From assembly GCF_001661265.1 (NCBI RefSeq), contig NW_017566997.1:1-64000 (forward strand): 64,000 bases of DNA. Direction: 5' to 3'. Of this stretch, positions 1 through 64,000 are shown piece by piece (within the stretch, counting starts at the first letter, position 1; every line of letters starts with the position of its first letter). A program made the position numbers and the translations under genes. The stretch is from Saitoella complicata NRRL Y-17804 (lineage: Eukaryota; Ascomycota; Saitoellomycetes; Saitoellales; Saitoellaceae). The notes beneath the pieces were generated by a model that saw nothing but the letters and a program-made list of their open reading frames with translations, was not told the DNA's origin and searched no databases.

Positions 1-131
1 CCTAACCCTAACCCTAACCCTAACCCTAACCCTAACCCTAACCCTAACCCTAACCCTAACCCTAACCCTAACCCTAACCCTAACCCTAACCCTAACCCTA
101 ACCCTAACCCTAACCCTAACCCTAACCCTAA
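1..131. repeat. telomeric CCCTAA array (left chromosome end)
   Basis: About 22 perfect tandem copies of the hexamer CCCTAA fill the first 131 bases, and unique sequence begins directly after them. The C-rich strand read 5' to 3' inward from the end is what a left chromosome end should show, so this is a true terminus rather than an internal repeat. The complementary TTAGGG repeat is the usual telomere repeat of filamentous ascomycetes. No degenerate copies are visible, so the array was probably freshly maintained by telomerase. Confidence 0.98.
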
Positions 132-624
132 GCGTCAATATCTTTGCTCACGATTGAGCTAGTACCTTAAAGTTTTGCCGGCCCTACCCTTTTCGGGTTC
201 TCTAGGTCCAGTTCGATTTTCGTCGATTTCCGTCACCCAACCTTTTTGCCGGTGCTACCATGGGGCCTCTTGCTACCATGGGGCCTTCCCAGACCCGGCG
301 ATCCCTACCGCTTATGGTCTAGTCTTGCCCAAAACAGAGGTTTTATGCCATAAACCCTCCATGTACTAGTAATAGGAATAAACCTGAAGTATAAAAGAAC
401 AGATTCGCCGGGTCAATTTTACTGATTTCACAATTTTTTACCGGGCGTTTTCAGGTCGGTTTTCACGTTCGCCACGCGCGCGGCCAGGGCTAAATTACCG
501 GATTGGGCACCAAAAGAACGTCAAAACGGGGTTGCATCTTGGTAAGGCTAACTATATGTGGTGAAGGTTTCGAATTACCAGCAGTCCTTCGGAATGCTCT
601 GATTCCGGGTAACACATCTCTCCT
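132..624. other. subtelomeric non-coding stretch
   Basis: There is no convincing gene between the telomere and the first membrane-protein gene. The one visible structure is an 18-bp direct duplication at 253-288, two adjacent copies of a unit beginning TGCTACCATGGGG. The open frame at 175-369 covers this low-information stretch and resembles no family I know. No subtelomeric helicase or transposon fragment is recognisable here. Confidence 0.5.
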
Positions 625-2799
625 TCATCGCCGTCTCCTTCCCGACCACGTGCTCAATGGAATACCCTCTGAGTCGTAGTATTCGTGATGCTCGCTTTCA
701 AGTAACGGTTCTGCCATCCCATCCGATGAAGTCCCCCTCCTGAAAAGTCTCTGTCTCCTTGTCGCCATTCTTGTTGGACTTGCCGGTAATGAAGGTGACC
801 CCAATGACGACGGCGAGAGCTGTGGAGAAAGGGCACTTGGGTGCGTTTGCATCACAGCCGGCGACTCCGGCGGCGACGTTGACCATTCGGGGTTCCATTC
901 AGGCGTGTATGGACTTGAATACGGACTCCCCGGTGGCTCTGCCAACGTCATTGCAGCATTCCAATAGACGTCGTCATCATTGTGTTGCACATGCGTGTCG
1001 ATATCCTCGTATATGTCCAACAGCTCCTTCTCCTTGACCGTGTTACGCATTTTCTCGCCAACCTCATGACCTGGACGAGCGTGCAGGGCGTATACGTGGA
1101 TCAAGCCCGCTGCGGTAAGGGTTTGATCTCGAATTATACTTCTTGCGCGACGTTCATTGCGAGAGTTGATCAAGTCCCAGAAATTGTAGCAAAGAACGGG
1201 CACCATCCAAAGAGCAACGAGGATGTAAGGCCAAAAGGTGACTTGTTGGCAGTTATAGATCGTCTGTTGCTGCCTCCGACCAGTATTGACAACCGGCGAA
1301 AGTTTCGGAGCCCTAGTACTATTCACTTTATACGGAACGGACATTGCCGCATTGATGATGTGCGCGGTGAGATTGTTAACAAACAATGGGTTGATAAACG
1401 TAGCATTGGAGTTGGCGGCACCTAAACCCTGCCAAGCACCAAGGAGACCTTCCGGAGGCGCGAGATCAGTCGGCGAAAATGGTTTCCAGCCTGGATTTGT
1501 GACGTTCAGGGGCTCCGGCTTTGCGAAGAGACTGTTAGTGGAATTGTTCACCGGCCAGAACGTCGTTGTGCTATTCCTCCAGAAGCTGACGTTGCATGTA
1601 CCAATCCAGAACGAGCGATCGTAAATGACATTGTCAGGATCTTTCACGACATACCAGCCAGAACTGGTGGCGTTCTTGGCTCTGGTGATGTTTGTCCACG
1701 GGGTGCTTATTATGCTTTTTGCTGGGATCGTGTTATTCCATTGTGTGTCGTTCGGCGTATAGGGTGTCATGATGCCAATGGTGACGTTCCAAATTGAAGC
1801 TACCGGCGTCGTGTCTGAGGGCGGGTTGAGAAGAGAGACCCCGATGACGTCCAAGTTCAGCGGCCATCGTTGACCAGTGTAGTTGCCGTTAGCGTTTCCC
1901 GTGAAGTTCAACATATACTCGCTCTCAAAACCTGGATCCGATTGCCACACCCACCCGGCAGCGGAGTAATTACTGAAAGCATGAATACCGATGTCACCGT
2001 CATATGGCTCGCAGATGGCCACTGTCCCTTCGCAGAGGCCGATGGCTTGGGTAGTATTCTCGTTGGCATTTGGACACCAGCAATTCGTGGCCGCAAATGA
2101 CAGGAATCCATCTACTTCCATGGTCGTATCCGTGTGTAGCATGTTCCAATATGGCAATGGTCGAAATTGCCATCCTCCGCCATACATCTCATAGACGTCG
2201 CTTCCGTCCGAAGTGCTCCGGTTTCGGAATAGCCAAGATATATCAGACTGGTTTTCTGTTGCGAAATGGGTATACTTTGTGCAAGTGACCGTTTGCGTAA
2301 GGGACTGAACACCTTGAACGGCGCAGAAGGTGAGAAACCCACAAAAGCAGATGACAAGAACCCGTCGGAAAACTAGACGGTTCTGCTTATGAAGGAACGT
2401 GATAGCAGCCGCCATCAAACTTGCGCCATCTCCATTCCTGACTTCGTGATGAAACTCTTGAATTCCGATCCTCCTCGCGAGGGAAGCCCGCTGGTTGTCG
2501 ATAATCCCCCTGAACAGAAACCCGCTCAGAACGATCCCGGCTGCAATGGTTAAGAACTGCTCGATGGCATTGTATGCAAAGGCAACAAAACCGGCGGAGA
2601 TTGTAGGTCCATGACCGTCCTCGTTGCCCCAGGCGTAGGGTTGCAGCGTGACTGTACTCCATCCAAAAGGCGGACCAAAGCGGAGGTAGTTTTGCACCGT
2701 ATTTCCATAGTTGAAGAACAGGTATGCCAGCAGGAAATAAACGGCTTGGACTGCCAGTATAAGGCACTCGGCGTACCAGGTAAACTTAAACTTGATCAT
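625..2799 (-). CDS. subtelomeric four-helix membrane glycoprotein, paralogue 1
   Basis: Unknown function; 724 residues, intronless. I see hydrophobic helices near residues 10-31, 75-96, 145-166 and 535-555, so four membrane segments are likely. A roughly 370-residue loop between helices 3 and 4 is packed with N-x-S/T sequons and contains Cys motifs (GLCEGT; SFWIGTC-x-VSFWRN), which suggests a lumenal or outside domain. After helix 4 comes a charged segment with RSIIRDQTLTAAGLIHVYA, then a Pro/Ser-rich tail ending near EPLLESEHHEYYDSEG. The start MIKFKFTW matches MIKYKFTY and MIKYRFTW in the two other copies, which fixes the start codon. It is transcribed toward the telomere. I know no described family with this layout; a sensor or cell-surface role is speculation. 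Confidence 0.8.
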   Translation of the reverse strand: MIKFKFTWYAECLILAVQAVYFLLAYLFFNYGNTVQNYLRFGPPFGWSTVTLQPYAWGNEDGHGPTISAGFVAFAYNAIEQFLTIAAGIVLSGFLFRGIIDNQRASLARRIGIQEFHHEVRNGDGASLMAAAITFLHKQNRLVFRRVLVICFCGFLTFCAVQGVQSLTQTVTCTKYTHFATENQSDISWLFRNRSTSDGSDVYEMYGGGWQFRPLPYWNMLHTDTTMEVDGFLSFAATNCWCPNANENTTQAIGLCEGTVAICEPYDGDIGIHAFSNYSAAGWVWQSDPGFESEYMLNFTGNANGNYTGQRWPLNLDVIGVSLLNPPSDTTPVASIWNVTIGIMTPYTPNDTQWNNTIPAKSIISTPWTNITRAKNATSSGWYVVKDPDNVIYDRSFWIGTCNVSFWRNSTTTFWPVNNSTNSLFAKPEPLNVTNPGWKPFSPTDLAPPEGLLGAWQGLGAANSNATFINPLFVNNLTAHIINAAMSVPYKVNSTRAPKLSPVVNTGRRQQQTIYNCQQVTFWPYILVALWMVPVLCYNFWDLINSRNERRARSIIRDQTLTAAGLIHVYALHARPGHEVGEKMRNTVKEKELLDIYEDIDTHVQHNDDDVYWNAAMTLAEPPGSPYSSPYTPEWNPEWSTSPPESPAVMQTHPSALSPQLSPSSLGSPSLPASPTRMATRRQRLFRRGTSSDGMAEPLLESEHHEYYDSEGIPLSTWSGRRRR

Positions 2800-3812
2800 A
2801 TTGACCGACTCGAGAAATAAGGCAGGTCTTGTCGAAGACTACACCGTTTTTCGTAACAGACCACAATTCGATGGAGAGGGCCGGTAGTAAGTGCGATTCA
2901 GGGTCTTTTCAAGCCTTCCTCCGAATCAACCCACGGAGTACCGAGCGGCGAGGTAAAATGGTGGATGATGCGCCCTGCGCGAGGTGTGATCTGTACGTAG
3001 ATGGCAAGGCGAGCATTGTCGATATCCCTTCCCGTGACAACTCGAAGCATGTGGTTTTAGAGTTATCACTCGCGTGGATCGCACTGAGCCGAGGTATTTC
3101 GGACCCATCCCGGGCCGTTGGGGATAAGGTTGTTCCGCCGTGCCCTTATGGACCTCCTCCGATGGCACGAAGAGCTAGCGGGTACATTTGCTTTACGAAA
3201 ACCGGTCATCTTGCTCATCGGGTCAGAGCGAACGGAAGGTGTTTCCAAGCCCGGGATCGTACGCGGGTTTTGCCAGCGCGTTACTTGGCAATGGCGGAAC
3301 ACACGGATCGATCCTGTGCGGCATCTACATCCGGTCTCCACCGTCTTGATCACGTAAATCCAGAACTTCAGAAAATTGCAAATGCTAGGTGCACGCTCTT
3401 CCTTCGTTGTGTCCCCGATGACTTTCTGGATGTAGCAGCGTCTACAGCGGACGACGCAAACGCAGGAGAAGCTCGGTTGGAGTGACATATGATATCATGA
3501 GACTTTTGATTGGCGAGATTACCTTGAGGATCATCAGTATACACCACCATTTCGTACTGTCGAGTGCTCTTGAACTTGTTGTGCTGTCCAGCTTATGGCG
3601 GTCGTTGCTCAGGCAACGCCTTGATGTCGACGTACGGCGCACAGTGTACGAGTACGAGATCAAGCGTGGGTACCAAAGGTAAACAACTGTAAAGGACATT
3701 TACCATAAGCTTTATATTCTTTCGAGATTTTCATTAAGGCTACGAGGAGACCTGAAGGTAGCTGACGGCGCGGTAGGCCCTTCCCGAGCCGGCCTGATCT
3801 TCTCCAAGGTCC
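2800..3812. other. intergenic region between paralogue 1 and the HEN1-like gene
   Basis: About 1 kb lies between the start of paralogue 1 and the end of the HEN1-like gene. Both strands have overlapping open frames (2829-3485 plus, 3066-3488 minus), but neither has a recognisable motif, hydrophobic pattern or splice structure, and they overlap each other. It probably holds the promoter of paralogue 1 and the 3' flank of the methyltransferase gene. Confidence 0.45.
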
Positions 3813-5393
3813 TCAGTCCCACCCAACAATCGTCTCCGTACTCGCTTGTGGCACCGCGTCGTTCACTTCCATTTCCCACTCTGCCTCTTCAAAGGCATCC
3901 ACCTCTGCAATTTCTCCTTCTTCCCCTCCCGGTGGCCTTAAACAGAACTCAAACACGATCACCACGTCGTCCTCGCTTCCACTCTGGCCTGCATGCCCTT
4001 CAACGTTTATAGCTACCAGTTTCGGCTCGTCTCGATCGCGCAGGACCTCGTAAGGCTCTTGCGCCTCTTGTTCATCCGTCTGTAACTCAATGTCGACGGT
4101 GTCGTCATACGGCCACCTCTCTCCCTTCACCTCCCCAAGCATGCTGCAAAATAGCCCAAAATGATACCTCCATACCCTTTGTAGCTCGAATTTCATGTCC
4201 CAAACCTCTTTCGGAGTCGCTTTGACTTTGACCTTCTCCTTGTTCGCCTTGCATCCGCGCAAGTCACAACCCGTATTCGTGGCTGTAACCAGTTTCGCCT
4301 TCTCAAACGCATTTTTGGGGACAAAGATGCTGGCAACGTCTCTCACGCAGCTCAAAACTTTGTCCATGGAAGGTGGCCAACCTTCATTCTCAGCGACAGG
4401 GTAAATATGTCGTCTGATTGGTGTCAGCGCCGATCTTCCCTTGCGGACATTGTTCGCGCTGGGACTCGAGGTCGTTGCACCGGTACCCGACAACGCCGCT
4501 GGCGAAGAAGGAAGAACGGTAAACAACGCACACTGACTCGCTTCACCCACTGTATCTCGAAACGGCAGCAGTAACTCCACGTACGGTTCAATGGACGGCG
4601 ACGACGCATCGATGAGGTTTTTCACTGTGCCTATCTCAGACATCTCAACCTCGTAATTAAACTTGAAAGCGATGGCGTGACACCTACAGAAAACCGATCA
4701 TTAGCATCGTGTTCTCGTTTCTCCTCGGGTGATTGCGTACCATTGATTGAACTCTGGACGAGTCCACTCGAATCTGTGATCATGATGTCGCATCCGATAC
4801 GGCACACCAGGTCTGGTGAAGCCCCCGACACGAGCGTCCCCCTCGCCCTGCTCCCCTTCCGCATCCCAGGCAAGCTCCTCGAGCAACTCGAAAACTGCGT
4901 TAAACTCCCTATTCGGAGTTGTCAACACCACCGCCTTGGGCGCCAGCCGCCCAAACACCACCTCCGGAAACGCCTCAAGAATCTCAGGATCAAGATGCTC
5001 CACAACCTCACTCGCAACAACTACATCTGCCTCACACTCCTTCCCGATATCCCTGAAATCGCCTTCCCAAATCTCAACTTCCAATTTCCGCCACCTTATC
5101 CCTACCCCGTGATCCGCCTCCGTTACCGCTGTCCTCTCTACCGCTTTTTGGCACTCACTCAGATCGACGTCCACACCCTTCAGATGTTGCAGCGGAAGTC
5201 GATCATCGCATGGAGTAAGAAATGAGATGAGAGGGCCGGAACCGCAGCCGAGGTCGAGGAGAGACGTTGGGCGGGGAACGGGGAGCGAGAGGAGCTCTTG
5301 GTGTATGTGTGCGTTGCGCTGGACTGAGAGTGGCGGATCGAAGCGAGGATTTGGAGGTACCTGAACCGGTAGAGCCTCCAGCTGCGTGTTCAT
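3813..5393 (-). CDS. hen1: HEN1-type small-RNA 2'-O-methyltransferase
   Basis: The predicted enzyme transfers a methyl group from SAM to the 3'-terminal 2'-OH of small RNAs, protecting them from tailing and decay. Two exons, 5393..4741 and 4683..3813, are joined across a 57-nt intron (donor GTACGC, acceptor CTGTAG) and give 507 residues; splicing rebuilds W-C-H-A after EFNQ. Visible motifs are the SAM-binding LLDLGCGSG (45-53), the metal-binding SEVVEHLDP (E129, E132, H133), TTPNREFN (158-165) and RHHDHRFEWTRPEF (202-215), which supplies the remaining His ligand. This E-x-x-E-H plus distal His set is specific to HEN1. The C-terminal half (about 240-507) is fungal-specific and acidic near its end. 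It sits between two copies of the subtelomeric membrane family. Call confident; substrate in this fungus unknown. Confidence 0.88.
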
Positions 5394-6229
5394 TGCGGAA
5401 CCGGTGCGGTTTATCGTGTCAGGCAGAAATAGGCCAGCTTCGAATTACCGCTTCCCACGGTGTATCGGAATGGCCCACTCTAACCCTAACCCTAAGCCTT
5501 GAGCAGAAAGTGCGGGTACCACAGGATACAGACCGAATGAAGTTACCCTTTGATAACCTTCAGATTCAACTGCCCGGCTCGATATCACTTGCCTATTGGT
5601 AAAACTGCTGTCGATATCCTTGTCAATTAAAGTTGGGGTCAGTGCGGGCCAGTCGCGCTGGTGTGCAGCTAGCTCCTTGCAGTCTCAGGCCAACCTCCAT
5701 GGTTCTGCTACACCCGGCCCGTGAACGATGACCGTCACGGAGATGGATTAAGGATGTAAGCAGCTGTTGCGCTATGCTCCATTCGATAGAACATTTTTCT
5801 TGTCTGTCGGCGGCCATCTATAACTCATAATATGATGCCCGGCATGCCTCCCTGATCCGCGGCGCACAAAACGACGATTCGCCCAAGAATGAGGCTGGCT
5901 AAGAGGCTCGACTTGGTGATCATAATTCCAGAGATGCCTTGGCCGAGGTCTGGCTGCCAAATCACCATCCACGGTTTGTCAAGCCGTTGTTCCTCGGCCC
6001 CGCACATGCCGCCAGCCGCCCACACATGAACCGGGCCGGACATGCTTCTCAGTTAAACTTGCAGCTAGTTGATCGTTGGATGAACTACAAAAGGAATCGG
6101 CTGCACAGCTGTTGGTTACCTCAATCTTGACCCTCGACCACGGCTAGCACTGCTGTCTCGTCATCCTATCGACATCACGTCGTTGATTTAGATCCAGAGC
6201 CCGTTATCAACTGCGAGGCAAACGTCAGC
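5394..6229. other. intergenic region, divergent promoter of HEN1-like gene and paralogue 2
   Basis: This 0.8-kb stretch separates the divergently transcribed HEN1-like gene and paralogue 2. Apart from the telomere-like repeat at 5480-5495 I see no gene, tRNA or transposon. The small open frames on both strands lack motifs and overlap one another. Confidence 0.5.
5480..5495. repeat. interstitial telomere-like repeat
   Basis: A short run CTAACCCTAACCCTAA (2.7 copies of CCCTAA) lies about 90 bases upstream of the HEN1-like start codon, in the same orientation as the chromosome-end array. It may be a healed break, a relic of an older chromosome end, or a telobox-like protein-binding site in the promoter. 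Confidence 0.85.
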
Positions 6230-8314
6230 ATGATCAAGTACAAGTTCACATACGGCAATGAATGTATCGTCATCCTTATCCAGTTCGCCTACTTCCTCAT
6301 CGCCTTCTGGGTCTTCAACTTCGGTCAAAACTGGCAAAACATTATCACATCCTCCCCCGCATTCGCCTGGAGTACATTTACACTCCCGCCAACCTACTGG
6401 GGAGTTGGACATATCAATTCCGGGTTCGTGGCGTTTATGTTCAATGGATTCGAACAATTCTTCACCGTCATCGCTGGAATTATCCTCGGGGCTTTCCTGT
6501 TTCAAGGTGTTGTGGAAAATGCGAGGGCCTCGCTTGCACTGAGGATCGCGATCCAAGATTTATTCGTGTCGATCACTGGAGGGGATGGACCCGGCCTCCT
6601 CGCTGCGTGTGCGCACTTTATGAAAGCGGAGAAGGGAGTCATGGCAAAGCGGCTTGTCATCGTCATCATCTGTGGTCTTCTCAACTTCCTCGGAGTCCAA
6701 GGCGTTCAAAGTCTTCAAAACACTGCAGCATGTTGGCAGCCCAAACCTGGCCACGGTATACAGGACGATACTTCCTGTCTATTCATCTCGGGGAACAATA
6801 ATGGAACGGACAACATCTACAAAACCTTCGCCGAAGAACCGACCTACCAACCCCTCCTCTACTACGACCTCCTGAATCTGAACGCAACCATGGAGAATGA
6901 AGGCTTCATATCCTTCATCGCCGCGAATTGCTGGGGTAACCTGCCGGACAACACAAGCCAGGTCGTGGGATTGTGTGAGGGCACACAGGTGACATGCACG
7001 CCGTACACCGGTCCCTTCAACGTAAACGCTACCAGCTCGAAGATCACTCCAGTTCAGTTGAACCCACCAGCTGCGGATACTACGACATATCCGTTCCTGT
7101 ATGACGATGCGGGAGTATATATATTGCAACACGGCAAATTCTCCGAAGTCGCTAAGGTGTGGAACATGACCGTCGGAGTGGTTGTTCCCGTTATTCCAAA
7201 CACGACCGTGGCCGCCAACTCGCTCAACATCACACATGGTCATGCCGGCTACGAAAAGATTGATACCTCCTCTCCTGCACATCTTGGAGATGGGTGGTAC
7301 ACGATGACCGATTACAGCGTCACCGGTGCTTTGTTTAACCGATCCTTCTGGATGGGCGAATGTTCCATATCTTTTTGGAGAGACAACCAGTCGACTTTTT
7401 TCCCGCAAAACCAAAGCGTTCAATTCGATCCACGCGATCCAGAGATTCTGGTGGATAACGTCGTTTGGACACTGCACCCCATCGACGAAACTTCCGCAGA
7501 CGCTCCCGCTGTCATCTGTGAAGACGAAGGCATCACGCAAGCTTGGCACGGTCTGCAATATCCAACAGAAAACGCGACGGTCGACACCTTCACCAACCCA
7601 CTTACCGAACAACTGATCTCGCACACATACCACTCCCTCCTCTCCTCCCTCCGCGCCGGCACCTCCAACAGAACTGTCCAAGGAACCCTCTCCACCTCCA
7701 CCTTCCCCTACCACTACATCTGGCAAGAACCAGACATGTGCGCCGTCATCACTCTCTGGCCGTACCTCCTCCTCCCAATCTGGATGATCCCGATCCTCCT
7801 CTACAACCTCTACCAACTCATCCGAACTCGTCGCGAGCGGTACGCGCGGAGTGTGATTAGGGATCAATGCTTGACAGCCGAGGGGTTGATCCATGTTTAT
7901 GCCATGTACGCACGTATGGAGAAAAACATCGATCGCCTCCCACGGTCCGCGAAGAGGCACGCCCTATTCGCGTTATACGAGAAGATCGAAACAGAGGTCC
8001 GTCATGATTCGGAGGATGTATACTGGGATGCGCCGGAGGGGCCGGGTAGTTTGCCGACAGGACCGGAAGCGCGGAAGGATGAGGATATGATGTATGGTCA
8101 GCCCGATACGGCGTATCCATCGTATCCAATGGCACCGGTCAGTCCAGCGTATGCACCGCTGATGTATACGAGCCCCATGCAATCGCCGTCGTTTCCACGA
8201 GCTCGAGGAGGACAACACGCGTACGGCAGGTCCAGCCCGCCGATGCAGGAGCCGTTACTGGGTGGTGAGAGTGGGTATTACGATTCAGCGGGCGTGTATC
8301 ATCACCAATATTGA
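6230..8314 (+). CDS. subtelomeric four-helix membrane glycoprotein, paralogue 2
   Basis: 694 residues, intronless, and the best-preserved copy of the family. Helices lie near residues 10-32, 72-95, 137-160 and 508-530. The loop between helices 3 and 4 has many sequons and the family Cys motifs NCWGNLPDNTS...GLCEGT and RSFWMGECSISFWRDN. The post-membrane block RYARSVIRDQCLTAEGLIHVYAMYAR is the most conserved part of the family, so it probably carries the cytosolic function. The Pro/Tyr-rich tail ends with EPLLGGESGYYDSAG, matching the end of paralogue 1. It is divergent from the HEN1-like gene and in tandem with paralogue 3. I do not recognise the family; membrane location is inferred from hydrophobicity only. 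Confidence 0.85.
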   Translation: MIKYKFTYGNECIVILIQFAYFLIAFWVFNFGQNWQNIITSSPAFAWSTFTLPPTYWGVGHINSGFVAFMFNGFEQFFTVIAGIILGAFLFQGVVENARASLALRIAIQDLFVSITGGDGPGLLAACAHFMKAEKGVMAKRLVIVIICGLLNFLGVQGVQSLQNTAACWQPKPGHGIQDDTSCLFISGNNNGTDNIYKTFAEEPTYQPLLYYDLLNLNATMENEGFISFIAANCWGNLPDNTSQVVGLCEGTQVTCTPYTGPFNVNATSSKITPVQLNPPAADTTTYPFLYDDAGVYILQHGKFSEVAKVWNMTVGVVVPVIPNTTVAANSLNITHGHAGYEKIDTSSPAHLGDGWYTMTDYSVTGALFNRSFWMGECSISFWRDNQSTFFPQNQSVQFDPRDPEILVDNVVWTLHPIDETSADAPAVICEDEGITQAWHGLQYPTENATVDTFTNPLTEQLISHTYHSLLSSLRAGTSNRTVQGTLSTSTFPYHYIWQEPDMCAVITLWPYLLLPIWMIPILLYNLYQLIRTRRERYARSVIRDQCLTAEGLIHVYAMYARMEKNIDRLPRSAKRHALFALYEKIETEVRHDSEDVYWDAPEGPGSLPTGPEARKDEDMMYGQPDTAYPSYPMAPVSPAYAPLMYTSPMQSPSFPRARGGQHAYGRSSPPMQEPLLGGESGYYDSAGVYHHQY

Positions 8315-9342
8315 TGGCTGAACCGGCATCTTGGATCTGCACGTGGAGTCAAGCCAGTAGTGAGATCTTGAGCTTTGGTCGATGGCATCGTGGCCGTGTG
8401 TGGAGATGTCAAGTTGTCCCTACTTATATCTCTAATTCTGGCACACATAGTAACCACATGGCATTATCACAATGATGCTGCTATTTCCCATGGATATCTC
8501 CCGCTCGTAAAATAAAGTTTGTGCGTTGCCGGCTTCGCACGCGGCCCGCACGCGGCCCGTACGCCGGTTCAGGCCGGCACCACATCAAGGACCAGGTTTT
8601 CGACAAGCAAAACTTGAGGGTGTGCACGAGCTATTCGTGGTTCGACGTTATTCTACAAGCGACATCTACATGGATATGGCTCTGCCTACCGGGATCATGG
8701 TTTCGAATCGGGCCTCGACAAAGTTGCTATTCTTGCTTGTCAGGCTCAGGCGGGCCGGCTCGGGCTTTTCATCTCATGCCAATCTGATCGATCTCGACTT
8801 GCGCTTATAGTGCTGTCCGGTTTGATAACGGTCCCTGTTTACGCAACAGAAGGCCGGACGTCTCCCAATTCTCACCCGGATACTGTCAATCAGCCTGCCG
8901 ACAGATCTTTGCACAGCCGCCAGGCTCGCCTCCAGTATCGGCTATCAGAAGCATAGCCTCACTGATTAAACGAGCGGGAACCGGGCCGTTGATCCTCGCC
9001 ATGAGGATGAAGCTTATCGCGTACCGAGGATGGGCTCATGTCGCGGGCGTTAGAACCACGCTCGGCTGGCGGGAGACAAGACCTCATGGTGCTTGTGAGG
9101 GTTACGGCGATACATAAGAAGCCTGTGTCCGACCGACGGTTTTTGTACAGCATTGCAGCCTGCTATCAACTACCTCGATGCTTGATTGGTCTTTGTGATA
9201 GACTGGAAGTACTCAATCAGTACATCAGTCAATACACGCGGTGCATGCAAACATTCACGGTTGTTCGCCGTATCACCGCTACCGATCACGCCTTTCGTCC
9301 CTTGTTTGTCATATCTTCTTTGACGCTCTTGTGTGGATCACG
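8315..9342. other. intergenic region between paralogues 2 and 3
   Basis: One kilobase with no recognisable gene. Two overlapping frames at 8521-8810 are shifted readings of the same bases with no family resemblance. The 3' flank of paralogue 2 and the promoter of paralogue 3 must lie here. Confidence 0.5.
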
Positions 9343-11528
9343 ATGATCAAGTATCGGTTCACGTGGGGCAACGAATGCGTTGTCATCGCATTTCAGTTTC
9401 TCTACTTCCTTGTCGCATATTGGGCCTTCAATTTCGCGAACTTGACGACTTCCAAACCGTTTAGATGGAGTGAATTCGTACTTCCGGCAACGTATTGGGG
9501 TCACGGCCACATCACCCCCGGTTTCGTTGCGTTCTGCTTCAACGCAATCGAGCAACTGTTGACAATTGTTGCGGGGATCGTATTGGGTTCATTTCTGCTG
9601 CAAGGTATCATCAAGAAAACAAAGCTACGCTTGGTGACCGCATCGCCACTCAGGATTTTCATGGGGAGGTGTCGAGCGGTGATGGACCAAATATCTTAGC
9701 TTCAACGATCCATTTCGCAAAACATCGACCGGGAACTATGGTTGTGCGCCTTATCGTTGTTGTGTTGTGTGGATTTTTGAATTTCCTCGGTGTTCAAGGC
9801 GTGCAGAGTCTGCAAAACACGGTTTATCGGCCTATCACGCATCAGAACGACAGCACCATTGCAGATGTGTCAAGGCTGTTCTTGAGCGTTTCTGGTGACT
9901 CAAAGCCTGAAGTGTTCAACTTGACCATGTCGGACAGACCTGCATATCAGCCGCTTGCAACACACAATATGCTGGAATTGAATATGACAATGGCAGAAGA
10001 TGGGGTCATGTCGTACCCTGCTGCAAGCTGTTGGGCAAACATCGACAACTCAACGTTTCAAGTAAAGGGACTCTGTGAAGGCACTGTTGCGAAGGTAACG
10101 CCGTTTCACGGCAGGATTGGTGTCAATGTGAGTGTTGATGATGCCACTGAATTTCAGGCCATTCTTGATGGCTATTCTCAAGATTACCTCGACAGCGTTA
10201 CATTTACGACATTATCGGATACTGAGACGTACCCTTATCTGCTTCCACTTCCACTGGAGGCTGGTCTTTATGTGCTGTCTTCAAACGCATATGAAAAGAT
10301 TGGACCATACGACACGGATTACTCGACTATGTGGATTACTGTCGGTATCGTCGTGCCTATGGTACCCAGAGTCGAGGTTGAGAGCGCCCAAGGCACAAAC
10401 CTCGTCATAAATGCAACAAATCTTACATCTGAATATCAATATTTCGAAGCGCCGAACACATCCGCCCTTAAGGCTGGTTGGCATGCGATGACAGACGCAA
10501 CCAATCATGCGTACGACCGCACGTTCTGGTTGGGTAATTGTACGTTATCTTTCTGGAGAAATGATTCCGTACTTTTTTTGCCGCCAAACAAGACGATTGC
10601 GAACGATACTTGGGATATACCTGCTGCCCCAGTAGCCAACTTTCCCTATTGGTTAATGATGCCGGGCTTGGGTGCGGGCCGATGGGCTGACGTGGACGAG
10701 ATCATGGCAGCATGGGACGGTCTCGGCTACAATGATCAAAATGCTACATTCGATCGAAGCCTTGCCCAGAACCTTGCTTCTCACATCTTTCACGTGCAGC
10801 TTTCCACGTTCAATAACGCGACGTTCGGCACATCCACAACACTCTCCTCACGTTTGTTCCAATATTGGTTGTGGTATGAAGTGATGGAAAGTCGGCAGCA
10901 AGTATTCTTATGGCCTTATCTTCTCGTGGCTCTGTGGATGGTGCCGATGTTACTATACAACGGCTGGGATCTCTTCAAATCCCGACATGAGCGTTACGCT
11001 CGAAGCGTCATCCGTGACCAATGCCTCACCACTGAAGGTCTCATTCACATCTACGACATGTATTACAAGAAGACCAGAACTCTCAGTCCTCTTCCCCAGC
11101 ACGCCAAGCGCCACTCGCTCATACGTCGCTACGACAGTATTAACACGGAATTCTCGAAGAAAGGGGATGGAGTGACATGGGACGCCCCACTTGACGGTGC
11201 CGTCCCATACAGGCTTGCCATGACCACGGCTTATCAACCCGTACCGTTGAGTATGTCTGCGTCTTACCCGGCAGATCCTCCTATGCCACCTCTCCCGCCG
11301 ACTTACTCTTATTCGTCCACGCATCACAATCAAAGCCCTCCGATGCAGTCTACTCCCGCGCCTTATTTATCTCACGATAGCAGCCCCAGGTGGCCGATGG
11401 GATTCCGCTCGCAGCGTTCGCATTTGGACGGGAATATTAGTGAGCCGCTGTTGCAGGATGATTTGGGTTCGTCACCTGATCCAGACCCGCACGCTATTCC
11501 CCTTGGTCGGTATGGTCACGGACATTGA
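9343..11528 (+). pseudogene. subtelomeric membrane glycoprotein, paralogue 3, frameshifted
   Basis: This is the third family member. The first 89 or so codons from 9343 (MIKYRFTWGNEC) match helices 1 and 2 of the other copies; the rest, in another frame to 11528, matches them from the ENKATLGDRIATQDF segment to the C-terminus. At about 9610-9615 two extra bases (or one missing) lie between the codons for GII and EN, where the paralogues read straight through (GVVENARASL, GIIDNQRASL). No GT-AG intron would repair this without losing conserved residues. The downstream part stays open for about 640 codons with all family motifs (GLCEGT, RTFWLGNC-x-LSFWRN, RSVIRDQCLTTEGLIHIYDMY), so the lesion is recent, or is an assembly error or a slippage site. 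Confidence 0.75.
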
Positions 11529-12354
11529 TTGTGAGAGAATATCCTTTGTAGACTGCACTTACGCAGCATATCTTGGACATGGAGCTAAGGCGTGTCACCT
11601 TTTTTGGAGGAGCAAGGAGATTCAACTCCGGCGGTGGTGAGCAGCGATAGTTTATTGACCAAGTTTGTAAATCTCTTTTAGCTAACTTTATATTCAAACG
11701 CTTTTTCAGTCGTTTCAACCTCCAGTATGCTTTCCTTTTTGCATCACTGCACTTTACGGTCTCAGGTTTAATCTTAGCCAGAGCCAGACCATCTACTCCA
11801 AGGGTGACACAATCACCTTTAAGTTGTCCCTCGCCGAAGAAGGTAAACTTTGCGCTCAATATCGTTCTTGCCGCCTCTTGTGCTCCCTCAATGCGTGTAC
11901 TGCTGTGTGCAAAACCCTCGCACATATAGGCGGTAAAATGCGCGCCGTCAAGGAATTTTGCACACAGCAGTACTAAGATTTGCATTCAGTGGCCCAAGGA
12001 AGTCGTGGGAAAAAACGATGTCGATTGCAGCTTGTCAGTGAAGCCAGATGGTGGAGCCTATCCGGTACAATGTAAGCTTGTATCAGCTTGTGCTTCCTTA
12101 AGCTTAAGGCTGGCAACATGTAGGTGAGGGCTCGAGTGTACGCGAACGGTGTTCAATGACCTCAAGGTTAACCTATCTGAAGAAGCACCACGTATATGGA
12201 CCTCAACGAGCAAGCTCCAAACGTTCTTCGATGCGTATTGCTCGGATTCTATAGATGCCTTTTCCACACAATAACATGACAATTGTTGCAAACATCCGCT
12301 CTTCATACCACCCGTACCTCTATCGTACACCCCTCCTACACTTCACAGCCATAC
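11529..12354. other. intergenic region with one unassigned minus-strand frame
   Basis: A 163-codon minus-strand frame (11985 down to 11494) opens with MQILVLLCAKFLDG and has a Lys/Arg-rich stretch near residues 80-103. It overlaps the last codons of paralogue 3 and contains an 18-bp inverted repeat. I cannot link it to a family; it could be a small gene or a decayed element. The rest has only short, featureless frames. Confidence 0.35.
11897..11973. repeat. perfect 18-bp inverted repeat with 41-nt spacer
   Basis: Arm 1 (11897-11914, GTACTGCTGTGTGCAAAA) is the exact reverse complement of arm 2 (11956-11973). The 41-nt spacer is not repetitive. As RNA it would fold into a stable stem-loop. No flanking target duplication is obvious, so a transposon terminus is not supported. 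Confidence 0.9.
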
Positions 12355-12945
12355 TCACTGCTGCTGCACCCTCCCAATGACCTCCTCCATCTGCTTCCTC
12401 GCATTCTCAACCGTGATCTCCAAATACCCCTTCTTCTTCCCCAAATCCCTAACATCCCTCTCCACCTCCTCGATCCTATTTTCAATCTCCTTAACGACCT
12501 CCTCCGTCTCTGTTCTGATGAACATCTTGCCGCAGCCGGTCCAGAGGGGGGTCGAGTCCGGGAGGGATTGGAGTTCGGATAGGGTTAGTTGGTGGGCGCG
12601 GTGGGTGCGGGAGTGGGAGGCGAGGAGGGAGTTGAGGGATTGGAGTTGGATGGCGGAGGAGGTTGCGCGGGTATCGAGGGTTTGGAGGAGCTGGATCAAA
12701 GCTGTCAGTATGGGGTTTCTGCGAGCAGAGGGCGGGGCGCAGTGGCCGCGGAGTCGGGGATGTTCGAGGGAAGTCACGGCAAGGCGATGAACCCGAGCTG
12801 TCGAAGACTTCGTGCATCGTCCGACGACTAGGTAGAGCGCGTACAAGCCGTAGCCTTGCCAATCCACTCGTATCCCTTGAATGCTCTCCCTTAAAGTCAG
12901 ATCAAGACTCACCTTTATAAGAGCCTCATCGTTAACTGCCGACAT
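12355..12945 (-). CDS. PFD1: prefoldin subunit 1
   Basis: A beta-type subunit of the hexameric prefoldin chaperone, which holds nascent actin and tubulin and delivers them to the chaperonin CCT in the cytosol. Exon 1 (12945..12913) encodes MSAVNDEALIK; exon 2 (12690..12355) carries the rest, giving 122 residues, normal for the family. The 222-nt intron (donor GTGAGT, branch-like CTGAC, acceptor ATCCAG) is a multiple of three, so the unspliced frame stays open. Exon 2 shows the two long amphipathic coiled-coil helices and the connecting beta-hairpin, with WTGCGKMFI in the middle and KKKGYLE near the second helix. The intron is long for this window, so an extra exon or another acceptor is possible; the exon 2 identity is firm. 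Confidence 0.8.
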   Translation of the reverse strand: MSAVNDEALIKVSLDLTLRESIQGIRVDWQGYGLYALYLVVGRCTKSSTARVHRLAVTSLEHPRLRGHCAPPSARRNPILTALIQLLQTLDTRATSSAIQLQSLNSLLASHSRTHRAHQLTLSELQSLPDSTPLWTGCGKMFIRTETEEVVKEIENRIEEVERDVRDLGKKKGYLEITVENARKQMEEVIGRVQQQ

Positions 12946-14881
12946 CGTGGATGTGTATATATGATCTCGTAGGTCCCTCTTCGCTTTATTTGCTTCTTTA
13001 AGGCCCAATTGCAGTTGATCCGTATTGCGATTGTTTCCTTCGTGTAAGAATTACCGGCGGTCGAGGAGGTACTTGATCCTGTTCGAGGGAGTTTGTGTAT
13101 GTAACGTAGACGACGTCGGTCGCGCCCGAGCCCGCATGAACCCGCAGCACCTTGCACCCGGGTTAATCCTTCTTTAGTATACTTCAACATAAATCGATCG
13201 GATTAAATCCTCCCATCGGCTTTTACCCGCATCTTCCACACTCGGCGATCCGGCCCGCGAGTCCATTCAAGTTCCCCCTACGATCCCCCACGCGTTCCAA
13301 CAGCGTGCGTTGCCCGGCCGCGGGTTGGCAAACCGCTTCTGCATGGATCAGCTGAAAGGAAGCACCGGTATGGCGATGAATGGAACCATGCCATCGACGT
13401 CGACATCACAACATTGATCATTCCAGAAGCGTAGCGCGTGGGCATCTGCTCAAACGTGTGATGTGATTACGTAGGAGTCAGCTGAGAGGACAATTGTCAT
13501 GATCACGATCAGGTATTGATTTGCTTTATGCTTATGTACGATCATGATCATGAGTGAGCAATCACCGAGATTAATGTTTGACAAGGGAGCTCACGCTGTG
13601 TGGCATTGCAGTTGGATGTGGATTACAGACACGTCGACCATCCGCATGCGACAGCTGCCTGTTTGCAATTGAGTAAGCTTAAGGTGGTTTGACCGGGATA
13701 AACTTGGATAAAGGGAAGAGGTCCTCAAGCGTCTTAAACAGTCGTGGAATGAAATCTGGCAGGCCCGCGCGCGCGCCGGACGCACCTGGAGGCTCGGGGG
13801 GAGGAGCAGGGGGGCGCGGGAGCAAACAGCCCTGGGGTGACAGCAGCAGCCATGGGGGTGGAGTCCATGTGGGACCCGTAGTGTCTGGTCCCGATATCTC
13901 GGTGGGCGACGGGTGGCCGGTGTGTAGGGTTCAGAGTGTGTGTCGGTCGGTGGTTTGACACAGAGGACAGACAAGGGCTGAGTTGAAACGCTCGAGCGGC
14001 GCGGGCGGAGGTCCAGGGATGTGTGAGGCATTACAGATTGTCCGCCCGTACGTTACGTAAGAAGTATCTCGAATCGTGATTCCTCGAACCACCGCCAGGT
14101 CGAGGGCGCGGGTAAAATGGATATGGTATCGCGATTGCAATTGCGGGAATGACTACCTCCCGGCCGGTGCGACGACTCTGAAGGCCGAGGACGTCCATGA
14201 CCCGATTCCACTTCTAGAATAACCCTCAGATCACCTTCCCCGAAAACGGCATTCAACCCCAATTGCGAATAGCGGATACATTCTCCCTTCCCACATTCTC
14301 CCTTTCTTGGAACACTTACCACACTATCGTACTTAGTCGCACCGCATATCCAAAAAATCAGCCCACACCTTCACATCGCGCGCACGGCTCAATTGTAACG
14401 CGCACCGAGAGCCATACTTGCAGCTAGGGCGACCTGGAACCACAACACCACGGAATGCAAGTGGTACGATATGAGCGCTCGAGCGATCAGGATCATGCCA
14501 GTCGCATGCTGGAATCACCAAATGAAATCGGCTGTTTCGCGCGTCTTTTGATGGCGGGCATCCCGGGCTGAAGGTTGAGGCGGAGGTGGTGGGTCGGAGG
14601 TGAAAAACGTGGGGCGGTTTCCTGTTGTCATGGGGGTGGTGGTGGAACGACGGATGGCGTTGGAGGATTACATTACCGTATATAGGAAGAGGAGCGGCCG
14701 TTTGTCTGTTGTTCTGCTCGATTGACATTCATTGTGACCACAACACCGTGCAGTGACTGTTCCAGCTGCTGAGAGAGAGTTCACAGCGATTGATCCGTGA
14801 CAGCTGAATACGATCTACGATCCACGAACTACGACTACATTTTTTCGAAAACGACAGCAATCGCAATTGCCTCAACAGACA
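12946..14881. other. long intergenic region upstream of the prefoldin and Ser-rich genes
   Basis: Nearly 2 kb separates these divergent genes. I find no reliable coding region: the frames at 13591-14031 and 14333-14728 are rich in Pro, Arg and Ser but without motifs. Around 13495-13560 are GATC-rich imperfect palindromes (TGATCACGATCA and CGATCATGATCATG). A purine-rich G-run sits near 13795-13820. The bases just before 14882 probably form the leader of the next gene. Confidence 0.45.
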
Positions 14882-15778
14882 ATGGCAACGACCCTATCCC
14901 CAGTTGTATCCCAACCCATCCTCTTCGCTACCGGAGCCTCTGATCCGCCGACACTCCGCACAACACGCCGTCGATCTTCTCGAAACAATTCGACGCCTTC
15001 TTCGTCATCGACTTCTGTGTCCGTTACTGCGAGTACGACCACTAAACCCCGCAAACAATCCTCGGGACCGGCGTCGTCGAGGTCGTCGATTGAGTTGGAG
15101 GTCACGACTGCGCTGCTGGTTGAGGAGATGAAGAGGAGTGTGCCGGTTACCCTGGCCATTGCGCCGGCGACCGAATCTGTCACTACAACTGTTACGGAGG
15201 AGAAGGTGGATGTTGAGACCATGAGCCAATGGCTCGTATCGCTCGAGTCGCGGCATGAGGCACAACAACGACAACTTTCGATCTCGTCTGCGTCTGGGTC
15301 AACGACGGGTGCGGCGGACAGCGGGTCTGTCTCTGCCTCTGCTTCTGCTCCAACGACAGCAGGCGTAACTACGGCGGCGAGTGTGCGCAGCGAGAGTAGA
15401 TCTTCGAGTTTCGCGTCCGTAGTGTCGAACTCGGGCTCTTCGACACTTTCCTACGACTACGACACAGACTGCGACTCCTCCCCCGACCTCGACCCCTCAC
15501 CGACCTCCTTCTCCCTCCGCTTCTCCCCCTCCTCCTCCCCTTCCTCCAAAGCCCGCCGCTCCTCCCGCCCTGTGAGGAAGCTGCGCGCGGAAGCAAAAGC
15601 GCGAAGGGAAGAAGAGAAGAGATTGCAAGAGATCGATGATGGCGAGGGGGCGGTTGAGAAGATGGTGTGGTTGGATCGGGTGTTGGGGATGATTGCGTTG
15701 TTGGTGGTTGTGGTTGTGTTGAGTATGGGGGTTGCCGCGGATGGGAGTGAAAGGTTTGGGGTGAGGGGCGAGGTTTAA
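14882..15778 (+). CDS. Ser-rich protein with a C-terminal membrane anchor, unknown function
   Basis: 298 residues from the first in-frame ATG. Most of the protein is low-complexity Ser/Thr/Ala with Arg patches (TTRRRSS, KARRSSRPVRKLRAEAKARREEEK) and looks disordered. A helical segment near residues 100-125 contains WLVSLESRHEAQQRQL. One strongly hydrophobic stretch (LDRVLGMIALLVVVVVLSMGV) lies about 20 residues from the end, the layout of a tail-anchored protein facing the cytosol. No family is recognised. The Ser-rich part may be phosphorylated. It is preceded by a long intergenic region and followed by tRNA-Ser. Confidence 0.55.
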   Translation: MATTLSPVVSQPILFATGASDPPTLRTTRRRSSRNNSTPSSSSTSVSVTASTTTKPRKQSSGPASSRSSIELEVTTALLVEEMKRSVPVTLAIAPATESVTTTVTEEKVDVETMSQWLVSLESRHEAQQRQLSISSASGSTTGAADSGSVSASASAPTTAGVTTAASVRSESRSSSFASVVSNSGSSTLSYDYDTDCDSSPDLDPSPTSFSLRFSPSSSPSSKARRSSRPVRKLRAEAKARREEEKRLQEIDDGEGAVEKMVWLDRVLGMIALLVVVVVLSMGVAADGSERFGVRGEV

Positions 15779-16273
15779 ACCCCTTCTTCTTCACACTCAC
15801 GATACATGAAGAGTATGGGAGAGTGAGGAAAACGATGCTTGAGAAATGTATCAGTTAATCTACGGGGCCTGGCGCTATACGTATACGGATTTCTGGACGG
15901 AGTTGGTATTTTTGCTTTCTTTTGCTGTTATAGCTATGTCATACCCAACATGAAGAACTTAATAGATGAAATATCTCATGAAATGCTTGGTGTTGCAATT
16001 CTTCGTTCATCCACGGCCACCGGGGCTGTACTGACGATGTAAAGGAACCCTCAATTGTTGCGCATCCGAAAAACATCCCTTCCGCGGGTACGGATTTCCC
16101 ACCCTGGGCCGCCCGCGCGACCGTCCACCAAATGGGTAGACTCCTCGCCAAGAGAAGTACATTCTGTTCAGCAGCAGAGAGCTTTGGCAGCGTTACAGAG
16201 CATGCATAGCAGTCAAGCGCCGGAGACAGCCCTCGCCGCTACCAGACAGGAAGACACGAAAAGGGAAAAGGGA
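15779..16273. other. intergenic region
   Basis: Half a kilobase between the Ser-rich gene and tRNA-Ser. I see no coding, RNA or repeat feature; it should hold the 3' end of the upstream mRNA. Confidence 0.5.
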
Positions 16274-16355
16274 CGTCGGAGACAGGGTTCGAACCTGCGC
16301 ACCCAATGGGTATCAGATTTCAAGTCTGACTCCTTAACCACTCGGACACTCCGAC
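16274..16355 (-). tRNA. tRNA-Ser (anticodon TGA)
   Basis: Reading the minus strand, the acceptor stem pairs GTCGGAG with CTCCGAC, with G as discriminator base. The anticodon stem TCAGA/TCTGA encloses the loop CTTGAAA with anticodon TGA. The extra arm is long (TACCCATTGGGT, self-paired), the mark of a class II tRNA such as Ser. The T arm is GCAGG-TTCGAAC-CCTGT, a good B box. There is no intron. It decodes UCA and related Ser codons. Confidence 0.95.
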
Positions 16356-17969
16356 TGAACATGGTTCGTTTTTGTAATTAACAATACTAGGACTGTATGT
16401 CAACCACTCGCACCGAAAACGGGCAGTCAAAATTCCCACGTGCATGTCTGTCGACGTTGCACGGCGGTTAAGGTTTTAATAATCCGTACAACGCATGGGC
16501 CGCTTTCCACCCGCAATATCCAGTCGAGGTTAGCTACAGGCCGGTATTCGTCTTCTGAGTCTTCCCCCTATTTCCTCGCCGATCGTCAATCAACATGGTA
16601 CCGTCAATGAACTTACTGCTGCCGTGTGGCTTCCAGGAAGCCGCCTGTCTTCATCCTTGCTACTACGAGGTTCTTGACTCCGACTCCTATCGTTGTTTCT
16701 CTGCGCTTACGAAGCTGTTGTTGACTTCTACTCAGCGGCCGAGCCCGAGTGTAACCGTCAGAATACCATGGCTTCTGAACGCGTCCGCCCCAGCTCCCAC
16801 GCCCGTCCTTTGACATTCCACTCTGCAATACGAGCTTGGATTATGTTGTTGAGCGTCCAGTTGCTTGTAATAAACGATGTTTGTCTTTGCTAAGTCACCT
16901 TTCAACCACTCGTCTGAGTGTCGGTCGGATGTCGCAGTTCTTGCGAGCTACTCCTCGTCCACCCGGAATCCCTCGCCTACGCGTTGGCGATACTATCGCA
17001 TTCTGGCGCCCGCTGTACTGTTTCTGACATTGCTACCCGGTGCTTTCATTGTCGGTCGCAGTCTTGGCCTATTCCATATTCTCACGGTGCCCGCCATACT
17101 GCTTCATTGGAATTGCTGCCTCCTCTTCATTTAGCCCTATCGACCTCAGTAGCCAGTTACATGTTACAGCTACTGACCCTGGGTTGTGCAATTTACGCGC
17201 GACGTCTGCGGAAGCGACCAGGATTACGACGATGACTGCGTGCTTGGAGAATCGTGAGAGAACAGATATGGTTTGCGTGCCTTGCGCTCGCTCATAGATA
17301 TGAGAAGAATCAGGCCTGACAGGATCCGAGCGGCAATGTCAACTGGACAAATAAGCTTACTTTAATAGCGAACGACAAGGTAAGCTATCTCATGCTGACG
17401 ATAAAAGAAGTTGTACGGAGCCGCACGTATGAGGGCGATATAGTGGTAGTTGTGCGGACGGCCTGGAGTGTGTGGTACGACGTAGAATATTTCGGACCTC
17501 ATTAAAGGTCCATGAGTGCTATATGAATCTTATATGGGTCCCGACTATTCCAACTTTCTTAATCGTCGTTGCGTGCGCTCACAGCGGGTATCCCTGAATG
17601 TAATGTAGACACGTGATTTGCACGACTTCTAAATTTAGATCCCAGCAATGCGAGCAACGAGCAACGAGCAACCAACAGCGGTACCGATCAAGCGGCCACC
17701 GATCAAGTCATTATCATTACCATTCAACCTCACTCACGTCGGTATCATTGCGAACGACACTCACGCTTGGCGCATCAACACGGCCATCCTCCTCACTCCT
17801 CGTGGCACGAGCTTTACGTACGGGATTTACGAGGGAGGTCGCATTAGCAAAGATTCCTGAGGATACCACTGCTTTTCGACTGCGGAGACGTTGTCATGTA
17901 TACGCCGGAGGTCGGGATTAGCAAAGAACTCTGACGACATCGCCGCTTTTCGACTTTGGATAAGTTGTC
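16356..17969. other. long intergenic region upstream of the PPR gene
   Basis: About 1.6 kb without a confident gene. Overlapping plus-strand frames at 16595-17297 lack motifs. A 70-codon frame at 17648-17860 reads like ordinary protein in its middle but has no family match and could be an upstream ORF. The last 140 bases hold the imperfect tandem duplication listed separately. A small triplicated GAGCAAC motif occurs near 17650-17675. Confidence 0.45.
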
Positions 17970-17978
17970 ATGTTCGCC
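17834..17978. repeat. imperfect ~73-bp tandem duplication spanning the PPR start codon
   Basis: Copy 1 (17834-17906) and copy 2 (17907-17978) share GGAGGTCG, ATTAGCAAAGA, GCTTTTCGACT and GTTGTCATGT in the same order and spacing, with about a quarter of positions changed. The ATG at the end of copy 2 (17970) is the PPR start; copy 1 has the matching ATG at 17896, so the start context exists twice. Confidence 0.8.
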
Positions 17979-20024
17979 GTCCCTGCCACGGTCAGATCGA
18001 GTCTTGGGAGACCCTTCGCATCCCGCCTTGGCGCACCCGGCTTTCAAGCACTGGCTGCAAGAAATCTCAACACCACAACTGCGACATATGTGAAAGCAAA
18101 AGAAGACCGGGAGGTGAATAGCAGTCACACTGGATCAGCTGTTACCAAATATCCTACTGCTTCGAGACCATGGAAACGAACCCTGCAAGATCGTCAAACT
18201 CTCAGAAGCCTTACATCATTCGGTGATACTCCCTCACTGGTCCTTCGCCTGATGGCGTTGGCTTCAGTAAGTGACAGGTTCTTGGACTGGCCAGCATTGT
18301 GGAGCACTTATGAAGCTATTATTGCTCTTCCCGAAGGTTTATCGCAAATACCGAAGGAGACATTGAGAAGAATGTGGCAATGGTTAGGCAGAGGTTATAT
18401 TCCACATGACAACCCAGCATGGGTTGAAGCCTGCTATGTCCTTGGGTCCACTATGGTTGCAGCAGGACAGACACTTGCTTTGAGTGAGGAACTATGTTAT
18501 ATCAAGGCTATCTTCCGCAAAGGCAAGAAATCCGAAGCCATTGACAGATGGCGTCGCGAAATGGTTGCGGGTGCCTCCACAAAACGTCCTTGGTACAATC
18601 TTGGTATTATGATGCTCACAAGCAGTGGTGAACTTGAAGGAGTTGAGGTCCTCTTTGCAACAATGAAACAAGAAGGTATACAACGAAATGAGCATTCATG
18701 GAAACCTTACATCATAGCCTTGAACAAAAGCGGCAGATCCGGCGACGCTTTCGAGGCCTTCCGCGAATTCGATAAAGAAGTCTCAGATGCAACAAGTGCC
18801 TCTTATTATAGCATGATGAACAGCTTCCTTCGTGTCGGTGCAATACATCATGCCCATGAGGTCTTTGTCGCTATGCGAGCAAAAGGTCACAAGCCAGATG
18901 ATGCCACTATCATGCTACTGCTCAGGCAAACAGACCAGGATTCGCCGACATCAATCGATCAGAAGACAAAAGTTATCCAAGAACACATGGAGAGTACCAG
19001 TACGCTGTCCGAGGACCCTGAATTTTATCTCACTGCTCTGAAGTTCTTCATTGGTTTACGACAACCCACCCAAGCAGTGCAGATCCTGGACAGAATGCGC
19101 GAACGCAAAGTGGCGATTTCTGCAGCACACATCAACCTTATCATCAAGATGTATCTTCAGCAACACGATCTTCAGAATGCGTTGGGATGGTTTCACAGAA
19201 TGAATGCAACTGGTTCGGATCAACATGGGTTGGAATATCCTTTGCCTGATATGGAGTCATATGCGCTGTTCATCGAAGAAGTCTCTCAAAGAAAGTTTCC
19301 GATGCCCCCGGGGTGTGGATCAAGACTTGATTTTATCATCAATTGGACGCGGGCGATGTCGGAGGCGAGGATCCCTTTTGCCACTCGTGTTGTGAATGCT
19401 GTACTTGCGGCAATGTTGCGGAATGATCAGTTCAATAATTTATGGAAGACTTGGAAGTTCATGGTTGGCGAACGTGGAGTTGTGCCGGATATTGGTACAT
19501 ATTCGATCTTGTGGGTGAGCCAGGTTCATGTATCTTGGCATGGTCGGAAGGCATGGCCAGAGGAGATCATGGCGCCAAGAGAGTTTTTCAGATTGATGCT
19601 TCACAGTTCAGTAGCCCCAACGGTTCGGACATACGACTTGATCCTCAAGACATTTCTGAGGTTGGGCGACACAGCGGGAGCTATTGTGGCGCTTGGTGTT
19701 ATGTCTGACAGGCAGACGATCAATGCTGATCAGGGAACCGTTGCTGCTGTAGCATATGGGATCGGCCGTAAATCTGTGGTTGCTCGGGGTATCTGGTACG
19801 AGGATGGTGTTCGTTCAATGGTCACGACCCTTGGGCTTCTAGACAAGGATCATAACATCCTGAAGAGGGACGAGGGGGTTGAACTGAGTGCAAAGGATAT
19901 TCAGTTGTTCCTGATGCGAACATTCAGCAAAACGCTTGGAAGATTTGAAGCGGAAGAAATCGTGCATCAAGTTGCAATGGAGATGGAAGTTGCGGGCATA
20001 CGGTTGAACTGGCAAGACGTGTAA
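17970..20024 (+). CDS. mitochondrial pentatricopeptide-repeat (PPR) protein
   Basis: 684 residues, intronless. PPR proteins are helical-repeat RNA-binding proteins that steer processing, stability or translation of organelle transcripts. The first 35 or so residues (MFAVPATVRSSLGRPFASRLG) are rich in Arg, Ser and Ala with no acidic residues, a good mitochondrial presequence. From about residue 190 onward there are successive 35-residue helix pairs, for example YNLGIMMLTSSGELEGVEVL, YYSMMNSFLRVGAIHHAHEV, and later INLIIKMYLQQHDLQNALGW and YDLILKTFLRLGDTAGAIVAL, matching the PPR pattern. The RNA target cannot be read from the sequence. The start codon lies inside a tandem duplication. Confidence 0.8.
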   Translation: MFAVPATVRSSLGRPFASRLGAPGFQALAARNLNTTTATYVKAKEDREVNSSHTGSAVTKYPTASRPWKRTLQDRQTLRSLTSFGDTPSLVLRLMALASVSDRFLDWPALWSTYEAIIALPEGLSQIPKETLRRMWQWLGRGYIPHDNPAWVEACYVLGSTMVAAGQTLALSEELCYIKAIFRKGKKSEAIDRWRREMVAGASTKRPWYNLGIMMLTSSGELEGVEVLFATMKQEGIQRNEHSWKPYIIALNKSGRSGDAFEAFREFDKEVSDATSASYYSMMNSFLRVGAIHHAHEVFVAMRAKGHKPDDATIMLLLRQTDQDSPTSIDQKTKVIQEHMESTSTLSEDPEFYLTALKFFIGLRQPTQAVQILDRMRERKVAISAAHINLIIKMYLQQHDLQNALGWFHRMNATGSDQHGLEYPLPDMESYALFIEEVSQRKFPMPPGCGSRLDFIINWTRAMSEARIPFATRVVNAVLAAMLRNDQFNNLWKTWKFMVGERGVVPDIGTYSILWVSQVHVSWHGRKAWPEEIMAPREFFRLMLHSSVAPTVRTYDLILKTFLRLGDTAGAIVALGVMSDRQTINADQGTVAAVAYGIGRKSVVARGIWYEDGVRSMVTTLGLLDKDHNILKRDEGVELSAKDIQLFLMRTFSKTLGRFEAEEIVHQVAMEMEVAGIRLNWQDV

Positions 20025-20568
20025 CGATATCGATTGCGGTGATAACCTAAACGTAGCTATAGAAATGGCGATTACGGTAGAGTTTCGCCAGGTCTAAAGT
20101 AGACCGAGAGCAGAAATACGTTCAACAAAGCCGCCCTTTTCATTTATTGGAAGACGTAGTATCGCTGACGCGACTAAAACCGAGTCATTTGTGCACTCGG
20201 TGCAACGCCGATGGAACCGAAACCGTTTGGGCGTAGTTCTGTCCGTAGCCTTTGCTGCGTTACGATACGTTTCTGCTTCAAAACCCGCGTCTCTCGCAGA
20301 CACTCCAATTCTGATGAACCAGATGCATCACTCGATAACTGAGCACAGGTCAACGAGGGGACATAGCAACATAGCAACAAGGTCAAACTCCGATTCCAAT
20401 GCGATACATATTGAGGAAACCCAATATCGATACTACCCTAATAAAGCGCCCAAAGAAATTTCATCCCAATGCCTTGAACTTTCTCTCGTAGAACACTATA
20501 TATCCTACACTCCCCTCTGCATTTCCGCATAGTCATCTATCGCATCCTACACGCTCATACTTCTTCCC
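20025..20568. other. intergenic region between convergent PPR and TRAP-alpha genes
   Basis: Two convergent genes end here. The frames at 20094-20532 are short, overlap on both strands and show no motif. No RNA gene or transposon is visible. Confidence 0.5.
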
Positions 20569-21458
20569 TTAGATAGCCTCACCAAGAGTAACACCCTTGC
20601 TCTTCTGCACCTTCTTCGCACTTCCACCCCTGGGAGTGGAAGGTCTAGGACCACTCTGCCTAGACCTGGGGCGCAAATGGTGCTCCGGAATCCACGACTC
20701 GTCGTACCCCTTCGCACTGGTGGTCGCTCCCGCGCTGGCCTCAACGGGCGCAACAGCCTCCACCGGCTCCGCCTTGGCAACCTTCTTCGCACCAGTGGAC
20801 CTCTTCTTTCCGGTAGAGGGAGGGGCGATGAACGCACCGTAAGCGTAGTAAGCAATGCCGGCCATCAACGCCAAGAGGGTGGTGTAGAGGAACAACACGC
20901 TAGGGTCGAAGATGGAGAAAGGAGGGTCGGAGATGATGACCGTGGCGTTGTGCGCGAGAGCCTGGAAGATGGTCGCAGGGTTCGCGGCGGAGGTGAAGTA
21001 GACGGTGAGGAGGAGCCCGAGGGTTCCGGGGGCGAGGTCGGTGGTGAATTGGTAGGGGATATTGAGGGAACCGGTTGGTGGGACGGGGGTGTTAAGCTTG
21101 GACACAGTCATCTACTCAGGAATTAGCGTTGAACTGGTGTAATGCGAATCAATTGACCGAAGAGATCAATCGCAATTGTACATACGTTACGAACGACAAT
21201 GTCAGGCTTAGCAAGGTCATACCAAGCACCCTGGACATGAGAAACAACCAATGCCTCACTGGGGTCAGTGTTCTTGAACGCAATGTTCACGCGAGCAGGC
21301 GCGCCATTGATGACCTCCCTGTTACCGGCGAGGGAAGTATCGAGATCAGGCCAGGTAGAGCCGATCTCGACGAGAGGAGCGACGGGAGCCGCGGCGTCCT
21401 GGGCGAGAGCCAAGGGCGCGAGTAGAGCGGAAGTGAGAGCGAGGAGAGAGAAGCGCAT
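20569..21458 (-). CDS. translocon-associated protein alpha (TRAP-alpha / Irc22-like)
   Basis: A single-pass ER membrane protein that in other eukaryotes associates with the Sec61 channel and assists insertion of some precursors. Exon 1 (21458..21186) and exon 2 (21111..20569) are joined over a 74-nt intron (GTATGT...GAGTAG) and encode 271 residues. The start MRFSLLALTSALLAPLALAQ is a clear signal peptide. A lumenal beta-sandwich domain (about 25-165) follows, then one membrane helix, FLYTTLLALMAGIAYYAYG (about 168-190), and a Lys/Ala-rich cytosolic tail. An upstream in-frame ATG at 21527 would bury the signal peptide, so the later start is preferred. Family call rests on overall layout and the NMTVSKL..P-x-GSLNIPYQF region. 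Confidence 0.75.
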
Positions 21459-22008
21459 TTTAGGGATCAATTGCAATTGAGAGGTTGATGTTGATCGGTG
21501 ATGGATTCGCGCGACGTTGGAGGTCACCGGTGCCAGGGTTCAATTGCGCGGCGAGTGACGCGCTGCGTGACAGAGGACGGCCGTGAGGAAATCGGAGAAA
21601 GGATGGAGAATTTCGGATTGTGCTTTTGAGATAGCGAAGGGAACAGAGACTTTAGACCGGGTAGTGTGTACAAGCTGTTTGGTAGTATGAACGGTGACAA
21701 AACTGCGTTGGCAACTGCTACGGACAGCAGAGCTCGAGGTGTAGGATGAGAGGATATTTGGATAAAGGGCAACGGATAGACATCACAGTGAGAAGAGAAC
21801 AAGAAGTAGAGAAACGAACGTGTCTTTATGGTATACTATCATAAGTCGAGAACAAGCAGACACTTAGGATCCAACATGCATCAAGCACAGTCGACGACCC
21901 CCACTTGCTCAACATTTCAAAAAATAAATCGTAGAATCACTCCACATGAATCATCTCAACCAACCTCGGCCAAATCCAATAACTTTCCCCACAACTCGAC
22001 CAAGAAAT
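21459..22008. other. intergenic region between the TRAP-alpha and THI4 genes
   Basis: This half-kilobase holds the promoter of the TRAP-alpha gene and the 3' flank of THI4, which lie head to tail on the minus strand. No gene or RNA is recognisable. Confidence 0.5.
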
Positions 22009-24113
<2,105 letters not shown>

Positions 24114-27100
24114 TTAGTCGTCATCCTCAATATCATCATCATGAACCTCATCCTCCTTCCTTACCGGCCTCGTGGGCTTGACAACCCGTCCGGGCGTTTT
24201 CCTCCCCTTCTCCCTCTCCTTCTCCTCCTCCCCCTTCAACTCCTCCACAATCCGATCATAGGAAACCCCCAACTTGCCCTTCATCTTCTCCAATCTCTCC
24301 CTATACTTTTCCTGAGCCGTGCCACTGAGGACAGCCAAGACGATCTTCCCCGCCAACTCACACACCTGCCTCTCCGCCTCAATAGCCTTAACCCCCTCCA
24401 ATTTCTCACCCTGTGTGTTGTCATCATCTTCCTCCTCCATCTCCTCATCCGAATCATCACCACCCCCACCACGACGGATCCGGCCGCCACCACTGCTGCC
24501 AGTAAGCCTCCCAACCTCCTGCTCCAAACACCTCATGACTGCTTCCTGTCCCTCCTCCGACACCCCACCCCTCATCCCACTCCCAACCTTGACGCGCAAC
24601 AATTCCAATCCCCCAAACGTCACAAACAACGTCCACATATCCAGCAACATACACGCCGCTTGGTGCTTTGCCTCGCTCCACCTCATCTGTGCCAGAATCT
24701 GGACGAGGATATCGAGAACCGTGTCGCGGGTTTCGCGCATCTGTCGGGCATCGCGGTCGTCGGCAGGGGATTGTGACGTAGAAGCCAGCGTCTGAATCTT
24801 CCACATAAAGTACCACCTCAAACTCTTCATCGCAGACACGATGAGTACAGTCTCATCATCATCTAACGCAACACCTCTCTCAACAATCTGTACCAGCACA
24901 CTGACCCCAGACAACCCACCATCCTCCTCCTCCATCGAATTCAAACAATTCGTCGCAGCAATCAACAACTCCAGTCTCCTAACCGCAGTCTCCACATCCC
25001 TCAACTCCTCCTCCCGAAACGCATCCGTCGCCAATGCCTTCCCCTTGACAAGACGTCTCAACCCACTCACGCTCTCATCCTGGATTTCAATGATTTTCGC
25101 CTCCGTAAGCGTACTCATATTCTCGAACGTCTGTGCACGCAACAAGGCAGCCGCAGCCTCCCGCAAGACGTTTTCATCCGTATGCTTGAAGAACGCACGC
25201 CCGATATCATCGAGAAGGGCCTCATACGCCGCATCCTGCCTCAATATCTGATAAATATCCAACTTCATCAACTGCTGCAACCTCAACACATCCGACGCAG
25301 TCCCCGGCGATCCCCCAAATTTCTGCATCAACTTCGGCAACAAACCCACCAGTGCCCTCGACACCTCCTCCTCAACATTCTTCGCCTCATCACTCTTCTT
25401 CTTGTTATGCGCCGCGGTCTGTTCAGCGTGCGTGATCGCACTCCTAACGCTCGCCCTGAGAACCTGCAACAAAATCCCCTCCTCCCCCTCCGTGGGCGCA
25501 CACAACCACCTCACCTTCTCCCCCACCGTCTTCAAACTCTCCAAATCAGCCTCAGTACCAACAGCAGAATGATCAAACAACAGATACTCCGCCAAATTCT
25601 CCCAATCCTGCATCTCTTCGAATCCCTCCCACAACGCCGTCGTGGCAAGATAGACACGACTCGTCGCCTTCCCCTCCGCCCCCAACCTCACTACCTCCCT
25701 CTCTCTCTCCTCCTCGTCCTCCTCTTCTTGTGTGTCAACCCCTATAGATCCATCAAACCTCCCCAACACCTCCGCAAGACACTTAAACCTGACCCACACC
25801 CCCCACTTCTCACCCTCGCCCTCAACCTCCTCCACACCACCCACAACCTCCGTCTTCTCCTCCACGCCCTCCGCAACCTGCGCCAAGAAAATCGGCGCAG
25901 CAGCCGCACGAATTTTGATATCTTTATCGAAAATCAACACAGCGATTTTCTCGACCTCTTCAGATTCAAGGAAGCCCCGAGCACGGATGTTGTTGAGCAG
26001 CCCGATTGCAGTGGCACGAACAGACGTATCAGCCTCCCTCTCCGCCATCTCAATAATCCTTGGCTTAAACCTCTCCGTGAAATGCCTCAGAGACGCAACA
26101 TTATTATCATCAGCATACAACCTCCCCAATACCTTCACGACCTCATGTCTCGTCGCCGCATTCGTATCCGACAAGACCCAGCCGAGGTAGCGTAAATACT
26201 GTCCCTCCAGAAACATGGACGGTAACTTGAGCATCCAACCACCGAGTTCACGGATACACTCTGTCCGAATCTGCGGGAAGACATCACGGTATCGGTGAAC
26301 AAAGACGACATCAAACGTATCCGACACCATCCCACTCACAGTCTCGACCTGTTCTCCAATCTCCGCGGTCTTCCTCTCAAGCGTCTTGACCTTCGTCTCA
26401 TTCGCCCTCGCCTTTTTCTGTTCCGCCTCGAGCTGCCTGGTCGCGGTCGATTCCTCTTTCTTCAGCTTTCCGAGAAGATCACAAAGTGCCGACACGATAT
26501 TGAGTGACATAACCGTAGACGTATGCCTCATCGGCCGAAACGTAGACGAACTCAACGCACCAATCCAAGTCTGTAAACTCTCCAACAAAATCCCATCCCA
26601 AAGCACGCCCCTCCCCGCCGCAGCCCCCACCAACCTCCTCAGGAAATCCCCCAAACTTTTCCTAAACCTCTTGAACTCGGGTTTCTTGCTCACGAGGGGG
26701 TACTCCCTTCTCGCCTTCTCCCTCACAACTTCCTGAATCTGCGCCAGTGTCTGCGTGGCGGAATCCGCGTCTTCGACGTCGTATGCGGTAATGGGTGTGT
26801 TACACGCGCAACACTTCAAGATGAAATTGACCATCTCCGTGATTGCCTCTCCACTCGCCTCAGCATACGAATCCAACCAATCGTTAATCGTGGACTCCAG
26901 GGCGGCATCCGGGTCGAGGAGTGCGTCATAAAGGGGTGAGTCCATTTCTTCCAACTCTTCGTGTTCGGTGTGAGGCGCATTGATACGAGCTTTCTTGCCG
27001 GGTTTGCCGGTGCGGGCGGGGGTGCGTTTGGGTGTAGAGGCAGCTTTACGGACACGTCCTCCAGCACCGCCCTTGGACTTGGGCTCACGAAGCTCCTCCT

Positions 27101-27329
27101 CCTCTTCACTCTCTTCCTCACTCTCATCGTCCTCCTCCTCTTCACTCTCTTCCTCATCAGAGGCTTCCCCGCCCCTCTTCCTCTTTCCCGCCGGTGTAGT
27201 ATTCTGCGGCGTATACAGCGGCTGCGGCTTCGACCTCACACGCGTCGAACGTCTATCCGTCGCGGGGGAGGAAACGCCGCTGTCGTCTGTGCCTAGTGCT
27301 GTAGAGGCTGTTGTTGTCCGTCGAGGCAT
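24114..27329 (-). CDS. SCC3: cohesin subunit SA/STAG (Scc3/Irr1/Psc3)
   Basis: 1071 residues, intronless. Scc3/STAG proteins bind the kleisin of cohesin and load it on DNA for sister-chromatid cohesion in the nucleus. The N-terminus has basic patches and an acidic run of Glu/Asp (about residues 57-80), then a basic stretch and PHTEHEELEEMDSPLYDALLDPDAALES. The STAG domain follows, with NFILKCCACN (about 165-175), then the stromalin conserved domain containing FVHRYRDVFPQIRTECIRELGGWM and YLRYLGWVLSDTNAATRHEVV (about 345-405), the characteristic signature. A HEAT-like helical region continues to about 970, and the tail is acidic and basic, ending DDDIEDDD. Length agrees with the family. It is divergent from CIA2. 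Confidence 0.92.
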   Translation of the reverse strand: MPRRTTTASTALGTDDSGVSSPATDRRSTRVRSKPQPLYTPQNTTPAGKRKRGGEASDEEESEEEEDDESEEESEEEEELREPKSKGGAGGRVRKAASTPKRTPARTGKPGKKARINAPHTEHEELEEMDSPLYDALLDPDAALESTINDWLDSYAEASGEAITEMVNFILKCCACNTPITAYDVEDADSATQTLAQIQEVVREKARREYPLVSKKPEFKRFRKSLGDFLRRLVGAAAGRGVLWDGILLESLQTWIGALSSSTFRPMRHTSTVMSLNIVSALCDLLGKLKKEESTATRQLEAEQKKARANETKVKTLERKTAEIGEQVETVSGMVSDTFDVVFVHRYRDVFPQIRTECIRELGGWMLKLPSMFLEGQYLRYLGWVLSDTNAATRHEVVKVLGRLYADDNNVASLRHFTERFKPRIIEMAEREADTSVRATAIGLLNNIRARGFLESEEVEKIAVLIFDKDIKIRAAAAPIFLAQVAEGVEEKTEVVGGVEEVEGEGEKWGVWVRFKCLAEVLGRFDGSIGVDTQEEEDEEEREREVVRLGAEGKATSRVYLATTALWEGFEEMQDWENLAEYLLFDHSAVGTEADLESLKTVGEKVRWLCAPTEGEEGILLQVLRASVRSAITHAEQTAAHNKKKSDEAKNVEEEVSRALVGLLPKLMQKFGGSPGTASDVLRLQQLMKLDIYQILRQDAAYEALLDDIGRAFFKHTDENVLREAAAALLRAQTFENMSTLTEAKIIEIQDESVSGLRRLVKGKALATDAFREEELRDVETAVRRLELLIAATNCLNSMEEEDGGLSGVSVLVQIVERGVALDDDETVLIVSAMKSLRWYFMWKIQTLASTSQSPADDRDARQMRETRDTVLDILVQILAQMRWSEAKHQAACMLLDMWTLFVTFGGLELLRVKVGSGMRGGVSEEGQEAVMRCLEQEVGRLTGSSGGGRIRRGGGGDDSDEEMEEEDDDNTQGEKLEGVKAIEAERQVCELAGKIVLAVLSGTAQEKYRERLEKMKGKLGVSYDRIVEELKGEEEKEREKGRKTPGRVVKPTRPVRKEDEVHDDDIEDDD

Positions 27330-27660
27330 TGTTTGCGACTCTCAATTGGAGGGTGTAGCTACCAGGTCTAGGGAGGTGTTGAGATCGGGGAGTATGGGTG
27401 TCGCACGAAGCGTCGGAGGTGGACGCGTCTGCTGCGTGGGGAAGCACTGGGAACATCGGTCCGTGGATGTCATGAAAAGAGCCTCGATCAATATATATTT
27501 GTTATCAAAGCTATTTCACAACATCAGCCCTTGACTTTTTCCTCTTTCTCTCGTGCTCCTGCAATACATCTGCCCCCGTACATCACCGCCAAACCCCCTC
27601 CTCCTCCTCCTCCTCCTCCAACCCATACACCACCAACCAATCTCTCCCCTTTGATCAGCA
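27330..27660. other. divergent promoter between the cohesin and CIA2 genes
   Basis: 330 bases shared by two divergent housekeeping genes. The CIA2 side has a pyrimidine-rich tract of repeated CTC units (about 27595-27619), probably in the 5' leader. No other feature is visible. Confidence 0.5.
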
Positions 27661-28275
27661 ATGGAAAACGCAAACCCAACAGTCCACCACGTCGCAACCC
27701 GCTCCTCCCCCAAAGACCAAGATCCTTTCGCCGACATCCTCGCCTCCACTTCTTTCTCCGATGGCAGTGGCGACACAGACTCCGACACCTCCTCGAACTA
27801 CGATGACGAGGAACGAGCTGATCCAATCGATGCACAAGAAGTATACGGTACGAATCTCGTGGGATGCGGATATCGATCAAGAACTAATCGAGTGCGTACA
27901 GATCTCCTAGCAAACATCACGGACCCAGAACACCCCCTAACCCTCTCCCAACTCGCCGTCGTCAATCTCCCCCACATCACCGTCCACGACCCCTCCTCCT
28001 CCAACTCCCGGCCCACCCCATCCACAGTCCTCGTCGAAATAACCCCAACAATCCCCCACTGCTCAATGGCCCAACTAATCGGCCTCTGCGTCCGCGTCCG
28101 CCTCGAACGCTCCCTCCCCTCTCGTTTCCGGGTCGACGTCAAAGTTAGGGAAGGGACGCATCAAAGTGAGGGACAAGTGAATAAGCAGTTGGCGGATAAG
28201 GAGAGGGTTGCGGCTGCTTGTGAGAATGAGCAGTTGATGGGGGTGTTGGGGGGCATGATGGAGACTTGTGTGTGA
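27661..28275 (+). CDS. CIA2: cytosolic iron-sulfur assembly component CIA2 (MIP18/FAM96 family)
   Basis: Part of the targeting complex that hands iron-sulfur clusters to nuclear and cytosolic proteins such as DNA polymerases and helicases. Exons 27661..27847 and 27902..28275 flank a 54-nt intron (GTACGA, branch CTAAT, acceptor TACAG); the intron is a multiple of three, so the unspliced frame is also open. Splicing yields 186 residues and restores the family block [20 protein letters not shown]. The hyperreactive Cys lies in [18 protein letters not shown]. The N-terminal 55 residues are acidic and disordered. The C-terminus is [25 protein letters not shown], as in the family. Confidence 0.93.
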
Positions 28276-28798
28276 CTGACTGTGCTGTGTGGGTGTGTTT
28301 GAATGTGTTTGAGTTTTTGGTTGCAATTGTTTGGGCTTTGTTTTGTTTGGCGTTATTTGGCATTCTTTTGGGTTCCTTTGAATAGGATATCTCGTTCACC
28401 ATTTCTGCATTCCTTGCCGCACGTACTCATGAGGGACAAGTAGAAACGAATACCTGCGGCAACGGGCTCCGGCATCGCAGCAGCCCTCGGTACAGTCCCG
28501 TGTCGTACACACGTCTACTTTAACTATCAGTGGATATCAAGTCTCATAATCGATTCGGTCATACCAGCCCGGGGTGGTGAAGCTGTTCGTATGCGAGAAT
28601 AGTAATGATACGCATCGTCGTTTCAGCAATTCTAAATACATGTATCGGTCGCTTCTCGAGATACAAGTCCAAGCTGCCGGACCAGAATCGCTCCTACCCA
28701 AACCCAGACATATCCTGAGACTTCGCAGACTGCCGTCGTGTCTCCAAACCCAGCCCATCATGACGACAGCATTCACAAATTTTGCCAATCCTAAATCC
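28276..28798. other. intergenic region between CIA2 and tRNA-Val
   Basis: Contains the CIA2 3' flank, with GT-rich sequence near 28270-28330, and the upstream flank of tRNA-Val. No coding region can be supported. Confidence 0.5.
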
Positions 28799-28870
28799 GG
28801 CTCCTTGGTGTAGTGGAATCACATTCGCCTCACACGCGAAAGGCCGCGAGATCGAAACTCGCAGGTGTCA
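28799..28870 (+). tRNA. tRNA-Val (anticodon CAC), with atypical T loop
   Basis: 72 nt. The D arm TGGTGTAGTGGAATCACA, anticodon arm TTCGC-CTCACAC-GCGAA (anticodon CAC) and T stem GCGAG/CTCGC are all intact. A run of eight T follows directly, as a Pol III terminator should. Two oddities: the acceptor stem GGCTCCT/AGGTGTC has a T-T mismatch at pair 4 and a G-T at pair 2, and the T loop is ATCGAAA instead of TTCGAAN. The B box still fits GWTCRANNC, so transcription is likely. Confidence 0.85.
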
Positions 28871-28963
28871 TTTTTTTTCTATTTCATTTCCCGTTTCTCA
28901 CATATGACACCCTGGCCCCAACATCATTATTTCCATTGTTGCTGTGTGTACCGTGCGCTTCAC

Positions 28964-29776
28964 CTAGCTTCCTCCGCCCGACCCTTTAGCAACGTCAGTC
29001 CTTCCAGCACACCCCTCCAAATGCCTCTTCAACCCCACAAACCTCCTCCCAAACTCCTCCCCACACCTGACACACCTCAACTCCCCCCTCCTCAACCCCT
29101 CCTCCCTCACCCTAACCTCCCTCTCAACCCTCTCCTCATCAACCCCTCCCGTGTCATGGTCATACAGCTTGAGCGAGGGAATAGAGTCGAAAGGAATAAA
29201 GAAGGGCATGGTGAACGAAAGATAATGTTTCGCGTTTTTTAGGGCGGGAGAACGGAAGTCTTGACTTATGATGTGGATGTGGAGGTTTGAAAGCGATGGC
29301 CTCGCATGGATCCCAGCCCTCACCTCGACTCGCTCGACCCCACCCATTCCAACAACCGCCGCTCGACGTAATTCGTTTTGGGCCATCGATATGGCAGCAT
29401 CGACATCCGCGCGTAAATCATCCCTGATGACAGGATCAGAGAGTACGGTGAGTGGGTGATGGAGCGTGAGGGTTTGATTGCGGGGGAGGAGGAGGTAGTG
29501 GATGCGGGCTTTTGGGTATTTGTCGCGGATGAGGATTGTTCGATCTGTGATACGCAAACATGGCGGGATGGTGGGGTTTTGCAGGAAGGGGGCGAGGGCG
29601 GAGCGGAAGGCTTGGTTTGAATGGGCGTTTGGGTTTACAGGTGAAGGACGGGTGCGGGAGGAAGAAGACATGAGGGTTTGGACTGTGGCCGTACTGGTTG
29701 AAGTTTCGTCTTCTGTCGTGGACATTGTGCTCGTTGTTCTCGTTGTTCTCACGGTGACGTCAAGGGGTGCCTGCAT
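28964..29776 (-). CDS. HNT3: aprataxin-like DNA 5'-adenylate hydrolase (Hnt3)
   Basis: 270 residues. Aprataxins remove AMP stuck on DNA 5' ends after failed ligation. The HIT domain (about 50-200) has PKARIHYLLLPR near its start and the catalytic block PSLSNLHIHIISQDFRSPALKNAKHYLSF. The C-terminal C2H2 finger, CVRCGEEF...LKRHLEGC (about 233-255), completes the Hnt3 layout. The first position of the His triad reads Asn (N-L-H-I-H), whereas human aprataxin has His there; the other two His are present. Two later in-frame Mets (residues 18 and 36) could also serve as start; the first 45 residues are Thr/Ser-rich and not informative. Confidence 0.88.
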   Translation of the reverse strand: MQAPLDVTVRTTRTTSTMSTTEDETSTSTATVQTLMSSSSRTRPSPVNPNAHSNQAFRSALAPFLQNPTIPPCLRITDRTILIRDKYPKARIHYLLLPRNQTLTLHHPLTVLSDPVIRDDLRADVDAAISMAQNELRRAAVVGMGGVERVEVRAGIHARPSLSNLHIHIISQDFRSPALKNAKHYLSFTMPFFIPFDSIPSLKLYDHDTGGVDEERVEREVRVREEGLRRGELRCVRCGEEFGRRFVGLKRHLEGCAGRTDVAKGSGGGS

Positions 29777-30339
29777 ACAGCCATGTGTCCGTGGGAATAC
29801 ATATACCCTTGGATCGTGTTGTCGAGTACAACTACGCTGTTGGGACCAGCGTGAGACATCATGTTGGTTATCACAGTAGATGATACAATCCCGACTCGGA
29901 ACGGCCGAGAGGAATGATCAACCAGCTGCTGCAGCGGAGCCACCGTCCGTCCCGGAGATCCCGCGGCACCGTGCCCCCCAAGCACAACAGCACCCAGGAC
30001 GACCAGCACGCCCATCGGACAACAGCAAGACGACCAGCACAGCCGACGAAAGCAACGCCGCTGACCCCCATGACCCACCGCCAAGACACAACCCAGCTGT
30101 CCGAAGTATACTCGATTCCCCCATTCGACGGTGCTGCGCCTCCGTGCTAAGCTTTTAGGCGAATGACTAAGCGAGTGCGGTGCAGCAGCAGGTGTTTGGG
30201 CGCGCGCGCGTGAGGGAGCGAGGCTTAGCTGTGTTTGTTTGGGGTTGTACGGAGGGTTAATAATAAGAGGAGCACTCCCCCCTCTCTTTCTTGGTAGCAT
30301 ACACCGTCGCTTCTCTTCCTTCGTTTTTCGTTGTTCAGC
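29777..30339. other. divergent promoter between HNT3 and the GH72 gene
   Basis: A 560-bp region with short frames on both strands but no gene. A GCGCGCGCG run lies near 30200-30210 and an AT-rich TTAATAATAAG patch at 30257-30267, about 80 bases before the GH72 start codon, which might act as core promoter. Confidence 0.45.
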
Positions 30340-31854
30340 ATGCGATTCTCCCTCCTCGCCGCCGCGGCGACAGGCCTCCTAACCGTCGCCTCCGCCCTCA
30401 ACCCAATCGTCGTCCAAGACCGCTACCTCTACGACTCCGTCACCAACGAGCGTTTCTTCATGGTCGGAGTCGACTACCAACCCGGCGGTGCAGCCGCCGT
30501 AACATCCGGCTCAGACCCCCTCTCCGATCCCGACATCTGCCGCCGTGACGCCTACCTCTTCCAACAACTCGGTGTAAACACGATTCGAGTCTACTCCATC
30601 GATCCCACCATCTCGCACGATGAGTGTTTTGGGATTCTGAATGCGGCCGGGATTTATGTCGTGCTGGACGTGAACTCGCCGTTGGAGGGACAACATCTCA
30701 ATCGCTATGAGCCGTGGACGACGTATACAGGTCCGTACATGGAACACGTGTTTTCAGTTATCGAGGCCACGAGCGGGTATCCTAACCTCCTCGGCTATTT
30801 CGCCGGAAACGAGGTGGTGAATGACGAGGAAAGCGCCGAATTCTCCCCTCGCTATCTCAAAGCCGTCACGCGTGACATGAAGTCCTACATCTCCAACCAC
30901 GCTTCACGCGATATCCCCGTCGGGTACTCTGCCGCAGACGACTTGAAGTACCGTGTCGAGCTCGCTGAATACCTGGCCTGCGGCGACGACGGAAACGCAG
31001 ATTTCTTCGGTGTGAACAGTTACAGCTGGTGTGGCACCCAAACCTTCCAAAGCTCCGGCTACGACAAACTCACCGCCGCATTCGACAACTTCACAATCCC
31101 CGTCTTCTTCTCCGAATACGGATGTATCGAAGTCACACCCCGTATCTTCCAAGAAGTCGAGGCGTTGTACACGACGAATATGACGTCCGTTTTCAGCGGT
31201 GGTTTGATTTACGAGTTCTCGATGGAGGAGAATGGGTACGGTATCGTCGAGATCGATCACGATGATGAATCTCTCACGCTACTCCCGGACTACGAAGCCC
31301 TCCGTACCCGATACGCAGCAGTCCCCACCGCCGTCCCTGGCCCCGCCCTCACCCGCTCCGGCGGCTCCTCAAACGCCTACGCCACCGGTCCTACTTGCCC
31401 CGACGCCGGCGCCTACACCAACATCAACGGCACCACCTCCCTCCCAGCCGCAGTCGATAACGTCCCAGACCTCATCGCGGACGGCATCCCCACCGACCTA
31501 AACATCTGGCGCGGACGACCCGTGATCACGGATATGGACACCGAGACGACGTTGAGGATCGTTGGGGTTGATGGGGGTGAGGTGCAGCAGAAAGCGTTGG
31601 TGAGGTTGAGTGAGGATCCGGAGGGGGCGGTGGAGTTGGCTGTGGCGAGTAGTGTTGCTACTGCGTCGAGGACTGCGACGGCGACGAGGTCTGGGGCTTC
31701 GTCGTCGAGCGGGACCGCTAGTGCTACGAGTACGGCGAGTGGGGGATCTAGCTCGGAGACGACGACGAGTGGAGCGATGAAGATGTTGGGTGCGGGTGCG
31801 GGTGCGGGTGTGTTGGCGGCGGCGGTTGTTGTGGGTGTTGCTGTTGTTATGTAA
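30340..31854 (+). CDS. GPI-anchored beta-1,3-glucanosyltransferase (GH72, Gel/Gas family)
   Basis: 504 residues. These enzymes cut and rejoin beta-1,3-glucan chains to lengthen them in the cell wall. The ATG at 30340 starts a signal peptide (MRFSLLAAAATGLLTVASA). The GH72 barrel (about 20-320) shows the catalytic acid/base Glu in FAGNEVVND (about 158) and the nucleophile Glu in FFSEYGC (about 259), plus the family PLSDPDICRRDAYLFQQLGVNTIRVYS region. A Ser/Thr-rich linker and a final hydrophobic stretch (LGAGAGAGVLAAAVVVGVAVVM) mark a GPI attachment signal. I see no Cys-rich CBM43 (X8) module, so it belongs to the subfamily without one. Confidence 0.93.
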   Translation: MRFSLLAAAATGLLTVASALNPIVVQDRYLYDSVTNERFFMVGVDYQPGGAAAVTSGSDPLSDPDICRRDAYLFQQLGVNTIRVYSIDPTISHDECFGILNAAGIYVVLDVNSPLEGQHLNRYEPWTTYTGPYMEHVFSVIEATSGYPNLLGYFAGNEVVNDEESAEFSPRYLKAVTRDMKSYISNHASRDIPVGYSAADDLKYRVELAEYLACGDDGNADFFGVNSYSWCGTQTFQSSGYDKLTAAFDNFTIPVFFSEYGCIEVTPRIFQEVEALYTTNMTSVFSGGLIYEFSMEENGYGIVEIDHDDESLTLLPDYEALRTRYAAVPTAVPGPALTRSGGSSNAYATGPTCPDAGAYTNINGTTSLPAAVDNVPDLIADGIPTDLNIWRGRPVITDMDTETTLRIVGVDGGEVQQKALVRLSEDPEGAVELAVASSVATASRTATATRSGASSSSGTASATSTASGGSSSETTTSGAMKMLGAGAGAGVLAAAVVVGVAVVM

Positions 31855-32144
31855 GGCGTGAGCACTGAGCGAGCGTGGGAGGGTGCTTACAGCTGAAGTA
31901 CCTACATGGTGATTATACAATATGATAGAAAGAATAGGAGCTTTCTCTTTCTTTTTATTCTTTGCTACTGTGTTCAATTCCCAAATGTTGTGCAGTGAGA
32001 GTCATGAGAATACACACACTCAACAACGAGCAATGAACCTCGAAACCTGGCGTTGGTCGGGACTGTGAATGTCACCTCGATGGATCCCACGCACCGTTGA
32101 TGGAAAACCTGATAATGTTTTCTTGTGATGAGATTTCATCAGTA

Positions 32145-32216
32145 GGGGCTATGGCCTAGTGGTAAGGCGTCCGCTTTGCATGCGGAAGATCTGGGGTTCG
32201 ATCCCCCATGGCTCCA
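32145..32216 (+). tRNA. tRNA-Ala (anticodon TGC)
   Basis: 72 nt. The acceptor stem pairs GGGGCTA with TGGCTCC and has A as discriminator. The anticodon stem TCCGC/GCGGA encloses TTTGCAT with anticodon TGC. The T arm TGGGG-TTCGATC-CCCCA is standard, and a T-rich terminator follows from 32217. There is no intron. Confidence 0.95.
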
Positions 32217-33640
32217 TTTTTTCCGTCATTTTGTGGCGTCGTCTCGGCACTCCGGAACTCAGACAATGACACCTCATCAGAATGATCATCACGCTTGAAA
32301 TCTTCTCCTTCACGGCTTATCACTCTCACAATCTCCTTCGACGCGATGCCAAGGTCGGGCATGCATCCCATACGTCACCCCCAGATAAAGTTTTAATCTT
32401 GCGCGGCTAGATGTCAACACGTGGCGGTGCACATACATATGCCCGTCTCTCCCGCTTCGAAAGAGCAGCAGGAGACTCTGTAGTAACCGAGTGACTTTAA
32501 TTGGAGATATAAGAGGGATTGGTTAAACTTTAAAACACGAAAGGAGTACAAGGATGAGAATCGATGTCTGCGTAAAACGTGCCGGGCTTTTCGGGTGTCG
32601 CATCTTGCGCAGCAGTATGCACAAACCGCGACCGGCTCGGGTGAATGCTTTTTGTATTGTACGCAGTTGATACCAAATCTCAACCCGTCGGCTCATACGA
32701 GAGTGCCAAAAGTCTTACTCGCATCCAAACTCTCCAAATAAGGATGTGTACCGCGATCGATTCGCATGTGCCGCCGCGGCTTTGCACATGTACATATATA
32801 TATGCGTAATCATGTCGAATGCACTCCCGAGGCCCCCCCATGTCCTCCTCCAGCAGCTGTATGGTTAGAAAAGTGGTAGATAGGTGTTTTAAGGATGTAC
32901 TTATTTCTCATACGAGTTTCCCGTTCCGTGGAGATTACCCACCCAACCTCGGCGGTGCTGCATATGCCCAGTTGCACCGTGCTTCCCTTTAAGTACCGCA
33001 GCCTCAACAACACCAACACCACCTCACACTCCCGACCGACCGACCAACCAACCGGAAGCGTCCAGAGTATACCCTGAGCAGTACCGCCTCTGTTCACGAG
33101 TAGATAGAGCGCAAACAGTGTCTGCATACCCGAGGATCAATTTCCAATTACGCCCGCACGACTTCGACGACTCTCCTGTTGTCATTGTTGTCTGTGACCA
33201 AGGGCGTACGATATCGAAAACTCGAAGAAGGGTTCTTTTAGCGGTACGGTTTCGTTGCGCAACATCTCTCGCTTCACTATCGCCGCACCAACAACCCTTT
33301 CGTCGTCCGTCTCCCTTCCTCACTACACTACAAGCCGACGACGAACACGACTACGACTACGACTACGGCTGCGAAGTGTCTCGTCAATCAATCAGTAACC
33401 AACACAACCACCTTTTTCGAGACACAATCAGCAAAACTGGATCTCCAATCCCTTCTCGTATCTACCCCCCTTTCCCGCCCTACCTCTCGCTCCTCGACTC
33501 GGGGTCATCATCGATCCTTGCGGACGACGACGCATACCTCCACGCAAGCGCAGGGGGAATGCGTGGGCGAGGGCCCTTTCTCGTTTTCGCCTGAGAATAC
33601 GCATTCGTTTCGTCGCCCTGCGCAGCAATGCCGTCCGGCG
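32217..33640. other. long region upstream of the Zn2Cys6 gene
   Basis: About 1.4 kb without a supported gene. The part after roughly 33000 is C/A-rich with short repeats (CCGACCGACCGACCAACCAACC near 33036-33055 and CGACTACGACTACGACTACGG near 33350) and probably transcribes as a long 5' leader. A TATATATATATG patch is at 32793-32805. Small frames on both strands are unsupported. Confidence 0.45.
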
Positions 33641-35622
33641 ATGTCGAGTGGGCCGAGGGGGTTGCAGTTACCGCCTATTTCGGGGGCGGCGGGGTATGGC
33701 CATGGTAACGCCAACAACGCATCGTCGAGTTTGGGTATGTTATCGCCTGGTGCGATGGGCATGGGAATGGGGATGGGTACCCCAATGCGTTCACCCACAC
33801 ACCCCCCCTCCACCCACGACACCACAAAAACCGTAACCTTCGAACTCGTCCAACCCATCCCCATGGCCACCGACCCCGCAGCCCACCGCGCAACGACCCT
33901 AACACTCTCAATCCTCCCCCACGACCGTGCAGCCGCAATCGCATCAACAATAAAAGACTACTTCGGAATCGAACACGACGCTCGTGTCGCATTTGTCGAA
34001 GCGAGGACGGGCTCGAACCTCGTTCTTGAGCCGAGTGTGATGAGGGATGGGGGGGTTGTTAGGGTTGTTGTTTTTGGTGGGGTCGTGGGGATGATGAGGA
34101 CGGATTGGAGGGGGAGTGCGGATATTAGTTTGGAGAATATTGTTGAGGGGGGTAGGAGGAAGCGGAATAAGTTTTCTTCTGAGGTGAGATGTCTCGTGCT
34201 ACTCTACCAGATGAGAGCTAACGATAATGGGTGGTACAGCAACTTCCCCTCCTTCCGCGTCCGTCGGTGAGGTCGTATGATAATAGCAGTACAACGACGA
34301 CCTCCTCGGCACGTTCATACCAGAACTACAACCCGACCTCACGAGTCAGCGGTGGTGGCCCCCACGGACAAGGCATGTTCGCAACCCCACTCTCCACCCA
34401 CCCCGGGTACAACTTCACCCACCCCTCCTCCTCCACAACAATCTCAACCGGAAAACAGCCCCATGGCCACCCATTCGCCGCAGCACTGGCAATGGGGTTA
34501 CCGACCCCTGCACCGACGACGGCGAGCACGATCAGCGACGAGGATGTGGCGATGCAACTCATGCGTCTGGGTGAAGCGAATGCGCATAGTCCTATCAAGC
34601 ATGGACATGGGCGTTCGGGGGAGGGTGGTGTATTGGGTATCTCGAGTGGGAGAGCGTTGATCTCGATTTCGGATTCGGAGGCTGAGGAGGAAGATGATGG
34701 AGGTGAATCACTCTTACCCCGTTTCGCGGATCAGAGCCAAAGTCAGAGTCAAAACCATGTGAGTAGTGGAGGTGGAGGTGGTGGTGCGAGGTCGAGTTCG
34801 TCGCCGATTCCGCCGCCGAGGAGTCGGAGGTATAAGACCCTTGATGAGATTTTGCCGTCGTTTGATGAGGATGAGGATGAGAAGAGTGAGTGTGAGGAAG
34901 AAGACGAGGACGATGATGATGATGATGATGATGGCGACGATGAAGTGCCCGCGAAGGTTGAGAGTGAGCGCAGCAGGGGGAGCGCCGGTGCGTACCATCG
35001 TCCGAGCCAGAGCCAGAGCCAGAGCCAGAGCCAGCAGCAGCAGCTGTATAGCGCCGATAACCCACCCACGACACCGGATCACAAATTCACCTCCACCTCG
35101 CACCACTACCACCCCTACTCTTACAACCAGAAGCCGGCGCCGTTATGGGGAAAACACAAACGCGCAAGGAGCGACTCACCCGACAGCGACGACATCTCGA
35201 GTGATGGCTCAGTCTACCAAGACTCCCACAACCGCCAACGCCGGCGTAAATCCTCCACCTCTCGCCCTCGGGCTCAAAGCAGCACTTCGTCCCGCCCCGT
35301 GGTGTCGCATAAGACATCTACGGCATCCCTCGCTACGTCCACCACGACTCCCTTCCCCACGACCTCGACCCTCGCCTCAACTGTCCCCGCCGCCAGCGCC
35401 TCACTTCCAGTCCCCGTTCCGACGAAGCGCAGTTTGAAGCCAGGAGCCACGCCAGTGTTGGGAACAGCTGGACGTTGTGTCAGGTGTAGGAAGAGCAAGA
35501 AGGGATGTGATCGCCAAAGGCCATGCGGGAGGTGTAGGGATGCGGGGGCGGAGTGTGTGAGTGAGGATGAGTGTGGGGGTGGGGGTGGGAAGAAGGGGGC
35601 TAAAGGTAGGAGAAGTTCGTGA
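33641..35622 (+). CDS. fungal regulator with C-terminal Zn2Cys6 cluster
   Basis: Exons 33641..34183 and 34240..35622 are joined over a 56-nt intron (GTGAGA, branch CTAAC, acceptor GTACAG), giving 641 residues. The binuclear zinc cluster CVRCRKSKKGCDRQRPCGRCRDAGAEC (written here in parts: CVRCRKSKKGC then CGRCRDAGAEC) lies within 45 residues of the C-terminus rather than at the usual N-terminus. The N-terminal domain (about 60-150, starting TVTFELVQPIP) has alternating beta and helix and is unknown to me. Between them is a long disordered region with SQSQSQ runs, an acidic run near EDEDDDDDDDDGDD and Ser/Thr-rich segments. DNA binding is expected; targets are unknown. The first in-frame ATG is 33641. 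Confidence 0.8.
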
Positions 35623-35906
35623 AGTGACAGAGGAATGAGGGCGGTTTGATAAGATATGTGAGTGTTTGAGTGAATGGGTTATATGTATGTGGGTGTCTTT
35701 TTCGTATGCTTTAGCGGGTAAAAGATACCAATATTGGATCAGTGTCGCTAGCGAATTGGAATTGGATATTATCGTTACTGTTTGCGCGTGCCAAGATTGG
35801 GTATGAATCGGATAACGTGAATTGTATTGCTTTTGCAAGTGCCTTTCCATGCGGCGACCTTGCCTTCCTTCCCCTCGTCCTCCTCTTCCTCCATGACCAC
35901 TCCCGC

Positions 35907-36298
35907 CTAGAAACCATAAGGCCTCTCCCTAGGATGCGAAATCCTCGTCCACTTCGGCACCTTATGCACACCCTTCGTGAAATTCTCATGCTTCTTCGAG
36001 AACACCCAGTACTTATCCCTCGGCAACATCTCACTCTCGGGAATCAACTCCTTTTTTACCTTCTCGAGGGCGTGGCAGGTTTCGTTTGTGGAGGCGAGGG
36101 CTTTGGAGAGGGTGTTGATTACGGCGTCGACGGCTTGGAGACGTTTTCTTTGGCGGAATTTTCGGGGGGAGGAGAGGCGGTAGGGGATTTTCCTGTGTGC
36201 AAGAGTCAGAACATGCGATCCACGTCAGTAATCCCGAGTGATCCAAACCAGAGGAGACCTCCGAATACGGGCTGTGATGGTCTGAATGCCCCGAACAT
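35907..36298 (-). CDS. MRPL31: mitochondrial large-subunit ribosomal protein mL60 (MRPL31)
   Basis: A fungal mitochondrial ribosome protein. Exon 1 (36298..36249) encodes MFGAFRPSQPVFGGLLW; exon 2 (36192..35907) begins KIPYRLSSPRKFRQRKRLQAV and ends HKVPKWTRISHPRERPYGF, for 111 residues. This closely follows yeast Mrpl31, whose start is MFGPFKLTSPVAGGLLWKIP. The 56-nt intron has a weak donor (GTTTGG) but a good branch (TACTGAC) and acceptor (CACACAG); the exon 1/exon 2 codon split restores the family Trp-Lys junction. It is divergent from RPC53, with 142 bases between the start codons. Confidence 0.92.
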
Positions 36299-36440
36299 CG
36301 TTGGATCTTGTTCTTGTTGGAGTCGTAAATGTTCGTTCGTACTCGGATTCTGCTGTGAGGGCAAGGGCAGGCACAAATTCCCCGTATATTTCGAGTCGTC
36401 GTATACGAGGTGAAGAGAGCAACACCACAAACAATCCATA

Positions 36441-38000
36441 ATGACCGATCCAGACGCTCCAAGAGAAGGACGATTAGCGAGTCTCGTTGGAAGGGGTGGA
36501 GCGAGTCGTGGACGCGGTGTAGGACGTCCCAGTGCTCCCAACCCAGCACCCTCAAACGCGAGCGGGACCTCAAGCACAGCTGGCCCAAAACTGAAATTCA
36601 CCCCCAAATTCGTCGCACGTCGACAAAAAGAAGGAACCTCATCCCTCTCCGAGTCATCCCTCAGAACTGAAGGTGAATCGTCCCGCGGTGGCTTCGGATT
36701 CGGCTCGAGAGGTAGAGGCCGCGGTCGAGGACGATTCGAGGCGCCGCTTGTTGCGAGTGGACCTCTTGCTCAGGGTCCAGCGGCGATGGCAGCTCGTGCA
36801 CGCTCGACACAACAATTCGCGAACCTCGGGTCCGAGTTCTCTGGTTTCACTCCCTCTCAACCAAAGTTCCGCGAACGGCGAAAGCGGAAAGACGAGGATA
36901 GCGATGGTGAGGAGTACAGTTCAGGCGACGACGACGGCGAGGGAGGAGGCGAAGGAGGGAAGGTAGAGATGAAATACGTGGGACGCATGGCGGATGGCAC
37001 ACTCGATGATCTCGCACCAGTCACCTCAGACAGAATCAGGAGAAAAGAGAAAAAAGCAGTCCTCGACAAAGACCTAGGTGTAAAAGTCGAAAAAGCACAC
37101 ACGCACACGAAACCGAAATCAAACTCAAACTCAAACTCAAACTCGAACTCGAACTCGAACGCAAAAGGAAAAGGTCGCGGCAGAACAATCAAAATCGAAG
37201 ACGACGAAGACGAAGACGACGACGACGACGACGCAATGCCCGACACCAACCCCAACCCACTCTTCAAACCCGAACCCCCCTCCTCCTCCCCACCCCCCCA
37301 CGACCGTGCCATCACCCGCAAAACCTCCCTCTCCCCAACCTCCGTCCGCAAACAACTAAAACGCGACCCGCACTTCCCTCCCGGTGCAAGTACCGAAGAA
37401 CGCGAAGAAGCAACACGAATTGTCGATGATTTCAGGGCCCTCGCGCTCGATTTTGGAGGCGGCGAGGAGGGTGGGATAGGAGGGGGCGCAGGGGGGGCAG
37501 GAGCGGAGGATAAGTTGTTTTTGTTTCAGTTTCCGAGTGTGTTGCCGAGGTTTGAGAGGCCTGCTCCGTCTGAGGTCAAACCTGAACCTACTCCTACTTC
37601 TGCGCCTGCGGCAGCGGCGGGGGGTGAGGCAGCAGTACCGGTGATGGAGGGAGAAGGTACCGGCGACGTGAAACCCGAAGACACCAAACCACCCGCCAAA
37701 CCCACACCGCCATCAAAACCCGCACCAGACCAAAAGCGTCGCCGTCCCCCAACCTCCGCCTTCCCCCCACCCCCCGGCCTAGCCGGCCACCTCCGCATCC
37801 ACCGCTCCGGCCGCACGACACTCTCCTGGGGCGGAATCGCATTCGACGTAACAGTCGGCTCGGATGTCGGGTTTTTGCAGGATGTTGTCGCGATGGATGT
37901 CGCTGGGGAACGGAAGTGTTGGAGTTTGGGGGGGGTTGGGAGGAAGGTTGTTGTTGTGCCGGATGTTGGGGGGTTGGTTGAGGGGTTGGGGAAGGAGTGA
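36441..38000 (+). CDS. RPC53: RNA polymerase III subunit RPC4 (Rpc53)
   Basis: 519 residues. Rpc53 pairs with Rpc37 on Pol III and serves in promoter opening, termination and reinitiation at tRNA and 5S genes. The N-terminal motif GPKLKFTPKFVARRQKEG is typical. The middle is disordered, with an NSNSNSN run and an acidic EDDEDEDDDDDDA run. The conserved C-terminal domain runs from DKLFLFQFPSVLPRF (about 355) to GHLRIHRSGRTTLSWGGIAFDVTVG and the final LGGVGRKVVVVPDV, which forms the Rpc37-binding fold. It shares a short bidirectional promoter with mL60. Confidence 0.92.
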   Translation: MTDPDAPREGRLASLVGRGGASRGRGVGRPSAPNPAPSNASGTSSTAGPKLKFTPKFVARRQKEGTSSLSESSLRTEGESSRGGFGFGSRGRGRGRGRFEAPLVASGPLAQGPAAMAARARSTQQFANLGSEFSGFTPSQPKFRERRKRKDEDSDGEEYSSGDDDGEGGGEGGKVEMKYVGRMADGTLDDLAPVTSDRIRRKEKKAVLDKDLGVKVEKAHTHTKPKSNSNSNSNSNSNSNAKGKGRGRTIKIEDDEDEDDDDDDAMPDTNPNPLFKPEPPSSSPPPHDRAITRKTSLSPTSVRKQLKRDPHFPPGASTEEREEATRIVDDFRALALDFGGGEEGGIGGGAGGAGAEDKLFLFQFPSVLPRFERPAPSEVKPEPTPTSAPAAAAGGEAAVPVMEGEGTGDVKPEDTKPPAKPTPPSKPAPDQKRRRPPTSAFPPPPGLAGHLRIHRSGRTTLSWGGIAFDVTVGSDVGFLQDVVAMDVAGERKCWSLGGVGRKVVVVPDVGGLVEGLGKE

Positions 38001-38142
38001 GGGAGGGGGAGTGTGATCTTTCGGGTCTCTTGGAGCATTGGCTGGACCACGGTGTGATAACATGGGCGGAGGAATATCATGTTTCGCTACACCTCCAACG
38101 AAAGGATATCAATATCTTACATGTTCCATACTCCCCATGCAT

Positions 38143-38808
38143 CTACTGAAGCTTGTCCTTAGAGATAAACCCAAACCCAGCCCACTTGAAATTCTCCGTC
38201 TTCTTCTCCGCAACATTCTCCTTCATGAACGGCTGTACCTCCTGGAACTTAGGTCCCCCATAATGCGTCTCCGTCAACGCCTCCTTATTCTTATACCTCT
38301 CGAAAATAACGATCTTGTTCTCGTCTTCCATGGAGGTCATGAAGAGGTAGGAATACGTGTCCGGCTCGTTCTCCCAAACCCAGGGGGCGCATGTGCGCCA
38401 TTTGTCGAGCACAGCGGCGCGTTGACCGGGTTTGCAGATCAATGTCGCGACAAAGACGAAATCACTCTCCTTGGGCGGGGTACGATCAATAAACCCAAAC
38501 TCCACATTATACCCACCCAAATCCGGAGAATTCGCACAATTCCCAGCCTGGAGCCACTTGCCCAGTTCCCCGAATTGGGGGGATTGGAGGTGTTCCCCGG
38601 TTAGGGCGTCCTGGGAGGTGTAGACTTCGATGCCGTGGATTGTGGGGGTGGAGGAGATGGAAGAGGCGGTTTCGGGGATGAAGAAGTAGTAGGTCTTGCA
38701 GCCGGTTTCGTTGATGGAGGCGCCGGAGGTGATGTTCTTGATTAGGTCGGCGAGGACTTGGGCCTGGCCTTCCTTGGGCTCGAGGACGGGGAGGATTGCG
38801 AAGGACAT
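38143..38808 (-). CDS. tandem ABM-domain protein (antibiotic biosynthesis monooxygenase-like)
   Basis: 221 residues, intronless. Two ferredoxin-like ABM repeats are visible: MSFAILPVLEPKEGQAQVLADLI through TIHGIEVYTSQDALTGEHLQSPQF (about 1-85), and DFVFVATLICKPGQRAAVLDKW through KIVIFERYKNKEALTETHYGGPKF (about 115-200). Each has the family end block of an aromatic plus 'E-x-Y-x-x-x-x-A-L-x-x-H'. ABM proteins act on quinones, heme or polyketides, but substrates vary, so no reaction is assigned. It is convergent with RPC53, and an LTR-element fossil is inserted 168 bases upstream of its start, probably within or near its promoter. Confidence 0.8.
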   Translation of the reverse strand: MSFAILPVLEPKEGQAQVLADLIKNITSGASINETGCKTYYFFIPETASSISSTPTIHGIEVYTSQDALTGEHLQSPQFGELGKWLQAGNCANSPDLGGYNVEFGFIDRTPPKESDFVFVATLICKPGQRAAVLDKWRTCAPWVWENEPDTYSYLFMTSMEDENKIVIFERYKNKEALTETHYGGPKFQEVQPFMKENVAEKKTENFKWAGFGFISKDKLQ

Positions 38809-38976
38809 CTGTGTCGAAGGAAGTCAGCGATTGATTCAAAGATAGATGCAGAAACCGACGACACCTTGTTATGGAATCCGATGGAGGTGAAGGGGGATCA
38901 AGGGAATTGGTGGAGAGGTGCACCGGCATCGCGGGGGGACCGGATGTTAGTAAGCGCGCATGTGACGTACCCGAAC

Positions 38977-39412
38977 TGTAACGGATGGAGTAGTAAGAAG
39001 TGATTGTTATTCGAATGAAGAAAATAAAGCTACCAAACCTCCCCTTTATATAGTAAAGTTCTGTAACGGCTTCTAGGGAGCCGTTCCCCAACGGAGCCGT
39101 TCTACACTCTCCCCCCTCTAAACGGTACTAACTGCAATAAAAAACTCGTACCAACAGAAAGAAAGGGGGTAGGTTCTTCAAAACCTGTTGCCGATCCTGT
39201 ACAAGTGTTTTGCCTCAGCACACTTGCGCAGCCTTTTCCAAATCTCCCATGACGAATCAGGCTTGCCTTCTTCACTCTCCCATTCCACCTCATAGTAGGT
39301 GATCCTCCTGCCATGGACGCGTTTGCGAGTGTGATTGACAATGTTTAAAGGTTTGGTAGCTTTATTTTCTTCATTCGAATAACAATCACTTCTTACTACT
39401 CCATCCGTTACA
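38977..39412 (-). mobile_element. broken LTR retrotransposon fossil (Ty3/gypsy chromovirus type) with inverted ends
   Basis: A 436-bp insertion flanked by a 5-bp target duplication, CGAAC (38972-38976 and 39413-39417). Its ends are a perfect 64-bp inverted repeat (38977-39040 and 39349-39412) starting TGTAACGG. Read on the minus strand, the left part is a complete-looking LTR of 130 bp (38977-39106, TGTAGAACGG to CCGTTACA, with a TATATAAAG box), preceded by a polypurine tract (39107-39120) and a fragment of an integrase C-terminal chromodomain (about 39180-39330). The right end is not a normal 5' LTR but a reversed copy of the U5 end. Nearly all of gag and pol is absent. The identical arms suggest a recent insertion. 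Confidence 0.8.
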
Positions 39413-39542
39413 CGAACGACCCGTGGAAATATCGGACGAAATGGCCAGCTGTACATGGGAAGTTCAAAGGAACGAGAAACAAGATTCTAGAAATGAGATC
39501 AACTGTGATTCACGTTCCCATATGCATGGCCGGAGCAATCCT

Positions 39543-40480
39543 TCAGTGCTTCGACCAAATATACACCAAGAACAAATACGAAATATACGGCACCGCAATA
39601 ACCGCAAACAGCATCGCCGCATAATTCGTCGCACTCTGCATAATCATCCTCGTCGTCTCCCCCCTAATCTCGATTTCTTGCATCAACTTCCCGTTTCGGC
39701 GGAAGATTTCTTTTGCTTCCTGTGGGTAAATGTCATCAGCAAACGTAACCTACACGGCGCGACACAAAAGACGTACCTCGATGATTTCTTCTCGTTCGGT
39801 TGGGGTGAGTTCATCCGCCGCGATCCGGTCGATTTTGGATTTGAAGTTATGTCGGAGGTTATTCTCGGACGCGATGTCGTTGATGCCGTCAAAGGTGAAA
39901 ATTCCCATTCCCTCTCGTCCAACTTTCTCCTCACTAACCCCCTCCTTCTTCGGGAAAAACCCAATACTCTTCATCAACTTACTCCTCACAATCCGTCCAC
40001 CCGCAAAAAGCCCGAGGTACTGCGTATGCGCATACGCCAACACCAAATGTGGGTTCTCCCTCAACCTCTCATGCACATACTCAACATACTCCCTCCTCTC
40101 CTTCGTCAGTCGTCCCCAAATACTATCGTCATGATCATAATAAAACTCCAAATCGCGTCTTAACCTCCCACTCCTCTCCAACTCCGGCGTCCACGCTTCC
40201 CTCAAGATCCGACCCATCCGCGTATCCGTCCCCATCTGTGCCTTCCATTCCGACTCGAAGGCTTCGTAGAGGAAGTAGAATGATAAAAGAAATTCGCGGA
40301 AGAGGGTTGCGTCGCGGAGGGCGAAGAAGAGTTTGAGGTTTGCGATGCGGTTGGAGGCGGTGTGGGCGGCTGTGGGTAGAGGGTTAGAGGGGTGAAAATG
40401 ATGGGGCTTAGAGGGGGAGCCATACAGCGCGTGGCGAGGCTCACGTCTTTACAAAAGGATCCGGTTGGTGAATCGGTCAT
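39543..40480 (-). CDS. HMX1: heme oxygenase-like protein with C-terminal membrane anchor
   Basis: Heme oxygenases open heme to biliverdin, releasing iron and CO, at the ER surface. Exons 40480..40426, 40369..39777 and 39719..39543 (introns of 56 and 57 nt) give 274 residues. The proximal heme His is in RSAHTASNRI (H21), and the distal-helix block is YLGLFAGGRIVRSKLM, equivalent to YLGDLSGGQ in animal enzymes. The C-terminus ends with a hydrophobic helix (YAAMLFAVIAVPYISYLFLVYIW), as in tail-anchored heme oxygenases. The Asp and Ser of the distal helix are replaced (LFA for DLS), so activity is not certain. Divergent from PUS4. Confidence 0.82.
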
Positions 40481-40637
40481 TGTTGGTGTTTGGTGTACGT
40501 CTACGTTACAGGTCGTCGTACCGTATACGGCGGCGGTCCGTACAGCCAAACGCAGGCCGTTGCAGAAATATTTACACCTACACCTCGAATGAGCAAAACT
40601 CCAAACTTGTTAACCGTTGGAAGCAGCTGTTGGGCAC

Positions 40638-42185
40638 ATGCCGATTAGGATTGGAAACAGTGCAGCATTCAAGGAACTCGGAGAAAAGATCTTTGAAAAA
40701 CCCCCTGTCACCCAAGAAAGAGTCGGTTTCCTATCCCGTGCGTTCAAAGGGCTACGAAACACCCAGGAATCAGAGAGCCAGACATCCTATCCACGCAATA
40801 ACGGTTTGGAGAACCGGGATTATTACTCGCGCACTCCGGCTGAATATCAGGATCTCCACGTACGCAAGCGATATCACGAAAGTCAAGAAATGGAGAACAA
40901 GGGAGATCAAAACTATATCTCCGGGCTGTTCGCCGTGAACAAGCCTAGTGGACATCTCACGTCAGCTTCCATCACGAACAGGGTCAAATACCTCCTATCC
41001 AAAAGCCCCAACTTCGCGAAAGAATGGCCAGGAGGCAAACGTAGGAGCAAGAAGACCTCATACGCGAAGCTCGGACACGGTGGAACCCTCGATCCATTGG
41101 CGAGTGGAATCATGGTCCTCGGTGTCAACGATGGTACAAAGGAACTCTCGAGTATGCTCAACTGTTCCAAGGATTACACCGCTACCGTCCTCCTCGGCTC
41201 CGCAACAGACACCTACGACTCCCAAGGAAAAATCGTGACCCGCGCCCCTTGGGAACACATCACCCCCGAAATGATCGACGAAGCCCTCGCCAAATTCCGT
41301 GGTCCAATCCTGCAAAAACCGCCCATCTACTCCGCATGTAAAGTCGACGGGAAGAAATTGTATGAGTATGCCCGTTATGGTATCCCGTTGCCGAGGCCGA
41401 TTGAGGCTAGACCGGTTACGATCTTTAAGTTGGAATGGAGTGGGTGGAAGAATGGGGGGGAGCATGAGTATTGTGAGCCGGAGGAGGCGGACGAGGAGAC
41501 GAAGAAGCAGGCTAAGAGGGTGGAGCAGTTGGTCAAAGAGTCTGAGGAGAGAGCGGCATCTCCTGCTGCTGTGGCGGCTGCGGAGAGTGTCAATGAGACT
41601 GCCGGTGAGAAGAGAACACTCGAGGAGTCCGAAACGACCGACGAGCCCTCCGCAAAGAAGCAGAAAGACGACGCCGGGGAACCTGCTGCTGCTGCCTCGG
41701 AGACCGCTACTACCTCAGAGGAGACCCCCGCGCCAAAAAAGCCCTCCTCAGCACCCTGCTTCCAAATCCACATGTCCTGCTCCGGCGGAACCTACGTCCG
41801 CACAATCGCCCACGACCTCTCCCTCGCCCTCGGCTCCGCAGGCCACGTCGTCCAACTCCACCGATCCCGACAAGGCCCCTTTGATAGCTCGGACGCGATT
41901 CCATGGGAGTGGTTTGATGGGAAGAACGGCGAAGGGAAGAAGTGGGGGGATGAGGCGTTGGATAAGTGGGAGGAGGCAGTGGTGGGGGCTTGTAGGAAGT
42001 GGCGGGAGGCGCAAGATAGCGGGGGGATGCTGAATGTGAATCCTGGGGCTGCGAAGGTTGGGGACGTTGCTGATGGTGCTGCTGCTGCGCCTGAGGTTCC
42101 GGCGGTTGCGTCTGAGGCACCAGTTGTGTCTGGGGAACAGGCTAAGCCCACGAGCCCGAGGGCTCAGAAGCACTTGTTTGTTTGA
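40638..42185 (+). CDS. PUS4: tRNA pseudouridine-55 synthase (TruB/Pus4 family)
   Basis: Converts U55 in the T loop of tRNAs to pseudouridine in cytosolic and mitochondrial pools. The catalytic Asp lies in KLGHGGTLDPLASGIMVLG, preceded by the family opening ISGLFAVNKPSGHLTS. Further family blocks are YTATVLLGSATDTYDSQGKI, GPILQKPPIYSACKVDGKKLYEYAR and CSGGTYVRTIAHDLSLALG. A roughly 100-residue Ala/Glu-rich insertion (about 300-390) splits the domain. From the ATG at 40638 it has 515 residues; an alternative start at 40890 (MENKGDQNYISGLF) would drop an 84-residue basic N-terminal region that might direct mitochondrial import. Confidence 0.9.
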   Translation: MPIRIGNSAAFKELGEKIFEKPPVTQERVGFLSRAFKGLRNTQESESQTSYPRNNGLENRDYYSRTPAEYQDLHVRKRYHESQEMENKGDQNYISGLFAVNKPSGHLTSASITNRVKYLLSKSPNFAKEWPGGKRRSKKTSYAKLGHGGTLDPLASGIMVLGVNDGTKELSSMLNCSKDYTATVLLGSATDTYDSQGKIVTRAPWEHITPEMIDEALAKFRGPILQKPPIYSACKVDGKKLYEYARYGIPLPRPIEARPVTIFKLEWSGWKNGGEHEYCEPEEADEETKKQAKRVEQLVKESEERAASPAAVAAAESVNETAGEKRTLEESETTDEPSAKKQKDDAGEPAAAASETATTSEETPAPKKPSSAPCFQIHMSCSGGTYVRTIAHDLSLALGSAGHVVQLHRSRQGPFDSSDAIPWEWFDGKNGEGKKWGDEALDKWEEAVVGACRKWREAQDSGGMLNVNPGAAKVGDVADGAAAAPEVPAVASEAPVVSGEQAKPTSPRAQKHLFV

Positions 42186-42525
42186 GAGGTTGCATAGGCT
42201 TCTTTGAAGGGAGGTGGATTAGGTTGTGTATGTAGTCTTGAGAACTGGAAGACTGGAATGAATTTGAAGCATCAATTGAAGTATGATCAATACGCGGACG
42301 TGTATTCTGCTCCGATTTAATCATCACGGTTACGTTTGCCTTTCTTCTCCTTGGTTTGACACTCTGAAATGTGACTGCACGTATGTGAGAATCGTGGGAG
42401 TGAACTCGATCATATGAATAAAATAACCCATTTGTTTCTATAAGAAAGCTTAAAAGCGAAATGATGTCCAGTAAAAAAAAAACCCAAAAATGCTAAAGAA
42501 TGTATACCATGGTATCCGCAGAAGT
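42186..42525. other. intergenic region between convergent PUS4 and RRP5
   Basis: 340 bases of 3' flank for two convergent genes. A run of nine or more A residues occurs near 42472-42483. Nothing else is visible. Confidence 0.5.
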
Positions 42526-45500
42526 TTACTCGTCACCCTTGACGTTTTGTGCGACCCACTCAGCAGCTCTCTCCTTCACCTCGGTGACACTCACATCGTC
42601 ACCATGCTCCTTCTCGAAACCAAGCCACTTCTTGAAGATGAACTTGGCCTTCTTGCTCGATAACTTGAGAGCCAAGACACGGTTGAAGAGACGCCTGACG
42701 GCATCGGTCTCACCATGGGTAGTCTCGAGATCAAGGAGGATGTTCCACAGATCAAGACGCTTGGGGTATGAGCTAAGAAGACCCTCGAAAATCGTGCGTC
42801 CACGCTCGGCATCACCAGACTTGAACTCCATCTGCGCAAAACGGAGAATAGTCTTGATGTGCTTGCGCTTAGGCAAACTCTGAAGAGCACGCGGCAAAAG
42901 AGCACGAGCATCCTCGATGCTGCTGTTGTCGACCAGGAACTGAGCAAAGTTGCTCCAGACCTTGCTGGACTGGGAGAACTTCTTGACAGTCTTCTGGTGA
43001 AGCTCCTTCGCAGCCGCGATCTTCTGAGAACGGCCAAGGATATCGCAGAGGTGACCGTACACCTTTTTAGGCTCGTTGTACTGGCAAGCGCGCTTAAAGA
43101 CATCTTCCAGAGTCTCTTCAGAACCGAAGGTGTTCTCCAAGTTCATCATAGCAACCCAGACGTTGAGCTTCTCCTGCTCTTCGCGGTAGTTGATGCTCTT
43201 CAACGCACGCTCTCCAATCTCACGCGCTTTCTCGATCTCAGAAAGCTGGAGCTGGAAAGCCATGTAGTTGATCCAGAGGAAAGAGGAGTCTGGCGAACCG
43301 ATGAGCAAACGCTCGTAGTCAGAAGAAGTTTGAGGAGCCTGCTTGTCAAGGTCGGCGGTCTTGTCGATCTTAACGGCAGACTTCTTTGACTTCTTCTTCT
43401 TCTTGCTGGTGTTATCATCCTCATCTTCACTCTCTGAGTCAGAAGACTCGGCACCACCCTGCAGGGAAGCCATGACATCGCCAGACCAGTCGAAACCACC
43501 AACGGACAGAGCAGGCGCCTTCTCTGAAGACTCGTCATTTTCCTCGTCAGAGGCATCAGACATCTCCTCGTCCTCGACGTCATTCTCTTCAACGAAGTCA
43601 CCCTCCTGCTCATCATCATCGCTGCCCTCGTCGGCATCTTCATCCTCAAACTCGAAGCCCTCCATGTCCTCATCATCATCTTCATCCTCGTCCTCCTCGC
43701 CAGACTCAAGGCCTTCGATCTCCATCTCCTCATCGTCTTCAGAACCTTCCTCCTCGGAACTGTCGTCCTCCTCATCGTCCTCCTCAGCATCCTCAAAGTA
43801 AGAAGACTTGAGACCGAAGGAAACACGACGCTTGTCGGTGTCGATCTTCAAGATCTTAGCCTTGACGAGGTCACCCTCAGAGTAAACCTTGCTCAAGTCC
43901 TTAATCTTAGTGTCGGAGACCTCGGCAATGTGGCAGAGACCCGAGACAGAAGAGTCCTGAACGCGAATGAAGAGACCATAGTCAACAACCTTGGTGACGA
44001 GACCATCAACGATCTGGCCAGCCTCAAGGTCAGTCAATTTGATTCCCTCAGACCTGGTCTCAGAGACGGCCTTCTTCTTCAAAGACATCTCCACCCTGCT
44101 GTGCTCCTTGTCAACGGAAGCGATGCGACCCTCAACGAGCTGGTCCTTCTTGAACTTGGGCTTCCAGTCCTTGACGTACTCATCGAACAACTCGGCAATC
44201 TTGACACGAGCGACAACATTGCGACCAAGCGAAACGTACAAACCGTTGTCGGCAACGTTCCTGACGTAACCACGGACGACAGAGTCCTTCGTGAGGTCAC
44301 TGACGGTGTTGATCTCAGCATCGACCTTGGCGGCAGAGGAAGAGAGAGTCCTGGACACCCTGGTGGAACAGGCAATGCGCTTATTGGAAACATCCACCTC
44401 AACGACACAGACACGGACAATCTGGTCCTTCTCGAAGCCCTTGGTAGGCTCAGCAGAGTACTCGTCAGCAATATCGGTAAGGTAGACACGACCAATCAAC
44501 TCATCGCTCAACTGGACAATCAAACCCTGCTCAGTAATCTTGGTGACACGAGCGGGGATGATAGCGCCAACGCTGAGAGACTCGTAGTTGGTGATAGGGT
44601 TCTTCAAGGCGCGGGCAGAGAAGTTTACAAAGTTGTTCTTGTCGTCCTTGCTGACAGCCTTGACCTCAAGAGCGGCACCGACAGGGTAGTGCTCAGCAAG
44701 GTTCTGAATCTCGTCCACATTGTCGGAGGCATCGAGGATGTTGACACGACCACGGACGTTGGGGTTGAGAGTAACGAACAAACCGTAAGCGGCAACATTG
44801 TTGACGAAAACGGTGTACTTCTCACCAACCTTAATATCCGCATATCCCGGGATGTTGACCTCAGCCTTCTTCAACTCGGAAGGCTTCATGGTCAACTCCA
44901 AGACAGTGGGACCCTTGTTGCTCTTCTTGTGAGTAATAGCCAAAAAGCGGTGGTTCTTCGCGTCGTGCCATCCAAGGACCTTAACGTCGATGATCTGGTG
45001 AACGTTGAAGGCCTTGAGGGGGTTCTTCTTGTTTTTGACATCCTTGTACGAGTCATAAATCTGAGAAGCATCAATGCGTCCATGAACATTGCTAGCGAGC
45101 TCAACATTGATCTGAGACTCCTTGATTGAAGAGATCTTAGCCTTAGTGATGAACCCGGGTTGGTAGTCCTCAACGCAGGTGACGTTCTGGTCGATAGGCT
45201 TAGCAGCGAGCGTCTTACCCTCCGGCGCAACCTTCTTCTCCTTCTTCTCCTTGGGCTTGTCCTCGACAGTCTTCAACTCCCTGAAAGTCAACTGCAACCT
45301 GTTCTCCTCGCGGTTGACATCGGCTACTGTCGCAGTAACGCTCTGTCCCTGGCTGAAAAGAGCCTGAACGGAAGGAACGTACTGCTCAGACAAATGCGCC
45401 TTCAACGCCAACCCGACAAGATTACCCGCAAAACCAACAAAGACACCAAAGTCAGTAACATTCTTGACGTATCCAACGACCTTGTCACCGACATTGACAC

Positions 45501-47811
45501 CCTCAAGACTCTTGAGGAACTTGCCAGCCTTAGCGGCCTTAATCAAGGACTGCTTGTTCGACAAAACAAGAAGCTTGCTCCTCTCGTTCTTGGAGATAAC
45601 AACGAGCTCCTTCAATGTCTGTCCGACGCGCAACTTGGTGTGAACAGCCTTCGCCTTCGTAGAATCCTCATCGCTCAACTGCGGCAAGGAGATAATACCC
45701 TTAATCATATCCGGCAACACAGAAACAATGATCTGGTCCTCAGGCTTATCAGCGACGGTAGCAGAAACGACACCACCAACCTCGACCGCATCGAACTTCT
45801 GGGACTGGCCCTGCGACCAAGCCGCAGGATTCTTGCACGAAACACGCATCTTCTCGTTCTCGGCATCGACGGACTGGACCCAAACGCTAACGGTCTGTCC
45901 AACACGGAAGTGATCACGGGGGTTAGAGATGTATGCCTCACTCATCTCCGCAACCGGCAAGAACGCTTTGACACCACCAAAGAACTCAACCAACGCACCA
46001 TTATCCAACAACGTCACAAGGGTACCAACGGCATTCTGTCCGACCTCAACGCTCTCGAAAGATTGGATGAGCGGCAAATCAGAGTTCAACAAACTCTTCT
46101 TCAGGGTCAAGGCCACACGTCTCTTGGAAGGATCAGTAAAAACGACCTTTGCGTCGACGGACATTCCCTCCCTGAACTTCCTCTCCGGGTTCTGGAGGGC
46201 AGTATCGGCCATGTGAATCGTCGGAACCAACCCCGTAACACTATCCGTGATCTCAACAACAATACCAGCCCCAATAATCTTCCTAACCTCAACCTTAATG
46301 ACCTCACCAACCCTCACATCCTCCACCCTCAAGATCTTCTGCTCAAGGACCTTCTCCTCCATGGAGACGATGTAATACCCATCAACAGGCGCCCAACCAA
46401 CAATACGCGCACGATGGACAGAATCGAGTTTGTAAGCTCCAGTAGAAGCAGAAAGCGTCTCGATCTTCTTATCCGCTACACGCGAGATGTGGCAGAATCC
46501 CTGGATTCCAGAAACGCCCATATCCAACCACAACCCCTGCGTAGCCTCAACCTTCTTCACCTTCGCCGCCTCCACAATAGTTCCAATCGGCAAAGCCTCA
46601 AGCGGATCCTGACGAGCCTTGCCTTGGCGGATAGAGGCAGTGTTGAGCTCGAGCACGTGGTGGAGGAGAGACAACGCGACTTTCCGGGGTTCGGAGCCAG
46701 GGAAGGTGGAGATGACACGGGCGCGGATCGTGTCGCCCTCCTTGTATTTCTTGTTTGAGTTTGCGTCGAGGTGGAAGATGTCGACCGTTCCATCGACCAA
46801 CCCATACAACTTCGCCACGAGACCTTGTGTACCACGGACGGCGGTAACGAGTCCGTTGACGGTCGTTCCAGGGAGGAGTTGGTCAATTGACGAGATTTCC
46901 TGTAGAGGGACGGAAGCTTTCTTCGATGTGATATCGGCGGTGAGTTGGACGATTCGGCGGGAGGCAGGGATACCAGTTACGGAGGTAAGGAAAACCTGAC
47001 CTTCCCTAATCTTCGCAAACTCGAGTGTTCCAACATCCTTCTTTGCCACGAAACCAGTGATACCATTGATCCCGACATCCACGACAAGTCCGTGATCCTC
47101 AACCGACAACACAGCAGCTTGAAGCACGACGGTATTAGCGCAATCGTCCAACGTGAGTCCACCATTAACGAGTTCCGGGAAGAGAGAGAACTCAACCCTC
47201 TTCTTAAGCTTCTTCTCCACCGATCCCGTCGTGTTCTCGGTGACATACACCCGAACCCACTCCCCAACCCTAAACAAATCCTTCAAATCCGCACCCTCGA
47301 CATCTCCATCCTCCGCATCCTCATCCTCCGCATTCTTCATCTCCGCATCCAAATTCGCCGACAACTTGGGCGAAACGGCAGTAATGGGAACATACCCAGA
47401 AATATTGTTCGGCAGCGCAACGACCATATCCAACGCATTGATGCTCGAAATCTGTCCCAAAACAACAGTACCCTTCGCCAACCTCTTGAAACTCAATCCC
47501 TCTATTCTTGGTCCCTCAATCTTTTTCTCCGTCTCTGCTTCATCTTTCTTTCCGCTCTTTTGCTGCTTGTTGGGCTTAGGTTTCTGTGTCTTCCTCCTCT
47601 TGGCCTCAGGCGCCGCATCTGAAGTCCCGAACAAGACGTCCCGTGTAGCTTCGTTCGTGGCTTCCTTGTACTCGAGGGGTGTCAACACACTCGCTCCACC
47701 ACGGGGGAAATCCTGTTCGTCCGCACGCAGGGCGGATAACTCCCTCGAGACGGAGACGCCGTCGATTGTGCGCTTCTTGGAGGAGGAAGAGTCTCCTGGT
47801 GGTCCTGCCAT
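42526..47811 (-). CDS. RRP5: rRNA biogenesis protein RRP5
   Basis: 1761 residues, intronless. Rrp5 is the only factor needed for both small- and large-subunit pre-rRNA cleavages in the nucleolus. The N-terminal and central two thirds consist of repeated S1 RNA-binding folds, seen as recurring blocks such as VGDKVVGYVKNVTDFGVFV, VGEKYTVFVNNVAAYGLFV and AGQIVDGLVTKVVDYGLFI. A long acidic Glu/Asp/Ser linker (about genome 43400-43800) leads to a C-terminal HAT/TPR domain with SSFLWINYMAFQL, INYREEQEKLNVWVAMMNLEN and a final FKKWLGFEKEHGD. This matches yeast Rrp5 (1729 residues). Long antisense frames in this gene follow from its codon bias and are not genes. Confidence 0.96.
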   Translation of the reverse strand: MAGPPGDSSSSKKRTIDGVSVSRELSALRADEQDFPRGGASVLTPLEYKEATNEATRDVLFGTSDAAPEAKRRKTQKPKPNKQQKSGKKDEAETEKKIEGPRIEGLSFKRLAKGTVVLGQISSINALDMVVALPNNISGYVPITAVSPKLSANLDAEMKNAEDEDAEDGDVEGADLKDLFRVGEWVRVYVTENTTGSVEKKLKKRVEFSLFPELVNGGLTLDDCANTVVLQAAVLSVEDHGLVVDVGINGITGFVAKKDVGTLEFAKIREGQVFLTSVTGIPASRRIVQLTADITSKKASVPLQEISSIDQLLPGTTVNGLVTAVRGTQGLVAKLYGLVDGTVDIFHLDANSNKKYKEGDTIRARVISTFPGSEPRKVALSLLHHVLELNTASIRQGKARQDPLEALPIGTIVEAAKVKKVEATQGLWLDMGVSGIQGFCHISRVADKKIETLSASTGAYKLDSVHRARIVGWAPVDGYYIVSMEEKVLEQKILRVEDVRVGEVIKVEVRKIIGAGIVVEITDSVTGLVPTIHMADTALQNPERKFREGMSVDAKVVFTDPSKRRVALTLKKSLLNSDLPLIQSFESVEVGQNAVGTLVTLLDNGALVEFFGGVKAFLPVAEMSEAYISNPRDHFRVGQTVSVWVQSVDAENEKMRVSCKNPAAWSQGQSQKFDAVEVGGVVSATVADKPEDQIIVSVLPDMIKGIISLPQLSDEDSTKAKAVHTKLRVGQTLKELVVISKNERSKLLVLSNKQSLIKAAKAGKFLKSLEGVNVGDKVVGYVKNVTDFGVFVGFAGNLVGLALKAHLSEQYVPSVQALFSQGQSVTATVADVNREENRLQLTFRELKTVEDKPKEKKEKKVAPEGKTLAAKPIDQNVTCVEDYQPGFITKAKISSIKESQINVELASNVHGRIDASQIYDSYKDVKNKKNPLKAFNVHQIIDVKVLGWHDAKNHRFLAITHKKSNKGPTVLELTMKPSELKKAEVNIPGYADIKVGEKYTVFVNNVAAYGLFVTLNPNVRGRVNILDASDNVDEIQNLAEHYPVGAALEVKAVSKDDKNNFVNFSARALKNPITNYESLSVGAIIPARVTKITEQGLIVQLSDELIGRVYLTDIADEYSAEPTKGFEKDQIVRVCVVEVDVSNKRIACSTRVSRTLSSSAAKVDAEINTVSDLTKDSVVRGYVRNVADNGLYVSLGRNVVARVKIAELFDEYVKDWKPKFKKDQLVEGRIASVDKEHSRVEMSLKKKAVSETRSEGIKLTDLEAGQIVDGLVTKVVDYGLFIRVQDSSVSGLCHIAEVSDTKIKDLSKVYSEGDLVKAKILKIDTDKRRVSFGLKSSYFEDAEEDDEEDDSSEEEGSEDDEEMEIEGLESGEEDEDEDDDEDMEGFEFEDEDADEGSDDDEQEGDFVEENDVEDEEMSDASDEENDESSEKAPALSVGGFDWSGDVMASLQGGAESSDSESEDEDDNTSKKKKKSKKSAVKIDKTADLDKQAPQTSSDYERLLIGSPDSSFLWINYMAFQLQLSEIEKAREIGERALKSINYREEQEKLNVWVAMMNLENTFGSEETLEDVFKRACQYNEPKKVYGHLCDILGRSQKIAAAKELHQKTVKKFSQSSKVWSNFAQFLVDNSSIEDARALLPRALQSLPKRKHIKTILRFAQMEFKSGDAERGRTIFEGLLSSYPKRLDLWNILLDLETTHGETDAVRRLFNRVLALKLSSKKAKFIFKKWLGFEKEHGDDVSVTEVKERAAEWVAQNVKGDE

Positions 47812-48125
47812 TGTCGTCGCGATTTGCTCCCTCGACGGTGTACGGGTTGCTGCTTCGTAGGCCCGGCACTTTTTTGGGAGGGCGCGCAGGGGTGGAGGGC
47901 AAACTCTGAGATCACGTGGGACTAAGGAAAAGACTTGGGAGCAAGGAAATGTAAATTGTCAATAGCCGTCGAGTATACCGCTGAGCCTCTTCGTCAAGAA
48001 TCCTTCTTTCTGTCTCTCCCATGGTATCTTTTGCGCGCTCCAATTCGTGTCCTGCCAACATCCAGTTACTTGCGCTGCTTGCGTCGACGTACGTCGCGTC
48101 TCCCATAGATTCAATCGTTCAATGC
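47812..48125. other. intergenic region between SRP9/21 and RRP5
   Basis: 314 bases holding the RRP5 promoter and the 3' flank of the SRP gene. No element is recognised. Confidence 0.5.
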
Positions 48126-48669
48126 TCATCGCTTTCCCTTCTTCTTCTTTCCCTTGGGTTTTGGGTCAGTTGTTGCCTGTACAGGCGTCGCCGTCCCCGT
48201 TCCCGGCGCAGAAGAAGATGCGGGCGGTACGACCTCCGCCTGCTCCACCGATGCATCCTCCATCACGACATCTATCACCGCCTACATTAGCATCCCTCCA
48301 CACATTCCTACTCTCTCGACACTACCTACCTTCATCCTCTCGAGCCTGTGCTTGACTCGACACCATATACCGCCCCAAACTCCCCAACGCACTCATGATC
48401 CTCCCAACCTCCGCAGCACGATCCGTGGTGTATTTGATACATGTTCCAGATACTGGGTCGAAGGTTTTTACGGTGAGATGTGAGTCGTTGACTTTTGCTG
48501 AGGCATGGTAGGTTGTGGTTATTCTTGTCTATATCACCATACATACAATTAGTTACCGTAACTTTGCGAAACGGTGAGGAGTGACGCGTACGGTTTGTGG
48601 GCGCGCTTTGAGGAGGAGGGCGGAGCGGTCGATGTATTCTGGGAGGGTGAGGGTTGAGGATTTGGCCAT
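48126..48669 (-). CDS. SRP21: signal recognition particle subunit SRP9/SRP21
   Basis: The small Alu-domain subunit of SRP, which slows elongation while ribosomes dock at the ER. Three exons (48669..48592, 48528..48330, 48271..48126) with introns of 63 and 58 nt give 140 residues. Exon 1 encodes MAKSSTLTLPEYIDRSALLL; exon 2 continues TRITTTYHASAKVNDSHLTVKTFD and CIKYTTDRAAEVGRIMSALG, the SRP9/21 fold. Exon 3 adds an acidic and Pro-rich tail ending KPKGKKKKGKR, like the basic tail of fungal Srp21. All junctions keep frame and the last splice creates Glu-Asp. Frames starting further upstream (48846) ignore the conserved start and are not used. Confidence 0.85.
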
Positions 48670-49167
48670 TTTGTGTTGCGATCGCGGATGGTGTAGGGGT
48701 TGCGAGGGAGCTGCGGGCTCGAGGGCAGCCTGTACGTCTCGGTGCCTAGCGGAGGGGACTCTACCAAATATCAACGATTTGAGAGAGGAAGGTAACGTTT
48801 TGAACAGCTGAACAACCGATCCCTCCATCAGGCCTTTGTCTTTCAAGGCCTTTTTATTATACTCACCAAGTTAGCACAACTTCAGCGTACCTCTCTTCTT
48901 CCGCTTCGTCCGATCCTCGGGGAACGCCCGGCACACCACCCAAACATTTTGAGACCTCACGTCCTACCGACGGCGTATGCAATCGTGAATAAACCCCAAG
49001 TACGGTATCAAGTGCAGGCTATACAAGCCTCCTTACCTCTCTTGCCGTCAAGATATACCATCAGCCTCCGCGCTGTCCGCTCCGGCGCAATAGCCCAGCT
49101 TCTCTCCCGTTACCACGAAGTCTCCCGCGGCCTACCCCCCACGCCATTCCCCTCCCTATCAACCCTC
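48670..49167. other. divergent promoter between SRP9/21 and RNase H1
   Basis: About 500 bases between divergent start codons. From about 48950 the RNase H1 frame stays open without an ATG, which is discussed as a possible extended start. No RNA gene is seen. Confidence 0.5.
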
Positions 49168-50193
49168 ATGCCACAACCGAGATCGAAAGGAAAGAGCAAG
49201 TATTATGCGGTTGTTCGAGGCCGGACACCGGGGGTTTATAGGGATTGGGCGACGTGTGAGAGGGAGGTCAAGGGACACACTGGGGCGGTGTATAAGAGTT
49301 TTCCGAGTGAGGATGCGGCGAGGGAGTTTTTGAGGACAGGGGGGAAGAGCTCGGTACCGGATGACAGTCTCGCTGCTTTCAAGGCTGGGAGTGGGATAAA
49401 GAGAGGCGTGGCGGACGAGATAGACCTCACGCCATTCAAGAAAGCTCGTACCGCAGCACAACTACCAGCACGCCCACCCTCACCAATATCGAAATCAAAA
49501 GACAAAACCGAATGGCTAGAAGTCTACACCGACGGCTCCTGCCTCGGTAACGGGAAACGCAACCCCGTCGCCGGCGTGGGCGTCTACTTCGGTCCCGCAG
49601 ACCCCCGAAACTGCACCGAACGTCTCCCCGGCCCAACACAAACAAATAACCGCGCCGAACTCACCGCAATCATCCGTGCGCTCGAACGTACCTCCAAGGG
49701 GGAGAACGTGCGGATTTGGACGGATTCGCAGTATTCGATTGGGTGTTTGACGAAGTGGTGGAGGGGGTGGGTTGCGAAAGGCTGGAAGGGCGCGACGGGG
49801 AAGGGTGTTGAGAATGTCGATCTCATCAAAAAGGCGCTCGAGCTCCTACGGAGACGCGGGGTTGGGAAGATTAAATTCGAGTACGTGCGCGGGCATGTCG
49901 GAATCCATGGAAACGAAATGGCAGATCAACTCGCCGTGAACGGATCCCTCCACGGCAGCCCAATCTCTCGAGAGCCGAGCCTACCGCCTTCGCGTAGCCC
50001 AACACCGGAGTTGGAGGAGGTTATGCCGAAGATTGCAGTTGGGGCTGTGAGGAAGAGTCCGGAGACGGGGGAGATTGAGGAGGAGGAGTATGTTGATGAT
50101 ATGTTGGAGTTGACGGAGGAGGATTTTAGGCAGTTGGATGAGATTGCGGCTGAGAAGGGGGAGGGGGGTGTGGGGCGGAGCCGGGGTGGATAA
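49168..50193 (+). CDS. RNH1: ribonuclease H1
   Basis: 341 residues. RNase H1 cuts RNA in RNA:DNA hybrids, removing R-loops and primers. The N-terminal hybrid-binding domain (about 1-55) reads KYYAVVRGRTPGVYRDWATCEREVKGHTGAVYKSF. The catalytic domain (about 110-265) has the four carboxylates in place: YTDGSCLGNG (first Asp), NNRAELTAIIRAL (Glu), IWTDSQYSI (Asp), and YVRGHVGIHGNEMADQLA (His and last Asp). The C-terminal 75 residues are acidic and disordered. The ATG at 49168 (MPQPRSKGKSK) is the first in frame. The reading frame stays open for about 73 codons upstream without an ATG, with Arg/Ser-rich composition. Confidence 0.94.
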   Translation: MPQPRSKGKSKYYAVVRGRTPGVYRDWATCEREVKGHTGAVYKSFPSEDAAREFLRTGGKSSVPDDSLAAFKAGSGIKRGVADEIDLTPFKKARTAAQLPARPPSPISKSKDKTEWLEVYTDGSCLGNGKRNPVAGVGVYFGPADPRNCTERLPGPTQTNNRAELTAIIRALERTSKGENVRIWTDSQYSIGCLTKWWRGWVAKGWKGATGKGVENVDLIKKALELLRRRGVGKIKFEYVRGHVGIHGNEMADQLAVNGSLHGSPISREPSLPPSRSPTPELEEVMPKIAVGAVRKSPETGEIEEEEYVDDMLELTEEDFRQLDEIAAEKGEGGVGRSRGG

Positions 50194-50459
50194 GCGAGTC
50201 GAGTAGGGTTTTGGGAGGATGTTTTATTCATTGCATTTGCATCAAACCGATGACACGGTTTAACTAGCGTGTGTAAGATAGTGCGTACACAGCATGGTAA
50301 CAGCATTTATGATCAGAATAGAGGATGACGCCAGAATTCTTCGTTCAGAGAAGTTTTCATCGTAACGAATTGCAGTGGGCGTGATCAACACGACCATCGA
50401 ATTACTTATATCAGATACCCCAAAGATACTCCGCCATTCCAACCCATCTCCACGCAACA

Positions 50460-51806
50460 TCACACCTCACCTCCCCCCACCTCCACCTCCCCATCCTCCC
50501 TCGTAGTCTCCCAATTCATCAACACAAACCCGCCAAACACCAACCCCGCCCCAACCCAATACCCCCCACCCACCTCCCTTCCCCTCCACACCTCCCCCCC
50601 CAACGCCAACGGAATCGTCAAACTAATCCCAACCGTCGCAGTCAACGGCGTCGTCAACAGCGTACTCCATGCCCACAAATAATCCGACACGAACGCGATC
50701 CCAGCATTAACTGCCACGACCGCTGCGATGGTACGAGAGGGCGGAAGGGAGAATGTCTCGATGGAGAGGTAGGAGAGGAGGGGGAGGAGGGGGCCGAGGA
50801 GGGATAGGGAGAAGAGTCCGACGAAGCCGAAGAAGAGGGACATGGAGATTCGGGATTCGGAGTTGATGCGGAGTTTGAGGAGGACGGTGTAGCAACCATA
50901 CAACCCCGCTCCCGCGAGCGCCAAGCAATCGCCCCAGATGACGATTCCACCTTTAGAGGGTACGGGGTTGGAGACGGAGGAGGATGAGGAGTCCGATACT
51001 GCGACGAGGATGACACCGAAGATCGAGGCGCAGAGTGCGGTGAATTTGAGCCAGGTGAAGGTTTCGACACCGAGCAGCGCTCCGAACGCGAGGGTGAAAA
51101 ATCCGGACATGGAGGAGATGATGGTGAAGGAGGAGACGGTTGTGTAGGCGAGCGACGCGTTCCCGAAATAGTTTGCGAAGAACCAGAGGAGGGAGAAAGT
51201 GAACGCTAACCGGATCGTTTCTTTTATTGTGAGTTTGTCGGAAGTGGTGGGGGCTTTTGAGGTGAGGGATGATTGGTAGGAGTTGGAGCGATGGAGGGGT
51301 CCGGGTTCGGGGGAGGACGTCCGGCTGAGGAGTGGTGTACGAGACTGGACGTCAAGATCCGCTGCGGCTCCTTCCAAAGCACGCTGCGTCTTCCTCCTCC
51401 TCCGCTCTTCTTGTTCCGCATCCCATGCCTCTAAATCACCAGTATGTATACTCCGCGCTGGACTCGGTGTCTGCGCCCAGAATACAACGCCTGGCTGTGC
51501 TGCTCCTGCTTTCTTCGCAGCCCGTCGTTCCCGCCATCGACGGAACGCGAAGGGGATGAGGAAGAAAGCAAAAGTCCCGGTGTTGATATAGGTTATCAGA
51601 AATGGCTTGAAGTATGTCTTTGATGGATCTTGTGATGATCCGAAGAGTGCTGATATGATGAATGAGGATGTCACCCTGGCGAGGAACAGTAAGATTAGAA
51701 GTTCGCGAAGTGGAGGGGTATTCACTCACCACATGACCACCACCACCAGTAAAAGAGCGATACCCGCTACATGTCTCCGGGCCTTCGTCGAGGATGGTCG
51801 GGACAT
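50460..51806 (-). CDS. SLC35F-type drug/metabolite transporter (YML018c/Thi74-like)
   Basis: 430 residues with ten likely membrane helices. Exons 51806..51730 and 51675..50460 flank a 54-nt intron (GTGAGT, CTCGCCAG) that splits the Trp codon in VVVVMW-VTSSFII. Exon 1 encodes MSRPSSTKARRHVAGIALLL, the start of helix 1. Family blocks include KPFLITYINTGTF, NYFGNASLAYTTVSSFTIISSMSGFFTL and VWAWSTLLTTPLTATVGISLTIPLAL (read as shorter pieces). A cytosolic loop of about 120 Ser/Arg-rich residues follows helix 2. Yeast relatives sit in vacuolar membranes; substrate is unknown. The short first exon means a continuous frame begins with GTG, not ATG. Divergent from the AT-hook gene. Confidence 0.85.
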
Positions 51807-52311
51807 TGGGAATCTGTGAGGATGGACGAGGATGGGTGTATTTTGGGATTTTTGCGGAGCACGCAACCTGCAAGCCTTCAATATACTTGCATGGGCAGCC
51901 GAAGCCGAGCGGGAGCTGCTTGAAATGGTCGCAAACTGTTTTGATGGAAGGTGTGGCACCTCAGCTGGTCTTTTTCTGTTCCCATGTATCGTCTTCCAAC
52001 AGTCCGTCCACCGACGTCGGGGACCCTGCTGCCTGGCCATACGGACTTTGCATGAAGCGACCCGAGCGCGTCTCCGCGTATTACAAGTCAACGAAAGTCG
52101 ACAGTCGCAGCAGAAGTTTATCAAGAGAAGCTCGAGCTTACTGGTCGCATTCAGCAGGTCTTTACATCCTGGGCCATCCGCTGTCCGGACAGCAAGAGCT
52201 TGCGCAGCGTTGTCTTGAACCTGATAGAGACCGTACGCGTGGACGTACACCCTGATCCGGCGCATACACCCCCCCCTCTATCCACCGCGCATCATCAGCG
52301 CAACTCCAGCA
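51807..52311. other. divergent promoter between the SLC35F-like and AT-hook genes
   Basis: Half a kilobase of shared upstream sequence. Overlapping frames on both strands (51794-52255) have no motif and are unlikely to be genes. Confidence 0.5.
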
Positions 52312-55300
52312 ATGCTCTCTTTCAACGAGGCTGACTTGCTCCGTGCAGGCGATCTCTCACTCTCCGAAAACGACTGGGATCAATTCGGACTCACCTCCGT
52401 CACAATCCACCACAAAAACGACTCCCCAATCGACCTTTTCGACATTCATGCCCGCGCGCCCTTCACCGTCTCCGGGAACCTCAAAATGACGCAAACCGTC
52501 AAATCCTACCTCCGTCCCGGCCGTACTGGACGACCAATACAGACGAACTCGTTGGTGCGCGTGACGGTTGAGAATGTTACGAAGTACAGTCTGGAGGGAA
52601 AGGAGGATGGGCCGACGAGGATGTTTGTGCTCGGGGGGTGTGGGTGGTATGAGTTGCAGAGTGCTCAGCCGGGGTTTGAGGAGATTTATGAAGGGATGAG
52701 GATTAAGGCTGCGATGTGGGATTGGTTTAGTGAGAAGAGATTGGATTCGCTCGCGACGGATGAGGAGTGGGGAGTGGATGACCCACGACCACAGGGATTG
52801 CTGGAGTTTACGTGGGATTATATGTGTCAGGCACTTGTGGATGATTGGAAAGAGACGAATCAGTTTGCGCCGACGCATCCTGCGGCTAAGGATGCTGCGG
52901 CTGCGGTGTTTGACAAGTGTCATCTGTTTTTGATGTTTGAGATGATCGCGAGGGATGTGGAGTTTCAATATGAGAAGACGGATTTCTTCAAGGAATTGGG
53001 AAGGCGGCACAGAGCCGATCTCCGGTTCGCGAGGGATATCAAGACCGGAAAACTACGGAAAAGGGGAATGCCTTCAGGAAAGGCCGCATTCCTGGCAGCG
53101 ACGGCAAAAGTCACCATACCCCCTCAAACAGTGAGAGCAGCAGACGAGACAGATGCGCGGGAGGCAGGAAAGGATGTACACGAGAAGGAAGCCGCGCCTG
53201 AGGATATGCCACCACCAAAGCGAAGACCTGGACGACCGAGGAAATCAGAGACGATGTCAACGCCTACACAGCGCGCAAGAGCGGTTTCTGCTTCGAATAC
53301 ACCGGGAGACACCCCCGTGAAACGACCAGTAGGGAGACCCAGGAAATCACTCGTGCCGGTCGATACGCCTGGGAAAAGTGACGAGTCATTCGGACGGCGT
53401 AAATCAGGACGTGTACAGACTGGATCGTCGCCATACCCCGACATGTCACCAGCATCAATGAACGTGGATAGCCCAAGACGTACACGGGAGCGAAGAGTAC
53501 CGGCTAGAGTGGCGGAGAGTGTGTACCCAGTGTCACGATCCCCACCCCCCGAAAGACGGCGGTCATCAGCCGCGGTAAGGCGTGAGAGTACAACAGCGGC
53601 ACCAAAACACACGCCGAATCCCAACCCCAACCCCAACCCCCACCCCCGAAAACGACTAATGTCAGAGCCAGCGGAGGAGGAGACGATGATGCAGGCTGTG
53701 CGTATGCCTGCTGACCCGACGCGGTTGTGTTCGGATTATGTGCCTAGTGAGGATGAAGATGATCGTGTTCAGGCGCCTGAGATCAATGTGTTTGAGCTAT
53801 TCGTCTTTATCGACGGGCATTTCGCGCGGGGGAAGAAAGGGAGGAATGCGGAGAATGCGGGAGGACTCGTCAAACCCGTCGCACGCTTCTTTGGACTTCG
53901 AGGTCTTGAGGCGAGGGCGTTGATGGTGAAACACGCGCAGGAGTTGTTGAGTATTTTGGAGAGGAACAAGAAGACGGAGTTGGCTGTTTATGTACCCTTG
54001 GCGACGGAGTTGAATTTGTATTTGAGGGGGAATTTGGTACAGTGGCCGAAGAGGGTTAGGCGGGAGCATGAGCCGAGGGATCGGGAGGGTGGTGGGCACC
54101 ACCATGGGAGGCGGTATGTGGAGAATGGATCGACGATTGTGTGGCCGGCTTCGCCGGAGGTTGTGCCGCAGGGACCGAAGTATGAACTCATCCGTGGTGA
54201 TTTCTGGGAGTTGAAGAAGATTTGGGATTTGCTTCAGCACCGTCTCGATTCGAACCGATCGACAGTCTTGTTGGAGCACCTCCTCTGCCTACTGCGAGAC
54301 GAATGGGGCGTGGACATCGAGATGGCTGATGACCTCGTCTCCGCACACGTCGAATCCCTCCTCCACCACATGCGCAAAGACAGCAAAGAATGGAGCCGAA
54401 GCCCGATTTATCGTGATATGCAGTTTATGCAGCAAATCAAACAATCACTCGGTGAATGGGATCCGGAACAGAAACGGTATTTGGGCGCAAAGGATGCGCA
54501 TGTGTTGACGAGGAACTCGGCCGTACAGCAATCTGGTGCGAGGGCACGGGAGTTTGCGACGATTGTGTTGGATAATGGGCAGAGTATTGATGTTAATCAG
54601 TTGGCTGGACGCGGACAAGTCATCACGATGGAGAATTATCAGCATCAGCCGGAGGCGCATGCGCAGCCCCAGGTGTTTGATGGGAGGATTGGGAACGTGT
54701 CGATGGTAGAGGATGACGAGGATACGTCGACGATTATGGCGAGTATCCCGAGACAGAGGGTGTTGGATCATGTTGATTCTGTGACTGCGGAGAAAGTCTC
54801 GGCACTTGCGGCGGAGCTCTTGCACAATAGGCCTGAGTCTGGGGAGAATGTGGAGGGCAGCGTGCCGGTTACCGTCAACTCGCTTCTATCCGAGAACCGT
54901 TCAACGCCGACTGCGTCATTGCATCCTGAGTCGAATCAGTCGCCAGGTAAAGTTAACCAGCACCTTCAGCATCGACCTGCACAGACGCTATTCACTGCAC
55001 GTCGGCCGCCGAGTCCGATATACCAGGCTCCGCCACCACCTGGGATGAGGTTGAGTTGGAGTGCGTCGCCCTTGCCGAATGATGCGGCGACTGTTCAAGA
55101 ACCAAACGTTCAAAAGGCGATGTCGTGGTCGAACAACAATGTGCCACAAGTCCATCATCAACCGCAGCAGCAGCAGCAACCCCGCTGGCCCCCACCCTCC
55201 CAAGACTTTCCCCCAAAGCCCCCGGCTCCCTCTTCCTTCGCCCAACCCCAAAACCCAAGTAATCCCCCCGCCCCCTCCCCCGCCCTCGGCCAAGGCTTCC

Positions 55301-55485
55301 AATCGAGTCCAGCATGGGGCGCAGCACTCCAAGGTCCAGCAGTGAGTTATGGAGGCTCGAACGGGGGTATGCCGTATATGCAGTGTCCAGCAAGCGGATG
55401 TCCCCAGATATTCTTTAATGCGAATACGGAGGCGGGGAGGAAGGAGGTTGCGAGGCATGTGCAGGGACATGGGCAGCGCCAGTAG
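52312..55485 (+). CDS. large AT-hook protein with N-terminal domain and C-terminal zinc finger, unknown function
   Basis: 1057 residues, intronless. The N-terminal 260 residues look like a folded domain (FMLGGCGWYELQ-like block RMFVLGGCGWYELQSAQPGF, then GLLEFTWDYMCQALVDDW). This resembles, weakly, replication-foci targeting domains found in some fungal chromatin proteins; I cannot confirm it. Two AT-hooks follow: KRRPGRPRKS and KRPVGRPRKS (about 305-345). A second helical region (about 490-700) contains VFELFVFIDGHFARGKKGRN. The C-terminal third is Pro/Gln/Ser-rich. The last 35 residues have CPASGCPQIFF...RHVQGHGQ, a probable C2H2 finger. A nuclear, DNA-binding role is likely. Neighbours give no further clue. 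Confidence 0.7.
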   Translation: MLSFNEADLLRAGDLSLSENDWDQFGLTSVTIHHKNDSPIDLFDIHARAPFTVSGNLKMTQTVKSYLRPGRTGRPIQTNSLVRVTVENVTKYSLEGKEDGPTRMFVLGGCGWYELQSAQPGFEEIYEGMRIKAAMWDWFSEKRLDSLATDEEWGVDDPRPQGLLEFTWDYMCQALVDDWKETNQFAPTHPAAKDAAAAVFDKCHLFLMFEMIARDVEFQYEKTDFFKELGRRHRADLRFARDIKTGKLRKRGMPSGKAAFLAATAKVTIPPQTVRAADETDAREAGKDVHEKEAAPEDMPPPKRRPGRPRKSETMSTPTQRARAVSASNTPGDTPVKRPVGRPRKSLVPVDTPGKSDESFGRRKSGRVQTGSSPYPDMSPASMNVDSPRRTRERRVPARVAESVYPVSRSPPPERRRSSAAVRRESTTAAPKHTPNPNPNPNPHPRKRLMSEPAEEETMMQAVRMPADPTRLCSDYVPSEDEDDRVQAPEINVFELFVFIDGHFARGKKGRNAENAGGLVKPVARFFGLRGLEARALMVKHAQELLSILERNKKTELAVYVPLATELNLYLRGNLVQWPKRVRREHEPRDREGGGHHHGRRYVENGSTIVWPASPEVVPQGPKYELIRGDFWELKKIWDLLQHRLDSNRSTVLLEHLLCLLRDEWGVDIEMADDLVSAHVESLLHHMRKDSKEWSRSPIYRDMQFMQQIKQSLGEWDPEQKRYLGAKDAHVLTRNSAVQQSGARAREFATIVLDNGQSIDVNQLAGRGQVITMENYQHQPEAHAQPQVFDGRIGNVSMVEDDEDTSTIMASIPRQRVLDHVDSVTAEKVSALAAELLHNRPESGENVEGSVPVTVNSLLSENRSTPTASLHPESNQSPGKVNQHLQHRPAQTLFTARRPPSPIYQAPPPPGMRLSWSASPLPNDAATVQEPNVQKAMSWSNNNVPQVHHQPQQQQQPRWPPPSQDFPPKPPAPSSFAQPQNPSNPPAPSPALGQGFQSSPAWGAALQGPAVSYGGSNGGMPYMQCPASGCPQIFFNANTEAGRKEVARHVQGHGQRQ

Positions 55486-55566
55486 GCATGGAACATTAGG
55501 AAAGGAGATATAACAGGGACGGAAAACTGCAGGCGTTACCTCAAATCAAATATTATAGTCTATAAG

Positions 55567-56240
55567 CTACAACACCCCAGCCCTCCTCATCACCCCCTCG
55601 AACTCCTCCAGGCGCACTCCATCACCCCTCCCCGACGCAATCTCGAGCATATCCCGTAACTCGTCATCCGACACCTTTCCCTCCTCTCCCAACTCCCTCG
55701 CGACGCGCCGGAGATCATCGAGTCTTATGACACCTTTCCCGGTATCGTCGAACAGCATGAACGCGCGCTCCACTTCGGCGTGGATGTCCCGTGTTTGAAG
55801 TTTTAGGGACACTACTTCTAGAAAAATCTCCCATTCCACCGCACCCTCCCTATCAGGATCGAGCGTGCGGATGATACTTTGGAGTTCTTCGCGGGTATTC
55901 TCAAATTCAAACCCGAGCGCACGCATCGCCATTCGTACATCGGTTGTTGCTATCTCCCCGGTGTTGTCTGGATCGAAGAGGGAGAATGCGTCATGGATGG
56001 CGGATTCTTGGTCGGAGGTTAGGGAGAGGCGTTGGGCAGCTTTTGAGGGTTTTTTGGTGCTGGGGCGGGGGGTTGAGGTGGTTGATGATGGTTGGGCTCG
56101 TCGTGGGGGCCATGGGCGGGTTAATTAGGGCTTGTCTGACGGATCAAGAGCTTACCATTCTTCTTGGAGTTTGTGGGTGCATTCGTCGGTGTACGTGGTG
56201 CGGGTCGCAGGGACTGCGTCGGGTGCAGAGCTGATGCCAT
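55567..56240 (-). CDS. CDC31: centrin (Cdc31-type EF-hand protein)
   Basis: Calcium-binding protein of spindle pole body duplication, nuclear pores and TREX-2. Exons 56240..56156 and 56096..55567 flank a 59-nt intron (GTAAGC, CTAAT, acceptor GACGAG), giving 204 residues. The N-terminal 60 residues are a basic Pro/Thr/Ser extension. Four EF-hands follow: DPDNTGEIATTDV, DPDREGAVEWEIF and DDTGKGVIRLDD keep most calcium ligands, the fourth (ASGRGDGVRLEEF) is degenerate. The block RLSLTSDQESAIHDAFSLFD and RMAMRALGFE are classic centrin. The continuous frame that starts within the gene (MAMRALGF) misses the first EF-hand, so the two-exon model is preferred. Confidence 0.88.
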
Positions 56241-56322
56241 GACGTATACGTAGGGATTGTGGGACGACGCTCAAACGGCCTCGAAGAAGTAATTGGAGTG
56301 TTGTCATTGTTCGCAAACACAC

Positions 56323-56346
56323 TGCCTCTGCCTCTGCCTCTGCCTC
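56323..56346. repeat. four tandem TGCCTC hexamers
   Basis: Four perfect copies of TGCCTC lie in the short gap between the centrin and glyoxalase II genes. Possible promoter element or simple microsatellite. Confidence 0.8.
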
Positions 56347-56493
56347 TTAAGCTTCATGGCAACACCGATGATGTCCGCGGCAAGCCCGCCGCCGTCGGAA
56401 CGCAAAGGCGGCCCGTGGCTCGACGGAAAGTTAAAGGGCTCGAATGGAGCAGATAAACGACTCTGACACTTGTATTTGCCCTGTGTGCAGTCC

Positions 56494-57586
56494 TCACTTA
56501 AAATTATTCTTCATCTCCCTCAGCTTCTTCATAACCTCCACTTCCCCCTCCACCCCCGTCGCCTCCCCTACCTCCCTCTCCCCAACCATCCTAAACACAT
56601 TCCACCCCTTATCCTCCTCCAACGTAAACTTCCCCGTCGTCACCTCATTCTCCTCACAATACTTCTGGAGTTTCTGGATGGCAGGGTTATGCGGAAGAAT
56701 GGAAGCGGCGAATTTGATGTTGGAGGCGGTGTATTCGTGGCCGGGGAAGATTTTTGTTGTGGGCGGGAGGGAGGAGAGGGTTGCGTCTAGAGCTCTGTGC
56801 ATTTCGGCGGCGGAACCTGGGGCGTTACGGTGTTAGCTTTTAGTTGAAAGGGAGAGGAGGCGGGGAAGGGATGTGGAAGGGGCGGACCTTCGAAGAATCG
56901 ACCACAGCCGGCGATGAAGAGGGTGTCACCCGTGAAGACGGCTTTCTCTCCGGTCGTCTTGTCCTCGACGTAGTAACAGATCGAATCTTGTGTATGGCAG
57001 GGTGTCGCCAACCTATTATCTCCTCCTCAATTAGCCGCTGCTCACACCCATCACCCCGTTTTACATACCCAGTTACATCAAGTTCTCCGATCTTCAACTT
57101 CTCACCATCCCTGACAATGTGCGTGATGGGTTTACAGTCGAAACCGCCATAGGCAGTAAGGTTGGGGTATGCCGCAAGGATTTGTTTGTTACCGCCGGTG
57201 TGGTCGCCGTGGTGGTGGGTATTACTGTACAAAGAACGCGATTAGCACATCCGAAAATATGCTAAACCGGCAAACCACGTACATCTATCGACGAGTCAGT
57301 AACGTGCTCGAATGCGACACTAACGTGGAATGGGACATACCAGGTATTTGAGATTAATCTCACCACCCTCGACCATCTTCTTCAAGACAGCCAACACCGC
57401 CTTCGGCTCAGCTGGATCAACAATCGCAGCGTCCTTCGTTTTGTCGTCAATCACCAAATAAGCGTAGTTATCACCAGTGCCCTATATCCCCGATCAGCGG
57501 CTGTTCGGCTGTTTTCGCCGTTCTCACTGCGAAGATTGAAGGAAGGGGAGAGGTACCTTCCACATGGGAATATTGACGATCTTCAT
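56494..57586 (-). CDS. GLO2: glyoxalase II (hydroxyacylglutathione hydrolase) with an apparent 2-nt microexon
   Basis: Hydrolyses S-lactoylglutathione to lactate and glutathione, the second step of methylglyoxal detoxification. Exons: 57586..57557, 57481..57341, microexon 57284..57283, 57224..57069, 57012..56888 and 56816..56494, total 777 nt, 258 residues. Exon 1 is [10 protein letters not shown]. The metal motif THHHGDH and the second site [16 protein letters not shown] are present, as is [13 protein letters not shown]. Between the conserved LKYL and NTHHHGDH lie two canonical introns, 56 nt (GTATGT...CTGAC...GATAG) and 58 nt (GTACGT...CTAAT...GTACAG), separated by only AT. Those two bases plus the next T make an Ile codon; without them the next codon is TAA. 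No upstream donor rescues the frame. Confidence 0.85.
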
Positions 57587-57798
57587 TGTGCGGGTTAGAG
57601 AGGGTATACGAGATGCGATAAATGGTCGGATGGATCGGAGCATGCAATTGAGATTGGTGGTTTGGTTGGTTTTGGTGCAGCAACTGTTCGGCCGAGGTGA
57701 ACGCGGGGAAGGGACGTCATGGCATACCAGGGCGTGCAGAGAGCCTGGGAAGATCGAAAGTTTTAGTCAACATGTTCTTAGGTTCAATTATTCTGGGA

Positions 57799-59211
57799 TT
57801 ATAGAGAGATCGAAGACTGTCCACACCATCCAATCGGCTTCGCAACCCACTCCCCCTCCCACCTCCTCCACCTCCCAGCCCGTCCCGTACCCCCTCCCCT
57901 CTCCCCTCTCTGTTCCGTAACAACCCCCTCCAACCCCTTCACCCTCTTCTTCCACATCTCAACTTCATTCTCGACATCCTCAATCCCCCGCCTCTTATTC
58001 GTATTGTTCGGCTTCACCTTCAGGAACGCTTCAACTAATGGCATCAAGTCGCCAATATCTTCTTTGAGTGTTTCGTGTTCTTTTAGGAGGGTGCGGAGGA
58101 GGGAGGAGGTGTAGGCGTTGGGGTGGAGGAGACATTTCTGGGCGATTGTGGTGGGGTCGAGGGAGTCGTCCGCAGATGAGGACGAGCTGGTGGAAGAGGG
58201 GCCAAAATCGGAGGTTAGGGAGAGGAGGTGGGAGAGCCAGACGACGATTACGTCGGCGTATCCAGTTACTGACTCCGCCAACGTCTCCTCCTTCTCTGGC
58301 ACGACCGCAGTCAACGAGATCAGCGATGGATCAAGCTTGTACAGAGATCCATTCGGCAAAGCGGTGATTGTATCCAACAACGCCGCAACAAGCATCGCCG
58401 CGAACTCTGGTAGTGCCGTATCCAGCTTCTGTAATAATGGCATCCACAACTTAACCTGATCCTTAAACAACATCGTCTTCTTCTTCCCCAACGGCACCAA
58501 CGCCTTCAACTGCATCAACCCCCTCACAAACGCCGCCAGGTTCTCGGGCAACATACAGAATTCTGTACACTCCCTCACCAACCCCAGCGCATCCTTATTC
58601 TCCTTCGTCGTGTCACCAACGCGTAATGGCCTACTGGGATCCTCCTGCCTCAGCTTCCGCCAGCGTCGGAGGAGGTCTTTTGCGCGGGTGTCGAGGGCTG
58701 CGGCGGCTTGTGCCCGTGCGTCACCTCCATCTCTGGTTCCCTCTGCAACAGACCAGTAGTTGACCCATAACCACTCCATTGCTCTCCCAACAGCCGTTCG
58801 CAATACGGGCAATGAAGGGAGGGTGTCGTGGGTTCCGGCATGTCTGATCTCCACAAACATCGCCGGTAAACCGAGGTTCTTCGCCAATATCTGCATCGGG
58901 ACCGCGAATTGTCCCTGTTGTGCCGGATCCAACAAGCCATTGACAAAACGAATGAGCGCCATGCTGTGCGAGAGTCGGAGAGTAAGGGAGGGTGTATGAG
59001 GCGGGAGGAGGAGGGTGGAAGTTAGGTGCGCCGTTGATTCGACGGCATGAGGACAGCGTGTTCGCAAGCTCCAGGCTCGGACGCGAGCGAGTGCGAGAGG
59101 ACGGGGATCGTGGTCGTAGGTTTGCGGAGAGGTGGAGGGGTAAAACCATGATTTCACCTGGTCAAACTCGGCTGTTGAGGACCATGGTACAATTCTAGCT
59201 TGTCTGACCAT
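57799..59211 (-). CDS. LAS1: pre-rRNA endonuclease LAS1
   Basis: 470 residues, intronless. Las1 cuts the ITS2 spacer of pre-rRNA in complex with Grc3, starting 5.8S and 25S maturation. The N-terminal HEPN domain (about 1-190) holds the nuclease motif R-x4-H in VEIRHAGTHDTLPSLPVLR and AMEWLWVNYWSV. The helical middle includes EFCMLPENLAAFVRGLMQLKALVP. The C-terminal WRRWEGEWVAKPIGW resembles the conserved Las1 C-terminal tail that contacts Grc3. The start MVRQARIVPWSSTAEFDQVKSWFY (59211) matches the family opening, so the 9 residues further upstream are excluded. Confidence 0.9.
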   Translation of the reverse strand: MVRQARIVPWSSTAEFDQVKSWFYPSTSPQTYDHDPRPLALARVRAWSLRTRCPHAVESTAHLTSTLLLPPHTPSLTLRLSHSMALIRFVNGLLDPAQQGQFAVPMQILAKNLGLPAMFVEIRHAGTHDTLPSLPVLRTAVGRAMEWLWVNYWSVAEGTRDGGDARAQAAAALDTRAKDLLRRWRKLRQEDPSRPLRVGDTTKENKDALGLVRECTEFCMLPENLAAFVRGLMQLKALVPLGKKKTMLFKDQVKLWMPLLQKLDTALPEFAAMLVAALLDTITALPNGSLYKLDPSLISLTAVVPEKEETLAESVTGYADVIVVWLSHLLSLTSDFGPSSTSSSSSADDSLDPTTIAQKCLLHPNAYTSSLLRTLLKEHETLKEDIGDLMPLVEAFLKVKPNNTNKRRGIEDVENEVEMWKKRVKGLEGVVTEQRGERGGGTGRAGRWRRWEGEWVAKPIGWCGQSSISL

Positions 59212-59432
59212 CTTCAACCGGTTACACGAGCAGAACAATTTAGAACTGTCGAGGAGGAGTTCGCAGTGTTGTACGGCAATCTTTTCGTTATCGATAGGAA
59301 TTCCGTTACCCTGAGGATTTTTGTATGCGCGTTTAAGTCATCGCAGCGATTAATGGACTCTCTCGGTGAAATCCCGATCCTAACCCCGCCATACAGTACT
59401 CCCCAAAAACCTCCTCGATCAGCAATCCAACA

Positions 59433-61374
59433 ATGACCGGAAAATCCCCGCTGGAGAAGGGAGGGATGAGCAACCTCGCACGAGCACTCGCACGGACGAG
59501 ATCGAATTCACCGCGTTCGCCGGGTGCGAGCAGTCCGCGTGGGATGGAGGTCGTTGAGGAAGGCTTGCCGCTGGATGGATCTGCGAAAACTGTTGCGCAG
59601 GATAATGCTGAGCCTGAGCCTGAGCCTGAATCAGATGAGGAAGAGATTTTGGAGATGCATCCACTTCCTCCTCTTCACTCGTCCTCTCCCTCGCAGAACC
59701 ACGGTGCTAGCCACTCCCGCTCGATGCTGTCGCTATCTTCCTCGCATGGGTCTGGTATCCAGATCCCGGGCCGGCCACGACGACGGAGTTCAGCTCGATC
59801 CCATAATACAGTGTTTCCGACAAAACTGAACAGAACGGCGTTGTATGTGCACAGTCTTTTGGAGGTAGAGAGAGGTGGGAGGGAAGCACATGCCAACGGA
59901 TTCAGCTCGAGTGAACCGGGGAGTCCGAAGATGAAGGCGGCGGATGCGACAAACACGCTATCGAAGAGGGAGTTATCTGAACTAGCTTTGGGTGTGCGGG
60001 AGCTGTCGAAACATCTAGGTGTGTACCGCTGCTTCATCAACAGATCATCGTGATGCTAACAATCGCTACACAGGCTCAGCTCGCATGAAACTGCGTATAC
60101 GGAACATCCTGATCGTCACGAAGGACAGTGATCACTCCCTCGTCCCACTAACCCGGGACGTAGCAACCTGGCTCCTCTCCCAACACGTGCAACCATCCTC
60201 CACCTCCTCGTCCTCCTCCCAACCCCACCAAAACCACAACCACTCGTCCTCAAGCAAATCAAAGGGCCTAAACGTCTACGTCAACCACCAATTCGAAAAC
60301 TCACCCAACTTCGACGCAGCCGGAATCCTAGCCGAAAACGGATCCTATCACAACCGCCTAAAATTCTGGACACCCGAACTCTGCGCAAGACACCCCCACC
60401 TCTTCGATTTCGTCGTCACGCTCGGCGGAGACGGAACAGTCCTCTTCACATCCTGGTTATTCCAACGTGTCGTACCACCGGTGTTGTCATTCAGTCTTGG
60501 TTCGTTGGGGTTCTTGACAAAATTCGATTACGCAGAATTCCGGGAAACCCTCACAAACGCATTCAACGACGGGGTAACCTGCTCCCTCCGCATGCGTTTC
60601 GAATGTACCGTCATGCGCGTCCGCCGTGACCCTACCTCCAACCAACCTCTCTTCTCGACCGGCGACATCGACCACGACATCCTCCAACACCACAACAGGT
60701 GCGTCGACGGCGGAGGCGAAGTGGGCGAGGAGACGCATGAACCGACAGAGAGTTATAGCGTGTTGAATGATTTGGTGGTGGATCGGGGACCGAATCCGTT
60801 TATGAGTAGTACGGAGTTGTATGGGGATGATCAGCATTTGACGAGTGTGCAGGCGGATGGGTTGTGTATTGCCACGCCGACGGGGTCGACTGCATACTCC
60901 GTACGTCTCCACCCGCTCCCCCTTCTCCCTTTTTACAGTGCTGATATGAGATGACCGTAGTTGTCAGCAGGAGGCTCGCTCGTCCACCCCGAAATCCCCG
61001 CCATCCTAATCTCCCCAATCTGCGCGCACACCCTCTCCTTCCGCCCCCTCCAGGTCCCCGACTCCATGACGCTCCGTATTGCTGTCCCCTTCGACTCACG
61101 CTCCACCGCTTGGTGTTCCTTCGATGGACGGAAAAGGGTGGAGTTGAAGCAGGGGGATTATGTACAGTTGAGTGCGAGTCGGTTTCCGTTCCCGACGGTG
61201 TTGAGGAGTAAGCAGAGTCAGGAGTGGTTTGAGAGTATTAGTCGGACGTTGAATTGGGTATGTATTGTTGTCGTTCTTCACCCCCTTTTGTCGCTTTCTT
61301 GAGGGGGTCGGGTGGAATTTTGGCTGATATAGGTTGGGCAGAATGACAGAAAGAAGCAGAAATCGTTTTCGTAG
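59433..61374 (+). CDS. UTR1: NAD kinase (Utr1/Yef1-type)
   Basis: Phosphorylates NAD to NADP, the source of the cell's NADPH pool. Exons 59433..60018, 60074..60900, 60961..61257 and 61333..61374 (introns of 55, 60 and 75 nt) give 583 residues. The active-site block VTLGGDGTVLFTSWLFQ has the GGDG motif and its catalytic Asp. FSLGSLGFLTKFDYAEF, NDLVVDRGPNPFMSSTELYGD and ATPTGSTAYSLSAGGSLVHP (split by intron 2) complete the fold. The 170-residue N-terminal part is Ser/Glu-rich and disordered, as in fungal kinases. The last exon is only 14 codons, ending QKSFS. All exon junctions hold frame. Confidence 0.94.
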
Positions 61375-61713
61375 AGGGTGTGTTGTCTCTACAAAGGCGC
61401 TGAACACATGTTGGTGCTCTAAAGTATTGCTGACGTGTGTTTCGCACAGGCAAAGAGGAAGAGAGAAGAAAAAAACAATTGCGTCTCTAGAGGAGAAAGC
61501 TCTTGAAGAGTACAGTTTACAGTCATGAAGAGGATCGAGGGTGCGGTCTGTGAGTTTCGGAGTTTTGTATGGTTTCGGTATCTCATTTTCGGACGAGTTA
61601 TATATGAACAGGTTTCATCATCCCTTTTCCGCCCTTTTCATACTTGTGTATCCGTGATATCTCTTCACCTGCTTTTCCCCGAACCGACTACGTGCACATC
61701 GACACGCCTTCCC
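61375..61713. other. intergenic region between the NAD kinase and UraD genes
   Basis: Convergent 3' flanks of two genes. Frames here are short and featureless. No RNA gene is seen. Confidence 0.5.
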
Positions 61714-62383
61714 TCAACTGGTAGCGAGCAATTTCTTCACCCTATCCCCCGCAATCTCACACATGGCCTCAATCGCATCCTCAACCTCTCCCCTCCAGAC
61801 CGTATCCCGCACAGCGACAGCGACAGCCCCACCCCCCCTCCTCCCCCCCTCGATCCTCTCCCTCATATCCTCCATGATCTCCCCCCGTGATCGTCCATTC
61901 ACAAAAGTAACGTACCGGAGTCCGGGGAAGGTATCCTCATATTCCCGATTCAGCTGTACGAGGGCTTGAGTCTCGTCCGGGCCGCCGCCGAGGGAGGATT
62001 GCTCGGATTGGGAGTGTGTTGATTCGACTTTTTTGGCGCCGAGACGGGGGTGTGCGGAGAGGATGGTTAGGAGAGATTTCATCGCGTGCGCAGTACTGGG
62101 TGACTCTTGATCTTCCGTTATGGCGGTGGAGTACAGGGAGAGGAGTTTGGTGTGGATGTGTGCGATGAGGGTGGGGTAGTCTGTTCGTGGTTGCCAGTCA
62201 GACTCGCGGAAGACGTGAATGAACAGCGGGCAGAGATGAACCTGGGAATGAATCTTGTTGTAGACCGGGGAGGACTAACTCCACCAATGCCGGAGCAGGC
62301 TCGAATAAGTGACCCAGGATTTGCACGATCTCCTCCCGAGGCAGATCTGAGATTGATGAAACTGGTGGGAGGGTAAATACCAT
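61714..62383 (-). CDS. OHCU decarboxylase (ureidoimidazoline decarboxylase, UraD)
   Basis: Takes the urate breakdown product OHCU to S-allantoin in purine degradation. Exon 1 (62383..62285) encodes a start MVFTLPPVSSIS and ends LFEPAPAL. Exon 2 (62241..61714) carries SDWQPRTDYPTLIAHIHTKL, the HPRLGAKK active-site stretch with catalytic His, SQSEQSSL and FPGLRYVTFVNGRSRGEIMEDM, typical of fungal UraD. The intron is only 43 nt (GTGGAG...CCCAG), shorter than the rest in the window, but it is the only arrangement I found that keeps both conserved halves in frame. Total 208 residues. I see no obvious peroxisome signal at the end (ATS). Confidence 0.8.
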
Positions 62384-62619
62384 GATGAAGGAGTTGGCGG
62401 TGGTGTAGTGTTTGGGGGTTCATCTTCTCGGTATATATCACGCATAAGGTGTGGGGGGAGGGAGTGCATGAGAGCCTGGACGTCATCCAAACAGTCGAGA
62501 TCAGAGCATTCATTCAGCTCCTTCGATCTGACCAGTTTCCCATAAGATCAGGTTTTTATTGCACGTCCAATAGCTGTTCATCAATTGTGGACGTCTCCCA
62601 AAGCCGGCACTCGACGACA

Positions 62620-64000
62620 ATGGCACCCCTCACCACCGACCTCCCCCACCCAACAACCCAATGGTCCCTCCTCCAGGAACGCTTCTACCGCAAAGTCGAG
62701 AAATACACCCTGGACTGGCACCAAGACGGCATAGATCTCGACGAGTATCAAGTCGTTGGTGCGAGTTGTGGTGGTGCAATCGGTGGGATAGCCGCTGTTA
62801 ATTCAGTTGAACGCACAGTACTGATCGTGGGTGGTTTACAGCGTTGATTAGGGATGAGAATCGGATACAGAATTATACGGGGAAAACGGCGACGAGGCCG
62901 GCGGTGTTGGTGTATAGCGCCAGTGGACGACTCATACGGAAAATTCAGGTAGAAGCAATCATTTCTGTTCATAAACGGAATGCTGACGGAGATGGTTGCT
63001 ACAGTGGGATAAATCACGAATCAGAGGAGCTGGGTGGTCAGATTCCGAAAGCCTCATTCTCGTGACAGAAACTGGAATCGTACGGTGTTACGACCTCAGC
63101 GGCGACTTCTCACAATTCAACCTCGGAAAGGTACACACATGACTGCAAACATTCTACATATTACGCGAAAGTGCTGACTAACACCATGTACAGGACGCCG
63201 AAGATAACCTCATCCTCTCCGTCCGATTCTGGTCCCGCGGCCTCGTCGCCCTCCTAGGCAACAACCGCCTCACCTCAATCTCCCGCTACGACGAACCCCG
63301 CCCCCGACTCCTCGCATCCCCCGGTCTCTCCCCCGATGCGTCAATCACCGCTTGGTCGATCCTCCCACCCGAACACACGCTCTCTCGACATGTGGAGTGT
63401 TTGTTGGCGACGAATGGGGGGAGTGTGTTGGTTGCTGATGCGATTGAGAGTCAGGATCAGATGTTGACGCAGGGTCCGTTTTCGCATGTTGCTGTTAGTC
63501 CGGATGGGGCGTTTGTTGCGTTGTATAATCAAAGGAAGGGGAAGATGTGGGTTGTTAGCGCTGATTTCCAGCGGAGTTTGAGTGAGTGGGAGAGTGGCCG
63601 CGCAGGCGAGGAGGTACGGGAAGTTGTGTGGTGTGGGAATGATGCTGTCGTCGTTACCTTTGAGGGCGAAGTGGTGGTTGTTGGCCCGAGTGGTGGTGTA
63701 TTGACGTATTACTACGACTCCACCCCCCACCTCCTCCCCGAAATCGATGGTGTCTCGATATTGACAACCGAGCACTACGAACTCCTCCACCGCGTCCCAG
63801 ACTCCACCGCCGCAGTCTTCAGCATCGGTTCAACACACCCTTCCTCAACCCTCTTGGACGCATTAACCCATTTACACAATTCCGCACCGCAGGCGGATGC
63901 GGCGATCCAGCTTATTCGTCCGAGTCTGGCGGAGGCGGTTGATACGTGTGTTAAAGCCGCGGGGGTGGAGTGGGATGTTGGCTGGCAGAAACGGTTACTT
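62620..64000 (+). CDS. VPS16: VPS16, 5' part (HOPS/CORVET core subunit), runs off the window
   Basis: Vps16 binds the SNARE master Vps33 within CORVET and HOPS for endosome and vacuole fusion. Exons in the window: 62620..62782, 62842..62948, 63005..63130 and 63194..64000 (continuing), with introns of 59, 56 and 63 nt. The start is MAPLTTDLPHPTTQWSLLQE; FYRKVEKYTLDWHQDG, GGAIALIRDENRIQNY (after splicing), SASGRLIRKIQWDKSRIRGAGW and FVALYNQRKGKMWVVSADFQ follow the N-terminal beta-propeller of Vps16. The last visible residues (VDTCVKAAGVEWDVGWQKRLL) are at the start of the helical C-terminal half. The 3' part lies outside. Confidence 0.92.

Follow-up and report, generated by a model that had tools for sequence, protein, structure and literature searches.

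The glyoxalase II (GLO2) gene of Saitoella complicata NRRL Y-17804 contains a region in which 116 nt separate Leu57 (CTG) from the codon of Asn59 (T-AAT). The locus raises the question of how these two codons are joined, and whether two bases within the 116 nt form an exon of their own. The window is the whole stretch of DNA that was analysed, 64,000 nt from the start of contig NW_017566997.1, and the genome comprises 14.12 Mb in 34 contigs. As judged from the sequence, the dinucleotide AT is very probably included in the mature glyoxalase II mRNA as a 2-nt exon.

Glyoxalase II gene and protein

The coding part of the gene runs from 57586 to 56494 on the minus strand (Table 1). Splicing that includes AT is predicted to yield a protein of 258 aa from a coding sequence of 777 nt, stop codon included. 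In Pfam, the spliced protein contains both the metallo-beta-lactamase fold (PF00753, 56.1 bits; cutoff 22.7) and the HAGH_C domain (PF16123, 77.5 bits; cutoff 25). It also passes the NCBI equivalog TIGR03413, hydroxyacylglutathione hydrolase, at 206.9 bits against a cutoff of 200.8. Judged by these matches, the gene product is hydroxyacylglutathione hydrolase (glyoxalase II). The best solved relative is 1qh3, presumably human GLO2, and its THHHWDH aligns to THHHGDH here, the THxHxDH metal site. Either the AT exon or a rival join described below brings THHHGDH into frame.

An upstream in-frame ATG at 57643 would prepend MLRSIRPFIASRIPSLTRT (57643-57587, minus strand). This extension would contain four Arg and no acidic residue, and it resembles a mitochondrial presequence. 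The two starts may therefore yield mitochondrial and cytosolic GLO2.

Table 1. Features of the predicted glyoxalase II gene, in window coordinates
Feature	Positions	Strand	Basis
Exon 1, coding part	57557..57586	-	Spliced model
Intron, 75 nt, GTACCT...ATAG	57482..57556	-	Spliced model
Exon 2, GTGDNYAY...INLKYL, ends in phase 0	57341..57481	-	Spliced model
First back-to-back intron, 56 nt, GTATGT...TACTGAC...GATAG	57285..57340	-	Sequence signals and S. coloradoensis 17-residue match
Candidate exon AT, 2 nt; with next T = ATT, Ile58	57283..57284	-	Frame, enumerated joins, homologues
Second back-to-back intron, 58 nt, GTACGT...CTAAT...GTACAG	57225..57282	-	Sequence signals
Exon 4, opens within Ile codon, carries metal site THHHGDH	57069..57224	-	Spliced model and structure alignment
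Intron, 56 nt, GTATGT...AATAG	57013..57068	-	Spliced model
Exon 5, (G)...CGRFFE	56888..57012	-	Spliced model
Intron, 71 nt, GTCCGC...CCCAG, last of gene, unusual donor GTCCGC	56817..56887	-	Spliced model
Exon 6 including HAGH_C domain, stop TGA 56496-56494	56494..56816	-	Spliced model and Pfam

Layout and signals of the candidate two-base exon

Read along the minus strand, the exon ending in CTCAAATACCTG is followed by the 56-nt intron, AT, the 58-nt intron, and then T AAT ACC CAC CAC CAC. The predicted spliced join with AT is CTCAAATACCTG-AT-TAATACCCACC. The exon AT and the opening T of exon 4 form ATT, the codon of Ile58, which stands directly ahead of the metal-binding THHHGDH. If donor 1 were spliced straight to acceptor 2, all 116 nt would be lost and the join would read CTG-TAATACC, with a stop TAA at codon 58. 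A full-length enzyme requires AT because this direct join ends in CTG-TAA. An earlier note on this DNA had described two back-to-back introns with full signals, a sole remainder of AT at 57284-57283, an immediate TAA without it and, with it, one Ile codon, a 777-nt coding length and a metal site in frame. These coordinates, motifs and frames were all reproduced.

Both introns have a GT donor, a branch site, a YAG acceptor and a length typical of the genome, in keeping with the general consensus forms of U2-type intron signals. Intron lengths were surveyed in 264 kb of the genome, made up of 200 kb of contigs 1-2 and the window, with reversed sequence as the control. Strict GTA[ACT]GT / CTRAY / YAG candidates are most frequent in the 50-59 nt bin, with 22 against 7 in the control. 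With the looser donor GTRNG, this bin is still the highest, but at merely 78 against 68. The claim of the earlier note that 56 and 58 nt are usual lengths here agrees with this peak. An ab initio intron set had a median of 206 nt, so most of its entries were false; it was dropped, and the motif count with its control was used instead.

Conserved residue and enumeration of joins

The homologue set consists of the best 120 of 4644 matches, with lengths of 142-451 aa. A single residue lies between the LKYL position and the N or T of [NT]THxHxDH in 119 of these best 120. This residue is V in 72 of the 119, I in 43, L in 3, and A in 1. The lone exception among the best 120 is the Saitoella coloradoensis entry, which has 17 residues there. 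In the alignments, 1qh3 and 1xm8, the best two relatives of solved structure, likewise have one residue at this point.

For introns of at least 30 nt with GT/GC-AG, AT-AG or AT-AC ends, enumeration gave 259 single-intron joins, of which 33 are open to the end. Two-intron joins numbered 174, with 20 open. The scoring profile was made from 119 homologues and excluded the S. coloradoensis protein P0001. The top score of 410.8 bits is a tie between the 2-nt exon and a single AT-AG intron, followed by an AT-AC intron with three added residues (402.3 bits) and the best canonical single intron, which adds six (399.2 bits). Two-step removals, nested ones included (797; GT/GC-AG, each at least 35 nt), gave 61 distinct in-frame products, and LKYL-x-NTHHH is obtained from the AT exon alone. 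Among the enumerated joins, the 2-nt exon is the sole canonical GT-AG route to the one conserved residue. The sub-codon exon restores the conserved frame and motif, save for the score that the AT-AG intron shares.

The role of chance was estimated from 50,000 dinucleotide shuffles that rearranged the interior and left the ends of the 116 nt unchanged. An exon of at most 14 nt that restores the frame and has a branch site, a YAG and a donor occurs at a rate of 0.0001 (GTAYGT) or 0.0004 (GTRNG), and the rate of an exact 2-nt exon is 0 (GTAYGT) or 0.00012 (GTRNG). Across the genome, the arrangement CTGAC/CTAAC-(4-13)-AG-(0-6)-GTAYGT is found less often than in the reversed control (38 vs 55 and 17 vs 55), so motif juxtaposition by itself proves nothing. 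The case for the predicted exon rests mainly on its reading frame, on protein conservation and on the sister species.

Eight of the 38 juxtaposition places were inspected by eye, and no second 2-nt exon was found among these eight. Six are ordinary exon borders (L026, L028, L029, L030, L031, and L033), and at L027 and L032 the coding frame is not clear on both sides. The gene at L028 (C6 536750-537550) has several introns and an apparent 17-nt exon, GCTTCGTGCTTATCATG. It is presumably transporter-like, with the sequence NRFMLGVVEAAVNPG-FVLIM-GMWYTAAEQPLRL.

Sister species S. coloradoensis

P0001 is the best homologue among the best 120 of 4644 matches and is 88% identical. Its 17 extra residues lie where the introns of the window lie. 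The insert was back-translated with full degeneracy and compared with intron 1 of the window, a comparison made from the predicted protein. At offset -2, 33 of 48 positions agree; twelve other offsets give 18-28. The last 17 positions of the insert fit at 14; among 200,000 random genomic 17-mers, 11 do at least as well. The insert is also compatible with a GTRNGT donor positioned at this exon border. It permits TACTAAC at nt 42-48 as well; the counterpart in the window is TACTGAC at nt 40-46. The motif part is weaker alone: of 11,553 open stretches of 17 codons drawn at random and starting with GT, 3,407 also permit the donor, and 319 permit both the donor and a branch site in range.

The best reading of the 17 residues is that they represent unspliced intron 1, kept by a genefinder unable to place the tiny exon. 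S. coloradoensis thus seems to share at least intron 1, which is the part matched by back-translation; the AT exon and intron 2 lie outside what the P0001 protein can show.

Alternative readings

A single 114-nt intron with ATGTCC...ACAG ends (57338-57225) would keep GT in the exon and make residue 58 Val (GTT). This reading is very improbable, even though it equals the 2-nt exon in protein length and profile score and its Val is the commonest residue at this point in the best 120 of 4644 matches (72 vs 43 of 119 for Ile). It must ignore GTATGT, a good donor that lies two bases upstream. Inside the intron, the branch site and the sites GATAG (acceptor) and GTACGT (donor) would then be chance occurrences, at the shuffle rates of 0.0001-0.0004. 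The AT-AG intron is also impossible to write in the S. coloradoensis sequence, because the opening Val-Arg of the insert forbids A,T right after GT.

Part of intron 1 could instead be kept as coding by another single intron. In the 96-nt GTGTCG...GTACAG intron (57320-57225), the join is CTG-GTATGTCCCATTCCACGTTA-TAATACC, and VCPIPRY replaces one residue; the AT-AC intron (57331-57227) is the one that adds three residues. Both are in frame and stop-free, and the S. coloradoensis gene model followed a route like the 96-nt intron in keeping part of intron 1. They score 8.5-11.6 bits below the 2-nt exon, and they add an insertion where 119 of the best 120 of 4644 homologues have a single residue. 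The retained stretch would be 7 residues in one species and 17 in the other, although the two proteins share 88% identity. The donor GTGTCG is weak, and the ends of the AT-AC intron do not carry the U12 donor consensus, ATATCC. Introns of this kind are highly improbable.

An assembly or sequencing error could have hidden a longer exon between the introns or made one intron artefactual, and a single assembly of the species was examined. The frame nevertheless closes exactly and restores the expected single residue, and the S. coloradoensis annotation is in trouble at the same codon, with a match to intron 1. An error is exceedingly improbable. Least probable of all is a stwintron, in which the donor or acceptor of an external intron is interrupted by an internal one and no exon separates them. 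Stwintrons are established in Ascomycota, according to the excerpt of PMC5639578, and one nested in-frame solution exists here, in which removal of a 79-nt internal intron precedes that of an external GC-AG intron. It gives LKYL-NTHHH, one residue fewer than the homologues, and depends on GCATAT as donor and on an external intron of 38 nt. Other nested solutions add six residues (among 40 of the 61 products listed), and none of the right-length products from the 797 two-step removals is nested.

Probable splicing mechanism and origin of the introns

Short fungal introns are generally assumed to be recognised by intron definition. On either side of the 2-nt exon would lie a short, ordinary U2-type intron. 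Each of the two, separated by two bases, would act as an intron-definition unit, its donor, branch site and acceptor all contained in 56-58 nt. Their excision would take two rounds, one intron in each, and the AT left over would join the opening T of the next exon to give Ile58. Sequential, intron-defined splicing is the likely mechanism.

The earlier note had called for a two-step order. One intron must precede the other, because spliceosomes cannot assemble on both at a distance of two bases. No particular order would be forced and either would be workable, because removal of one intron leaves the bases flanking the remaining splice site unchanged. The context of donor 2 is TAG-AT|GTACGT while intron 1 is present and CTG-AT|GTACGT once it has been removed, with G-A-T at -3 to -1 in both, and the context of acceptor 1 is GATAG|AT in either case. 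The same note had called exons this short rare and a test of the limits of exon definition. Exons this small are rarely documented, but no new limit is set, as 1-nt exons are published for APC11, VPS55, and CYP621A.

The 2-nt exon might also serve as a control point, where the ratio of stepwise to direct 116-nt splicing sets the level of glyoxalase II. This role is very doubtful. If true, skipping would put UAA at codon 58 and create an unproductive-splicing switch common to both Saitoella species.

The mutual similarity of the two introns is no higher than that of shuffles (z 0.2), and tandem duplication of one intron as their origin is not supported. Because the introns are without mutual similarity, the likelier origin, rather than duplication, would be the independent gain of one intron close to an older intron.

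Annotation and genome neighbourhood

Genefinders appear to stumble at this locus, as with the S. coloradoensis model and its additional residues. For the present assembly, Las1, the neighbour of GLO2, is listed in the protein database at 100% identity. GLO2 of this assembly is absent among the best 120 matches of 142-451 aa and, with a C-terminal query, among the best 120 matches of 82-260 aa. This absence is uninformative if the proteins come from an intron-ignoring caller, because Las1 has one exon here.

Elsewhere in the window, positions 24001-28000 show a strong GC skew of -0.351 over a minus-strand ORF of 1071 aa that matches the cohesin subunit SCC3/STAG. An open frame of 1057 aa at 52312-55485 (plus strand) has no Pfam match at E 0.001.

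Comparison with known systems

A literature search for a 2-nt exon or microexon found none, and a table entry on an HLA-F deletion was unrelated. The arrangement in GLO2 is like recursive splicing at Drosophila ratchet points in its adjacent acceptor and donor and its stepwise splicing. Drosophila ratchet points are juxtaposed sites inside long introns, and nothing coding remains between them, unlike the predicted AT exon.

The excerpt of PMC5639578 describes two further systems. Stwintrons are similar in that two short introns leave one place in two consecutive reactions. They differ from the GLO2 pair in being nested, without an exon between, and in the internal intron obligatorily leaving first. 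The lipS gene of Dactylellina haptotyla is likewise an ascomycete gene with very small exons (3 nt). These are one whole codon each, so skipping keeps the frame, unlike AT.

Sub-codon exons are also described in excerpts on APC11 (PMC4674806) and VPS55 (PMC8831610), which are plant genes, unlike GLO2 here. The APC11 exon is backed by GFP-fusion constructs (PMC4674806), and that of VPS55 by RNA-seq and RT-PCR sequencing (PMC8831610). For the 1-nt exon of Arabidopsis APC11, the authors favour intron definition and stepwise removal in the excerpt of PMC4674806, which also cites a potato 9-nt exon whose second intron is removed ahead of the first.

The closest fungal case is CYP621A of Fusarium, a single-nucleotide exon that is self-described as the first in fungi in the excerpt of PMC12940212. 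F. graminearum has two introns in about 139 nt. Like the GLO2 exon, it is hard for annotation, and it was found via a base missing from a conserved motif (PMC12940212). It differs in being one base long and in a P450 gene, and it has 20 listed orthologues and RNA reads in two species (PMC12940212). RNA-seq of S. complicata, comprising 89.3 million read pairs, is published (PMC4447899).

In the excerpts of these papers, well-supported sub-codon exons are few, namely those of plant APC11 and VPS55 and of Fusarium CYP621A, all 1 nt long. Tiny exons are real and readily overlooked by annotation. The candidate described here lies beside the metal site of a conserved core-metabolism enzyme in an early-diverging ascomycete, and it would provide a small system for how intron-defined spliceosomes treat introns two bases apart.
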